Assembly: GCA_021432635.1 (NCBI GenBank)
Contig: MU270032.1
Location: 930,001 to 994,000 of the forward strand
Direction: 5' to 3'
DNA length: 64,000 bases
DNA from: Thozetella sp. PMI_491
Lineage: Eukaryota > Ascomycota > Sordariomycetes > Chaetosphaeriales > Chaetosphaeriaceae
Shown here: positions 1-64,000 of the stretch, piece by piece
Layout of the letters: the number at the start of each line of letters is the position of its first letter
Position numbering within the stretch: position 1 is the first letter of the stretch
Notes under the pieces: model-generated
What the model saw: only the letters and a program-made list of their open reading frames with translations
Told to the model about the DNA's origin: nothing
Databases searched by the model: none
Program-made: the position numbers and the translations under genes

Positions 1-246
1 TATCGGCGGCAATCGAATCAATAGGTGGGTGCAGCTTCCGCAAGTCCACGGTCCGCCCACTGCATGAGCACTCGTTATCACATCGCCACTTTCCCAAAAG
101 CCAATCCCAAGCTGCCCAGCTGGAGCTGTATCACTAAGGGGTACCTGCCCCTCTTCCGTTAGACCTACACTTGGGCTTAGTCTAACCTTGGCCCGGACGC
201 AACCTATCTTTTCACTCCCTCTCATTTGGTCATTTGCGCATTCGCG

Positions 247-1575
247 ATGGTCGAAAAAAAACTCCAAGTTCGGCTGCCCGGCGGAAGCATCATAGGGCTC
301 CAGAAGGATGCTGTATTCCATGCTCGTGGGATACGATATGCGGAGGCCAAGAGATTTGAGACTCCCAAGCTCGTGGAATCGTGGGAGCAGCCCATGGATG
401 GCACGGCGCCCGCCTCGATTAGCCCACAGAGGGCATCACGCCTCAACTCCGTGACCGGCGACATTGTCCAGGGCAGGCAGATGGATGAAAACTGCCAGCA
501 CCTCACTATCGCAGCCCCGGTAGACGCAGTCGAAAAGACGGCGAAGTTGCCCGTTCTCGTCTGGTTCCACGGAGGCGCTTGTATTTCCGGCGGGGGGGAC
601 CTCGACTGCTACGCTCCCCTGGCGCTTGCGAAACGAGGGATGGTGGTGGTGACTGTCACGCATCGTCTCGGCATTCTCGGCTTCCTCCCCATGGACGGTG
701 TAGCCCCAGCCAACCTTGGCCTACTAGACACGATTATGGCACTGAGATGGGTACAGAAAAACATAGCAGGAGTGGGAGGGGACCCTAGTCGAGTTACAGC
801 CGGAGGACAGTCTGCCGGGGCCTATTACATCTATTGCATGATGGTTGGCGATGACACCGATGGCCTCTTCCAACGTGCCATCCTTCAGAGCACGCCCTTT
901 GGGTGGCCGACCATGACCCCAGCCATCGCTGATCGACTCTCTCGAACGGCAATAGCTAGCTTCAAGAACAACCCCCGGACCGCCTCCGTCGAAGAGCTGC
1001 TGGATGTGCAAACGCAGGTACTCCTAGAGGGCAAGCGATTAGGTCTGGCAACCAGCTTCTGGCCGTACATTGGTCAGTACCCCGTCCCGGACCTGGCAGA
1101 GACCACTAGGAGGCTCCAGATGGTAGCTGGGAAGTACAGCATTCTTGTCGGCTGGACCCAGGACGAGGGCACCCCTTTTGTGCCAATGATGCAGTGGTAT
1201 CCCACCTGGGTCAAGCTGCCTTTTCTTGGTTCTATTTGGACGCGCGTAATGAACTGGTGGTACTCCCAATCGGCATTTATATGGCCATCTCAACGTTTCC
1301 ACGACCAGTATCGAAGGGCAGGTGGAAGTTCTTCAACCTACTGTTTCCGATGGAGTCCTCCGGGCAGCTCTCTAGGTGCTGCTCACTGCATTGATCTGCC
1401 TTTTCTCTTTGGATCGTGGCATTCGTGGAAAGATGCCCCGATGCTTCGCGGAGCGGATACCCAGGAGGTAATCGAGCGCCTAGGGGAGCAAATACAACGC
1501 CTTTGGCTTGCGTTCGCTTCTGGCGAGGAGTTTTTGTCCCAGAGCTTTAACATCAACGAAAATTTTCAATTCTAG
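247..1575 (+). CDS. Type-B carboxylesterase (COesterase family)
   Basis: Single-exon alpha/beta-hydrolase of 442 residues that should hydrolyse carboxylic esters. The nucleophile elbow GGQSAGA puts the catalytic Ser near residue 189. The acid Glu lies in WTQDEGTPF (about 308) and the His in GAAHCIDLPF (about 381), so the triad is complete. The oxyanion-hole stretch WFHGGA is near 106-111. I use the ATG at 247: the open frame reaches back to 226 but only through a TTG. There is no signal peptide, so the enzyme is probably intracellular. It is slightly shorter than the usual 500-550 residues but ends cleanly. The physiological substrate cannot be read from the sequence. Confidence 0.88.
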   Translation: MVEKKLQVRLPGGSIIGLQKDAVFHARGIRYAEAKRFETPKLVESWEQPMDGTAPASISPQRASRLNSVTGDIVQGRQMDENCQHLTIAAPVDAVEKTAKLPVLVWFHGGACISGGGDLDCYAPLALAKRGMVVVTVTHRLGILGFLPMDGVAPANLGLLDTIMALRWVQKNIAGVGGDPSRVTAGGQSAGAYYIYCMMVGDDTDGLFQRAILQSTPFGWPTMTPAIADRLSRTAIASFKNNPRTASVEELLDVQTQVLLEGKRLGLATSFWPYIGQYPVPDLAETTRRLQMVAGKYSILVGWTQDEGTPFVPMMQWYPTWVKLPFLGSIWTRVMNWWYSQSAFIWPSQRFHDQYRRAGGSSSTYCFRWSPPGSSLGAAHCIDLPFLFGSWHSWKDAPMLRGADTQEVIERLGEQIQRLWLAFASGEEFLSQSFNINENFQF

Positions 1576-2113
1576 CAGCAAAATAGGTCGCCGTCGTCCG
1601 CGATAATCATTCGTATTCGTCATCGTGCTTTTGGCCGCATAAACATTCTGCGTAGGATTCCCTTTAGGATTCTGTTAGGTGTGTCCTGTACCACCTGGGT
1701 AGGATATAAGTGGAACGCGAATATAGAACGGCAGCTTTCATGAAAACTGCCCATTGATTGCCATGCCTTCATAAATTGACACAGAATATAAGTAGCATGG
1801 AAGAGTAGAAATGTGGATGGGACTATGCTTTGCCGATACCAGTGAAGATGCTAAGGTAGACATAGCACTGCCAAATCGGGCCAGTGCTCTTTCAAATCCA
1901 TGTATCGTGGCCCGAGGCTCCTATACCTTCGCTCGGATGGTCAGGTTCACTGTGCCCTTATTTTTATACTAGTGTGGGTGAGGGTACCGAATATCAGCTA
2001 CTGGTAGTAGACATATATAGCGTGGTTTTAACCTAGTAAAACAAGTAAATTTACATGGGTAATAAAGAATGTCTTCCATCGTACATCTACTCCTCATTTA
2101 CACAAGACAGAAT
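1576..2113. other. Convergent intergenic stretch
   Basis: The 3' ends of the esterase and of the membrane protein face each other here. The DNA is AT-rich with many stops and I see no gene or clear repeat in it. Confidence 0.5.
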
Positions 2114-2860
2114 CTATCCTATATTCTGGTTTATCCATATAGCTGAGTCACATTCAGCGTGGTCAGGCTGGAGAGGTAATTCCCCGATTGATGAATTGTA
2201 TGTCGTGGATCCAAAACATTGGCCGGGATTGTTGTTGTTTAGAGTATTAATCCAGCATACCGAACTGCAGACCGACCCTTGCTTCGTGGCGAGCTCAGAC
2301 TTGTTCTCAACGTTGTATGCCGTACATTGGTCGATGCAGTCGCTTAGACTTGCCGTTTTCTTACTCACTACATTGTTGGCCCTACTCTGAAAGGCAACAC
2401 TGCAAAGCTTTCGAAATTGAAACTCAGCTGACCCTAATGATTGATAAATTGTGTTATTGGACGACGGACAGTCTCTATAAAGTGTCTCTGTAGGACCAAT
2501 CTCCACTATCGTGGTGATGGAAACCGGGATTGACGACGTCGGCGTGCCGGAGACCGGATTGCCGAGCGGTGTCGACGTTGACTCCTCGGCGTGTGGGCGT
2601 TGATGCGACGCAAGCACCTGAGTGATGCCTACAGCGATGGCGCCTACTATGGTAAGAGTACTGAGGATCACTGCTGTCCAGAAGACTTTGGAACGAAGCC
2701 CACATATTCGTTCTTTTGTGGCTGTAGCAGTAGGTTTTACTTCACGGCTTTTATTTTCGAGGCCGCTTTGGTAGTGACCAACTGCGATCCGCCCGGGGTA
2801 GAGTGGCTCTGGAGGTACTGGGTTGTAAACGACCTGAAGATCTGAATAGTGACCCGCCAT
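2114..2860 (-). CDS. Single-pass membrane protein with cysteine-rich ectodomain
   Basis: A 248-residue protein of unknown function. It has a proline-rich cytoplasmic N-terminus (VPPEPLYPG near 15-23), then one membrane helix at about 59-83. A Ser/Thr-rich linker follows, then an ectodomain with about ten Cys and several N-glycosylation sequons. This architecture is common among uncharacterised cell-surface proteins of filamentous fungi, some with apple/PAN-like folds. I chose the ATG at 2860: the open frame extends to 3076, but that part starts at TTG and reads unlike protein. No function is assigned. Confidence 0.6.
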   Translation of the reverse strand: MAGHYSDLQVVYNPVPPEPLYPGRIAVGHYQSGLENKSREVKPTATATKERICGLRSKVFWTAVILSTLTIVGAIAVGITQVLASHQRPHAEESTSTPLGNPVSGTPTSSIPVSITTIVEIGPTETLYRDCPSSNNTIYQSLGSAEFQFRKLCSVAFQSRANNVVSKKTASLSDCIDQCTAYNVENKSELATKQGSVCSSVCWINTLNNNNPGQCFGSTTYNSSIGELPLQPDHAECDSAIWINQNIG

Positions 2861-3619
2861 CGCGATGTGTCGTACCGACTTTGTTAGACGAGTGACCGGA
2901 GTATGAAAGGATAGAATGATAGGCGGCAACGGGGATAACCATAACCCAAATACTCCGGCCACTTTCCAAGAGGAAGGCGTATCGCCCAGGCGCCTCTCTC
3001 TCATGATTGGGTCGCTACCACAGCCCTGCATGTTGCCGTTTCGGGTCGCGGAGCAAGAGTCGTTGTAATTGGCCAATATATCGCCCCCAACTCTTCCACT
3101 TCAAATATATGAAACATCATCGCTACTAACACAACTCCATACCCAAATTCAGCTGTCAAGGGAGGGCATGTGAGTACAGAGCAGCGTAGCTGAACCCTTG
3201 AGCCGCATCAAAGTGTGTCATGTGATGCGCAGCAACGTCCTTCGGCAGCCGGAAGGAGTACGTGCCTTCCTCTTACAGTACCTTCTAAATTAAAACACCC
3301 TTAGACATAGCCATATACTATTCGTAGCCGCCGTAAATATATAATATAACTATTAGACTATAATCTGGGTCGCTAAAAGCATAGCTTTAACGGCTTAAAG
3401 AGTATTATTGGATAGGCTATAGCTATAAAAGTAAAAGCAAATTTTGAATAAGATGTACTATTATCACAGCTTTCTCAGAGGAGCTCCAAACCCGTAAAAA
3501 TAGACGTGCAACTCGGTTCTCGCCTTCCCTTCGAGCTCTATGCTCCATCGTCGAATTGATGCGTTACTTCTAGACGGGTCATAGTTGAAATAGATTCTCT
3601 GAACTTATTTACAGAATTT
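2861..3619. other. Intergenic, partly AT-rich
   Basis: Upstream region of the membrane-protein gene. Bases 3290-3480 are strongly AT-rich with TATA/TAAT runs, as seen in old mutated repeats, but no element can be named. Confidence 0.4.
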
Positions 3620-5151
3620 TTATTCCGTGAATACCGATGCCGCCAGAGGTGGCAGTACCCTCAACTTGGCTAGATCTCTTAGCGTATGGAAAGCTGCCTC
3701 GTAAGAATCTACAGTACCATGGAATCCCATCCTCCGAGACTTCCGCATGCTGAGGGAAAGAGCCCATCCACTGATAATTGCGGAATCGCTCATGGCAAAG
3801 ATCTGCGCTCGCTTTGCTGCGTCCTTGAATGGCTCTAGAAGCAGCCCGTGTTTCTCCTTGAGCTCCTTCCACGCTGCTTGTACTTCTTGACCCTCAGACC
3901 ATTCAAGTAAGCTGAAGGACGTTCTTGTCACGCCCTGTGGGCCATAGCTATGGAGCAAGTCAGCGCCAGGAATTAGGATGCGGATACGGATGCCTCTGCG
4001 ACAAAGCTTGCATACTTACCCTCGTGGCGTCTTCTCCCACCTAGACTCGGCGATCCTGTACTTGCTCGGATCATCCTCGGGCGGAGCCCACGAAGTCGCG
4101 TACCACTGGGCGAGAGAAGGCCAGAATCTCCCCCAGGTGAACGGCAGCCCGTCCTGGACGTTGAAAGCCTCATTACCGACCGCAGGGTTGAGGACTGCCC
4201 ATTCTTCAAGGTAGGCGTTCAACATGGCGGTACTTTGGCAGAATTCTCTGTCCCAGGCAACGTAGTCCCCAGCGAACTGGACAGGTCGCTTCAAATAGGC
4301 CTGGATCGAAACGTAGACGCCGATGCCAACCATGTGGTTGAGCAAGTTGTCCCGGACGGCACCGATAATGTAAGATGGCCGTACTACATTCCACTGGGTG
4401 CCGGTCTCAGAGCAGAACTCAATCAAGTGATCCTCTTGAGGGTAGTAGAAATTACTCTCGAGCAAAATCCGGGGATCGCTCTCAAAAGATGGATTGGTCG
4501 CCGCCGATGTGGAAGCCATAGTGCTTGGCTCCGGTTTGCAAGAGAAATCGTGTCGGTACCAGGCCGGCTATCTTCAGGGCTCCGAGGAAATTGGAAACAA
4601 GATTGCCTGTTGCAAAGCTATGAGTGGACAACTTGAGCATTGCGCCGATTCAGATGAAGCACTCACCATTGACCTTGGCCAACTCATCGGCCTCGGACCA
4701 CATGCCCAAGACACCTCCTTTTCGGGCAGGCTGCATGTAAGAGAAGAAGAAAATGTGGTCTCTGTGGAAGCACATTATTAGATTGCTCGTTGTTCAAGTC
4801 TCGCTCAGATGTATACGATTCAGAAGCTCACACTTTCTCGACAGTGCTTTTCAACGTCTTCGCCAGTGTCGTCGGATCTGCGAGGAAGTCGGCTTCCACA
4901 TGATGAATTCGGTCTCGGCCCGGGCCAAGCTCCTTCAAAAAGTAGTCGGGAACGGGGCGTCGTGAGAGCGTATAGATCTTTGACCAACGCTCAGGAGCAG
5001 CGGTGAGAACTTTCAGCATATGATATCCCGAGATACCCGTAGCGCCCGTCACAATCGCAGTGAGATTTTTGTATTCGGGTGAATCTGTAGGATAGGCAGG
5101 CAAGCCATGAAAGATGCCTTCTGACCGCACGAGTTCCGTAGTTCCTGCCAT
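3620..5151 (-). pseudogene. PRISE-type (progesterone 5-beta-reductase/iridoid synthase-like) NAD(P)H reductase, frameshifted
   Basis: Reconstructed exons on the minus strand are 4832-5151, 4667-4760, 4020-4606 and 3620-3947. The introns are 71, 60 and 72 bp with good GT..AG borders. Exon 1 has the Rossmann signature GATGISG. Exon 3 holds the family's catalytic Lys (GAKHYG) and Tyr (NFYYPQED) segments and the VRPSYIIG block. The family reduces enones or 1,4-unsaturated carbonyls with NADPH. Between HIGG and TNPSFESDPR (about 4495-4505) the frame shifts by one base with no possible intron, so the gene as given cannot make the full enzyme. This is a decayed gene or a one-base sequence error; every other part aligns well with the family. 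Confidence 0.75.
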
Positions 5152-6078
5152 GATTCTCGGCTGAAATAACCTTCTTCGCACGACGTGCAGAGACACAGAT
5201 GGGGATAAAGGGGGAGTTTGATCGAGTCTTCACAACCGCGCAGGAATCGTCCCATAATGCTTATATCCCATGCCTTGACACCCCGAGGCTAGCTAGATAT
5301 AATCAGGGCCTCGAAAAGTAACCAGCGGAATGATTGCGCCGGAGCTCCACTCAAGGGTGGTTCTTCCCGAGTCATGGGGTTGCTAAGCTTGGGGTGATTC
5401 TCCGCGATCCCCGCATTTCCCCGGAACTTCCGGGCTATTGAAGAAATAGTCGGCTGGGTTCTTGAGACATCAATTGTCGATTGGGTCGGGCGCTGCAACG
5501 GTGCCAGCAGTGGGGATCGGTGCGCGGCCACAACACTCCGAGACCACCCTGACATGGATATCCTCGCGCCTCGTTAACACTGGTGGCAAAGCCTGGTCTC
5601 TGTAGGTACCTTCTCACATAGCCTTCTCTATAGCGAGAGATTACAGGATCTCTAGGGAAATATATGTTTTGTTAGGCTTCAATATAATTGGCAATTATTT
5701 GGACTCCCGCCACCCGCCAAAGCATGCATCTCGGCAGCAGCCAATATAGAATGTCTTAGCTAGAAATGCCTTGCTTCTCGTAGATCCCTAATTCGGGAAA
5801 ACTTGTTGTTTTCAAGGACTCTTAGAAACTTCAGAAAGCTCAATCTTAATTCGCTAGCATCTTCCAGATAACCTGTGGCTTTCATGGGGAGGACTCGGCG
5901 CGGGAAATGCAGAAATATTCTAGTATAAGGGAACCCAGATTCCCTTCCTTCCTAACGAACTACGATTACACCTCTCATATTTCTCCGTAGTGTACCGAAT
6001 GCAGGCTTTTTGTCATGTCGAGTTCATGCTATGTGCTTGTTAGATCAAATTCTTCGCAGGATGACTGGCCATCTGGAC
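5152..6078. other. Intergenic region upstream of the reductase
   Basis: Lies between the reductase start and the aldehyde dehydrogenase stop, both on the minus strand, so it should hold the reductase promoter. No open frame here looks coding. Confidence 0.45.
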
Positions 6079-7649
6079 TCACTTGATCAATACGGTCTTG
6101 GGCTCCGTGTACGCGCGAAGAACCTCGGAACTGAACTCCCGCCCGAGGCCAGATTGCTTCTTGCCTCCGAAGGGCGCTGCAATGTTCATCTACTGTGCGT
6201 TAGCACACATTTTCGAGAAGGGGAAACGGCGTTACATACCACACTAACGCAGTTGACGCCGACAACGCCCGAGTCAAGCTTGGCAGAGACCCTAAGAGCC
6301 CGGGTTATGTCCCGTGTAAACACGCCAGCCATGAGACCAAACTCGGTATCGTTGGCCCTCTCGATGACCTCCTCTTCCGTTTCAAATGTGTTGATCACGG
6401 AAACGGGTCCAAAGATCTCCTCATGCAAGATTTGCGCATCGGGACGCGGATCGACAAAGACTGTCGGCTGAATAAAGTAACCAGTCTGGCCCAGCGTCTC
6501 GCCGCCAACAACCAGCTTGGCTTCGGTCTTGCCGCGCTCGATCATCTTCTGCACACGTTCATAGGCCAGTTTATCGACAAGCGGCCCGTATGCGGTCTCC
6601 TGGTCGGCGGGATCCCCCATCTTCTCGGCAGCTGCTTTCATCCTCTTGCTGTATTCTTCGATGAATTTATCGGCAATGGAATTTTGAACGTAGACCCGAG
6701 AAGCAGCGACGCATACCTGACCGGACCGGGCCATGATTGCGTTGACGGTCCACGTCAGAGCATTGTCGAGATTTGCGTCTTCAAAGACCACTGCCGGGCT
6801 CTTCCCACCCAGCTCGAGCGTCACGCGCTTCAGGTTGCTCTTAGCAGCCGCAATCTGGATCTTTTTCCCAGTTGCAACACTCCCCGTGAAGCTAATTTTG
6901 CGAATGCGCATGTGGCTGGCGAGCAGTTCGCCGGTTGCCCCGGCTCCGGTAAGAATTTGCACGACACCATCAGGAATGCCCGCCAGCTTGAACAAAGGTC
7001 CTATTGCGAGCGTGCCCAGGGGTGTCTTCTCTGACGGCTTTACCACGATTGTATTTCCGGTCGCGAGAGCTGGGCCGACCTTGAAGAATAGAGTGGCGAC
7101 AGGGGCATTGAAGGGACATACGGCGGCACAGACACTGCTCGATCGATCAGCAACCGTCCTTTCCTCCGCGTGTATAGGACAATTGGAGTCTTACCCAATA
7201 GGCTCGTGGCGGACCAGTTTGATGAAACCATCATCGTCCGGGGTGTACTGCCCGGTCTGTTTGTCGGTCCACCCGGCGAAATACCGTAAGCCATCGATGA
7301 TATATGTTTTCTCGCGGGTGGGAATTATAGAAACTGGGTTTCCACTGGTGAGTGAATCTAATTTGAGGATATCCTCCAGGTGATCCTCCAAAAGGTCGGC
7401 CAGCTTGTTCAGACACTGGCCACGATGCGCATTGGTGTATCCGTTCCATTCGCCATGGAAAGCAGCCTCCGCGGCTTTGACAGCTGCATCAACATCCTTG
7501 GCGGTCGCCACGGGTACCTTGTCCGACACAAGGGTGCCGTCTTTGGGATTATGCACGGAGAACACCTCGTCGGTACTGGGCTTCACATAGTCGCCGCTGA
7601 TATAGAACTTGGTCAGGTCCTCGGGACTCGGAATCTTGAAGCCACTCAT
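6079..7649 (-). CDS. Aldehyde dehydrogenase (NAD(P)+)
   Basis: Three exons, 7195-7649, 6240-7134 and 6079-6189, with introns of 60 and 50 bp, give 486 residues, normal for the family. It oxidises an aldehyde to the acid with NAD(P)+. Visible sites are the oxyanion Asn in PFNAP (about 161), the cofactor loop FTGSVATG (about 234-241), the general base Glu in LELGGKSP (about 259), the catalytic Cys in SGQVCVA (about 293) and EEIFGPV. The C-terminal exon carries the usual [14 protein letters not shown]. No break is seen, unlike the reductase and transporter on either side. No targeting signal, so cytosolic. The substrate is not evident. Confidence 0.9.
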
Positions 7650-8215
7650 CTTTCATGCCACTTCTGCGAGGACCTCTTTAGTGATAACCAGAGGTTTGGC
7701 TTGTAATCCGGCCTAGAAGTGTATGAACTTGCGACATAAGGGTGTACGCACGCTTCGGCATGTGTATCTAAGAATGTTACTACTTTAAGTGAGCTGGTTG
7801 AGGTGAGGTAATCCATGCGGGGTAGCTTTCGAGGCGTGGAGTGCTCGGGAACTTACCACCGCAACACCGCAGCACCTTCGGGGCCAGAGGAAAGTGAGCC
7901 GCCAAAATCGCCCTAAGTTGGTGGGGCTAGGCACTTCGGGCTGTAGCGGCCGATGTACCACAACTGGATGGAAAGTGCAGGCAATCAAAGGCATTCGAGT
8001 AGCGTTACTGTTCAGGGGTAGAGCATCATAATGATTACAAATGACAAGATCTTTCGAGGCTATAACACAACTAGTCAATCCTAACCTTTTGATTTCAGAC
8101 CCAAGAACCTGTGCTGTATTGCATGATGATGATGGCGGCAGTTGTGCCGTCTGGGATGTTGCCCTCCAAGCTATGCCAGTGAGGCAGGCTAGGTGTCCGC
8201 TCCCCGATTAGCCTC
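7650..8215. other. Intergenic region upstream of aldehyde dehydrogenase
   Basis: Should contain the aldehyde dehydrogenase promoter. I see no coding frame or repeat. Confidence 0.4.
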
Positions 8216-9265
8216 TCACGTGCCATTCCCGGCCTTCGCCTCTACATGGTCGAATGTTCCTCTTCCTTCCTTCTCGAGCTCAATACGCTTGTCCAGCGCT
8301 GCTTTCTGCTCATCCGTGAGACCTGTGATGTAGATGGCGACCTCGTCGCCGAACTTTTCTCCTATCTCTTCCACCGACAAGCCCGTCGTCTCTGGGCATA
8401 TATAGTAGACGATTGACGTATTAATAACAGTGAGGACGATGAAGAGAAGGTATTACTTCCAGCCCACCTGCGCAAACGCCGTCGGGGCAGCTTCTAGATA
8501 CACAATTGTACTAGGAATAGAATGGAGATGCCAAATCCCAACTCTTTCGATCGAATGTGGGTTGGGAATATCTCAGCACAAAAGACGTAGCTGGTTGCAT
8601 CTAGGCAGCAGCCGTAGCTTTACCGTCGAAGCCATCAGCAGAGATATGTAGTGTACCCTGAAGGGTGTCACTTACAACGCAACGAATAGAAACATGAAGA
8701 ACACTCCAGCACGTAGACCCGCGGCATTGGTTGTGCCGGTGTATTCAGCGGTCATAGCAGCCAAACGGCATGTACTCACCAAGCAGCCGGTCATGCCGGT
8801 CACTAGACACGCAATGACTACTCAGCAAAGAAAGACGCGGAGCCTATTCGGGGAGAAGCACTCACGTAGAAGTATTCTCCTGCCAACTCGATCAATTAGA
8901 AGAGAGTTGATATAATTACCGGAGGTAGCTATTGTAACGTAGGCTGCGGCGAGAATCAGGGAAAGCGTGGTGCTAAGCCCAAGCCCCTGATAGAGCAACA
9001 CGCTATAATCTGCTCACAGATTTGCGGATTAGTTGAAGGGAGACTATGATAGGGTTAAAGCAGCGTACTATAGATGACTAGAATGCCGGTAGATTATGTC
9101 CCGAACATTACGAAGAAGGCGCAGAGCATCCGTTTCCGATAGGACGTTTTGGTGAAAAGTGTCAAGGCAGTTTCTTCTACTGAAACAGCTTGATCCGGAG
9201 GACTTGCATCCTCATTTGGTAGAATTCTTCCTTAGCGAAAGTTGCGGCAGCTGAATGGTCGGGAC
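8216..9265 (-). pseudogene. MFS sugar transporter remnant (C-terminal half)
   Basis: Minus-strand pieces match the second half of fungal sugar:H+ symporters. In order they are AKEEFYQMR (end of the central loop), TSYRKRMLCAFFVMFG, a helix block with SLLIDRVGRR, the GWK..Y..FIVLTVINT helix, and the hallmark PETTGLSVEEIGEKFGDEV, ending with stop at 8216. Two in-frame stops are seen: one after the FVMFGT block, where family members usually have Gln, and one TAA at 8453-8455 after GWK. The amino-terminal six helices are missing upstream of about 9265. It is therefore a dead 5'-truncated host gene. Confidence 0.75.
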
Positions 9266-9433
9266 AGTTCGTGTAGGTGGAAACACTGGTTTCAGTTCGC
9301 TCGAAGGATCCATTACCAATTAAAAGAAAAACAAACACTATTATTGTTTGGTAAGCGTACGAGATCTCGTAAAGCAATAAAGCAAACAAACTGTGTAAAT
9401 CCGTATCGTGTATTAGTATCTATCTTATGTATG

Positions 9434-9516
9434 TCGTTCCTAAGAGCCAACAAGCTCAGGAACGACTTTTACATGCTCCCATTGATCACGTAAGAAGAAT
9501 CCACGTGATCAATGGG
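9434..9516. repeat. Two adjacent inverted repeats (hairpin-forming)
   Basis: A perfect 14-bp inverted repeat (9478-9491 with 9503-9516, CCCATTGATCACGT and its complement, 11-bp loop) sits 12 bp after a second hairpin. That one is 9434-9441 with 9458-9465 (TCGTTCCT/AGGAACGA), with inner GAGC/GCTC pairing. The block lies just where the transporter remnant is cut off, so it may be the debris of an inserted element, but no family can be named. Confidence 0.6.
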
Positions 9517-9672
9517 ATCCTAATACTACAGATCCTCCACAGCTCGCCAGCGCTGCGAACAGCTATTCCAACAATTATAGATAATATCCTATATAATATT
9601 TAGCTTCTAAGGGCTTATCTGTGGAAGCCCACAAAACCCATGATCTCATTGGCGAGTGAGTCGCGTAGTTTC

Positions 9673-10676
9673 TCACTCAAAGAACGGCTTAGCCTGCCGC
9701 AGCTCCTCTGCAACAACTTTATCGTGCCCGAAGATCAACTTCGCGTCAAACAACCTCTGGAGGCGCTTTACCATATTTAAGCTGCGAATCCATGCTGTGT
9801 GGTCCCTCGCTAGCCATCCATGGGGGTGCTTGAGATCGTAGTTCTCAGAAATATGGAATTGATCAGTGGTCCAGATGAAGGTGCCGTCCTTCTCCAGGTT
9901 AACCTGCATGATCACAAGTCCAGGTGTGTGTCCCGGAGAATGATGTAGCGTGATGCCCTGGAAGATATCTAGGTGGTCCTCGTCGAAGGTCTCCCACTTC
10001 AAACGCTCAAGTTCCATATAATGAGCCATGTAGACGCCGAGATCCGCGCCGGTCGCAACGGCCCAGCAGGCATGCTTGAATTCCTCCTCATGGACATATA
10101 TGGGAACGTCGGTGCCAACGAAATGCTCAAGCCCACCGGCATGATCCAGGTGTAAGTGGCCGATGATGACAGCTTTGACATCCTTGATATCATTCCCAGT
10201 CGCCTTAATCGCGGCCGGCAGCTTTTGGGCCTCGCTGTATTCCACCCTGGGAAACACGTCCGTGAGAGGCGCCCCCCAGTTCTGTGGGAAGGTTAGAAAG
10301 CTAATAGAGGCTCAAGTCAAGGGGTTACGAGTGACCTACAACCTCAAGGTCTTCTGCACATCCGGTTTCGAAGAGAATGAGACCGGCCGTGGGATGTTCT
10401 ATTAGACAAGCCAAAACGATGAGATCACGTCGCTTGGGCTTCGGATTTGGATCGCTGAGGGAGGAGGTATTCCCGCCTCGTAGAAGCCTAGACAGCCCGT
10501 TGTTGGTGAACTTCGCCCATGCGTGTATACACAGGAGTCTTATAAGATGCTCACCAGCCTTCATCCGCTTGAAGTGTGCCCAGGTCCAGCAGGTGCATTT
10601 TGGTGCCAGGAGGACACTTGAAAGCGGGCACAGAGGCCCTTGCCAGCTGAGGGCACAACAGTTCTTGCGCAACCAT
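9673..10676 (-). CDS. Metallo-beta-lactamase-fold hydrolase, lactonase-like
   Basis: Exons 10555-10676, 10340-10487 and 9673-10281 with introns of 67 and 58 bp give 292 residues. The zinc-binding HxHxDH motif is HLHLDH at about 132-137. It is followed by HSPGHTPG and a C-terminal FGHD, the arrangement of N-acyl-homoserine-lactonase-like and related lactone hydrolases. The N-terminal MHLLDLGTLQADEGW / LLRGGNT segment is also typical and is restored only by the first intron. The ATG at 10676 is in frame; a second at MHLLDL is possible. All metal ligands are present, so it looks functional. It probably opens a lactone or ester produced in the surrounding catabolic block. Confidence 0.85.
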
Positions 10677-11145
10677 GGTAATGCCCGTATCTAGGATCCG
10701 CCTTGCTAGGACAAAACTCTGCTAGAGTCCACTGTATTTAGACGGAGATATATCAGCCTTGGGAGGGTTTTCGGTCTCCGGGAGCACAAAAAAGGTTCCA
10801 CGGACTTTATGAGCCATTTTAAAGCCACGGCCCAGCGGCGATGGCCATCTTTCGGTGGATCCAGGGCATTTTGCTTTTCCCTTTCATGGTCCAAGACCAG
10901 ACTAGCTGGCGGCGTCCACCCCACAAACCGTGTAGCTTCTCCACCGGCCTCGGATCCAACTCACCGACGGTCCCCAACACGCGCCAAGCTGCATTCACTT
11001 AAACCCCTTCTACTTATTGACAAGTCTCCAGACCTCTGTTTTGCTCTTGCCTTTTTTAACTATACCAAATGCTTGTCACTAAATTAAGGGACAGTAGCTT
11101 CTGACGTATCTGTCTCTCTCTCTCTTCCTCTACGCGAGATTCGTC
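10677..11145. promoter_or_regulatory. Divergent promoter region, lactonase / alcohol dehydrogenase
   Basis: The lactonase (minus) and the alcohol dehydrogenase (plus) start on either side of these 469 bp. A CT-rich run at 11109-11130 precedes the alcohol dehydrogenase ATG, as is common in fungal 5' leaders. I see no definite operator. Confidence 0.4.
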
Positions 11146-12471
11146 ATGGATGCTGTAATATTTTCCGGGCCGTTTAATATCACGATTGAGCGAAGGCCCA
11201 AACCGGAAATCAAGGAGCCCACCGATGCCATCGTCAAAGTCTCTGTTTTCGCAATATGTGGGAGGTAAGCCTTATCATAGGTCCGGTGCAACGGTTCACA
11301 ATCACTAGGCTCATAGTTATACCTAAGATAGCGACTTGCATTCATATCGTGGCCACCAGCAGTCGAAAACGGGCCACATCATGGTATAACAATCCCAGAG
11401 ATACCCGCCGTGACTAGGAGATCATTGGTATGCTCACTTCACTCAGGACCATGAGATAGTCGGCATAGTGGAGTTGATCGGCTCCAAGGTTTCTCGGGTG
11501 AAGCCAGGGGACAGGGTCGTGTGTATCTTCTCAGTTGCCTGGTATGTCGCAGAGAGGAGGCTTTCATCTCCGGCCGAAGCGTCACGTGTTTCTTCTAACG
11601 GCCGTGCAATAGCATGACATGTTGGTATTGCGTTCGTGGTGACACGAATCGCTGCGCCAACGGAGCCGCATTTGGCAACCAGCTGCTTTTCGCAGGCAGA
11701 CTATGCGAGAGTCCCGTGTGCGGACGGTACATTATTTCCGGCACCTCCGGAGATGGATGACAAAACGCTCTTGATGATGTGCGACATCTTTCCCACCGGC
11801 TACTACGGCGTAACATGGGCAATGAACATCTACTCGACCCCAGACTCATCCGAATTCCAGAACCCAAGGATACAGGATTCTGTCTTCGTGATCCTTGGAT
11901 GCGGACCAGTTGGTCTCTGCGCGGTGCTTACGGCGCGCGCTAAAGGAGTGGGCCATCTGTTCGCAGTCGATTCGGTGGATGACCGGCTCGAGAAGCACGG
12001 CGTATGGGGGCTACATCTCTCAAACTAGGACGAGACGACATCAAGCAGGTCATATTGGATGCCACAGATGGCAGGGGGGCGGATTCAGTCGTTGAAGTGG
12101 TGGGCAATATTGCCGCTCTTCGCTCTGCTTATGACCTCGTCCGACCTTGTGGAATGATTTCCTCGGTGGGATTCCACCAGGGCGAGATGCCTTTTACGGC
12201 CCAGGAAGGTTATAACAAGAATGTAACGTAAGTGAAAACACAATTCTTTGCTGAATACCGAGCCTGAAGCCAATGACAAATGTGCAGAGTCAACTTCGGA
12301 CGTGCTCCCGTGCGGAGAGTCTTCCGCGAGGCGCTGGGCCAGCTTCGGGCTCTAGAGGGCCAACTTACTGGGTTCTTCACACACGACCTTCCTTTGTCCG
12401 ACGCTGCCCATGGGTATGAAATATTTGACAAAAAATTGGCTCGAAATTTTTTCCTAAGGCCGAGATCATGA
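11146..12471 (+). pseudogene. Zinc-dependent alcohol dehydrogenase (MDR family), frameshifted
   Basis: Exons 11146-11264, 11332-11383, 11447-11541 and 11613 onward, then a last exon after an intron near 12229-12286. Zinc-ADH features are the SDLHSYRGHQ segment, the DHEIVGIVE block, the structural zinc cysteines in CMTCWYCVRGDTNRC, the Rossmann GCGPVGLCAV and ATDGRGADSVVEVVG. Two one-base frame changes are needed to follow the family: one at about 11690-11695 (before ADYARVP) and one at about 11998-12003 (before MGATSLKLG). Either the gene is dead or the assembly has two indels. It resembles threonine/sorbitol-type dehydrogenases; the substrate is not known. Confidence 0.75.
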
Positions 12472-13575
12472 CACACTGCGGTGTAAATTAGGCTATCTCA
12501 ATCTCCCTCTACTTGAGCCTGGTTGGGCCCCTTGAAAATATGTCCCGCACACTTTCTTAGCGTAGCCAACGCGTTCTACAGACTCTGAGTGAAAGCATGG
12601 GAGTTTCCTTAAAATTACAAACAGTACCTGGTAGTGAATTCAAAGTAATGGGTGGCGTGTTGCAGGCAACATCACTCCCTCTTTGTTACAGGGAAATCGT
12701 GTTTAGATAGGTACCAACTCCGAAATGCGTGCAGGCTTGCTGTTGGGTTTCATGGCCAAAAAGATCCCTTTCGCGTATGTGTATAGGTCCCTTTTAGTAT
12801 TTCTGCTTCATTTTTTTAGGTACCTTGGTTAGGTTTGGGTTTCCCGGTCATAAACACGCGATTTTACCGTAGAAACTCATTGGATTATCCTCTTCCCTAC
12901 CAAACAACCACGACCCACGCCCACCTAGTTTGGTGGAATTTGGTGATAAATACGGGCCATACAACACCAGTACTCTCTATAGTTGCTCTCTCCGCGACGG
13001 CCTCATGCTGTGCAACTTTACTCTCCGTTCTCGGAGCATACGTCAGCCGATCTTTCGTGACACCTTGCGGAGATTCGCTAGCTTCTAACTTAAAGCTCTG
13101 GTTCCGAGTATATTCGGCCTGGCAACAGGTGCCAAGCCACACGGCAGACCAATCCAATAGCCGCACCGTCTCCATTTCGGTTCGAGTCGATCGGGGGAGC
13201 ACGCACTCTAAAGGCTACGGGGAGATTGTAGTAATGAGAGGGTTCCCCAAAAGACCCTTGTTTTCTTCGGCGGCTTTCGCCGTCGGCTTCTTCAATCCGG
13301 TGTGTTGATGCCGCAACTAGCGGGGAAGCCTCCAGGCTCCACTACTCCCCGGATTTTAATGTTCCAGGAGGCTTGGCTAGCCGGTTAGCTGCGGGGATGG
13401 CGCACTCACCCCACTGAAGACCCTAAAAACGTGAGGTGCTTCACCCTTCCCCCTAGCGGGGCGTTGACGTCTGTCCCCTTCTGGCTCTTGCTTGATGTAT
13501 TCCCTACTTTGGCAGTTACGATTCGTCCCGGAGCCATGAAAGAAAGACACCGATTCGCATCTTACAATAGAGCGG
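12472..13575. other. Intergenic region upstream of the Zn2Cys6 regulator
   Basis: No supportable gene. Open frames occur but have no family resemblance and mostly lack good starts. This should include the regulator's promoter. Confidence 0.4.
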
Positions 13576-15803
13576 ATGATGGCTTGCGAACCGTGCCACT
13601 CTCGCAAGACTCGCTGTGATCGGAAACTTCCGCGGTGCAGTTCATGCGTCAAAGGCAAGAAATACGTTGCTGCTACCCAACAAGGGTACACTACCGGCAA
13701 GCTCAGGCCTACCGCTTCGCAGCGTTGGAGGATAAGATCCGCTCCTTAGAGCAGGAGAAACAGAACCTGCGGGGCCCGAGCCGTCTTCCTTCGGAGCCTA
13801 CATTAGATCAGCACGGCAGCGATGCCCCGGACCCAGAGGACAATTCTGATCAGCTTTCTCGGCAGGACCTGACGCACATGCCCGCGGCTGCGGTAGACGG
13901 GGAGGATGTTAATATCGGCGAACAAGATCCGAGAACCTACAGCCTGCCCACGCAGGCCACCCAGGCCCGTTTCTACGGATCACTTGCAGGCGTGGACTTT
14001 GTGGACCTTGTGGAGAGCGTGGTGGATGCGTCCGGGGCATCTAATGGGGTCTTCAACAGCGTTACCGCCGAGCTCCGCAATGCAGGGACGTCGCCGTCGG
14101 CGCGTCTGGCCCCTTCCCCTGTACCAGATAGGCACGCGGCCCAGCAGCTCATCGAGGTCTACTTCCAGCGTTGGCATGTGACTTCCCTTTGCTATACCAA
14201 CCGGCGTTCCTCGAGCTCGTCGATGTCATATACAAAGATCCTTCGTTCTACTCACAGACTCCTTCCGCCGCTTTTGCTTTTGACATTGTTCTGGCTCTGG
14301 GCTCCGCGGCTTTGAGGCGGTTCGAGTGGTCGTTCAAAGACACCGAGGCCCATTTTGCACGAGCTTCAAGTAAGCTTGACGGGATCCTACGGTACAGGGA
14401 TATCCGTGCCCTGCAGGCGTTGCTGCTCTGCTGCCAGTATGGCATACATGCGAGCTTGCGGGATACCGCCGAAGAGATGTGGCATCTTTTGGGTTAGGCC
14501 GGACGCTTGTGTGTGGAGTTAGGCCTCCATCGATCAAGACTGTCGCCTCGCTCTGCCAAGAATAGCGTGCACCTGACCGGACCAATCCCGTCTTCGGTCC
14601 AGATAGAGATGCGATATAGGTGTTTCTGGTGCTTTTATAGCCTTGATCGGTGCGTAAGCTTGTTTGGTTCACCATTTCCCCAGCTAAAGAGCCCTTTACA
14701 GCATCGTAAATGTGATTCTTAGTCGTCCGCTTACTCCTTCCGATGACGATAGCGATACCCCCTTGCCTTCCCACTTAGACGATGATCAAATCACGCATTC
14801 GCCGCCAAGCAGAGACAGGCATTCTTCAGGGCCAACTTCCAACGTGTCTCCGTTCCTTCAAATGATTCGGTTGCGCCGCATCCTGTCCAGGATACACCGT
14901 ACCCTCTACGCAAATACCACCACTCGGCTTCTGCCCCTCGAACAACGACAAGCCATCCGTAACGAGCTGCTCAGCGAGCTGGAGGAGTGGAGGGCGAGCA
15001 CTTCGCGCCTGCAGCTGGCTCCCAGATCAGATTCCGAAGGCGTGCTATCGGCTTTTACGGATCCCGCTTGGTACCAAGCCATCTGCCACAACGCCGTTCT
15101 CCTACTCTACAGACCATCAACCGCATTTCCTCATCAGAGCCAACAGCACTCCGAAGGCGGCGAAGATATTCTGAGGGCCATGTGGCATGCGTCTCGTGCG
15201 ACAATCTCCAGCTACAGAGAGGTTCTCCGGGCGCGCAAGCTTAATTACTCCTGGATCTGCCTTTACAGCATCTTCATCGCGGGCTTATCTAATGTCCACA
15301 GTGTAGGTCGCTGCGCCCAGCGGCGAGCCACAGACCGGAACAGCTTTCTTCCGTCCGTCACAGATGTGGTTGACGACATCCGCGATTGCTCTAATATCCT
15401 AACGGCTATTTGCGAACGATGGGATGACGCGAGGAGCTCGTGTGAGATATTCAGCCGTCTCAGCAACGGGGCTATCAAAGAACTGCTCAAAGCACATTCC
15501 TTGCAGAATAGCTCGTCGAACACGAACCATGTCGTGCTCGCAGGCGGGAACCCTGCGTCTCGTTCTTCAGATCAGACTGACGAAGCTCCGGCCGTGGAAT
15601 GGGGTAACTCTCTTGGTGCAATGCGAAATCTAGGCCAAGTTGATCACCAGTTCACGGGCGCAGATCAACAGCCGCAAGACAATATGGATGAATTTCAACA
15701 ACTTTTCCAGGATGTACAGACTAGTCTCTACGAAGATGGGGTTGATGGTTCAAATGAAGTTTTCTTCGGTTTCGACAAGGATTGGTTTGATCAAGGTCAG
15801 TGA
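13576..15803 (+). pseudogene. Zn(II)2Cys6 transcription factor with fungal-specific regulatory domain, interrupted
   Basis: The N-terminus has the binuclear cluster CEPCHSRKTRCDRKLPRCSSC directly after the double ATG at 13576. A coiled-coil linker follows (ALEDKIRSLEQE), then the middle homology domain (YFQRWH..LYQPAFLEL, CVELGLHR, SLDR, ILSRPLTPSDDDSDTPLPS) and an acidic, Gln-rich C-terminus ending FDKDWFDQGQ. An intron at 14650-14701 is well supported. Apparent breaks are a frame change at about 13665-13672, another near 14180 and an in-frame TAG at 14495-14497. The first change falls exactly at the sixth cysteine (CCYP) of the zinc cluster. It is likely the former local regulator of the catabolic genes around it. 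Confidence 0.75.
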
Positions 15804-16112
15804 ATGTTGGTGTCACAGTGGTGAGTGGCAGTTCTCGGTAGGTATAGTTGCGTCACCTAGACTAGATATTCACGTATCATGCAGACTAGGCGAAAATACT
15901 ACTTAGAGACTCCCGTTCACCTTGCCGCGGGCTCGCACAGGAATGTGATCGGACGCAAGTTGACGAATAGAGGCACGCGCTTCGTTGTTATAGCTCCACA
16001 CTCATTAACTGGGTGCCACGTCTCTGGTAGCTCTATTCGTATAGCAATGGCAGCTACCATGGCAGCCACCCCCATGCCATTCCTTTCTAGTTTCTCTTCT
16101 GGGTTAGATTTT

Positions 16113-17777
16113 CTAAATGACCTTCTCTTCTCTAAGTTTCTGTATCTCGTCTATGCTCAAACCGATGTTACGTAATACCTCCTCAGAATGCTCTCCCAAT
16201 GCCGGTGGTTTGGAGCGGATCGAAGGTTTTGTCTCACTGAACTTGACAGGAATTCCTAGAGGGGATCAGTCTAGTCTCTAAGCCTTGCGGTCGGGATTTA
16301 TGCTTACCTAACATCTTGATCTGACCTGAAGCTGTGGCGTCGTGGTCCAGGGTTTCGATCATGTTACGCGCGATGGTCTGAGGGTTCCAAAACTTGCTTC
16401 ATGGTATTCACTGGGCCATATGGCATCCCGCTGCCCTCAAATACTGCGAGCCACTCCTTGGTACGCTTGGTCCTAAATTAGCGGTTCAGAACGGTCTTCA
16501 GTTCCTTTCGGTTCTTCACTCGCGCATCGTTATCCACGAAGCGAGTGTCCCTTGCAAGTTATTTGGCACCGAGTCTGTCGCATAAAACTCCGAATTGTCG
16601 GTTGTTGGTGGCTCCTAGGACCAGAACTGAGTCAGCGGTCTGAAATGAGTCGTACGGCACGATGCTCGGGTGTTCCGTCCCCCATCTTTGGGCTTCTAAT
16701 CCGATATTAAGCCAAGACATGGCTACATTTGCCAACAGCGAGATTTTTGTTTCAAAGAGAGATGCATCAATCTTCTGGCCATTCCCTGTTGCTTGGCGGT
16801 TTACGAGGGCAGCAAGAATGGCCCCATGAAGATATAGACCAGTGCACATGTCCGTCAGTCCGACGCCCGGCTTTGTAGGCCGGCCATCCCGGTCTCCGGT
16901 GATGTGTAGAAGACCGCCTTCCGCTGCCGCGATGACATCGTATCCGGCTCGTTTCGCGTAAGGCCCACCGGCGCCATATCCTGCTCTGGGTCAGCACACA
17001 ATCCACAAAGCCACCTCGAGTGTAATTCGCACCTGAAACGCTTGCGTGTATCAAGCCTGGATTCACTTGACGGAGCTTCTTATACCCAATGCCCAACTCG
17101 TCCGTCTTTCCGGGTACGAAGTTATTCACACTTGGGCAGAATTAGCAGCTTTTTCCGACTCGTGACAAGTGGCTACATACACAACATCTGCATCTTTCGC
17201 CAGCTCGAAGAGAATCTGGCGCGCTTTCTCGTGCTTTAAGTTCAGTGTAATGGATTTTTTGTTGCGATTGATGGTGGAGAAATAGGCTGAAAGGCCTGTT
17301 CTACCCTTCCACATCTGGTTTTCGCCTTCTGTGCGCCATGATCCCGTGTCGTCCTGGAGAGTGAAGCAAATAACGTGAGCGTCTGATGAGCTGGAGAATC
17401 TTGGCGAACTTACACCACCGACAGGATGCTCAACCTTGATAACATCGGCGCCGTAATCTGCGAGGATTTGCGTGCAAAACGGGCCCTGTATGCGGGATGT
17501 GAGCCGAAGCTTCCCAATGATTGATGCTCACACCTACAGCTAGCACTCTTGTCAAATCGAGAATTTTAATGCCTGTCAAAGGCCCTGTAGTGCTTGTATG
17601 ACTTGGCGCGATTGTGCTCTTGGTCTGACGCTGGCCACCTGCGATGCGAAGGTTTCCCGAGTGGGAGAGACTCCTACGGGGGGACCATCTCGAATGGGCA
17701 AACTTCCAGTAGCTTAGTGAAGCATTGAGCTCGTGGCCGACGTGAGAGGCAACAGCCAGGGATCCTCGGGCGGCCAT
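16113..17777 (-). pseudogene. Class III (CaiB/BaiF) CoA-transferase, interrupted
   Basis: Minus-strand gene with about five introns. Recognisable blocks in order are [108 protein letters not shown] and GMPYGPVN, then a C-terminus ending at 16113. Family members move CoA between acids such as succinate and glutarate, formate and oxalate, or carnitine esters. This one resembles the succinate:glutarate type with a mitochondrial-looking N-terminus (ATG at 17777). Two in-frame TAA codons (near 16560 and 16473) and a one-base frame change near 16385 disrupt the C-terminal third. It is divergent from the acyl-CoA dehydrogenase. Confidence 0.75.
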
Positions 17778-18316
17778 TATAGCTGATGATAGCGTCAAAT
17801 CCAAATCACAGTGGGTATAAGAACCAACTTCGTCATAATCACGTTTCTATTTAACCGACGACTCGCCCCCAGCTATCTCCTAATCATACCCGTGATCGAA
17901 TGTAAGGGGGCCGTACCATAGCATCGACGCTAATTGTCACGCGGCATATGAGAGCCGCTGACCCGCAGCGGAAGCTACCCTCCGGGCGATGTGTGAGATC
18001 CACTTCGGCGGTAGAAACCCGAGGAGGTCAGCGCCGGGGAGTATGGACCGAACCAATGGTCGGGGGTAAATGTGGGGTTAGAAAAAGTCTGGGGTTCCTC
18101 CACCAGTCTTGAATTGAGGAATGAGCAGTCCAGAAGCTACGGCGCGCTCTGTGGGATTCAGTTTTACCCTTATAGCGTCCTATTGGCATAGGTTAAAGGA
18201 TGGCATTTTGCAGTTCTTGACGAGCTCTTCCAATTGACCTCAGCGAACACTGAATGCTGCTAAAATATTGACCCGCTCGTTGCTGAAGATGACACCAAAT
18301 GCATTGCAAGCAGTGA
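17778..18316. promoter_or_regulatory. Shared upstream region of CoA-transferase and acyl-CoA dehydrogenase
   Basis: About 540 bp between divergently transcribed remnants, so both promoters once lay here. I cannot point to specific operator sites. Confidence 0.35.
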
Positions 18317-19651
18317 GTGAAAGGTCGTACCCGCTCCCTGCCGCACACTGACGTTAGCCAGGCAGGAAGGATTGTCTCTCATCTCGGTACTCGATGCGGC
18401 CGCTTCTTGCCCCTAACCCAAGCGACTTACAGCCGGGTGAGATGCCGTTTCGCGCACAGCAGAGCTACTGAATACCTTCAACTCAATGACCCGGATTTGA
18501 CGGATTCACAGAGGACCGTCAGGGAGGCTATTGCGAAGATATGCGCCGACTTTCCTGACGAGTACTGGGCAAAACAGGAAGAGTTGAAAAAGTTCCCCAC
18601 ACAGCTGTATGATGCCCTCGCACGAGACGGCTGGCTTGGGATTTGCATGCCTTCCAAGTACGGTGGGTCAGAGCTTGGGATTGCTGAGGCCGCTATTATG
18701 ATGCAGACCATATCAGAATAGGGAGGCGGAATGTCGGCAGCATCTTCTGTGCACATGAACATTTTTGGACTGGAGCCTGTGGTCAAGTTCGGTTCGGAAG
18801 AGCAAAGGGAACAGTTCCTGGTGCCATTGATTGCCGGTAAAGAGAGGGCGTGCTTTGGGGTCACGGAACCGAACACCGGTCTCGATACGCTTCGGTTGCA
18901 GACCCGTGCGAAGCGCGACGGCGACCACTATGTAGTGACGGGCTCCAAGATCTGGATATCGACGGCCCAGAATGCCCAAAAAATCCTCCTTCTCGCTAGA
19001 ACCACTTCTCTCGACCAAGTATCCAAGCCATCGCAGGGACTCTCGCTATTCTACACGGATCTGGATCCTAAAGTCGTCGAGATCACGGAAATCCCTAAAA
19101 TGGGCAGAGCTGCGGTAGATACTAACATGCTGTTCTTCAGCGACTGGCGTATCCCGGCATCTCACCGTATTGGTCCCGAGAATGAAGGCTTCAAAATGAT
19201 TCTCCACGGGATGAATGCCGAGAGGATCCTCATCGGAGCAGAGGCGCTAGGTCTGGGTTACGCCGCGCTCCGAAGGGCAGCCATTTATGCTGACGAGCGT
19301 CACGTTTTCGGCCGGCCTATCGGACAGAACCAGGCGATCCAGCACCCTTTGGCAGACAGCTGGATGCAACTGGAAGCGGCGCGGCTGGTCATTTATCAGG
19401 CTGCGAAGATGTACGACCAAGGCTATCAGCCTGGCGAATATGCCAACGCCGGGAAATTCCTGGCTGCCGAGGCTGCTTTCAAAGCTTGTGAGAGAGCCGT
19501 CATGTGCCATGGTGGAATGGGTTATGCGAAAGAATACCACGTTGAGAGATACCTCAGGGAGGTGTTCATTCCACGCATTGCCCCTATCAGTCGCGAAATG
19601 ATTTGCAATTATATTGGAGAGCGAATTCTCGGGCTGCCCAAATCATATTAG
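18317..19651 (+). pseudogene. Acyl-CoA dehydrogenase with one in-frame stop
   Basis: FAD-dependent acyl-CoA dehydrogenase of about 440 residues. Blocks include GWLGICMPSKYGGSELGIAEA, the FAD-contact segment CFGVTEPNTGLDT, GSKIWISTAQNAQ, MNAERILIGAEALGLGYAAL, FGRPIGQNQAIQHPLAD and MCHGGMGYAKEYHVERYLRE. A single TAG at 18719-18721 interrupts the helix usually reading SESG..M; the frame continues perfectly on both sides. No ATG is seen in frame at the N-terminus: RFAHSRATEYLQLNDPDL reads like the start of a mature mitochondrial protein, and the first exon (perhaps from the ATG at 18289) is unresolved. It pairs head to head with the CoA-transferase, which suggests activation and then oxidation of one acid. 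Confidence 0.75.
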
Positions 19652-20129
19652 AACCGAAAATATGCCTTCGTTGCTGAGATGTTAGAATGAGGATTACCAT
19701 CATGTGAGTTAGTTTAACGATGATTTTGGATTAAGATATATAACTGTTGCAAGGAGAAAGCTACCGCTTAATCAAATATATAATATTAGAGCGATCAGGT
19801 TAAAAGTAAGTCTTTTTCTTAACCGGCTTCCTTTGTCTAGGCAGTACATGTCGTTGGACTGGCTTCTAGCGCCGTGGCGAGGCGTGTACCTACAGGTGGG
19901 TAAAGTATAACGACGCTGTATTAATTTAATATTACATGCCCTATGCCCACTTCAGCACCCCACGACTTGATATTCTTGAGGATATCGGCCTGCTGCTCTA
20001 GAGTAGGCTTTGCGATAGACGCAAACAAAGTTGTTGTCAGCGCAGGAAAGGGTTAGTTTAAGGAAGTGTTTTAGACCGCAGACTACGTGAAAATATAATA
20101 TTTTAGTTCGGCAATTTTTCCCTCCAACC
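19652..20129. other. Convergent intergenic stretch
   Basis: Between the ends of the acyl-CoA dehydrogenase and the multidomain gene. Mildly AT-rich, with no gene seen. Confidence 0.4.
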
Positions 20130-23100
20130 TTAAGCACCCCCAAAAACCAAAAGGCTTCGAATCGTAACTCTGCCAAAGCCACGCCGGCGCAACAGTTCTC
20201 GGCCACGGTGAAAAGGAAACTCGGCCACGACCATGACGCTAATATACTCTGAAGCGACACCAGCTTCATTCAAAAGACACAGCACGGCCCAAAGCGTCTT
20301 CCCGGTGGCCAGCACATCATCCACCACCACCACTGACGCGCCTTTGTAGACTATATCACGGTTCATCTCAATCCTCTTCTCTCGTAAATCGTCCGATGCC
20401 GAAGACGAAATATGCGACGGAAATCCAACGACGGAAACGGTGGGTGGGGGAAGCTTGCCGGCTTCACGGATCAGTGCCAAGGGTATGCTGACTCGCGACG
20501 CTAACGCCGAAGCAAAGACAAAGCCCCCGGCCTCGCAACACGCCACCGCAGCAACTTTGGCCCAGTCACCGTTGAAGTGGGATTGCAGCAAAGACGTGCA
20601 TAGTTTTAGACCACCTGGCTGCTGGGAGATGTTGAGCACATGGCGGAATTCAATGCCCAGACGTGGGAAGTCTGATACCGGGCGTACCATATTGGCCAGT
20701 CGCCGTAGGTCCTCGTGTAGGAAGGGGAGAAGGTAGTGTTTGGCGAACCTTTTTGCAGCCTCGTTTCCGGTCACGTCATTATCGAAGATGATGCTGGAGC
20801 GGTCTTCACCCTTGTCGTCACCATCTTTATCATCGCCTAAGACTCCTCCACGCACCTGGCGAGTCTCTTTGCTAGCTTGGACACGGATTTCGAGTAGTCT
20901 ACTATCTGGGACTAAATGCGACAAGGTTGCGACGGGCGCCTTGTCTCTCATCCCCGTGATTAGCAGCACGTCCACATCCGCGGCGTCATACACCACGTTC
21001 AGGAAATGATCCTCTGGCAGCCCAGGTCGTTGATGCACCTGGCCCCGGAAAAAGTCTGTCAATGCCAGCCGATGCTCTTCCTTGTACGCACGGTCATGAA
21101 GCAGGCGGGTTAGTTCGGCCCCCGTAGCCGCCGCGTATTCTCGTTTGATCGCATCGCTAATGCTGACCACGCGTGCCCGGAATTTTTGTTCTGTGCATGT
21201 CATGAACATGGAGGCCCAAATTTCGGCGCAGTAGTCTTTTCCTGCGCAGCTTTGGCCAGTGACTAGAATAATAAGCCTCTGTTCCATCGGCAGCTTTGGA
21301 AGTGGGCAGGCATAAGCCAGCACATTGCGTGGATCCAGGCTGCGTTTGAGGCGGGCCAGACGTGACCGGTTTGGTCCAAATGCCTTGGCGGCCAGCTCGG
21401 CATCTCTTGGGTCTGGCCCGAGATCCGCGCCGTAAGCTCCGGTGCTTACGGGCAATAGGTTCCTGGCGACATCGTAAACCCACTGCACAGCAGCTCGAGC
21501 GGCTGCGGATCCATCTTGATCACGGGGCCAGACACCAGTGATCACGCAAGCAAAGGCCCAGTCTCGGCAGCCAAAAGCAGTGGCATCGACGACCACGTCA
21601 CCGACCGCTCCGCCACCGTGCAGCAGATGAAGATAGCAGAGCGATGAGGGACGATTCTCAACAGCCGCTACCAACATGTCGGCCACATATACTGCTCCGA
21701 TGCGGCTCAAGAATACACATCGCTTGAACGAAGAAGTCTTGCCGCCACTGTGCCCGCCGTGCATTCCGGACATGTACATCTCGGTCTCGAACAAACCGAT
21801 AGCATCCACGGCCTTGAAGCTGTCTTCTGGACCCAAGAACGCGGCTGCAGCCGACGGCGTCATTGTAGGTCTGTCAAAGGCAAGCCTAGTGGCGGAACAT
21901 TCGATTATGGTAACGCCAAGATGCAGCCGGCCGGTATCCCAGTAGAGGTACGCATCTGCAGAACAATCCCGGGGGAGCTTGCTGGCAACAAGGTTATCGA
22001 AATCGCTGAGCTTGAGCTGTGCCTCTAGGTTACCGCTCAGCGGGGCAACCCAGTTTCGAGTCAAGTAGGTCGGAGCCGCACAAGCCCTGAAGGTAACACT
22101 CATCACAACGCCGAAGTTCGTCCCTGCGCCTTTCAATGCCCACAACAGATCGGTTTCATTTTCCGGGCGCACGGCACCAGTCGGCCGATATTGGCTTGGC
22201 ACATGGCCGATGCAGAGGACGCGGCTGGATTCGACACTGACCATCACGGCGCCGACGATAGCGTCACACGCGAGCCCATGCAGTCTGGACAGGTGTCCGA
22301 TACCGCCTTGCAGCCATAGCCCCGCGCCTACGCTGGGACGGGCTCCCAGGGGCACTGTCAGGCCAAATGCCATGGCCTTACGGACGATATCCTCTGTCCT
22401 ACAGCCAGCCTCAGCGACGACCAAGGCGGAGCTAAACCCTTCATCTTCTCCGGCCGCGAGAATGTGAACTTGATCAAATGCGGCCATGTCGACCGAGACG
22501 ACGTTTGGCCGCAGACAGTGGCCGCTGTGACCGCCGCCGACGACGATCAGGCTAACGTCGTGCTTCAGAGACCAGCGAACGCATTGTTGGACATGCCAGA
22601 GCTCTGTCGGTCTAACAACTAAGGCGGGTCTGTGGCGGCAAGCCTCTCGATTTTTGACTGTCTTAACCCCCTTCACCAATGGGACCTGCGTCATCAGTTC
22701 TGTCAAGGCAGTCGCATGTGGAGTGAAAGCTACCATGACATTCGGTGAGCTGAAGGAGAGACGATCTGGGTGGGTTTTCTCACGACGGCCCATGGCGCGG
22801 CACGCCTTCCGCCATTCGACTCGGACTGCTTTGTCCGCGTCCATGTCCTGGGTGACAAAACCTGCGACGAAGGGGGCAAAACAGTCCAAGGTATCGTCAT
22901 CATCTGGCAGGGAAACGACCCCGGAAGGAAAAGAAGTCGTCTGGTGGCACACCAAACCGTCGAGTTGCAGTGCTCCGTCGCGGTGGAAAACCACCACCAT
23001 GCCGCCGTCTGCTTGCTCAATGAGCATTCCCAGCGCCTGTTCGATGAACTTGTGTTGGGGCTTCATGCCATACATGCTGTGGCAGAACAGGATAACGTCG

Positions 23101-23576
23101 AATTTTTTGTCGCCATCGCTCGTATCGGTGTCGGATTCGCTTCTCTTGTTGCCACCTAGAACAAATGGGGTTCGATGGATCTCGGGAGGTCTTTCTAGAC
23201 AGGGTAGCGGGGACTCCATCTCCAAGTTAGAGCGAAGCCACTCTTCCAGTGTGGAAGCGAACATCCTGTTAGGCTCAAATGCGACGTATCTGCCGACCTT
23301 CCGTCTCAGATGGGTGGGCAGATATCCGAGAACAGTCTTCGGGCCGGGTCCGATCTCTAGCACTGAGATCCAGAGGCGCGATTTGAAGAGAGGGACTAGC
23401 AGACGAGAGAGCTGAGGGATAATGAAAGATTGGTATGTCGACCATCCTGGGCCCCGCACCAAGATGTCGAAGCCTGCGCTATACTGTGCGTCAGACAATG
23501 GCTGCTTCGGGGACGACGGCGCTGTTGTTGCGGCGCTTTCCCTGAGTGCCTCCTTTAAGATATCAAGAGTGGTCAT
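20130..23576 (-). CDS. Four-domain fusion: methyltransferase / FAD oxidase / P-loop kinase / phosphoribosyltransferase
   Basis: One uninterrupted, intron-free reading frame of 1148 residues with a good ATG. Residues 1-295 look like a class I methyltransferase, with LEIGPGPKT at 73-81 and a VAFEPN acidic turn. Residues 305-760 form a PCMH/BBE-type FAD oxidase: GGGHSG at 347-352, where the His is the usual flavin-attachment residue, VGAGLWLQGGIG, and the C-terminal FGPNRSRLARLKRSLDPRNVL signature. Residues 766-955 resemble animal phosphomevalonate kinase (P-loop GQSCAGKDY at 774-782; LLHDRAYKEEHR). Residues 960-1148 resemble adenine phosphoribosyltransferase, with the PRPP loop VVVVDDVLATGKT at 1082-1094. 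All four active-site signatures look intact. The reaction is unknown; I infer assembly or tailoring of a nucleotide-like product. Confidence 0.85.
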   Translation of the reverse strand: MTTLDILKEALRESAATTAPSSPKQPLSDAQYSAGFDILVRGPGWSTYQSFIIPQLSRLLVPLFKSRLWISVLEIGPGPKTVLGYLPTHLRRKVGRYVAFEPNRMFASTLEEWLRSNLEMESPLPCLERPPEIHRTPFVLGGNKRSESDTDTSDGDKKFDVILFCHSMYGMKPQHKFIEQALGMLIEQADGGMVVVFHRDGALQLDGLVCHQTTSFPSGVVSLPDDDDTLDCFAPFVAGFVTQDMDADKAVRVEWRKACRAMGRREKTHPDRLSFSSPNVMVAFTPHATALTELMTQVPLVKGVKTVKNREACRHRPALVVRPTELWHVQQCVRWSLKHDVSLIVVGGGHSGHCLRPNVVSVDMAAFDQVHILAAGEDEGFSSALVVAEAGCRTEDIVRKAMAFGLTVPLGARPSVGAGLWLQGGIGHLSRLHGLACDAIVGAVMVSVESSRVLCIGHVPSQYRPTGAVRPENETDLLWALKGAGTNFGVVMSVTFRACAAPTYLTRNWVAPLSGNLEAQLKLSDFDNLVASKLPRDCSADAYLYWDTGRLHLGVTIIECSATRLAFDRPTMTPSAAAAFLGPEDSFKAVDAIGLFETEMYMSGMHGGHSGGKTSSFKRCVFLSRIGAVYVADMLVAAVENRPSSLCYLHLLHGGGAVGDVVVDATAFGCRDWAFACVITGVWPRDQDGSAAARAAVQWVYDVARNLLPVSTGAYGADLGPDPRDAELAAKAFGPNRSRLARLKRSLDPRNVLAYACPLPKLPMEQRLIILVTGQSCAGKDYCAEIWASMFMTCTEQKFRARVVSISDAIKREYAAATGAELTRLLHDRAYKEEHRLALTDFFRGQVHQRPGLPEDHFLNVVYDAADVDVLLITGMRDKAPVATLSHLVPDSRLLEIRVQASKETRQVRGGVLGDDKDGDDKGEDRSSIIFDNDVTGNEAAKRFAKHYLLPFLHEDLRRLANMVRPVSDFPRLGIEFRHVLNISQQPGGLKLCTSLLQSHFNGDWAKVAAVACCEAGGFVFASALASRVSIPLALIREAGKLPPPTVSVVGFPSHISSSASDDLREKRIEMNRDIVYKGASVVVVDDVLATGKTLWAVLCLLNEAGVASEYISVMVVAEFPFHRGRELLRRRGFGRVTIRSLLVFGGA

Positions 23577-23921
23577 GTTTGCTAGTTCGACGATGTGGGA
23601 GTGTGGTTCTTGCGTTAGTAAGGTTGGGGCAATGTATATGGCATGGCCGTGAGAACTGGTGGTAGTTTAAAGCTACACGGTATGGAGGCAAGAATTGAGG
23701 CTCCGTGGGTTACCAACAATGGTCGTAGGCCTCTTGCATGCTGTAGGCCTCATGATGCAGTGTAACTTGACTAGCAGAATCTAGCCAGTAACTAGCTCAA
23801 CCGATTAAAGCCTCGTATGGTATAAATTGCCGAACAACGGTTTAGTGCGTGCCGCACTGGAAATGTCCATTTCTCTCGGTTATCCAGTCCTCCCAACAAC
23901 ACCGTACACACCGCACGCACC
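23577..23921. promoter_or_regulatory. Bidirectional promoter, fusion gene / GTP cyclohydrolase
   Basis: These 345 bp separate two divergent ATGs. A TATAAATT box at 23821-23828 lies 94 bp before the cyclohydrolase start. A weaker TATAT at 23635-23639 lies about 58 bp before the fusion-gene start. Two direct copies of GTAGGCCTC, at 23725-23733 and 23743-23751, lie 18 bp apart (two helical turns are about 21 bp) in the middle and could be a regulator site. Confidence 0.55.
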
Positions 23922-24702
23922 ATGCTCAAGAATCAATCGTTCATGTTTCAGGAAGAGGCCACCGACAGCGCCGAGGCTATTTCCTCTTCAAGCGAGGCCG
24001 CAGCTCTACCAAAACTGGCTTGTGACCTTTACATCCCCGCTTCAGATTACCCACCGGAGAAGATAGGAAATGCTGCCACGTTAGAACCAAGTGTGAAAAT
24101 TGACAAGATCTCAAGCGCCATGAAGCTCGTGTTGGAGGCCCTGGGAGAGAATCCAAGCCGGGAAGGCCTACAGAAGTCCCCAGAGCGATTTGCAAAGGCC
24201 ATGATATTCTTCACTAAAGGTTATGAGGTAGACCCGACCGTCATTCTCAAAGATGCCATCTTTCATGAGCACCACCAGGGCTTGGTTCTCGTCAAGGACA
24301 TTGAGTTCTCTAGCTTATGTGAACACCACCTCATTCCGTTCATTGGCAAGGTACAAGGTACACATGTCCAGACGAAAGGCTCAATTTCTTACCCTAGGCT
24401 AGATCCATATTGGGTACATCCCCAATGGCAAAATTGTCGGCTTATCCAAGACAGCGCGAGTAGCTGAAGCCTTTGCTCGGCGGCTTCAAGTACAAGAGCG
24501 CCTCACAACCCAGGTGGCCCACTGCCTGTTTGACGTCTTGCAGCCTCGAGGAGTAGCAGTGGTAGTGGAGGCCACGCACCAGTGCATGGCGATGCGAGGC
24601 GTTCAGAAGATAGGGGCATCAACAACAACTACCTGCTTCCTGGGGGAGTTTGATACCGACAGAGATTTCAAAGAAGAATTCTGGAGGAGTCTTCAGAGAT
24701 AA
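23922..24702 (+). CDS. GTP cyclohydrolase I
   Basis: Exons 23922-24350 and 24403-24702 around a 52-bp intron give 242 residues. The enzyme opens GTP to 7,8-dihydroneopterin triphosphate, the entry step to folate, tetrahydrobiopterin and 7-deazapurines. Zinc ligands are visible: LCEHHL (Cys about 133, His about 136) and the late Cys in [10 protein letters not shown] (about 221). The [15 protein letters not shown] and QERLT blocks are intact. The N-terminal 55 residues are Ser/Ala-rich, as in other eukaryotic forms. Because it shares a promoter with the four-domain fusion gene, it is probably a pathway-specific copy rather than the housekeeping folate enzyme; that is inference. Confidence 0.92.
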
Positions 24703-24996
24703 TTATAGATGTGCCGGTGGTGATATTATCAGCCGTTTCTATGGGCAGCGGTTTGCACTCTGTCTCAGGCCTCCATTGCCGTGACTGTACGTTGTCGTTG
24801 GCCCCTAGTAGATAGCACTTAGAGGCTCTATGCTCTTACGGGAAAAAGTTAGGTCAATTGTTAACTCCCTCTTGCTTCATCCTTATTAATGCCGATTGGG
24901 TTCTACTAGTACCCCTTTTAGAGCTTCTGTCCCGGTATCTTGTTGTTCTAAGTTCAGAAGAAGAAGCCATAGCATAAAATTGATAAGCAATGCCTA

Positions 24997-25500
24997 CTAG
25001 GACTCCTCATTCTTGTTTGAAGTGGATACAACTCCTGCCGACCTGGCTTGTTGAACCATATCCAAATCCTCACCCTGCAAATTTTTACCAGAGTGCTCCT
25101 CCACCGCTTGTCCGTTCTGCTGGATACTGTTTGGCACTGGAGCTGGTGTCACAGTGGCTCCATTATTTTCCGGGTCGTCGCTAGCCTCGTCCGCGAGCAG
25201 CTCCTTGAGCGAAGGATTTGGCGTGATTTCCTCTAAAGTTTTAATTTTCAGCGTGCTATTCTCTGATTTATGGACATTCAGCAGGTACTCATCCGGAACT
25301 GTGCCCGCTATGACCGCAATGATCACCATGATGATGCCAAAGGCAATGAGCATGCCAGACAGCTGCTTCGCATCCCGGTCGCTCCTCGTCAACTGCTCGA
25401 GTGGCCAGACCACGAGAGCCCCAAGTTTGCCGGAAGCCACCGCCAGCCCCCAATAAGTTCCCCGGAACACGGTGAGGAAGATCTCGACCTGCCTTCCGAG
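24997..25500 (-). pseudogene. C-terminal remnant of an MFS phosphate/glycerophosphodiester-type transporter
   Basis: Minus-strand frame with FRGTYWGLAVASGKLGALV, a final membrane helix (LIAFGIIMVIIAVIAGTVPDE) and a long acidic tail full of Asn/Glu. This matches the last two helices and tail of fungal GIT/PHO84-like permeases. Homology stops abruptly at about 25500 and the DNA beyond does not encode the preceding helices in any frame, so the gene is 5'-truncated. It lies next to the GTP cyclohydrolase and may once have been the transporter of that locus. Confidence 0.6.
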
Positions 25501-26977
25501 ATATTTGAGAACGGAAAACTAGTCGCGCAGTGTCTGGTGGTTCGCTTATTTGAGCAACAGCCTAAAAGGACGGAGCGACCGTCGGGAGCGGGACCGGTTG
25601 TTACTCCGACCTTTGTCAACATTAGAACAAGAAAGCAAACGGAGGTCAATCTTGTCCACTATCGCAACCCGCCCATGCCAATGAAGAGATGGAAGGTAGC
25701 CATCTGGGTATCGAAAGGGTGTGATATACTCGTCTTTTCTTTCCCGAGAGAGGCTGGTGAGTTTCTTGTTACAAAATGCGACTATAAGGGACTTCGCGAC
25801 TCACATTGTCACGACACAGGCGCGAAAGCCTTCAAAGATACAGTACAGGACTGGCACCCTCAAACGCCGCGCAGATCGCTGCTTAGTGTGGATCTCTCAC
25901 ACATCCAGCAGTTTTCCATCAACCCATTCGACTAAGAAAGAATCCAGAGCACGCAAGGGTCAACGGCGGGAAACACCACCAGCCCAAGCATGACAGGGTC
26001 TTCTACAAGACCCAGCTCTACTAGTACCATCACCACCATATCCCGGCCCGATGAATCTGAGCTCTCGCCAACTTCGGCCCGGATTGTCGATTTCGAACGT
26101 GAATGGCCCATTTCGGGTGATATCTTGTATTTTTAACAAGCACTTGGGCCATGATTGTGCTGTGTGGTGCGGCAAAAGATTTCTGATTGGATGATACCCT
26201 TGGGATGTTGCGGCACACTGTCTATTATAGAGAACTAACCGACAAGGTTATTATGGGTGATGATCTTTTAATCGTGGCGCCTTCCAGCGTATAAACATGC
26301 GTTGGTTCGTTGGCACTCCAGACCTAAAATATCAAATATGGATTTTGGTCACTTGATTCGATTTCTCTCTAATTTTACCGTTTCAGAATCTGCCTTTCAA
26401 CCCGAAAACCCCCTAATAACAGCTAAACAAGCAAACTATGGAGACCTAGACTATAATGACAAACAAATAACCCCTTGATGGTCATCACAAACGATTGACG
26501 AAACTAACAAAAGAAAAGGCTCCGCTCCCTCTGAGGTACCCCATCGACGCAGATAGCCGGTGGTCTTCAATAGACAGACGCAAGCGGCCAGCATCAGGCG
26601 GCATACACACAGAATCCCTTCCCCTCCTCAAGGTCAAACAAATTGTGATCCCAGCCAAGGATAAGAATGCCGATAGGAAAGTCTTGGTTCAACCTGGAGG
26701 CCCCACGTTCGTAGCTGGCCCCTCGACAAGTCCGGGAACCCAGCATCCTCTTCGCAGCTAGTGGTCCATAATAAGGCGTACGACACAAGTAGCGCGATAG
26801 AAAGGCCGCGGGTTCCCGGTATGTTTCGAGGCAGTCAGTCTGCGACAGTAATCCGATCTTCCGCCCCTCCGACCCCGTCGGAAACCAGGGCAGTCACGGC
26901 CTTCGGCTGCATGCACACCCTCCATATCCCGTAGCCACACCGGCATGTCTTTGAGAAAGAAGAAAATGGTGGGAAGT
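25501..26977. other. Gene-poor stretch
   Basis: Open frames are short and show no family resemblance. Nothing definite is seen apart from the truncated transporter at its left edge. Confidence 0.4.
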
Positions 26978-27934
26978 TTAGCTCCGCCTGCGAAGCTTGG
27001 CCACCCCCACCCTCCTCCTCTTGCACTCGTCCCAATGCGCAACGTGCTCTTCTTCGTCGTTCGTCTTCATCCCGCAGCGGCCACAAACGAACTGTAGGCT
27101 GCGGGCCGCGCTGCAACTCCTTAAGTGGCGAAAATGGTTGTCTGGCCTAGCTCGACTGTTCCCGCATTTGCCGCACACGAATCTGTCTTGGGTCTGGCTA
27201 TGCTCTGCCGTGTCGTAGTGTCGCTTTAAATCCCTGTTGGAGCAGAAGCCCACAAGCTCGCACCCCAGCTCGCACAGATAGCGGTGCACCGCGTCTTCGT
27301 GGGACCTTGACTCCCGAGTTAGGTCAAGGCTCTGGTGTAGATACTAGTGAGAGTTCGAGGTGACTTACCGGCGACTACCGTCATCTCCAAAAACCTTGCC
27401 GCACGTGCTCGCATTAAAGCGGCAAGGAAGCAAAGTCTGCGGCGGCTGATAGATAGGCTCGTGGGGAGTTATATTTTCGGGGCTGTGGTCCGACAAGGGC
27501 CTGGCGGTCTTGGGAGCAATAATTACCGATGGCGGTCGACAGGTAGGAATGGGGCTAGATAGAATTGATATTGAAGACGGAGGAGTTTCATCTGGTAAAG
27601 AAGAGTCGTGCTGGGTAAATGGTGTCAGTGGTAAGGTGGACACCGTTGCCGGAGAATTGGTGTAGTGGCTTGGTTCTGGAGGTGCAGGTAGCTGAGCGAT
27701 GGGGTCAACAGTATCAAGTGAATCAGAGGAAAGCAGTGAAGTGTTCGGCGATGGCTCGCCAGTGAGCTCCCGCCCATGCCAATTGGTGCTAAACGTATTT
27801 AGTCGTGTCGGGGGGGCTAAGCATTCCAGCCCATGCGCTCTATCAAGTTCAAGGATACACGGGCGTACGCAGCCCTGGTCTGGGTGTACCGAGTACGGAT
27901 AGATAGAGTCGCGCCCTACGTTGGGGACAAACAA
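26978..27934 (-). CDS. C2H2-like zinc-finger protein (5' end unresolved)
   Basis: Two exons join across an intron at 27306-27368. The join creates a finger split by the intron: CRFNASTCGKVF..RRSHEDAVH. A second finger (CELGCELVGF..DLKRHYDTAEH) follows, then a third with CGKCG..HFRHLRSC and CGRCGMKTN. The N-terminal part is Ser/Pro-rich and probably disordered. The open frame runs upstream past 27934 to about 28120 without any ATG, so the true first exon is missing. Proteins with such split, irregular fingers are common and uncharacterised in filamentous fungi. It is a DNA- or protein-binding protein of unknown target. Confidence 0.6.
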
Positions 27935-28709
27935 ACCAATTGGCAGAGCCCACCACCACTGAGTCTCCTGTTGAGAGCACCTGTCTGAAGAGCTTCTACC
28001 TCCAGGTCGAACTTCAGAGTCCTCGGAGGCCGCACCCTGGCTGAAACCACAACCTAAGTCGTGACCTTCATGATGCCCTTGAATAAGGGTGGCACAGGGC
28101 CAGAGATCCGGCCCTGCGCGAGTGCGCCTTTAAATCGGCCCGTGGACCGAGCTCACCACAGTGCACAACAGCTAGAATCAAATATTAGTACAGCCCTCGG
28201 TTGTGCTGGGACATGAAATTAAACAGCGTGAACCTGGCTGAACTATACTTCAATATTGGTTTGATCCAAGCTCCGGGTTTTGACAGACGTTTGGTCAAAG
28301 GGGCACCCGACAACTGCCCGGTTGGTTGTCGTCGGGGGCTCTAGGCTGCTGAGGACGGAACAAGCAAAGGGAAATGAGAAAGGGAGACACGGTGCTTACT
28401 TAAAGACTTTCGTGGTTAGCCAGGCTGCTTCCCTGCAGCACGGAACATCTAGTACATACAATACAAATGCTCAAACGACTTCGCCCAGCTGGGTGTTGAG
28501 GCCAAAGTTACTACGGAACCACTTTACAACTCTGAGATATACAGGTGTCAAAGCAATTCGAAAAGTATATTGGAGGAATCAGGCTAACAGCGTACAGCGA
28601 CATTGGAATAAAGTACATTTTAGATGTAAGTACCCTGCTTTTCCGCGTGTGGCAATCGCGTATTGTCACACGACGGTGTGCGGCCCGCCAACAGTGATTG
28701 GACGATGAG
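27935..28709. other. Intergenic, possible unidentified first exon of the zinc-finger gene
   Basis: Probably contains the start of the zinc-finger gene on the minus strand, but no convincing ATG exon was found. Confidence 0.3.
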
Positions 28710-29291
28710 ATGGCCTCACAAGGCACACTCTCGCTAGCGTCCAAATTCTTGGCCACGGGTCGCCCAAGCAGCCTTGCCGTCAAACATGATTCTGTCCAGG
28801 CAAAGGTTGCAATGAACTCTTCTCGCACAGCGAAGAAGTCTGGAACCCCCCTCCCCCCCAAGACATCACCTATTCCCAGCAGTTTTGGATACCGGCTCTT
28901 CACGTTCAGGCCAATTGATTTTGATATCTACAATGACCTGGAGATACCATGACTATCATGACTTGAGGGGCAGGCGAAAGAAGAGCTGGAGACCATTTCC
29001 AACGAAACAGGCTCGTGCATTAACGAAGGAGAAAGCTTTTACGTATCCTCGGCCGAAAACCGAGGCAAGCTGCTCTTGGGAAAGTGCTACATCATCTTTC
29101 CCCATTACATGTAAGATAGGCGATGCGGATTTTCGAAATCTTAGAAAACATATGCCTCGGTATCGGTTTCGACAAAAGGGACCACGCAAACCCCAGGCTA
29201 AAATGGACGTCTTGACGACCTATGAGTAAGTGTTGCAAACTTGCGTGAAAGCCATAACGAGTATGTGAACTGGTGCTCATGACTTATAAAG

Positions 29292-30759
29292 GGATGCCGA
29301 GCGAGACGCAAATGACGAGAGCATATCCTCAGGCCCTGAGCTTAGCGCCCATGATGTGAAGCGGGCTTTGCCAAGTACGACGTTGATAGGGAAGCATTCG
29401 ACTCGAATCACAATTCCGTACGAAAGTTATATCGGCGCAATCCTCGGCGGACAGTTCCAGATTGGTCGTCTGATTCGGCATGAAGTTTTAGAGGGTGGTT
29501 TCGAGATTTCTGTCTATGAAGTCGTGCCACTCCTGTTTACCGCTGTGAACAGGCTTGAGGCAAAAGCTATGTCGGTGGTTTCGGACCCTGGCCTTCGCCG
29601 AATGTGCCAGCGGAAGATCGCACATCTTAAAAAGATCCTCGTAGCCACCATCGACCAAGCTGGAAAGAAGTGGCTCGTTTACAATGCTAGAGACGATTAT
29701 GAGCTGCCCACGAAGCGCATGAAGCATACTCGCATTATGAACAGCTACACTGCCGGACTGCCACAGCTGCAGCAAACCCTTGAACGTTTACCTAGCGCCA
29801 TCATAGCCGAAGCACCCCTTCGGCGAGTGCGTCGCCGGACGCCCAAGAAGTTCAACAATGAGAGGGAGACGACTGAAACGATCGAAATATCAACTAGGTC
29901 TGATAATAAAACTCTTATTTTATCAGACCTGCCCGTACCAGTAAATCATCGTTCATGGAGTGATGAGCTGAAAAGCCTCCAAAACACTGCAACAAGACTT
30001 CGGGCTGTTGATTGGGACCCAAATAATATGAAAAGACGCAAATATGGGCTTGCTTTCAAGAACGATAGGGAATTGCTCAGGTATATCCGGTTCGTGGTCA
30101 TCAATTTCAGGGATCACGAAGAGGTCGATCCTCAAACGACTTATCTCCCATCCGGCTGGTCCAGGTCGGGTCTCTCCATGCTTCAACGCTGGCGTGACTC
30201 TGGTCATGACAAATGGTGCCATGCTCGCAACTGTGAGATTCAGACTGCGGCGCGCAGGTTAGAGGACAATCTTAAAATGCTCTCGAGACCTGTTACAATC
30301 AATGAGAGTGTTTCGATAGCGAATGGTATCAGCATCTTACAGCTAAGAAGGTTATGTGAAAAGGCCGAAGTTGCCTTCAGCCGTCCGTTAGTGAGACTGG
30401 CGCTTGGTTATGAGCTGCATGATCTCCGGGAACTGGCTCGCTATGGGGACTACCAAGACAGTGAGCAGCACGAGTTTGATTATGCCCTTCGAAAGGGATT
30501 GAGCACCAGGCAGAAGAAAGTTCGGGTGGGTAGGGGACCTAAGTTCATCAAGCTCCCACAAAGGTTCATGGCCGATGCTCTCTCAGCTGGGTACTACATT
30601 GGTCAATGGGAAGCAATTTTAGAGACTCTGGGGCGCGGAGAACTGGATGCGTGGATTTCTGATCTTTCTGTCATTACTATCCCCGATGACTTATCGGTCC
30701 CGGAAAGGATGGAGAGGGCTTATGGGCTCGACTTCGGTATTTTTTGGCCGTCGAGGTAG
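29292..30759 (+). CDS. Unrecognised protein, large 3' exon
   Basis: An open exon of about 489 codons reached through a good intron (29226-29291, GTAAGT..AAAG). It is rich in basic and aromatic residues, with no signal peptide or membrane helix. I recognise no family. The 5' part is unclear: an ATG at 28710 opens a frame (MASQGTLSLASKFLATG) that meets two TGA codons near 28950-28961. The same frame then goes on with coding-like text (EELETISNETGSCINEGES) to a donor-like GTAAGA at 29111. This may be an incompletely understood splice pattern or a damaged gene. No function is proposed. Confidence 0.45.
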
Positions 30760-31744
30760 TCCGTTGAAAATATTTGTACTATAAAGCTTTGTTATATAAT
30801 TACGTCCTATGCCTAGGGCATGGGTGTTCTTTGTACGAATTTTAGGTTGCGCCAGCTTCAAAACTTCGGTCGCTGCTCATAGTGAGTAGTGAGGTGAGTT
30901 TGAGGTGCCGGAACTCTCGACCATCAGAGGCTCCAGGGCCGGATTAACGTCAAATTTGCCTTCGTGTTTAACGGCCTAGAAACGCGGGCCCTTTCCCATC
31001 AGTGCTGCCTCCCCCCACAGAAGGTTCTTGTCGGAACCCGTTTGACCCACCTCGGAAGCCTCTTCGGCCCCTAGTCTAGGCCCATCAGGTGGAAGACGTA
31101 CAACTCGGCGCAGGGACCGCACTCGAACTTCCCATTGCCACCAAACCTGAAGCCGAAGTTACAGCTAGTCGCCTTCTGCTCCTCGTAGGCGCTCCCTTCG
31201 CCCCGATGCTCAGCCCCTGGATAAAAACGAATTGGTGCAGAGTCAATTTGCCACTAACCCGGAAAGCGATGGGCGAAAGCAATGGGTGACACGGCACCAT
31301 GCAAGGTTCCAAAAATTCTGATCGGCGTTATCTGTTATTTTTTGTGACATACTTAGTTGGCACCTATAAACCTATACTCTCCCAGCCTAGTTTTATGGAG
31401 CTGACCACGCCTTTTCTATTTACAATTCGTCATATATATATTCATGTGACACAAAATACCTACGCCAAAAGGCAAAAGTGAAGCTCCTATATAATTATAT
31501 CACAATACCGGTTATTACAATTTACAAAGTCAAATGACATAACCAATTCGACGCCCGAAAGCCACGGTCTGATATCGCATCTCTCATCCTCGGAAGATTG
31601 CTCTTAACATGAGTTGCTATATTCTTCCCAATCCTCTGGGTTCGGACAAGATTCCCTTAGATCTCTAGCACCAGGCCTTTCGCACCACTTAGATGGGAGG
31701 CTTTTATTCTGTCGGCCGCAATCGGATGCAATCAGGGTTCTCGA
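30760..31744. other. Gene-poor, AT-rich at the right
   Basis: Bases 31320-31560 are AT-rich and stop-dense. No gene can be supported here. Confidence 0.4.
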
Positions 31745-32044
31745 CATTAGCACTGGCACCGAAACTGGAAGCTATTGGGTTTAGCAACGTCAGTGTGGAC
31801 GACTACAGGTGGCCAGTGGACGGAAGATGAGAGTATGAGGAAACTCGGGTTTATGTATCTAGAGTGCCAAAGGCTTGGCGCTATGGGCTTCTCGCACGTC
31901 TCTTTGACCCGCGGATTGGGATGGACGCATGAGAAAGTTGCCGAGTATGTTGAACGGGTACAGGAGGAACTCATGGACGAGCAAAAGGTCATCAAGGGGA
32001 GGATATATATGCTAGTCCATGTTGCACATGCAGTGAAGCTCTGA
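31745..32044 (+). pseudogene. C-terminal fragment of a SAM-dependent methyltransferase
   Basis: Two frames together match the last 100 residues of TAM/UbiE-like secondary-metabolism methyltransferases: KLEAIGFSNVSVDDYRWPV, then WTEDESMRKLGFMYLECQRLGAMGFSHVSLTRGLGW and EELMDEQKVIKGRIYMLVHV. The frame shifts by one base between the two blocks (about 31815). The Rossmann part with the SAM-binding motif is absent upstream. This is a dead fragment. Confidence 0.6.
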
Positions 32045-32279
32045 CTAGAATCACACCTCGCTTAGATTCGTATAGCCGCAATAGGGTCTACATGTTCTCG
32101 ATATAATCACATACTTGAGTCCCGATGTAGAAGAACTTCTGGCCTTTCTTAATAACTTGAGCTATAGCGGCCAAGACATGAGCTCCTAGAGAAGCTTAGA
32201 GCGGTGCATGCACTGACTCAAGAGTAGGCACTATCTACGCCATAGCCGGAGTTACTGCTCTAAGACAGTTCTTTTATAT

Positions 32280-34575
32280 CTAATAAATAAGAATATCCCC
32301 GCCAAATGGCTTGATTGGAATAGATTGGAGAAAAATCTCTACATTCACCCAGGCTTGCTCGAGAGGCAGACGCTTAGGCGGAAAATCGAGAGTGCCAATC
32401 CTCTCCCACACTAGGCTACCTGATATCCCAGTGACTTGACGGAGAATGACGAAGAAAATATGCCCACTGTCAAAATTATCCCCGTATATGAGGACACTAA
32501 TGAGATCTCCCAATATATGCCCATTCACAAGATCGTCTTTCGACACGATAACAGATAGTCTGATATCCGAACCGAATTCCAGAGTCTCCCACATGCTGCC
32601 ATCAGAGTTAGCCAGCTCTATCTTCTTAAAATTCAGCACGAAGGGTTCTCTAAGGCGGAGCCGATACTGGCGATTCTCTGGTAAGCTTACGAAGGTTTTG
32701 AGACCAGACAGCCGCAAAACCATCGTGCTATGTGTGTCCTCAATGATCATGTCCGGAGAATACATCAGGGAGTCGGCTTCCTGGTCGGTTGTATCTAGCC
32801 ATGCGGACCATTGCTGCACGAATATCGAGTGAGTGTTGGCGGACCTCCAACTAATTGCACCGTTCCAACCAGCACAGGTCCATGAAGGTAGATGTCTTCG
32901 TCTAGCCGCGCTCACTCCATGATCCTCCTGAGCCATTTCTTTGCCGTTTGTGTGACTCCAAAACCAGACCGAAAGCAAATTGGTGCAGAAGGGATAAGCA
33001 CCGCTCTCCATATCCAATTTCCCAGATAGGAATTCCTAATATCGTCCCGATCCCATTCGTCGAACCGTATCGCTTTGCGATCCCTTCGAATGCACGAAGC
33101 GAATCCGCTTCGTAGCTCAGCGTCCTACGAGTGTATGCGCATATGTGTGTCTCGAGCTGTGCAATGCGAGAGAAGATGTCGGACAACTCTTCGTCATCAA
33201 AGCCCCAAATAGTTTCCGGTGTGCTGAAGGATGCCTCTGACGAACCGCGAAAAATGCTGGATCGCACGAAATTCTCCATCTTCTGGCCAGACTCGTCATG
33301 CAAGATAGCAAGTGGTAGATCGAGACTCTCCTGCACGGCCATGCCACGGCATTCAAAGTAAACTTGCCAATCTGTGAAGACGAGTCTGCGCGCCGATAAT
33401 ACGCCTTCCTGGTACGTCCAACCTCTACTGGACCATACAGACTCCCCAATAACCAGCCGAGGATCAGGGAGGCTCGAGACAAGTTGTATATCATGGTTTA
33501 AAACCACATGAGGTTGCGACCTAGAAGGGCGCCAAGTAGATCCTGCACCAGGCAGGCCGTGGCGAGCATCGGACCCGGCCGCTGCGACGATCGTGAGATC
33601 CGCGCAACGGTAAATCCATTCCATGTTTGCTATGAGATAGTGTTTTTCCTGGGCGTTAGTTTGGTCGATGCAGAGACGGTCAACCCAGAGATACTTTAAG
33701 CCGATACCCAACGTGACTGCCACAGCATCCAGGACCACTTGTGGCCATGGTTCCGGTTCCCCTGTGCCCCAAACATAGCTGAGAGCGACGTAGGGATCCT
33801 CGAAAGGTCTTATTTCCAGGCAAGGTGGGCTTGCCATACAATTGATAACCCGAAAGTTCTGCAGGTGGCCAGCATTACCCTTTTGTGCCATGCATCGGTC
33901 CTTATGATGTGTCTTGCAAAAGGATAGCCAGTGAAGAACGATCGACATGTCCACCAGGTCTTTTAGTAACCTTGGGCGGAGGATCGAATTCGAGGCTGCA
34001 TTTATCTCCCTGGGAATGATGGGGTGAATGGTCCCGCTGAGTCGGCAACCCTCGACGAGCCACCATGGATCATACTCATCCGGGCCCATGGATTCGACAT
34101 CAGGGACAACAGCCAGGAAGAAGTAGCCTGATATCACGCTCCATGCTTGCCGATTTCTCATGCGACCCCGGTTCAGGAAGTGCAGAAAGCTGCCGCTCAG
34201 TGCTATCAATCTGTGGTTCTCGTACTGATCAGGTTCAATTCTCATGCGCCGAAAGAAAGAACAGAGCGGACATTCCGAGTCCCGCGATAATCGGTTGGAA
34301 AAGCCGCAAACTCGGAATGACCTCGGAGGGTAATCCTCTTTATAGGCTTCAAAAAAGGCGTACGCTGCTGCAAGGCTCGTCACCAGTTCCAAGTCAGAAC
34401 ATTTTTCGCAGGACTTCGCATCCATAGATGCTTCGTGGGCGCCGTTCATCGGGATCATCAATGAATGTGGGAGCTTTTTAAGACATCGATGGCGGAAGAA
34501 AATTTTGCTTAAGTTAAGAGTTTCAGGCCGACAATGTCCGCAATCAAGTGTGGTTACACAGCATTCGGTGGCCAT
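32280..34575 (-). pseudogene. HET-domain (heterokaryon incompatibility) protein, one frameshift
   Basis: Starts at the ATG at 34575 and reads about 550 residues. The HET domain begins near residue 262 with PYVALSYVWG, then LKYLWVDRLCIDQ (about 293-305) and VWSSRGWTYQEGVLSARRLVF. Such proteins trigger cell death when incompatible hyphae fuse. In the interval 32902-33017 the family text moves to another frame: LLSVWFWSH then ARRRHLPSWTCAGWNG. It continues to a stop at 32280, giving the normal C-terminal region with a WNG..W segment. No intron fits, so one base has been lost or gained. Alternatively the shorter product is real and truncated. Confidence 0.7.
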
Positions 34576-36020
34576 CTGATTCAGCTAAGCTGCCTTATGG
34601 AGAACGCCACCAGTTATCCGAGCCTTTTGTAACCGTTCGGGACTGGATGTCGGCACCCGTTATGCTATGTGCTGTATATACCTGAGGCTACCTCTTTTAT
34701 TGCGCCCTAACTTTGCCTGCTCCGCTATGGGATTGTGTTTCGCGGTCTCTATGTAACAACGCACGGTGCTTCGGCGGTCTCGGCAAGGCTGGGTAGACTC
34801 CAGTCTTGCCGACCAGAGCCTAGCCTCTGGCTGGCACCCAGGGAAAGCGAGCTGTCACCCCTAGATTCTACGGGTCTGTCGAACTTGATCATCATCTATC
34901 CGCGTATAGCATCCAAATTCGTCGTAAAACGCGCTCCGCTATCGACGTATTCTTGACGCTCTCTGAGTTGTCATCAAACGGGGGCTCGTGATGCAAGCTG
35001 CCAAGCCGGCAATCACCATGCCGTATCCTTTTGAACTACGTAGGGGCGTATTCGATATGGTCAATGGCGCCACGAACCTAGCATATCACTCTCATTGTTA
35101 TCATTTGGAAACGTGCACTCTGAGAGAAGTGTAAACTCCATGGTCCCACTTGCGTGCAAGTTCCGTGGACAGTCATATAAGATTCTTCTTCCAAGGCACC
35201 CTGAGCAAGGCCGCAAGTGGCGGCTACAAGGGGCAATGAAGCCATGCTTGCAGGGCGAGCGGCTAAGGTTAGTTTTCAACTAGGCGAGGTGAGTGGAGAC
35301 GCGAAGTTAGAGTTAGGCGCGATTTGGTTGTTGCCGGTGTAACTATGTCAGCGAAGAGCTTTCCTCTAGCCAATTTACCTAGTTCATGCGTGGTTCCCAT
35401 AATGACCGTGGCCGGCCCAATCCCCAATGATTGCTTCGACGTCCACTCGGAAAATAAATTAAATACCGTAGCTAGAGCGTCGGAGACGCGCTTAGCTCGT
35501 CTAGCCTTTAGCCTTTAGCTATTCTCTCGGGTCGCGCTAGAGTGGCCAAATTAAGCTAATAAAGATCCCCCCGCTACTAAGCGTTTGGCGATTAGATCGT
35601 TGCTTCTCGGGGCCATTGACAGAGCCGCACTATGCTCGCACTATTATTGTTCGAACCGTATTAAACCAGAGCCACAAAGAAGTCCATTGAATGTTCGGGT
35701 CAAAAGAGCCGATAAGCCGTAAACTTAATTTAAAGAATGCCTTGGGACCCACGTGGCGGGTGTCGGGGTCTAGCTAATGATGCTTTCACTGACGACGGCC
35801 GTTGCGCCACAGTCCTACGGGATCTCGAAGCTTGCGGATTTAATCATATTTCCACAAGACCTCTGCACTACAGGTGGCTATTTCCTGCAGGGTCCGACAC
35901 TAATCAACTGAGTGGTACAACCGGTGAAAAACTCGACAATAGCTTCTATAGCGTGGCCCAGCGTTACGCCCGCTAACTCCAAGATCTCTAGAGCTGAACT
36001 CCTGAGACGGTCATCCAGAA
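34576..36020. other. Intergenic, no gene seen
   Basis: About 1.4 kb upstream of the HET gene and the secreted protein. Open frames are short and unsupported. Confidence 0.4.
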
Positions 36021-36023
36021 ACA

Positions 36024-36231
36024 TATAAAGGGAAGGCCCCTTCCGTCACTCATGTTAATAGATAGTACCTCCAGCTTTAAGTCATTCTTTCTTTTATATG
36101 TTCGGAGAAGGGTGGGTCAGCCAAGTCCCATGTTCGTTCACTAAATCACACTCCTTCTCTAAACCACATTCCTTCTCTAAACCACACTCATTCTCTAAAC
36201 CACTCTCGTTTCATAAACTGCTACCGATAAA
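36024..36231 (+). promoter_or_regulatory. TATA box and repeat-bearing leader of the GLEYA gene
   Basis: A TATAAA at 36024-36029 lies about 200 bp before the ATG. The leader then holds four tandem 18-bp units at 36142-36213, each beginning TAAAYCAC and the first three ending TTCTC. The last copy is degenerate. The repeats are pyrimidine-rich on this strand and stop 18 bp before the ATG. Confidence 0.6.
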
Positions 36232-38262
36232 ATGAGGACGGTGGTCGCTTTTTCCGCTGTCCTATATGGCCTCACAATAGCGACACCCCTTGAGCGTCGC
36301 CAGGGAATCAATGTCGACGCTTATGAGGCTGCCGCCAGCCTGGTCACTTCTAACCAGCCTCCCGTAGGCGACAGTGCCCCGCAGACAACTGTTGGCTACG
36401 ACCCCACGACTATTATTGAAAAAGTAGTTGCACAAGTAACTTCGGCTCCCTCGGACGATGACATCAACACTGCTGCTGTCATCGCAAAGCGAGCGGCCAC
36501 AGTTTGCACTACTCGCACCTTCAACGGCCCTAGAGTAACAGCACCGGCTGATACTCCCGAAGCCTTTGTTGCTTACCAGCCATTCACAGATGCCGCCGTG
36601 TCTGCTGCTAAGGACGAAAATATTCCGGAAGGTTACAACGTTGTCACAGGCTTTGTCAACCTCCCTGCAACTGCCAATGCTCCCAACTATCTAAGCTACG
36701 TCTCTTCGGTGCTGACAGGTTACAACCCGGGTCAGTGTGCGGCGATCTGTGATGGTATGGCCGGCTGTAATGCCTTTGTTATCTACAACGAACGTGTGCC
36801 ACTCGTCGTCAGCACCTTGACCCAGGTTCCCGACTCAAATGTCTGCCCTGCCTCCAGCACATCGGCCTCAGCCACCCTCATCAAGTGTGCTTTCTACGGA
36901 GTTCCCCCCACTGCAGCTCAGGCGACCAACTCGTACCAATTCCAAGGAAAGTTCAAGGTTGTTTGGACAGGTGCCAATGCTTATTCTAAGAAGTCCGTCC
37001 CCGCGGTCCAAGGGTTTCGCGGCCCCGTCTCGTTTGGCGACTACACGATCAATGTGCCAACCCCGGCTTTGAACTACGGATTCCTTCGATCAGAGACCTT
37101 TGGTGCTAACGTCCCCTTCGACCCGTCGCTCTGCGCTGCCTCATGCCTGGCTCAGACGCCCGCTAACGCCCAGAGCGGTAACTTTAACGGCTCCGCCTGC
37201 ATGTTCTTCGACGCCCATATCGTCTACAAGAATGGACTGAACGGAATTTTCACTTGCAACTACTACAGTATCGAATATGACAGCAGTAATGCTACGTACT
37301 CCGGACAGACTATTTCCAAGGACAAGTACACGGTCGGCTATAGCTACGGTTACTACCTCGACATGGACCTCCCGTCTACTTGCTCCTCGATCTTTGTTTC
37401 CACATTTACTCCCTCCGCGTAAGTTAAGGCGTGGGACCTTCTCGATATATATAGCTAACAAATGTGGTGTAGCACGGCTACTGTCACTGTCGCACCTGTG
37501 TTCCAGCGAAATATTCCTGCCGCCGTCTCGGCCTCGGCCTTCTTTTCCGCTTGTTCTGCTATCGGTGTCACCTCAACCGTGGTTACCACTGCGACCGTAA
37601 CAACTACCGCGACCGCCACCCCAACTTGCACCCGGGGCGTCAGTTTCACAGTCTTCCATTTGGACACCGCTAACCCTGCTGTCTCGATTATCTGGCCCGA
37701 TGCCGTGAACAATCCTTGGACCAACTGGGATGTTACGGGATTCCTCAAGGGCGCCAAGGTCATGGGCTCTGGAGTTACCCCGGTTGTTGGAAGCGTGAAC
37801 AAAATTCAGAATGAGGTTCCGCTGGATCTCTATGGAATTACCAACCCTCAACACTACGGCGGTCAATACTTCGCCGCGGAACACACCTTCTATATCCGCC
37901 CTACGCAAGTAGGGTACTACACGTTTTCTTCATACATCGCTGACGATCTTCTTGCCGTTTGGATCGGAAATAACGCGCTCTCGGGATGGACGGTGAACAA
38001 CGCTAACTTGGTCGCTACGTTGTTTTCGAGTGGATACTCGAACTTCTATGTCGACGACAAGATGGTGAACACGTTCATTCCAGTTCGCATCATGTGGGCC
38101 AACGGACCCAACAACTATGAACTTCGCTACTTCCAGATTTACGACCCAAGCTCCAACGTCATTCTAAGTCTAAATCCTGTCAATAGCCCCCAGATTATCA
38201 GCAGCTGCTCTGGCATAAGCCCGGAAGTTCCTGTGTTGGCTGCATCGGTACCGGGACAGTAA
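36232..38262 (+). CDS. Secreted GLEYA/PA14-type cell-surface protein
   Basis: Exons 36232-37418 and 37473-38262 (54-bp intron) give 658 residues. A signal peptide (MRTVVAFSAVLYGLTIA) is followed by a dibasic ERR site and an Ala/Thr-rich stretch. Two similar cysteine-containing modules follow (NPGQCAAICDGMAGCNAF and DPSLCAASCLAQTP..CMFFDA), resembling apple/PAN-like repeats. A Thr/Val-rich linker leads to a C-terminal GLEYA-like domain (WPDAVNNPWTNWDV, YTFSSYIADDLLAVWIG, MWANGPNNYELR). GLEYA domains are PA14-like lectins of fungal adhesins. It is expected outside the cell or in the wall. No GPI signal is seen. Confidence 0.82.
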
Positions 38263-40200
38263 TCTGAAATAGCCTTAGCGCGCCTATTTAATAGAAGATA
38301 GAGGGCAGGTTAATAGCTTTTAGAGTATAAGACTGTTTTCAGAAGAGGTTCTAAAATATATCTTGACACAGACGAGTAACTTTTACAGTTAGTTTTTAGT
38401 GAAAGTGCTGTTCAATTCGAACCACATGGCGCTACAACCTATGGTAAAGATCACGGCTAATTTGGTAGGATATCCTGCCTACATATAATCGATGCGATAC
38501 ACTCTCTCCCTTCTTGCACACGATGGCTCCGATAGAACTAGATTATTAGAGGAGTTTGCATTATAGTTGATCGGCTTGTAGCGTCTATGCCCCCAAAGGT
38601 TTCTCTGCCTATACTAGTAGTCAACATACATGCGCACTAATCCTTTGTTAAATAGTGTTCTTTTTAAGAATCGTAGTTACTCTGTCTAGATGTTGATGTT
38701 TCAAGGGGGTTAATCTAGCCCATATCAAAGACTAGATTGTTTCATCTCCACACTTAGGTATATGTAGTTCCCAGGTAATTCTGTAGATACTACAGCGGTG
38801 TAAAATTAATTAGTAGCATCAAGGAGAACCTAACGGGTGTGGCAGTCTTATTTATATAGGGAAAGGAGGCTGGTGCCTCACGTGTTCTTGCTGATCACGG
38901 CCCCGCGGACCAAATTGATGGGCCAAAAAGTAAAAAGAAAAGGGCCGCGAGTGGCAACCACCTAATTACCTCGTCGAGGTCCTCTTCGACGTCACCGGTT
39001 TGTACGACGGCCTCCGAGGCCACCGTTGGGACGTCTTGCGAATCCAGGTGGGCTGCCATGTTCCAGATACTTGCGCGTGGAGGTGAGGCGTGAATTGTGC
39101 GGATAGTTAAGGTAGCGGGGTGTGGGACTTTATGAGGTCACACCAAGGCTGCCGAGCCGGGCACCAACAAGCTCTTACATATACCCAAAATCCTCCTCGT
39201 AGCGTTGCCAGCTGTGAGGGTGCATGCATCTAGCTTCTACCCCGCAATCAGGGACCTTGTCTCAATGAAGCATTCTCACGGGCGTCAAACTACCTAGCGT
39301 AATAATACAAGAGGAAAGGGCCACCCAACCCGACCTCCCATTCCCCGGCGCAGCTACTGGCGATACATTAAAGATATACATGAAACCGCACACCTACCAC
39401 TAAATCAATCGTAGGGCACATTGGCGCCGGCTCAGCGCAATACTTAAGTAGCAGTTCTTACTGATTGTATATACTTTAATGGCCCTTATCTTTGGCTCTG
39501 GCTTTTACTGGCCGATCACCCCCGACTCGCACCAGACTGACAATTAAACAGGCTGTGTATTGTAGGACTGCGTAGTCGTCGACACATACATGCGAGCCCA
39601 CGCCAACCTGCATTAGTCGTATAAAGCGCACCGGGCTTTTAGAGCCGGATCCCCGACGGTTAGCCCAGCAATTGTTGACCAGTTAGGACAAAGCGAGGCT
39701 GTACTATTGATTCGCTTCACAGCGGTTGCCACCCGAAGGTCACTATCTCGAGCGGGGGTACTCCGTACAAAGAACCAACTGCATTGCAAACGGCGTCACC
39801 GTCGGCCTGTTTCTTCCTTTTCATCATTTCCGCTGCAGTATGGCTTGGGTGCGGCGATGTAGGCTAGTTCTCCAGTTGTAATGAGCTTGTTTTCATGGAG
39901 CAAGCTATTATACAACTACCTCCATAGAATCCCCGCGCCCACCGGGAGATAGCTATGGAGTATGGGGTGACCTTGAGGCTTCATGCTCACATTTTATTTT
40001 TATTTTGAACTCGACGATCCCGAACGTTGTTACTTCGATCGGGTCTCTGAATATCAGGCGCAAGACAAAAATGAAAGCGCTCCAATTTTAATGCGGTTCC
40101 ATTAGTTACTCGACACGAAGGAAGAACATTTCGCTAAAGTGGCAACTGAAAAGACTACCCCCGGCCATGACAATACAGGCACTCATCCACCTCTGCCGGC
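38263..40200. other. Long AT-rich gene-poor stretch
   Basis: Nearly 2 kb without a supportable gene. 38263-38870 is AT-rich and looks like mutated repeat DNA. On the minus strand the ATG at 39059 opens about 30 coding-like codons (MAAHLDSQDVPTVASEAV) ending at a GTAATT donor-like site, but no partner exon follows. Confidence 0.4.
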
Positions 40201-41601
40201 TCAAGGCGACTTCCTGACGCATTCTATGACAGCAATGGAATGCCAAATCGAATTGCCACGCGAAATGGCCGAAATCCGGAGTCCGGCCTCGGACGCGACC
40301 CGCTCCCAGCACTCAAGTGTCCGCTGCTTTCCGCCAAAGTTGACCATCATGAGATCCACCACCGCTGCCATGTGGTTCGGAGGGTAATCTAGGATATCCT
40401 CTTCTATCAATATCTTGCTGTCCTCGGCCATCGCCTCTGCCAGGTGCTTTAGTATATTGACGCTGGCCGCGTCGCTATAGTTGTGAAGGCAGCGCCGGAT
40501 CCAGTACACGAGTGCCCCTGTATCAAGTCAGCGTCATATTCACCTTTCCACAGGGAGGGTTGGGTCGCGTGAGCCCTGCCTTTGACGGGCTGTCCCTGGT
40601 GGAAGTCGATAGCCATCTTCGGAACCTCCCGCAGCTCTGGATCATCGACCTTTTTTACAGCCTCGAGGACTTCGGCAAGGTCCTGCAACAGGTAGCGATT
40701 TAGAGGCAAGCTAGGGTTCTCTTTGTGAATAGCCTTGATAGACTGCCCTTGGCCTCCGCCGACATCGACGAAGAGAACCCTATCTACATCGGGCTCTGCC
40801 TGGGACTTGGCGACTAGCCAGCCGAAGTCATAGATGCCTGTTATCGGCATATCTTCTGCAAGCGGCGCCATTGCCTTTGAGAACCTCTCCATCCTAGGGT
40901 GATCCTGCCGCAGAACTTCATAGTAGGTCAGCTCGGGAGTTCCGTTGGCAAACGTGACCGGGACGTGATTTTGGGTCTGTGGCTCCTTCCTGCCGTATTT
41001 TTGAAAGTACTGCGGCCAGTGCGAATATGACGCGAGGGCGTTCTCCCATCTAAAGCGAAAGTAAGTATGGATGATAAACAAGGCATAGCAGCGCAGGCTA
41101 TTCGTACGCCATATGGTAGGTAAAGCCAGCCCTCGTATCATTTATAAAAATCAACGATTTGTGATTGTGCGCGATTCGATCCGCGCCGATCTGCTCCAGG
41201 TTGCCTGACGAAACAAGGACGGCGGCGACCCGGGCTCTTAAGTGTCAGGAGCACGTACATAAAAGGGAGAGGCCTAAAAATATACTGAACCCACTTAGCA
41301 AAGAGACTTCAGTATCGACCTTGGCAGCTAGGTCCAAATATGAAATGCTCCCTTCGGGCGGGATTGCGTCGAAGACCCCCCACTCCCAGAAGATGCGCTT
41401 CGCAGTAATCACACTGAGTTGACTGATGGCCTCCATTCCAAGGCCGTTGGTGTCTCTAACCGCATCGACGATTTTCTGAGCCGCGAGGGCGATCTGATGC
41501 CAGTCGGCCGTGTCCGGGCCACCGGCCTCCGCAACTGCGGCATCTAGCTGCTCCTTTGCGGCCTGTAGGCCCTCCCATTTCGCGTTGTTGGTGGCAGACA
41601 T
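40201..41601 (-). CDS. O-methyltransferase (COMT-like, class I SAM)
   Basis: Exons 41295-41601, 41108-41234, 40580-41049 and 40201-40517 give 406 residues, the usual size for fungal secondary-metabolite O-methyltransferases. An N-terminal dimerisation/winged-helix region (FWEWGVFDAIPPEG) is followed by the SAM site (LFVDVGGGQGQS). The catalytic His is in RRCLHNYSD and ILIEEDIL is near the end. The third intron (40518-40579) starts with GC rather than GT (AAAG|GCAGGG). Splicing there gives QPVKGALVYWIRR, as in relatives; the only GT alternative leaves a 26-bp intron and a 12-residue insert. It probably methylates a phenolic or enolic hydroxyl. No synthase lies beside it. Confidence 0.85.
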
Positions 41602-42530
41602 TGGCTATAGAACTAACCGTCCGAGGTAGGGGAAATACAGTCAAGTCTCTTGGGTAAGGAAAAGTAGAGGGGTGGGCGTGGGCTCTATTATGAGCGGGAT
41701 CACCAAATGACAAGACCTGGGCTAGCCGTGAAGTACCCGATCGTGCAGTACGGGAACCGACCAGATAAGCGGAGAGAGCAGGGTTGCCGCGTATGCGACG
41801 TGGCACCATAGGTACCCAAGCATTTAACTAGAACCTAATGCCTCTTGGAGAAAGCGTCGCTCAATTCAGCACATCATTGGCACTTGATGGGCCGACAAGG
41901 CTAGAGCCGTTAGTGTTCTGTCCCGCCTGCAGGGGCTTGTCCAAAAACTGGGGCCAGAAGCCAAGGGCTCATGGGTTAACAGAGCTATATTCACACAGAC
42001 CTAGGACATACAGTTCATAGGCGTTAGTAGTTGTAGAATTTTAATAAAACTTTTTATCGCTGTATTTGATCGCTATTATGTAGTTACGCGATGTAGTATG
42101 AGATTCCGGCTTTAAAAAATTACAGTTTAGTGGCTAGTTCAAGTTTCTGCGGCCAAGACTCACTCGGCGTCAACTCTTGTCTCTTTCTACGATAGAATAT
42201 ATCTATTAGAGAGGAAGGTGACGTTAGTATACGCCTATCATCTCAAACCTCATCCAACTTCCTCGCGACACCTGACCCCAGCCCTCGACCAAAATCTCGG
42301 TAAAGTAATACACTTTAGTTATTAGCAACAATCTAATCCTTTAAAACGTGTTGGTTACTATCCAAACCAAGATTTCTAGACTGGCCTTTCCCCTTTCTAT
42401 CTCTATCTATATACTTTTATGTGTTCTATTTAAAAACTATCTATACTACGTTTTTGCAGACCTTTCGTCATTGCCACGATCAAGATCAGGCTAGACCGCA
42501 TCTAGTGCCTGCTCAATTCGTTCATTCCAT
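41602..42530. other. Intergenic between methyltransferase and transporter
   Basis: 42040-42470 is AT-rich. It contains the methyltransferase promoter; no gene is seen. Confidence 0.4.
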
Positions 42531-43892
42531 CTAGCACTTCACAAAGAGCCGGGTGCCGGATCGAGAAATCCTCAGCGCGATGTATAGAATTCCGGCGACT
42601 ACGGCGCCTACACCGCCAAATGACCACACGCCAGTCCAATTCAGAGGGTTCTGTGCCCCCAAAATAGATCCGGCCCCTGGTCCGCCGGCCAACATACCAA
42701 ACGAGCTGACGCAAAAGCCCATTCCCGCTCGGGTACCCAGGACTGCCTTGTTCTTCGTGAGGGCAGCGAAGCAAATGGGAGGCATAGCAATCAGCACGCC
42801 GCTGAAGAACCCGGCCAGCACCACGAGCACAATGAGTGCCGGTTCGGTAGACACCGACTGGAAGCAGAATAGGACGATGCCAAACAGGAGGGTGCAGGGC
42901 GCAATAATGTTGAACGGGCCAGTCTTGTCTGAAAGGGCTGCCGGCATGGCACGACCGAACCACGACGCTGCGTTGAGGATCGGCACAAGGTAGAAGGCCA
43001 TACGCTCATCCACGATGCCTCTCGCTTGGCCGAAATATGACACGTAGAATGCCGCGACGGTGAAGGACATCCAGCCAATGAGAGTCGCCACGGTGAAGAT
43101 GAGGTATGGAACGTCGGTCAGGGAGGGTACGTCGAAGAATGCTCGCGGCTTGGCTGCTCTGATACGCATTCTCAGGACGACGATGGGGACGAGCAGCGTC
43201 GCAAGCGCAATGAAACCAAGGACCCGCACGGTCCAAGGGAATCCGATCCTGTCTAGAAGCTGATACAGAACAATGGGATAGATGACGCCCCCCATTGCCG
43301 AGCCGGAGGCCGACAGGCCTTGCGCGAGGCCGAGTTTGGTGCTGAAGTAGGTGGGCATGATGGAGACACAGGGGATAAACAGGCAGCCCGCCCCGATGCC
43401 GATACAGAGGCCCTGGGCCATAAACACCTGCCACCATTGGCTACAGAGACTAAGCATCATCAGCACAAGCACAATCAGGGTGGACCCGACGACCAGCAAG
43501 GCCCGTAGGTAGCCTCGGTCGTAGATAGGCCCAACGACGATGCCCATGAAGAGCACAAAGAATGACTGAATGGAGCCGATCCAGGAGATGGATGATGATG
43601 ATGCTTGGAAGAGGGCTCCGGACTCGTAATAGGTCTGGAACACTCCGAACGTATTCAGGAGCCCCCAAGTGTTGAAGAAAAGCAGGAATCCTCCTAGGAC
43701 CTGAAACCAAGCAGAAGTCCCACCATTGGGCGGAGGGTTTGGGGGTCTCTCTGTGGCTTTGTTGCCCCCGATTGGGTCTCCAGGACCATACTCCCGCGTG
43801 GCTGGCTGGTCAGAAGCACTACCGGGTTCCTGTGCCAGGGTGAAGTCGCTGGCATCGCGCTCTGGTAGCGGCTTCTTCTCCATGGATGACAT
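42531..43892 (-). CDS. MFS monocarboxylate-type transporter
   Basis: Intron-free, 453 residues, with a polar N-terminal tail of about 60 residues and then twelve predicted membrane helices. The first helix begins AWFQVLGGFLLFFNTWGLLNTFGVFQTYY, the signature of fungal monocarboxylate-transporter homologues. GPIYDRGYLR follows helix 2 and GLAQGLSASGSAMGG is in helices 4-5. It should sit in the plasma membrane and move an organic acid or a metabolite. It is tandem with the O-methyltransferase (930 bp apart), so it could export that product, but this is only positional. Confidence 0.88.
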   Translation of the reverse strand: MSSMEKKPLPERDASDFTLAQEPGSASDQPATREYGPGDPIGGNKATERPPNPPPNGGTSAWFQVLGGFLLFFNTWGLLNTFGVFQTYYESGALFQASSSSISWIGSIQSFFVLFMGIVVGPIYDRGYLRALLVVGSTLIVLVLMMLSLCSQWWQVFMAQGLCIGIGAGCLFIPCVSIMPTYFSTKLGLAQGLSASGSAMGGVIYPIVLYQLLDRIGFPWTVRVLGFIALATLLVPIVVLRMRIRAAKPRAFFDVPSLTDVPYLIFTVATLIGWMSFTVAAFYVSYFGQARGIVDERMAFYLVPILNAASWFGRAMPAALSDKTGPFNIIAPCTLLFGIVLFCFQSVSTEPALIVLVVLAGFFSGVLIAMPPICFAALTKNKAVLGTRAGMGFCVSSFGMLAGGPGAGSILGAQNPLNWTGVWSFGGVGAVVAGILYIALRISRSGTRLFVKC

Positions 43893-44867
43893 GTTGCTAT
43901 GCCTATCGCGAAATCTCTTGTGATCTGACTTGAGTTGACCCGCCTTAAAGATGGTACAGGCGATGCCGTTTGCAAAGCGTAGGTAAAGAAGTAACGTGGC
44001 TAAGTAATCCCGCTATGACATGCGGCCTAAACAATAGACCTTTATAAAAATACATTCTCTAATAACTTCCTCAGCGAAAGCGCATTTTCGGCCATGTTAT
44101 TTATCGGATTCTTGCTTAAGACTAGAGAGACGATGAGTTCGGAGCTATAGAGGCTAACCGAGAAGCTCCGAGTAAGGGGGACTTATCCTAGGATTACGGT
44201 GGGGCACCGAGCGGTCCGTCCAAGCCGACCCTATCAAGCCACACGCGACAAAGCTCGGAGCTCCGCGACGCTCGCGCAAAGCAAAAGCCTTCCTGGTTAG
44301 TGGGCCCGACCACGCTCATGGATTGATGCGTAGATCGCCAATGGGAATTAATATGCGTACCGAGGCTACCGGAGTGCGGCCGTCGGCCTAAACGTACTAA
44401 GCCGTATGTCCGGTTCTGCCGAGCTGTGGGTGCGCACCGAATGGTACAGTGTATCGTCCCAAGAACTCGGCCGTTAGAAGCAGGACGGTTGGAGCACGGA
44501 GATAGCGCAGACACGCGGGTGTAACGAACGCCCTTTTGTCAATTCAGTCATATATCGTCTCGGCCGAAAACGGAGAGCAAGGCTGAGATGTTTGCCACGA
44601 GTGCACATCCACCAGCGTAGTGCGTCCTGGGAGTATCTAATTGAAACTCTATCTACCTATCTACCTAGGTAGGCTTCGACTGCTGCAAAATAGATGGTGA
44701 AAGGGTCCCTCCGGGGGGAGAAGCGACATTAAGATCTCCCGGAACAATAACTCAGAAGCAGCTAGAGACGCCCGCAAGGAACCAACTGCAACCAGGGAAC
44801 CCGCGAAGAAACCAGCGAAGACACCAGCGAAGAGCATTATAATCACAGATTTTGGAGAAAGAAACCA
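43893..44867. other. Intergenic region upstream of transporter
   Basis: No gene seen. A short CTAC/CTAT microsatellite with a CTACCTAGGTAG palindrome lies at about 44647-44672, and purine-rich short repeats lie at 44770-44830. Confidence 0.4.
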
Positions 44868-47236
44868 CTAATCCTCATCCTCCGAAACATCCATGGCGTT
44901 GTCGTAGTCTCCATCTTCGTCCTCGGAGGTGTCAGTGTGGCCGTCTTCGGTCATGGATACGTCCTGCACCTTCGTTAGTCTGTCCGCAAGCCCTCTCATA
45001 CAGGAGCATCATTGGCACTCACCAGTCGCTGGCGCTTCGCACGGTGGCCCGGCGGGTTGTTCTGCAGCTCCTCCATGTCGTAGACCGTGTCGGGCAGTTC
45101 CGCGTCGATGGGAGCCGTCACGATGCCAAACTTGCGGCACATTCCGTGAACCGCGCTAGTGCCGAAGAAGCCAACAATCTTTTGGTTCGGGTCCGGTTCT
45201 GCTTGGTGTCAGTCGTGTCCATGGTGCTGTTACCGCCTCGGGAATACTTACTGAGGTATTCCAATTTGGTACCCTCATGCTTATTCAAGGCACCCATAGC
45301 CCTCCCGTCCGAGAACCACATCCTCAAGCCGGCCAAGTAGTAATTATCGGGGTAATAGGTGACCGCAATCTTGGTCACCTCGACGCCCTTCCGCAATGCC
45401 ACCTTCCTTGCCTGATGGCCACCCATGTCCGGATCTTGGCCATGCTTCCCCCGTGGGCCGCAGGGCACCGTCGTCCCATCCTTGTAGTACACCACAGCAC
45501 CATCCAGGGCGCAGCCAACCCTCAGATCGATCTTGGATGCGGGGATCAGCCGTCCATCACGGTCCCTCTTCTTCAACATCACTGTCCAGTGCCAGGCATC
45601 GTCGCTGCTACCATCTTCGCCGATGCTCTTCTTCAGCAAGCGGATGTTAGTTCCCGGCACACGCACCGGTGACTTTTCATCTCTGAAAATGCGCCACGCG
45701 TCCGCAGAGCGCTGTAGGCCGTTCATGGCGATAACCTCGAGTTCCAGCGGCGAGCCTGTGTCGAATCGGGCCTCGAGCTCTGCGAGAGTGTAGCGGATGG
45801 ACTGTGTCGGGTTCGAAACCGATGCTGAAGTGTCTAATTTTCCGTTGAACCGAACCTGGGCAACACCCGCCGAGCATGTGATATTGAGGCGCGGGAAGTC
45901 CTCGTCGTCGTCGTCGTTCAAGGTGATAAGCGGGGCCTCGGTAGTCCGCGGAACGTCTCCGGGGAGTTGGAAGTGGGCAAGATTGCAGAAGCGGAGCATG
46001 TCCCGCACATCCCAGTGGCAGGCGTGCTGCGTATCCTTGGTGACGGGTGCGATGCCTTCGGTTTGGCGCCGTACACAACGGGCTGTTTGCGAGAGGAAGA
46101 ACTGTGGCCAGTCCGGCGAGTAGCCCCGAGCCATGATACCGGTGGTATGCGGGGCTGAAAAGGCGTGGCCCACCTCGTGCAAGAAGGCTCCCTGGCCGAC
46201 GGCGCAGGCCTCCCACATCGAGGCACACTCGCCGTTATCGTTTCCAACACGGTCACCGGGAGGCGCGAGATCAGTGAGACATGCACCCACTTCTTCCATG
46301 AAGCGCGGCCAAGCATAGCTGAGATGGCTTCCGAAAATGCCCAACGAGAGCCCCCTCGGATTGTGCGCGCCAAGGGCGGCATGTGCGAGAATCATGTCGT
46401 TGGACGCGTCGTAGTGCGCGTCCAAGATCAGGCCGGCGACCACGGGCTGTGCCTCGGAGTGGAAAGGAGCGCCGTGGGCCGCCAGTGCCTCGCTGAAGAT
46501 GCGGTGCAGTCCGTCCCTGTCACTTCCATGAGGATTCTGTTGTGCTAAGCTGGCGTCCCGCAGCTCCGCCACCGTCTTGTCGACACGAATGAGGTGGATC
46601 TTTGCTGTAGAGCTCATCTTTTCGCCGCCCGAGCCGCCATAGAGATAACTCTGGCTCAATGTGTCAACAGTCCACTCCTCCTCAAGGCGGAACGAACGGC
46701 GGCCGAGGCCGTGGGCGCGCAAATCTTCGGCTGTCAGGGCTTGCCACATGTATGCCGTCATACGAAACTTGGCGATAGCGGCGTCCAGGCTCGAGTGGGC
46801 CCCGGAGATGGCGCCATGCTTGCGCGGGGGGCAGTCCATGAGCAGGGGAGAATCTTTCGCCACCATGATCGCTAGGTGGAGCGGAGGGGTCTGAAGCAGC
46901 GGGATGTACCGGACGCGTATCTGGGGTTCCGGGTTAGAGAAGCTCCCTGCGACTGGCAGCCATCCGCGAGGGGTGGGCACATACCTCACTAGATGTGGTC
47001 ATATCATCGCCACTTCGGAATACAAGCCTATTAGCGCCCGGGGCGAGCATCACCAAGCCTTTGAACCAGCCTTGACACATGGGCCAGCGCTGTTCAGGAA
47101 AGAGGACCTGGCCGGCATCATCGGTAGTCTCGATCTCCACGAAGCCGTCATTCGCAGCGTTCTGGCGTCTCCCAGAGATGAGAACGCAGCGCTGATGCAC
47201 CTCCTCTCCGTCCTGGATGTTATCGAGCACGAACAT
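44868..47236 (-). CDS. Zinc metallopeptidase with C-terminal jacalin-like domain (YIL108W-like)
   Basis: Exons 46985-47236, 45252-46920, 45023-45198 and 44868-44963 give 730 residues. The zinc site is HEVGHAFSAPH at about 332-342, a metzincin-like HExxHxxxxxH. It is preceded by a long conserved region (LHLAIMVAKDSPLLMDCPP, LILDAHYD) and followed by MLRFCNLAHFQ. The C-terminal third is a jacalin-type beta-prism segment (GLRMWFSDGRAMGALNK, KIVGFFGTSAVHGMCRKFGIVTAP), then an Asp/Glu-rich tail. I start at the ATG at 47236 (MFVLDNIQDGEEVHQRC); the frame is open further upstream but only from TTG. There is no signal peptide, so it is intracellular. Confidence 0.82.
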
Positions 47237-47825
47237 GGCGCTGGGTGGCAGCTTGTGAGGCACGACACGCCGCGATATCAGCAAGGTTTGAACGCTTCTC
47301 AGCCTGGGGTTGCGCAAAGCTGCGTGGTAGGAAATTGATTGCTTGGGCAGAACTAGTCGCTTTTGAGAAATAAATCAGGAAAACGAATGGTGGCGGTGTC
47401 AGTGGTGCAACAGAATAGTCCCAGGAGATGGTTTGAATCGGAGTTTTGTTGCGAGGTGTTGTTTGCTCGAGTTTTATACGAGGACGGGCTTTAATTTCTC
47501 AAGGTGAGGTGGCAGGGGTTAGGCGGCACAGGCTTGCGGTCCCTAGGCAGCGCAGGCAGCTACGGGCCCAACAACAGGCAGGTACGCGGCTGCAGTACCG
47601 CCGATTGTGGGGACAACGCTCTCGAGTCAAACATCCGACCAGGGACTTTGGACATACTAGCCATTTTACCTATCCCTATCACCACATGTGTCAATATTAG
47701 CCAGCGCAATCCGACCTGCCCTCACCTGCGCTTTCGAAAAGGAGTCATGGTCATAGCCAGCGGCCCTGCCTTTTTCTTTTTCTGCTCAGATTTTTATCTG
47801 CGCCAACCATTCCCCGACTTCCCGT
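47237..47825. other. Intergenic
   Basis: Promoter side of the metallopeptidase gene. Nothing else is evident. Confidence 0.4.
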
Positions 47826-48782
47826 TCACATTTGGATCGCTTGATGGGCGAGGACCTCCTGGAACCAAGCAGGCTCAACCTTCCTCCGGAGCGTGAATGG
47901 CCTGTCCTCGTTCGCCGTCTCCACTGCCATGCCTTTATCCTCGTTGCGTCCCAGTGTGTCCAGTATATAGACGTCAATCTCAAAATTACCCAGGTTCTTG
48001 ATCGGCTTTAGGCCATGGATTATTGCCTTGGGGAATGGGCCCATGTTCATGTCAATCCCCATCAGGGCATCATATGCCATCCTACGACCTGGCGAGTGCC
48101 ACAAGTCAAAGGTCAACTTCAGGCTATGTTGCTGGCTCAACTTTCGCAGATTTTTGCATAGGAGCCTCCATTCCTCTCCTTGGCGCTCATTCTTGGGCGG
48201 CGGCACGTAGCCCTCGGCCATATCGTGGAGCGTCCAGACGCACTCTAGCTCGTGCAAACGGTTGATGCTGGCGGGGGGCATCAGATCCAAGATAGTGACC
48301 ATGTCCTCGATTGACTGGAATCGCATGGCACTATACAGATATGGCGTGGCTTCTTCGCAGACCCGCTTGCAGGATCGCAGCAGGGCGGTAGGCGAGCGCA
48401 GCAAATGCCGAGGCCCACGATCTTGACGCATCACGGCCCTAGTTGGAAGGCGAGAGCTGCTCCCGCTGTAAGCGTCCGGGTCCCAGACGCAACATAGATG
48501 TCCGCCACGGCGCCGGCTATGGTAGGATCCAGGCTCGAAACCGAGGGCTTCCGGGCCCTCGTGCCGCTCCGGATCGACCACGCCGGCGAGAAAGGAGGCG
48601 TCGTCGACGGGGCCTAGGCAGGGAAAGCGGTGCGCTATCACGCGACGGACGCCCCCGCCCCATTCCCTGGACCCTGTGATGTGTTGGGATGTGCTGCCCA
48701 AGAGGATGAAGTTGCTGTACACGGCATTCCTAAGCTCTGGTGGCAGGCGAAAGAAGTAGGATTGAAATTGCTGGTCAATCAT
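47826..48782 (-). CDS. LPPELR-motif protein (DUF7730/F-box-like)
   Basis: Single-exon 318-residue protein. Near the N-terminus, FFRLPPELRNAVYSNFIL is the motif that opens a large family of fungal proteins related to F-box or DUF7730 sequences. LLRSCKRVCEEATPYLYS follows, where family members have their second conserved block, and RKLSQQHSLKLTFDL comes later. The upstream open frame begins at GTG, so I take the ATG at 48782. Function is unknown; a protein-interaction or substrate-adaptor role is only a guess. Confidence 0.65.
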   Translation of the reverse strand: MIDQQFQSYFFRLPPELRNAVYSNFILLGSTSQHITGSREWGGGVRRVIAHRFPCLGPVDDASFLAGVVDPERHEGPEALGFEPGSYHSRRRGGHLCCVWDPDAYSGSSSRLPTRAVMRQDRGPRHLLRSPTALLRSCKRVCEEATPYLYSAMRFQSIEDMVTILDLMPPASINRLHELECVWTLHDMAEGYVPPPKNERQGEEWRLLCKNLRKLSQQHSLKLTFDLWHSPGRRMAYDALMGIDMNMGPFPKAIIHGLKPIKNLGNFEIDVYILDTLGRNEDKGMAVETANEDRPFTLRRKVEPAWFQEVLAHQAIQM

Positions 48783-49517
48783 GACGGGTACTGATCGCGT
48801 TGTCGTATTGCAAGTGGTAGATTTGGGCGATACGATGGAAGATCTCCTCTTTGGCACAGCCTAGCTGACTTTGCCCCACTTTTGGAATCGCCGCAGCCTC
48901 CTTCAACATCTTGCATGAACTTTAGCCATGACGAGCAGCCGAGGACAATGCCACCTGGTATTAGAGAAAATTCAATGATCAATTCTATTCTGGATGACCA
49001 AGTCGGGCCATCACCGTCGGATCCGTAGTCATTAAGCGGTCGTGTACATTCTAGCATGAATCCCAAGTGGCCTCGCTGACTGATGCAGCCGGGCCACCCT
49101 AGATAGGGGTCTTGGAGGAACTCTTTCCTCACTTGGTGGTGAGTAAAATATGAGATCTAAGGACTGTGGGAGCAAACCCAGGTGACTTGCTCACTTCCTG
49201 TCGGCAATTCGAAATCTCTACCTACGTCACCCATCTTAAGCAACCTGACCCTGGTATCTACTAGATACTTTCCTACCATACCGCTGCAGTCGATTTTCCC
49301 GCAACGGCACCTTCTAGAGCCTTCAGGTTTTCGGGCTTCAGGTTGGTCTGCTTCCACGAACCGGTCAACCGAGGCAACGAACCTCTCACTCTCTCTCGAC
49401 CCCATCTCTCGCGTTTCTCAGCCTGCGCTCGTCACTATCTTCCGTTGTCCTCCACTTCACTTCCATTCCAACCTTTTTTTCATCTCTACCCTTCCGCCTA
49501 CAACGCATAACCTAGCC
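48783..49517. promoter_or_regulatory. Divergent upstream region, LPPELR protein / BTB protein
   Basis: 735 bp between divergent starts. The right part (49440-49510) is CT-rich, a typical fungal leader. I see no definite sites. Confidence 0.35.
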
Positions 49518-50743
49518 ATGGCTAGCCCAATGATCGCGTCCCACGAGAGTAACTCATCTGAGCCCGCTCCTCTCGGCCTAGCCTCATCACAAGACGGGTC
49601 TCAAGGCGCGGATCAGGGCAATGAGGTCAAACATAGCCGGTTTGGCGAAATTACCAAGACTTTCGACAAGAGAGGGGATTTACTTCTCGTTGTTGGCCAG
49701 TCGGATAGTAAGGAGCAGAAATCGAGTCAATATTTGGTGTGCTCAAAGTCTTTCTCAAGAACCTGTCACGCATGGGAAACCCTGCTCTACGGCCCGTTCT
49801 CGGAGAGAAAGCCAGAAGATGAGAGTATCGACTGGGTTGTTGAGCTCCCGGAAGACAGCCCAGAGTCTCTCTCGATCATACTAAGTATCATTCATAGCAC
49901 GTTCGACATCCCTCCAGTCCTGGACCTCAAAAATCTCTATCGTCTCGCCATCCTCGTCGACAAGTATGATTTGGCACACCTCCTCCGCCCATGGGTGAAG
50001 TCGTGGCTAGAGGGATTGAAGCCATGGGAGGGAAAACCTGGAGCTGAGTTACTTTCATGGGTGGCGTGGGTTCTTGGTGACGAGGAGCTGTTCACTAAGT
50101 CCACAAGCTATATCCTCCTCAACGCCCGGATCAATGCTCAAAGGGAGCTAATAACCTCCAACTACACGAGCCTTGCGTCAATTCTTCTCTCTATACCTGA
50201 TATTCCGGGTAAGCAGGCCCTGCCCTCTGCTTATTCTTTCTAGGATTGAGCATTAATTTCCACTCAGCCCATGTTTCGGAGAGAAGAGCCTGTGCATTAT
50301 GGCAACTAAGCAAACCTTTCAAGTTCGCACTTAAAAAGCTTGTCAGTCCAGAAATGAGACGACAACTTTGCCACCTTCCCGGAGATAGCATCAAAGCCGA
50401 TTGCAACGATCGTTCTCTAGGACGTTTGATGTATCTGCTCTCTCAGAATGCGCTTTACCCTCCAGCGCCCCACAAGTGGCGTGGTAGCATCTTAGATCTT
50501 AGGGATCCTCTTACGCGTATTGCCCAAGGACTCAAGTCCCCTTCACAGCGGAGTGCTGCAGCACACCATTTTTGCAATACTGAGTTGTCTCTTTTATCCA
50601 GCATCGAGGAAACGATCCACAACATCCCCATCATCGTCACGGAGACACACCGTGCGCACCTCGCGGCCCAAGCTAGAAAGACAGGATTGCGTGAAGACGC
50701 GACTGAGGAGCCTCCGAGGACGACTGCCAATGAGTCACAGTAG
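49518..50743 (+). CDS. BTB/POZ-domain protein
   Basis: Exons 49518-50208 and 50268-50743 (59-bp intron) give 388 residues. A disordered N-terminus (about 45 residues) is followed by a BTB fold: RGDLLLVVG, YLVCSKSFSRTCHAWETLLYG, VELPEDSPESLSIILSIIHSTF, LYRLAILVDKYDLAHLLRPWV. Fungal proteins of this type recruit partners and are often uncharacterised. The frame is open upstream to 49182, but only this ATG gives a sensible start. No other domain is recognised in the C-terminal half. Confidence 0.75.
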
Positions 50744-50792
50744 GAAGTTCGGTTAGGACGTTGCATGGCGTGGACAGTCAATCGACCATAGG

Positions 50793-51035
50793 ATGGGCCA
50801 ATCTTCATTTTCGCAGGTACCGGATCCGTCTCGCTCTTCAATAACGCTTGCTCACTCTCCTCCCGTAAGGTACTCAGCGTACGTAGGATTGAGGGGGCTG
50901 GTCGAGGCAGTTGGGAATAGCGTAAAGGGGCTTGCAATGGAAGGCGAGACATTTGGCCTCGTTAAATTCATTTTCTTGGCATTTCTCTTGCAATTCGGGG
51001 TATCATGGAGTGCACAGTGGCAAGACTGGCACTAA
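50793..51035 (+). CDS. Possible small protein with C-terminal hydrophobic segment
   Basis: An ATG-started 80-codon frame just after the BTB gene, with a hydrophobic stretch FGLVKFIFLAFLLQFGVSW near its end, like a tail anchor. No family is recognised and there is no strong evidence of expression, so it may be chance. Confidence 0.2.
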   Translation: MGQSSFSQVPDPSRSSITLAHSPPVRYSAYVGLRGLVEAVGNSVKGLAMEGETFGLVKFIFLAFLLQFGVSWSAQWQDWH

Positions 51036-51112
51036 AAGGCTAATAATACATGACTCTTCGCCAGCGGCGGGAAATGCACGTGGCGGCAGCGGCTCTCAAT
51101 ACCTCCATGAGA

Positions 51113-51750
51113 TCACCGCGTCCGTCTGCTGCGGCGGTGGGTCCAAAAATCGTCATCGTCGTCCCAGAACGAGCCGACGCGAGTGAAGAGCTGGGCGCGC
51201 ACGTTGTCGAAGAGGCGCGCGCCCCGGTCGCTGGTGGCAACGCCGTGGCGCGACCAAAACGCGTCAAACGCGGGGTCCCGGTCGTGGCCCCTCCGGCCGC
51301 CAAACTCAAACGACCAGCTCGCCTGGAAGCGGAACCCCGCATTCGACGTCGTCGTCTGGGGACGCTGAAAGCCATCTTGGCCGTCGTCGGATTCCGAGGT
51401 GCGCACATCCTCGCTTTGCGCGTGCGTCGTGTGGTAGCTGTGCGACGGGCGGAGCGCGGCCTCCAGGCCCATGCTGTCATAGATGACGCGCTTCTCGGGG
51501 TTCGAAAGGATCTCGTACGACTGCAGGCACTCCTTGAACCTCTCGGCCGCGACAGGGTCGTCCGGGTTCCTGTCCGGATGCCATCTCAGAGCAGCCTTCC
51601 TATGTCGCGGGGCTAGACGTTAGCCATCTCGGGTCAGGGTACGCGTGCTTCGCTGTAGCGGGTCGCATACCGATAGGAGGACTTGATGTCAGCCGGGCTG
51701 GCATCGTAGGCGAGGCCCAGACGGTCGTACAGGATAGCTTCGGCGACCAT
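51113..51750 (-). CDS. J-domain (DnaJ-like) co-chaperone
   Basis: Exons 51671-51750 and 51113-51599 (71-bp intron) give 188 residues. The J-domain fills residues 5-65: [37 protein letters not shown], with the essential HPD at about 34-36, then FKECLQAYEILSNPEKRVIYDSMG. The rest is Arg/Asp-rich with FEFGG and FDAFW segments and no zinc-finger or CTDI/II domains, so it is a type III J-protein that would stimulate an Hsp70. The intron splits the Arg codon before KAALRWHPD, which supports it strongly. Confidence 0.82.
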
Positions 51751-53653
51751 GATGAAGATGAGAGCGGTAGGGAGCTGTAGGGCTGTAGGGAGCGGGTTGG
51801 CCGAGTGCCTCTGCAGCAATGACGAGGGCGAACAGCCCAGGACTTAAGTGTGATTTCGACGTCGTCATAGCCATCCAGCTTGCCTTGGTTGGCCCCCCTC
51901 CCCGACCCCCCATTTCCCCTTTTCCCAATCTGAGAGGGAGCCGGAGATGGTTGGCAAGGATGCGGCGCAGTGATGTCATCCACAGCCCCAAAAAGTGGCA
52001 AAATGCGGGTTGACAGCCGCACTGCGGGCAACCCCTGTCGCGGCTGCAGAGTGCCCCGCGGTGCATAGACAATGTCATTTGCACGCCAGAATTGGGGAGT
52101 GGGCTCTTGGTGCGCGTTCCCTGGTATACCCCCACACTGCTCTCTGCCAGTTACCTGGTGTCTATCCCAGCTTGCCCCAGTTCGCCCAGCTCCAATTAGA
52201 CATGCTTGGTACACCTCTCCCGTAGCTTTTATTCAGTGTTTATGCAGACAAGGGTGGTTAGTGATTGGTGCGGCTTTCGAACGGGCACGTCTTTCGAACA
52301 GGCACGTCTCCTTCTTTCCCCCTCGATCGCCCGCCATGAGCCGAGTCGATGCCTCCGTGTGCGGCCTCAGAGGGAGGAAAGCCTCGGCGCCGATGTCTGC
52401 TGCGTCGCGTGGGCTGTTCCTGCGCAAGAATGCGCTACGTGACAGCGCCGCGCTTAGTGTGGGCCAGCATTGGCTCGCTGGATGGAGACTGTGGCTGTAT
52501 GGAAGGTTTACTATGAGCGACGTCCCCCGCTGTGGCTCCTAGGGGATCTGAGTTCGGACGACTAAGCAACAAGCAAAGTACAGATAAGATGTTCAGGGGG
52601 GATGCCCAAAATTAGCCTGAGCAGGTCTATGCACTCCATGAGCCTCCCAGCAGCATGGATGCCCCTCGCAGCCCCTGGCAACCCGCGCCGAAATGCTGCC
52701 GGCGGCCTGCGCTACGTAAACAACCTTTCTAGCTGCTTGGACGGCCCAACCGGGTTGCGCCTGCACCATCGTGCAGATCGGAAAATCGGAAAACCGCATA
52801 TGATGTGCTATATGCATGTGGCCTTTGGAGCATGCCAGCCTTTTTAACTGAGAGCCGAGACCGAGGCATCGGAGCCCACACGGCATTCAGCGGCTCGCAT
52901 GAAAGGTCTCGCCATGGATCTCGCCGACTGAGCTCTCGTGAATTGACACAAATAGGGATGCGTACGTGGCCAGCCTGGGGCGCTATGGCCATCTTGCGCT
53001 TTAGTTACATGAAGTACTCTAGGTAGCAATGCTAAATATCGGACTGCACTTGCTCGACACCAGGTTGTCCTAGCAAAAGACTGCGCCGAAATCATCACAA
53101 CTTTCCAACGTCGCTGAGGAGATTTTGCTCATCTGAACATGCTAAGCGACATCCCTTCTAAACCAAGGATTGAGACAATCTTTCGGTGTCTTTCGCCTGC
53201 ACAATGAGCGTCGGATGTTTGTCTGTGCGTGGGGCCTAGCCGCAAAAGGGCCGTGAAACTCGGCCGACGGTCGCATTTTGATGTCGTACCTGTAACTTTC
53301 GATACGAGAAATATCACTCACCAGAGAAGGGACTATAGGTACGCTCACGCGCGCGCTGGGATTGTATATAGTCCGTATTCTTCGCAAGCTAATCGACGAC
53401 GATCGGTCCCGAACCAACGGGTGGCACGACGTTGCATTATTGACGATTCCGGATCTGGGTTATGTAATCCGATCACCGACCCCTGAGATCTCGGCGCGAC
53501 CCGTGAGAGAAGTCAGAACCGACTCGCAGTCACCGCCCGGCCGACTCGCGCGTGCTCCGGACGCTGCACCGAGCATTAAGGGGCAAATCACGCGCGGCCG
53601 GTCTCGCGATTGCATTACCGCGCGTCGTCCGCCGCCCTCAATTCGCGTCGGCC
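51751..53653. other. Gene-poor stretch with a 17-bp tandem duplication
   Basis: Several open frames but none with family resemblance. A 17-bp unit (CTTTCGAACGGGCACGT) is repeated with one mismatch at 52274-52290 and 52291-52307. Confidence 0.45.
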
Positions 53654-54610
53654 ATGGACATTCTCCGCATGGTCTTCACGCCGACCCGCGGCTTCGACTT
53701 CGACGCCACCCGGGACATTCCTTCGCTCGAGGGCCGAGTCATCCTCGTCACCGGCGCCACCAGCGGCCTCGGGCGCCAGTCTGTCCTCGAATTAGCTCGC
53801 CATAGCCCCGCTCGCATCTTCCTCGGCGCGCGGGATCCCGCCAAGGCCGCCGCCACCATCCAGGAGATCCAGAAGCTGGTTACCAACGCGCCGCCAATGC
53901 ACTCGCTGACGCTTGACCTGACCTCACTCGCTTCCGTCAGAGCCGCTGCTGAAGCTTTCATCGCGCAGGCTGAGCGGTTGGACATCCTCATGCTCAATGC
54001 CGGTATTGTATTCTCGCCACCTACCCTGACCCAGGACGGGTACGAGCTGCGGTTCGGGACCAATTACATGGGCCACGCGCTCCTCACGAGACTGCTGCTC
54101 CCTACCCTGCTACAAACCGCTGCCCAGCCCCGGGCCGACGTTCGCGTCGTGGTGGTGTCTTCGTCCGGCATTACCTGGACGCCGCCGGGGGGCATCGACT
54201 TCGCGTGCGTCAAGACGTCCGGAGAAGGCGTCGGGGTGTGGCGGCTGTACGGACAGAGCAAGCTTGCGAGCGGGCTGCTTGCGCAGGAGCTGGCAAGGCG
54301 ATACCCCCAGCTCAAGATTGCCTGCGTGCACCCTGGCACCGTCGCGACGGACCTCCCCGGCCCGGTGGTGCAGAATAACATCATCTTGAGGACCCTCTGG
54401 CCCATTGTCCCTCCATTCTTGGCCACGGTCGAGCAAGGCGCGCGGAATCAGCTCTGGGCCGCAACAGCAGACGAGGTCGTGAGCGGTGAGTTTTACGTGC
54501 CTGTCGGAGTCGTTGGGACGCTAAAGGGGGTTGACAAGGTGAAAGACAAGGAGCTCGCAAACCGGCTGTGGGAATGGACCGAGGAGGAGTTTAAGCGTCA
54601 CCTTGAATGA
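53654..54610 (+). CDS. Short-chain dehydrogenase/reductase
   Basis: Intron-free, 318 residues. Classical SDR features are the cofactor loop TGATSGLG (33-40), the LNAG stretch (about 114-117), Ser at about 170 in VVSSSG, and the YxxxK pair Tyr199/Lys203 in YGQSK. HPGTVATDLPGPV follows. These match the retinol-dehydrogenase/WW-domain-oxidoreductase-like group, which uses NADP(H) on ketones and alcohols. The frame extends upstream to 53552, but that start is GTG; the ATG at 53654 precedes a typical N-terminus. The substrate is unknown. It has a much higher GC content than the DNA around it. Confidence 0.88.
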   Translation: MDILRMVFTPTRGFDFDATRDIPSLEGRVILVTGATSGLGRQSVLELARHSPARIFLGARDPAKAAATIQEIQKLVTNAPPMHSLTLDLTSLASVRAAAEAFIAQAERLDILMLNAGIVFSPPTLTQDGYELRFGTNYMGHALLTRLLLPTLLQTAAQPRADVRVVVVSSSGITWTPPGGIDFACVKTSGEGVGVWRLYGQSKLASGLLAQELARRYPQLKIACVHPGTVATDLPGPVVQNNIILRTLWPIVPPFLATVEQGARNQLWAATADEVVSGEFYVPVGVVGTLKGVDKVKDKELANRLWEWTEEEFKRHLE

Positions 54611-56011
54611 GCCACGAAAATTCCGACTCACAAATGTGCTCCTTGCCAGCGTTGGTGAGAGAGAAGAAATATCTCGATCGACCTTGTAGCTCCAAGAAGA
54701 GGGGAGGGAGGATAAAGCCATCCGCAGTCGTTTCGGTGGCGATAGAGATGAAGCCAATAGTGAAAGCTCCATGAGCTAGAAGACAATCTTCCGTCGATTA
54801 TCTACTCTAGAACAGGAGGAGTCTTATTAATATGGATCTCCATGAAGTCCTCCGAGACTTCCGCAGGACCTAGCATTTTATCCCAGTTTCTCTGCGCATT
54901 CTAGGCAGGCTAATCTCACTTGCAAGCCCGTCCCTAGCTCATTTGAAATTCACCTGCTCTCCGAAGCGCCAGCTCCCGGCTCATGCTCTCCGGTGTCTAG
55001 TAGATGGTGGCTCTTCAAGGCAGAATGCTGCTTCCCAGTCACTTGAACAGGCCCCCCTCCATATCGACTTAATGTAACAGGAGCCCATCGATTTCTGCTA
55101 GCTGCGTCTGGATTGAACGCCAGTGGTCGTCAAGAGTCTGCTGGTCTCGAGGAATAAGCTCCCCCGACGCGATAGGGCCTTCCGCAATATAGCGGTCGAG
55201 CATGTGAGGGGCCATCGGCGGTGAGTTTCTATCCAAAGCTCGTCAATCGGTATTCTTGCCCAATAGCATGACATTCCAAAAGGGAAGCCTTCTTCATACA
55301 TTCCGTCCATAGAAATCGTAGGCGACGGTGGGGGTGATGGCGGCCCAGATACGCAATCCATCCCGGGTGCATTGGCTGCATACGACTAAATAGCGGCGAC
55401 GGTGACCTAGAAACGCGCGGGTAGGCTCGAACGTTTCAACAGCTTCTCAGCTCGACATGCTGGACCAAAACGATGCCCTCGCCAAATCTCATGAGCGCTC
55501 GCTCCTTATTATAGTGGCATATTTCCATCCCCCCCATCATCCAAAATACTCGTTGCTCGCAACAGTGCAGTGGATCGCCAGTTTTGCGCAGCAGAAGGAA
55601 CTGCACCTAACATCCGTCTAAATACGGCACCACCGTTCCGCCGACAATCCGTGGTCCGTTTCTTGGGTTTTGCGCGGTTTGCGCAAAACGAAGCGCGGCA
55701 ACCATTGGCGATTGGCTGCCAACCACCCAATCATGTCTACCTAGGGCAGCCATGGGCCCATGAGAGAGGGGGGATGAATGATGTTGACCGCTTTTCTGTC
55801 CTCCGTCTTGGAGACTTCGATGCCGCGTTCAGGGGCATAGAGGGACACATTGTCGGCCATTGATGCCAGCTTGGTGGCATTGAGGCAAGACAACAATCTT
55901 CCAGATACCGCGATCTCCTGGGGCTTTTACCCACTGAATGCGGTGCTGCATGAGCCCCATTCCCCAGCAAACCCAAGTCATGGATGACCCTGGCAAAATC
56001 CCAGCCCAAAG
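54611..56011. other. Gene-poor stretch
   Basis: On the minus strand near 55070-55330 there is coding-like text in two frames (GMYEEGFPFGMSCYWARIPIDELW and YIAEGPIASGELIPRDQQTLDDHW), perhaps a damaged or spliced small gene. It matches no family I know, and nothing else is seen. Confidence 0.3.
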
Positions 56012-58297
56012 ATGATGGAGCGAACGGCACACGGAGACCTCGTGCTGAGGGACCGGAGGCGGCACGGGGCGCCTCCTCTAATACACCAGGCGGCGCCTCC
56101 TCTAAAACACCAGGGTGGATCGGCTCAGTCAGGCTCGGGTCAATCGTCTAGATCGTCTAGCTCCTCCACTAGCCTCTCTCGAGACTCCAACAGCTCCACG
56201 TCTACTGATACGTCCTGCGTGACTCTGAACTCGGACGGCTCAAGGAGGTGCCGCTCGTGCGGACTGACAGGCGCATGGCATTCGCGTCATGCTTGCGCTG
56301 CGGCACGGTCAGAGAAGTTCAAGCTGCCCCGCAGCAGAAGAGCGATTTTCATCTCAGATGCGGAGACCACATCTCAGGTGGTAGGCCTCCAAGTCTAGTA
56401 CTTCTCGGAAAGGATACCGCTAGCTAACAAAGATCCAGGACGCCAGTGCTTCTCTCCTTGGCAACATCCAAACGCAATTAACGGATCATGACGAAAAAAC
56501 CCAAGATCACAAAAACCACCCGATAAAGTATCTTGGATCTTACCAACCAAGCACCCAAAGAATACCTTCATGCTCAAATAGTGCATCTGCACTAACCCAA
56601 CGCGAGAAGAAGAGCCTGACAGAGCGGTGGCTTCTCAACCAAGAAATTTGCGAAGATTTAGCATACGTCACCAATACCGACTCCTTGGGCAAGGGTCATC
56701 TTTCCGTCCTAGGCACGGATGTGCTTCCAGGGCAAGAGAGCAGTACCTACTTGACCCGGAGAACGGCAGCAGTGTTAGAAGATCCATATTCTCAGAATAA
56801 CAAGCAACTCCAATCCTCGACTAGTGAACCGATCGCAGATCTAACGACCGAATCCGAGTCCAGTCAGACGGTTTTGAGGCAGCGGGAACGGGTCGATGCG
56901 ACAAGCAATCCAGAAAGCCGGGCAGATCTCAAGGATGCAAACAACACGTATGGCACTGCACTCTGTCAAGTGCGACATGGGGCGAGCAGGCCTCCCTTCA
57001 GCCCTACGCTTCCATGGCATCCTGCCAGCCCCGCGCTAGGTACAACTTCTGCAGGGACCGATCAAGGCTCGCCTTCTAGATCGGCAGGATCGATACAGGG
57101 CCGCGGCAACTATACTTCTGGAGCCAAGAAGCGGAAGATGACACAGAGCTGTCTAGGAGACATACCGGGGAAGCTGATAGCGATGACGATGGCGTGGCCC
57201 CGCAACCACCTAGGCGGAAGAACGGCAAGGGAAAGGACATAAGCCTACAGTTACTGGCATGCCCTTATCACCAGCATGACCCCTCGAAGTACGCTGGAAG
57301 GCTCTGGAGAGGTTGCTACGGTCCTGGTTGGGATTCAGCACATCGCATGAAGTGGGTGTCCTTTCTGAGCTAGCTCCTCTTGTCATTGCTTACGCATACA
57401 CAGGGAGCATCTATACCGACGCCATCGCCAGCCAAGATACCAATGCAAACGATGCGGAGAGCCTTTCCAGGACGAGGTTGATTTGAATGGCCACCTGAGA
57501 GCCGCAAAGCCCTGCAATCTGCGAGAAATGCCGCCGCTAGATGGGTTCGACTCCAAACAGGAGGGAGAGCTCAAGTCTAGAAAGAGGGTAATCACAGGGC
57601 TCAGTGAAGTCGAGAAATGGAAACACACATACAGGATTTTGTTTCCGCTCGTCCCCGAGACGGAGATCCCATCCCCCTGTAAGCCCAGCATCCCGCGATG
57701 AGGACTGACGAGACGGATACTGAACTTGGATTCACAGACTACGAGTATACCGACCCTCGACGCGATTCCTTAAGTAAGTATGAGGAATATTCCATACGGA
57801 AGATGAAAGGAAGCCTAGGTCCTGCTCTAGAGCAAGAGGTGGCAGCCGGAAGCGATAACACTGGAGCTATTTCCCCTGGAAAGCTCGTGGATATTTTCCT
57901 GAAATACCAGCGACTGTGCCTCCTCGACTTCCGAAACGAACACCAGGAACAACTTGCCTCGCCAGCATTCACAGGTGACTCGCAAACTATTGAAACGGTT
58001 GATTCTGGCTGCAGGGGGACACCAGAAACAGAGACAGCAGAAGCGCTTGAGTGTCTATCTAGCCCGAACGATCAGCATTTTTTTTCGGGTCCTATGGACT
58101 ACGACCATATGGATAGTTTCGATCTCGACCTCTATTCATTTCCGTACGAGACTGTCGAAGTCATAATCGAGCAATCGCTTGATGAAAGTACAACAAGACC
58201 CACTGACTCTGGGTACTCGTCGCTGAGCACCAAACCGAGCAGCGAGTGCCACGCTCAGAGCCCAGATAGAGTCGCAATGGCGCATTACGACAAATGA
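56012..58297 (+). CDS. C2H2-type zinc-finger protein of the LACPYHQHDP family
   Basis: Plausible exons are 56012-56379, about 56425-57351, 57404-57678 and 57738-58297. The core is a fungal family marked by LACPYHQHDPSKY, RGCYGPGWDSAHRMKEHLYRRH and YQCKRCGEPF..DLNGHLRAAKPC, then RSRKR-like SEVEKWKHTYRILFP and SPYYEY. The C-terminus is acidic and Ser-rich. The N-terminus contains an 8-residue duplication (APPLIHQA/APPLKHQG). Near 57080-57140 two frames compete: either a one-base shift, or an intron at about 56970-57079 that rejoins the frame in phase 0. Presumed nuclear; target unknown. Confidence 0.6.
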
Positions 58298-58862
58298 AGA
58301 GAATGACATAATGATATAGCACATAACGGTGATAAGTTGGCACATTTAGATTTTAACACGAAGACAGAACAGCTTGCTCTACTTCCTAGGCATGCGAAGG
58401 AGTCGACGATAGTAATGACTTTCACTTTCCGGCACACATACTATTTGAGAATCAGGCATCTAAGGAGCATGCTTTTTCAGCATTCCTGAGGATCAGACTC
58501 TACTCCAAGCTGCAGTTTTCGGTGCCCGGAGATGCGAAGATAAAGATTGACTATATCACTCAAGGCACCACTTTCCCGTCCTACCTTTTATTGGCTGCAC
58601 CATGTGTCGCTTCGTGACATGATATTCACGTCTTTTCCAATCAGACATCATAGGCCTAGGAACTTCGATAAAGGCCCATAATATATATGCTTGAGGAGAA
58701 GGAAGCTCGGCTTCCTCTTGGTCACAGTTGAACCACTCTTACCCTCATTGATTCCTTAGAAAACCGCTCGTCACTGTCACAAGGCAAAAAGTGCTATATT
58801 GGACCTATTCCTTTGAGGCTCGGCGATTACCTACACATCCTACAGACCGTTAAACAGCATTC
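58298..58862. other. Convergent intergenic stretch
   Basis: Between the zinc-finger gene and the secreted SnoaL-like gene. No gene seen. Confidence 0.4.
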
Positions 58863-59491
58863 CTAAGCCGTCGCAGTGGTGTCGAGTTTGTAGCATTTGC
58901 CCTTCGGAATCGACTCATTCGTATCCCACTGAATGTGCTGTTAGCAGGAATACATACTGTGCGTACTTGGGATACATACGTGTTCGTGGACGCAGCCGTC
59001 GAGCCAGCGCCAGCGGTCTGTGGTCGAGTATTGCGCGTACGACATGTTCGTGCTCGCGTCAAAACACCAGGCGGTTCCTTGCTCGCTTCCAATCTTCTTG
59101 CCGTTACAGAAGAGCGACCAGATGGTATTTGGCCCATCCGCGTAGCCAGGGTGGTGTTGCTACGTTGCGGTTAATGATCGGTTTCATTTTACCTATTGCC
59201 GACTGTCGTAAGGAATCTCACCTTGTAGGTTGAGTCTATGAGAGAAAACATGGTCTTGGGATCTCCGTCGACAATAAACGCGCGATAGAATTTGTAGGCC
59301 CTCAGCGCCGTCTCCTCTACCGTCACAGATGAATTCGGCTGGCAGAGAGCCGGGGGTGCCTTCAAGCTGCATAAATTCTCTCTCTTATAGAGGGCTTCCG
59401 GGATCGCGATGGATTCGGCCTCAATCGCCGGGGCGGCCAGGCCGAGGGTAGGCGCCATAGCGCTGGCAGCGAGCAGCAGGAGAAGACGCAT
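58863..59491 (-). CDS. Secreted SnoaL/NTF2-like protein
   Basis: Exons 59222-59491, 58980-59159 and 58863-58928 with introns of 62 and 51 bp give 171 residues. A strong signal peptide (MRLLLLLAASAMAPTLGLAAP) precedes a compact domain. The domain contains YKFYRAFIVDGDPKTMFSLIDSTYKQHHPGYADGPN, the helix-then-sheet pattern of SnoaL/NTF2-like folds, where His-rich pockets bind small hydrophobic ligands. Mature protein has seven Cys (LCS, LCQ, FCNG, WCFD, GCVH, KCYK), suggesting disulfides in an extracellular protein. A CTATATAG TATA-like box at 59559-59566 lies about 70 bp before the ATG. The function could be a secreted cyclase, carrier or effector-like protein; none is proven. Confidence 0.75.
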
Positions 59492-60106
59492 ATTTCACGG
59501 GAGCAGTCGCAAAACGATTAAGCATGAAATTCTCGGGAACTCGACGAAAGATCAGTGACTATATAGGTATGCCAAGCGATACTCCGCATGGGGGAGATAC
59601 CTACCCCTATATAATGGCGCGGGTAAATCGTGGGACCAAGACTCGTTGAAGACGACGGGGTTATTTAGCCACCTTGGTTCTAATATACGCCAATCTATGC
59701 AAACTACCCGGGTGAAGGCTGGACTACTAAGAATTATAGGCGCGGCCCTTCGGCGGTAGACAAAGCTCCTTGTCACAGTATAGGTGCCTTGCTTCTCAAC
59801 ATAGGAGAGTCGATTGCTCCCAATGCCTCTACCCAGCTGGTCGATCCTAGAAATGCAGGGAACTTATCTCATATAAAATCCTTGCCGTTGTATTATTGGA
59901 GAAAAAAGTAAGGTTTTGGCCTAAAAGGATACTGTATTGATCAAATCCAAGATCTGAAAGATGGCCAAGTTGTTTGCCGATGTTGGCTTCACCTTTACTT
60001 TTACTGAGCGCCAATAGCAAGAACTGCTGAACTAGTCGACAATCCTCAACTCCAACAACAAATATTATTCGTGAAATACGATTTCCCCAGCCATCTAAGG
60101 TTTCCG

Positions 60107-60739
60107 TCACTCTTTGCAAAGCTTCGGAGCTGCATGATTGATATCTGCCCTTCCTTTAGGAAAAGCGCGATGGTCTGGCGTACCAAAGTGGCTACTACTC
60201 TTCTCGGCCAGAAACCGCTCCATAGGGGCTAATCCTTGATGGCTGTCCATCGCCTTGGCGACGATAGTCTCAGGCAAGTCGAGGCTGAGCAGCTTGAAAC
60301 CTCGAATAATGGCGGCGTGGGCCTCCTCTTGATGTGCCATACCATTGATGTGCATGGCAAGGTTTTTCTGGGTCAGACAGACTGCTGGAAGTGGCGCGGG
60401 TTCTGACATCCGGTGTACTCCAGGCCGAGTCGAGGGCACTGGGAGTGTACTATTTAACGGACCATCTATCTTGGCTCGATTCGCGTCGCTGGGTCTCGTG
60501 GGCTCATCGGGGCTTCTAGGAACATTGTCAGGTACAGGGTTTATGGTTTCAAATAGCCAAGATATAAAGAGATAAATAATGAGAGAGGGAGTAACCATAA
60601 TACATGGTGGGCAGGGCCAAGAAGCAGTAGCCCGTACGGGTGAGGGTGCAGGAATGTTGAAGTATTTAAGAAAGGCACCTTTTTGAGAGTTGAACTCTGG
60701 TGGAGAGCTCCATATTAGTTTGCTTATCAGATCCTGCAT
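60107..60739 (-). CDS. Possible hypothetical protein with one membrane segment
   Basis: ATG-started frame of 210 codons with one hydrophobic segment (IIYLFISWLFE at about 53-63) and a Pro/Ser-rich middle. It resembles no family known to me. It may be a chance open frame or one exon of an unresolved gene. Confidence 0.25.
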   Translation of the reverse strand: MQDLISKLIWSSPPEFNSQKGAFLKYFNIPAPSPVRATASWPCPPCIMVTPSLIIYLFISWLFETINPVPDNVPRSPDEPTRPSDANRAKIDGPLNSTLPVPSTRPGVHRMSEPAPLPAVCLTQKNLAMHINGMAHQEEAHAAIIRGFKLLSLDLPETIVAKAMDSHQGLAPMERFLAEKSSSHFGTPDHRAFPKGRADINHAAPKLCKE

Positions 60740-61157
60740 TACTTGGCCCTGCCATTGCGTAGGTATGTTATGGAAAGATGCGTTCGGTGATGCAGAGCGA
60801 GGTCAGAGATTAACGGGCTGAGATGAAGATATAGGTTGAACGGTTCTCCCAAGCACTATTTATCTTCCGTGGCAACCCTTAGGGGCTCGTGGGATGGGCA
60901 TCTTGTTAAGCAATTACGCCAGGAGACCAATTTTGCAGGCTGCAAGAGTCCAGAGCGTGGCGAGGTACTTTGTTCCATTGCGATTACAGCCCCCCTTCCT
61001 ATCACATCGCAAAACTAGGTCGTAAAGTCTGCAAAAAGCAGTTTTGCTAGACATTAGTCCTTGACTGGACTGGCCATGTCGATGAGACGAAGCATGAATC
61101 AGTCGGGCGGCTCCTAGGAACTGGGCTCTTCACTTTGCATTTGTGGCGTTCCAAGGG

Positions 61158-61440
61158 TGCAAAATGCAGATTTGGTATGGTCCGCTGAGACTTCAATTGT
61201 CTACGAAATGGGGGCGAAATGAGGATGGGGATGCAAGGCGCACAGCACTTTGCACATTTACAAGCTGCAAATCCTTGCAGTGACTGCAAAATGCAGATTT
61301 AGTATGGTCCGCTGAGACTTCAATTGTCCACGAAATGGGGTCGAAATGGGGACGGGGTATGCAAGGCGCACAGCACTTTGCACATTTACAAGCTGCAAAT
61401 ACCTGCAGTGGGTGCAGAATGCAAATTCTGCACCTACAAA
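61158..61440. repeat. 127-bp tandem repeat, two copies plus a partial third
   Basis: A unit beginning TGCAAAATGCAGATTTRG starts at 61158 and again at 61285 with only a few mismatches. A degraded third copy begins near 61413. The unit is rich in TGCAAA/TTTGCA words, including GCACTTTGCACATTTACAAG at its end. It does not encode a conserved frame in both copies and lies 200-500 bp upstream of the Clr5-ankyrin gene. Confidence 0.8.
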
Positions 61441-61651
61441 CCGCAAATCATACATTGGTTCCAAGACGCTCTCCATCCCCCCTCCCCAGCCAAAAAAGAT
61501 GCACATTGCCTTGTCCTATGCCAATTAGCAGTGGGCTTGGACGTAGGCATCAGAGAGGTGTGAGTGGGGGTTCCATGTCCACAGGCGGTGCAGCATCAAT
61601 CCCAGTCGGTCACCGCGTGCAAAGTGTTGGCGGGCGCGGAATATAATTGGC

Positions 61652-63798
61652 ATGCTCCCCAACGGCGATCTAAAGCATTTTTCCAACTGCATCTATGGTT
61701 GCTACACTGCTTCCAGTCCTGGGGCCACGGACTACCCGAGATTGCGCAAAATGGTAAAAGAATGGACCTTAACCCTTCAGGAGGACATCCGACAGCTCTA
61801 CCAGGAAGAAAACAGGCCGCTCTCAGAGGTGATGCGTCTAGTCAAGGGCAGGCACGGCTTTGTTGCGTCGTAAGTTGCTTAGCTCAAGGGTTTCTCACCG
61901 CAGCGCACCCGCTAATGGCATCACTCAGGGAACGATCTTACCGATCACAGCTTCGCAAATGGGGGTACATGAAATACAACACCCAGTTATTTACGAGGCC
62001 TGGCCCAGGGGCGCGAGGTGTCAAGCGCGTGATCCCTCCTCTTCCGCAACGCATTCCTCAGCCTGCCCCACCAGACCCCCTCCAACCATCCATCGACCAA
62101 AGTGGAGGATCGAGGTGATTGTCCAGTCCTAGATAGCTAGAGGTGTGGAGATTGCCGGCTGACTCAAACTAAAGCATATTATCGCACAACTTACCTGGCT
62201 TCTCGTTCGACACCTTGTTCAGCTCTACAAGCACAACATCGGCCCCGGCCAACAACCAACAGTACGGCGGAGTGGGACAAGGCCTAGACCACGGTTCCGT
62301 GCCACATCTTTCATTTCACTTTCCAAATGATGGACAAGAGGATGGTCAAGGAGGAACCCCACTTCACCGTGCAGTCATCAACGGAAACACGCAGCAAGTG
62401 CAATCACTCCTCTTCGCCGGGGCTGCCATTAACGTGAAGGATCAATTGGGGAAAGAGCCTCTACACTACGCTCTAGAGGGAGGAATGGTAGAGAACACCC
62501 AGCTCCTTCTCAGATTTGGCGCCAATGTCAATACCAAAGGTCCTCTCGGCCGCTCCCCACTTCACCTGGCGACGACGAACGCAAGCGTTCTCGAAGCCCT
62601 GCTCCAGCAAGGTCCGGAATTGTCTGTCCAAGATGACAAAGGCGACACACCGCTTCACCTTGCCGTGTCTATGAAGAATTTTGCGACTATAGACCTTCTG
62701 GTTGGAGCCAAGTGCGATGTCAACAAACACAATAAAGAGGGCTTCACACCATTTCACAGACTTGTTAGTCTCAAGTACGACGACGCGGTTTACGACAGGA
62801 TCAGGGCCTTTCTCGTGTGCGATGCAGATGTCAACATACCACTCCCCGATGGCAGAACACCATTCCAGGTGGTACTTTCAGCATTTGATGAGAACACAGC
62901 ATATCATCGGTACAGCGGGGGAATAAGCCCTGTGATAGTTAAACTCTTTCTAGAAAAAGGTGCCAGCGTACTTACACCGGTAAAGTCCGGGGAACCTTTT
63001 GTAGAACATTTCTTTCAAAAAGTCTTTGCTCGATGGCGAACAGAAAGAGAGCTGAGCATAATTCTCTGCAGAGTTTCTGGCGATGGCCATTTTAACCGCC
63101 TCGGTCTATCCCTTTTACACATATTATCAGCCAAGTGCAAGAATATTTACGGCCAAGAAAAAGTACCACGCTTGATTAAGATCGTTCTTGATAATGGATC
63201 AAACCCAAACTATCGCAACGCTGACGGCCAGACGCCTCTATTGGTTCTCCTCAAAACGAAAACAAACGCATGCAGAAATGTCCAAAATGCCGTGTCCTTA
63301 CTCCTAGCCCGTGGGGCTGACCCGTTTATGCAAGATTCGTCTAGTGCCTGTCCAATATTCGAGGTGCCAACACTATTCGCCGAGAACAGTGCAAAGGTCT
63401 TCCGTCTCTTCCTGGAAGCAGACATCAGCCGCCGCCGAGGATCGGAGATGGCAGAGGATGGGCACAACGACGCATCAGAGAACCCCGCCTGGGTAGAATG
63501 GAATCAGGCTGTGAGGTCAGATTCCTGGCCCCAATCGATGCACCTGATCCTCGACTCGACAGTACCGCTTTCCTCTACTATGGGCAAGTCTTTGAAAGAG
63601 GTCGCCTGTGCAGTCCTGGCGGAGGTATATGTTCGAGAAGCGATGAATGGTTCGAAGGACCAATTTGATGACATGGCTCAGAAAAGAGGCTACGTAGCTG
63701 GGATTCTTCAGGATTGTCGAGCTAACCATGCCCCCGTGGCCGTCGAAACCTTCGACCTCCTTCTAGATCTGTGCGAACGGGAGATGGGATCGGAATAA
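61652..63798 (+). CDS. Clr5-domain ankyrin-repeat protein
   Basis: Exons 61652-61869, 61929-62114 and 62223-63798 (introns 59 and 108 bp) give 659 residues. Residues 27-95 match the Clr5 domain: KMVKEWTLTLQEDIRQLYQEENRPLSEVMRLVKGRHGFVASERSYRSQLRKWGYMKYN, split by the first intron at the expected place. After a Pro/Ser linker there are ankyrin repeats: GGTPLHRAVINGNTQQVQSLL, LGKEPLHYALEGGMVENTQLL, RSPLHLATTNASVLEALL, GDTPLHLAVSMKNFATIDLL, GFTPFHRLV and later GQTPLLVLL. Clr5 is a fungal-specific helical domain, sometimes linked to gene silencing. A nuclear or scaffold role is possible. Confidence 0.82.
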
Positions 63799-64000
63799 AC
63801 GAACAGTCTCTTCAGAGCATCTGCTACTTGTACATATGCACAGAAAAGCTTCCCTCGTTAAGACTGGCCTTTGACTCGTTACCACCCCAGCCGGATATGC
63901 AAGAGTAGAGGGTTGGTTTTCATACCACTTGGAACTAATGGTTCCCTAAATCACTTGGCCATTAGATTCGAAACGTAGAGCAGGTGAGACAGAGTTCGCT
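63799..64000. other. 3' flank of the Clr5-ankyrin gene
   Basis: Presumed 3' untranslated region and start of intergenic DNA. Nothing else seen. Confidence 0.4.

What the first reader, a model, noticed from the sequence alone, without database searches (positions are those of the whole stretch)
20130..23576. Single protein joining a methyltransferase, FAD oxidase, kinase and phosphoribosyltransferase
Seen directly: one uninterrupted 1148-codon frame with four consecutive domain signatures (LEIGPGPKT; GGGHSG with BBE C-terminus; P-loop GQSCAGKDY; PRPP loop VVVVDDVLATGKT). Family knowledge: each belongs to a separate enzyme class, and kinase plus phosphoribosyltransferase is a nucleotide-handling pair. 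Inference: the protein performs several steps on a base, nucleotide or pterin-like substrate. I know of no described enzyme with this order.
Basis: partly seen in the sequence, partly recalled or inferred. Interest (0 to 1): 0.88.

Follow-up and report, generated by a model that had tools for sequence, protein, structure and literature searches.

The report
Four-enzyme fused protein in ascomycete fungi
One fungal gene encodes four enzyme-like domains in a row (a methyltransferase, a flavin oxidase, a kinase and a phosphoribosyltransferase); the same fusion recurs in many filamentous ascomycetes, which points to a shared but still undescribed nucleotide-type chemistry.

The parts
20130..23576 (-). 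whole gene, single open frame, 1148 aa plus stop
22677..23576 (-). residues 1-300: SAM-dependent methyltransferase domain, fold closest to histamine N-methyltransferase; motif I LEIGPGPKT at 73-81 (23334-23360), acidic residue E101
   Evidence: L73, E74, G76, G78 and E101 in 120 of 120 rows; Pfam Methyltransf_23 below cut-off
21291..22676 (-). residues 301-762: FAD-linked oxidase of the BBE-like group (FAD_binding_4 317-447; weak BBE 729-755; putative flavin-linking H350 at 22527-22529)
20718..21281 (-). residues 766-953: P-loop kinase of the phosphomevalonate-kinase/dNMP-kinase type (P-loop 774-782 at 21231-21257)
20133..20717 (-). residues 954-1148: adenine-phosphoribosyltransferase-type domain (PRPP motif 1082-1094 at 20295-20333)
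23922..24702 (+). divergent neighbour, accessory GTP cyclohydrolase I, two exons 23922-24350 and 24403-24702 (splice sites set by hand from the protein family's sequence); 345 bases between the two start codons; probably not part of the system

Best explanation
A fungal multifunctional enzyme that makes or remodels a small nitrogen-containing metabolite in nucleotide form. The N-terminal half carries a small-molecule methyltransferase of the histamine-N-methyltransferase fold and a flavin oxidase with one His-linked FAD; these would methylate and oxidise an amine or N-heterocycle. The C-terminal half would join the product to PRPP (APRT-type domain) and add a further phosphate to the resulting monophosphate (kinase domain). 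Shown: the single frame, the family matches and predicted folds, the conserved SAM, flavin, ATP and PRPP motifs, and correlated evolution of the four parts. Inferred: that all four are active, the substrate, the order of steps and the product.
Against: The PPi-loop Arg of the aligned APRTs (ARGF/SRGF) is Gly in 120 of 120 rows, and the residue aligned to the Glu of their flexible loop is Glu in 2 of 120, otherwise mostly N, D or S, so transfer activity on a purine is not assured. The kinase is nearer by score to phosphomevalonate kinase than to dNMP kinase. No substrate is known for any relative listed. The flavin part of the full-length model is poorly predicted (block means 28-52 over residues 341-500). 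Gene neighbourhoods of relatives could not be examined.
Confidence: 0.4

Rival explanations
1. The PRT domain is a PRPP or nucleotide sensor, not a transferase: it keeps the PRPP pocket but has lost catalytic loops, as in the Bacillus PurR repressor, and regulates the other domains.
Confidence: 0.2
2. Salvage or detoxification: methyltransferase and oxidase trim a modified purine or other N-heterocycle, and the APRT-like part and kinase recover the base as a nucleotide.
For: Same domain evidence. APRTs salvage bases (family knowledge).
Against: The adenine-type loops are altered. Fusing a methyltransferase to a salvage enzyme has no obvious purpose. Substrate untested.
Confidence: 0.15
3. The kinase works on another phosphorylated acid or sugar (phosphomevalonate-like, or ribose bisphosphate to PRPP) and feeds the PRT domain rather than acting after it.
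For: PF04275 phosphomevalonate kinase 79.8 bits. Residues aligned to K48, K69, R73, R84, R110, R138 and R141 of human PMK are kept in 114-120 of 120 rows (human numbering recalled).
Against: The GKRK stretch before the P-loop Lys and the double Arg of the two aligned animal-type PMKs are not kept: the first Lys in 5 of 120, the second Arg replaced by D or E in 120 of 120. TIGR01223 36.3 bits against a cut-off of 188.15.
Confidence: 0.12
4. Part of a pterin or deazapurine pathway with the divergent GTP cyclohydrolase I.
For: 345 bases lie between the two start codons; the cyclohydrolase belongs to a separate accessory clade, 8 rows, support 100/99.
Against: No cyclohydrolase listed, except the window's own, has a contig length listed for the fusion's relatives. 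None of the 35 other named holders of the fusion is among the 8 accessory rows. Both lists are capped at 120 rows.
Confidence: 0.05
5. Artefact: several genes joined by chance or by a sequencing error.
For: Some database models hold only kinase and PRT, and some lack the oxidase in between.
Against: 119 listed full-length relatives; a frame four times longer than the longest in shuffled windows.
Confidence: 0.01

Closest known systems
HGPRT/adenylate kinase of Zobellia galactanivorans (PMC7326950)
   Same: a phosphoribosyltransferase and a nucleotide kinase fused in one chain
   Different: other PRT and kinase families, no methyltransferase or oxidase, bacterial
Adenine phosphoribosyltransferase (EC 2.4.2.7)
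   Same: fold over the whole domain, PRPP motif, hood Phe, GKLP stretch
   Different: PPi-loop Arg to Gly, flexible loop replaced, FRD to FRH, scores under curated cut-offs, fused
Animal-type phosphomevalonate kinase (PF04275, TIGR01223)
   Same: P-loop GKD and most of the aligned basic residues
   Different: no GKRK before the P-loop Lys, RR to RD or RE; other context
6-hydroxy-D-nicotine oxidase and EncM (VAO/PCMH, BBE-like)
   Same: FAD domain, His for 8-alpha linkage, C-terminal element
   Different: Y-x-A in place of the Tyr/Phe-x-Asn of BBE; Val at the EncM T139 position
Histamine N-methyltransferase
   Same: best fold match, 238 residues aligned
   Different: no sequence match in the PDB up to E 10; substrate residues not compared

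Membership tests
Adenine phosphoribosyltransferase | APRT fold | tested here: met
Adenine phosphoribosyltransferase | PRPP-binding motif with two Asp | tested here: met
   D1086 119, D1087 120, T1091 118, G1092 120, T1094 120 of 120
Adenine phosphoribosyltransferase | Arg in the PPi loop (ARGF/SRGF) | tested here: not met
   Gly 1017 in 120 of 120; ARGF/SRGF in the three aligned APRTs; role recalled
Adenine phosphoribosyltransferase | flexible loop with Glu (LEYG) | tested here: not met
   aligned position Glu in 2 of 120, mostly N, D or S; the loop alignment is uncertain; role recalled
Adenine phosphoribosyltransferase | curated NCBIfam score | tested here: not met
   96.4 against 125 and 84.5 against 185.85
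Animal-type phosphomevalonate kinase | Pfam PF04275 above cut-off | tested here: met
   79.8 against 33.8
Animal-type phosphomevalonate kinase | TIGR01223 equivalog cut-off | tested here: not met
   36.3 against 188.15
Animal-type phosphomevalonate kinase | GKRKSGKD and SD-x-RR | tested here: not met
   G-x-S-x-x-GKD in 120 of 120 (Lys at x in 5), second Arg replaced by D or E in 120 of 120
Deoxynucleoside monophosphate kinase (phage type) | profile match over the whole domain | tested here: inconclusive
   phrog_139 E 9e-8, residues 5-95 of a 196-residue piece only
BBE-like VAO/PCMH oxidase | FAD_binding_4 domain and His for covalent FAD | tested here: met
   51.7 against 26.4; H350 119 of 120
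BBE-like VAO/PCMH oxidase | second link through Cys (bicovalent); typical, not universal | tested here: inconclusive
   Arg 413 in 120 of 120 at the expected place, but the placing rests on a recalled motif, not on an alignment made here
BBE-like VAO/PCMH oxidase | C-terminal Tyr/Phe-x-Asn | tested here: not met
   Y715 120 of 120 but third residue Ala 119 of 120; motif from PMC11375781 passages
EncM-type N5-oxide oxygenase | Thr139 | tested here: not met
   aligned residue 416 is Val in 116 of 120; EncM T139V shows oxidase activity (PMC7662398 passages)
Histamine N-methyltransferase | overall fold with SAM motif I | tested here: met
Histamine N-methyltransferase | detectable sequence similarity | tested here: not met
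   no PDB sequence up to E 10
Histamine N-methyltransferase | methylation of histamine | not testable with these tools
   needs an assay

The most novel reading that the evidence does not exclude
A self-contained four-step 'assembly line' that turns a small N-heterocycle into an unknown modified nucleoside diphosphate, carried in Pezizomycotina as a single gene (one exon in this window; introns of relatives not examined) and passed between fungal classes; in effect a one-gene pathway to a new fungal nucleotide metabolite.
Probability: 0.25. Interest if true: 0.85.

Novelty: new variant of a known kind. Interest (0 to 1): 0.6.

Why it matters
Each domain is of a known kind, but the four-part fusion has no described member in the papers searched, and the source names listed call it hypothetical or name it after one of its domains. 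Its listed members average 81% identity between four fungal classes, against 72% over the core columns of housekeeping GTP cyclohydrolase I from the same classes. Strong constraint, recent spread, or both would explain this; part of the gap is selection, since only the 120 best-scoring fusion rows were available. A fusion suggests which activities act together, so one expression experiment could reveal a whole fungal pathway.

Tried and rejected
Pterin pathway with the neighbouring GTP cyclohydrolase I: contig lengths of its listed relatives were compared by eye with those of the fusion's relatives; apart from the window's own contig none coincided. The comparison is coarse: each search lists its best 120 rows, one contig length a row, and only 8 cyclohydrolase rows belong to the accessory clade.

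Prokaryotic source of the fusion: one pattern scan of genome contigs gave a single locus, an ordinary bacterial APRT at 32%. Plasmids gave matches in 41 records, none covering 80% of the kinase-PRT piece; the 15 rows shown all lie in its second, transferase half. One viral-contig scan gave nothing. The genome and viral scans rest on two short peptide patterns each, so the absence is weak.

Defence systems: one marginal PADLOC match, ShosT E 9e-4, to residues 1069-1109 in the PRT domain, not pursued. Fungal NLR effector domains: the paper found holds 'phosphoribosyl' only in its reference list.

EncM-like oxygenase: rejected because the residue aligned to Thr139 is Val in 116 of 120 rows.

Stand-alone kinase-PRT genes: some models start at an internal Met of the fusion. 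Whether the upstream half is missing or only unannotated could not be decided without DNA, so no claim is built on them.

A first identity control with GTP cyclohydrolase I (74%) included an Aspergillus steynii protein that the later tree puts on a long separate branch; it was redone without it and with matched classes.

Fold of the kinase: not searched alone; its matches did not enter the shown rows, which APRT and other PRT chains and EncM fill. This says nothing against a relation.

Copy number in the window's own genome, its housekeeping APRT and its fungal-type phosphomevalonate kinase: not examined, because the genome search did not complete.

Full report
What is there. The frame at 20130-23576 lies on the minus strand and encodes 1148 residues without a stop; all four quoted motifs are present. 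Shuffled windows reach at most 262 stop-free codons in 20 trials. The window very probably belongs to Thozetella sp. PMI_491 (Thozetella is in the Sordariomycetes): the database entry for the neighbouring GTP cyclohydrolase I is 100% identical over 81% of my spliced model, and its contig has the same length, 1,161,668 bases, as that of the window's own protein.

Are the sites complete? Counts are over 120 full-length rows, P0001 included. Methyltransferase: E74, G76, G78 and E101 in 120. Oxidase: flavin-linking His 350 in 119; at the place where bicovalent enzymes carry Cys there is Arg in 120 (placing recalled); Y715 in 120 but Ala, not Asn, two residues later in 119; Val at the EncM Thr139 position in 116. 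A review says that EncM T139V shows oxidase activity (PMC7662398, passages), so ordinary hydride-abstracting oxidation is more likely than N5-oxide chemistry. Kinase: GKD of the P-loop in 120; the residues aligned to human K48, K69, R73, R84, R110, R138 and R141 kept in 114-120; of the GKRK stretch only the first Lys occurs, in 5; the second Arg of the RR pair is D or E in 120. A phage deoxynucleoside monophosphate kinase family also matches, E 9e-8. Transferase: D1086 in 119, D1087, G1092, T1094, R1037, K1041, F977 and E1070 in 120, T1091 in 118; PPi-loop Arg replaced by Gly in 120; the flexible-loop Glu present in 2. So three sites keep their cofactor motifs, and the fourth keeps PRPP binding with altered loops, which suggests another acceptor than adenine, or a regulatory role.

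Relatives. The search scored 1101 proteins as significant and lists the best 120: P0001 and 119 relatives at 69-84% identity over 96-100% of the query. The 35 named relatives belong to Lecanoro-, Leotio-, Sordario-, Eurotio-, Dothideo- and Geoglossomycetes (class assignments recalled). A second search with the kinase-transferase half found 271 proteins and lists 120, among them further Pezizomycotina such as Fusarium, Trichoderma, Metarhizium, Claviceps and Venturia, often as short or partial models and down to 53% identity; these more divergent forms are not in the counts above. One apparent bacterial entry, a Sphingomonadales MAG protein at 70% over 73% of that half, is most likely fungal contamination (inference).

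One unit, odd history. Distances between rows correlate between every pair of domains (r 0.69-0.77 over 120 rows; 0.62-0.73 without P0001 and P0002, at most 0.26 in 499 permutations of that set), so the fusion evolves largely as one unit. Mean identity is 80% between classes and 82% within classes (36 named rows). For four classes present in both sets it is 81% between classes, against 72% over the core columns of housekeeping GTP cyclohydrolase I, 19 rows. The fusion rows are the best-scoring ones only, which raises their figure. In the tree of 36 named rows plus P0002 the classes are mixed: 11 changes where 5 would suffice, though still fewer than in shuffled labels (mean 20.9). One clade of Leotiomycetes is rejected (AU p 2.6e-8), one of Lecanoromycetes too (p 1.4e-4), and two Hyaloscypha species do not group (p 2.2e-5). 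A GTP cyclohydrolase I control tree needs 5 changes where 4 suffice, with other species, few columns and long branches. Lateral transfer or ancient paralogues both fit; copy numbers would decide and could not be obtained.

Neighbourhood. Upstream, divergently read and with 345 bases between the start codons, lies a two-exon GTP cyclohydrolase I of a separate accessory clade. On the other side are an acyl-CoA dehydrogenase and a CoA-transferase family III fragment. Nothing seen indicates a conserved cluster, but neighbourhoods of relatives could not be read.

Mechanism. By analogy with the fused HGPRT/adenylate kinase (PMC7326950, abstract and section 19), a transferase plus a nucleotide kinase in one chain would make base to monophosphate to diphosphate. 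The methyltransferase and oxidase would tailor the base or amine before or after. This order is inferred. Sensor, salvage and upstream-kinase rivals remain open.

Literature. Six full-text searches aimed at this fusion or its domain set listed no description of it (only titles and abstract starts were seen, besides the passages named). The library holds open-licence papers only, so a description in a subscription journal could be missed.

Noticed in passing
23922-24702: Accessory GTP cyclohydrolase I with one 52-base intron. It groups with 7 other rows (a second Thozetella copy, Akanthomyces, two Beauveria, Cordyceps, Xylogone, Phialemonium) apart from housekeeping enzymes, on long branches.
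   Followed up: partly
32902-34575: Minus-strand ORF with a heterokaryon incompatibility (HET) domain, E 7e-27.
   Followed up: no
36232-38262: ORF 37462-38262 has a GLEYA domain; the preceding ORF 36232-37422 has a weak PAN match below cut-off. GC skew is unusually low (-0.165) at 36001-38000.
   Followed up: no
16767-19651: CoA-transferase family III fragment (minus strand) next to an acyl-CoA dehydrogenase (plus strand).
   Followed up: no
protein P0221: A protein filed under a Sphingomonadales bacterium MAG is 70% identical over 73% of the kinase-transferase half of the fungal fusion: probable fungal contamination of a bacterial assembly.
   Followed up: no
P0235, P0202, P0177: Models from Apiospora, Diplocarpon and Claviceps lack the oxidase, or parts of the methyltransferase and oxidase, but keep kinase and transferase; real shortened forms or splice-model artefacts.
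   Followed up: partly
29356-30759: 467-codon ORF with no Pfam match at E 0.01.
   Followed up: no
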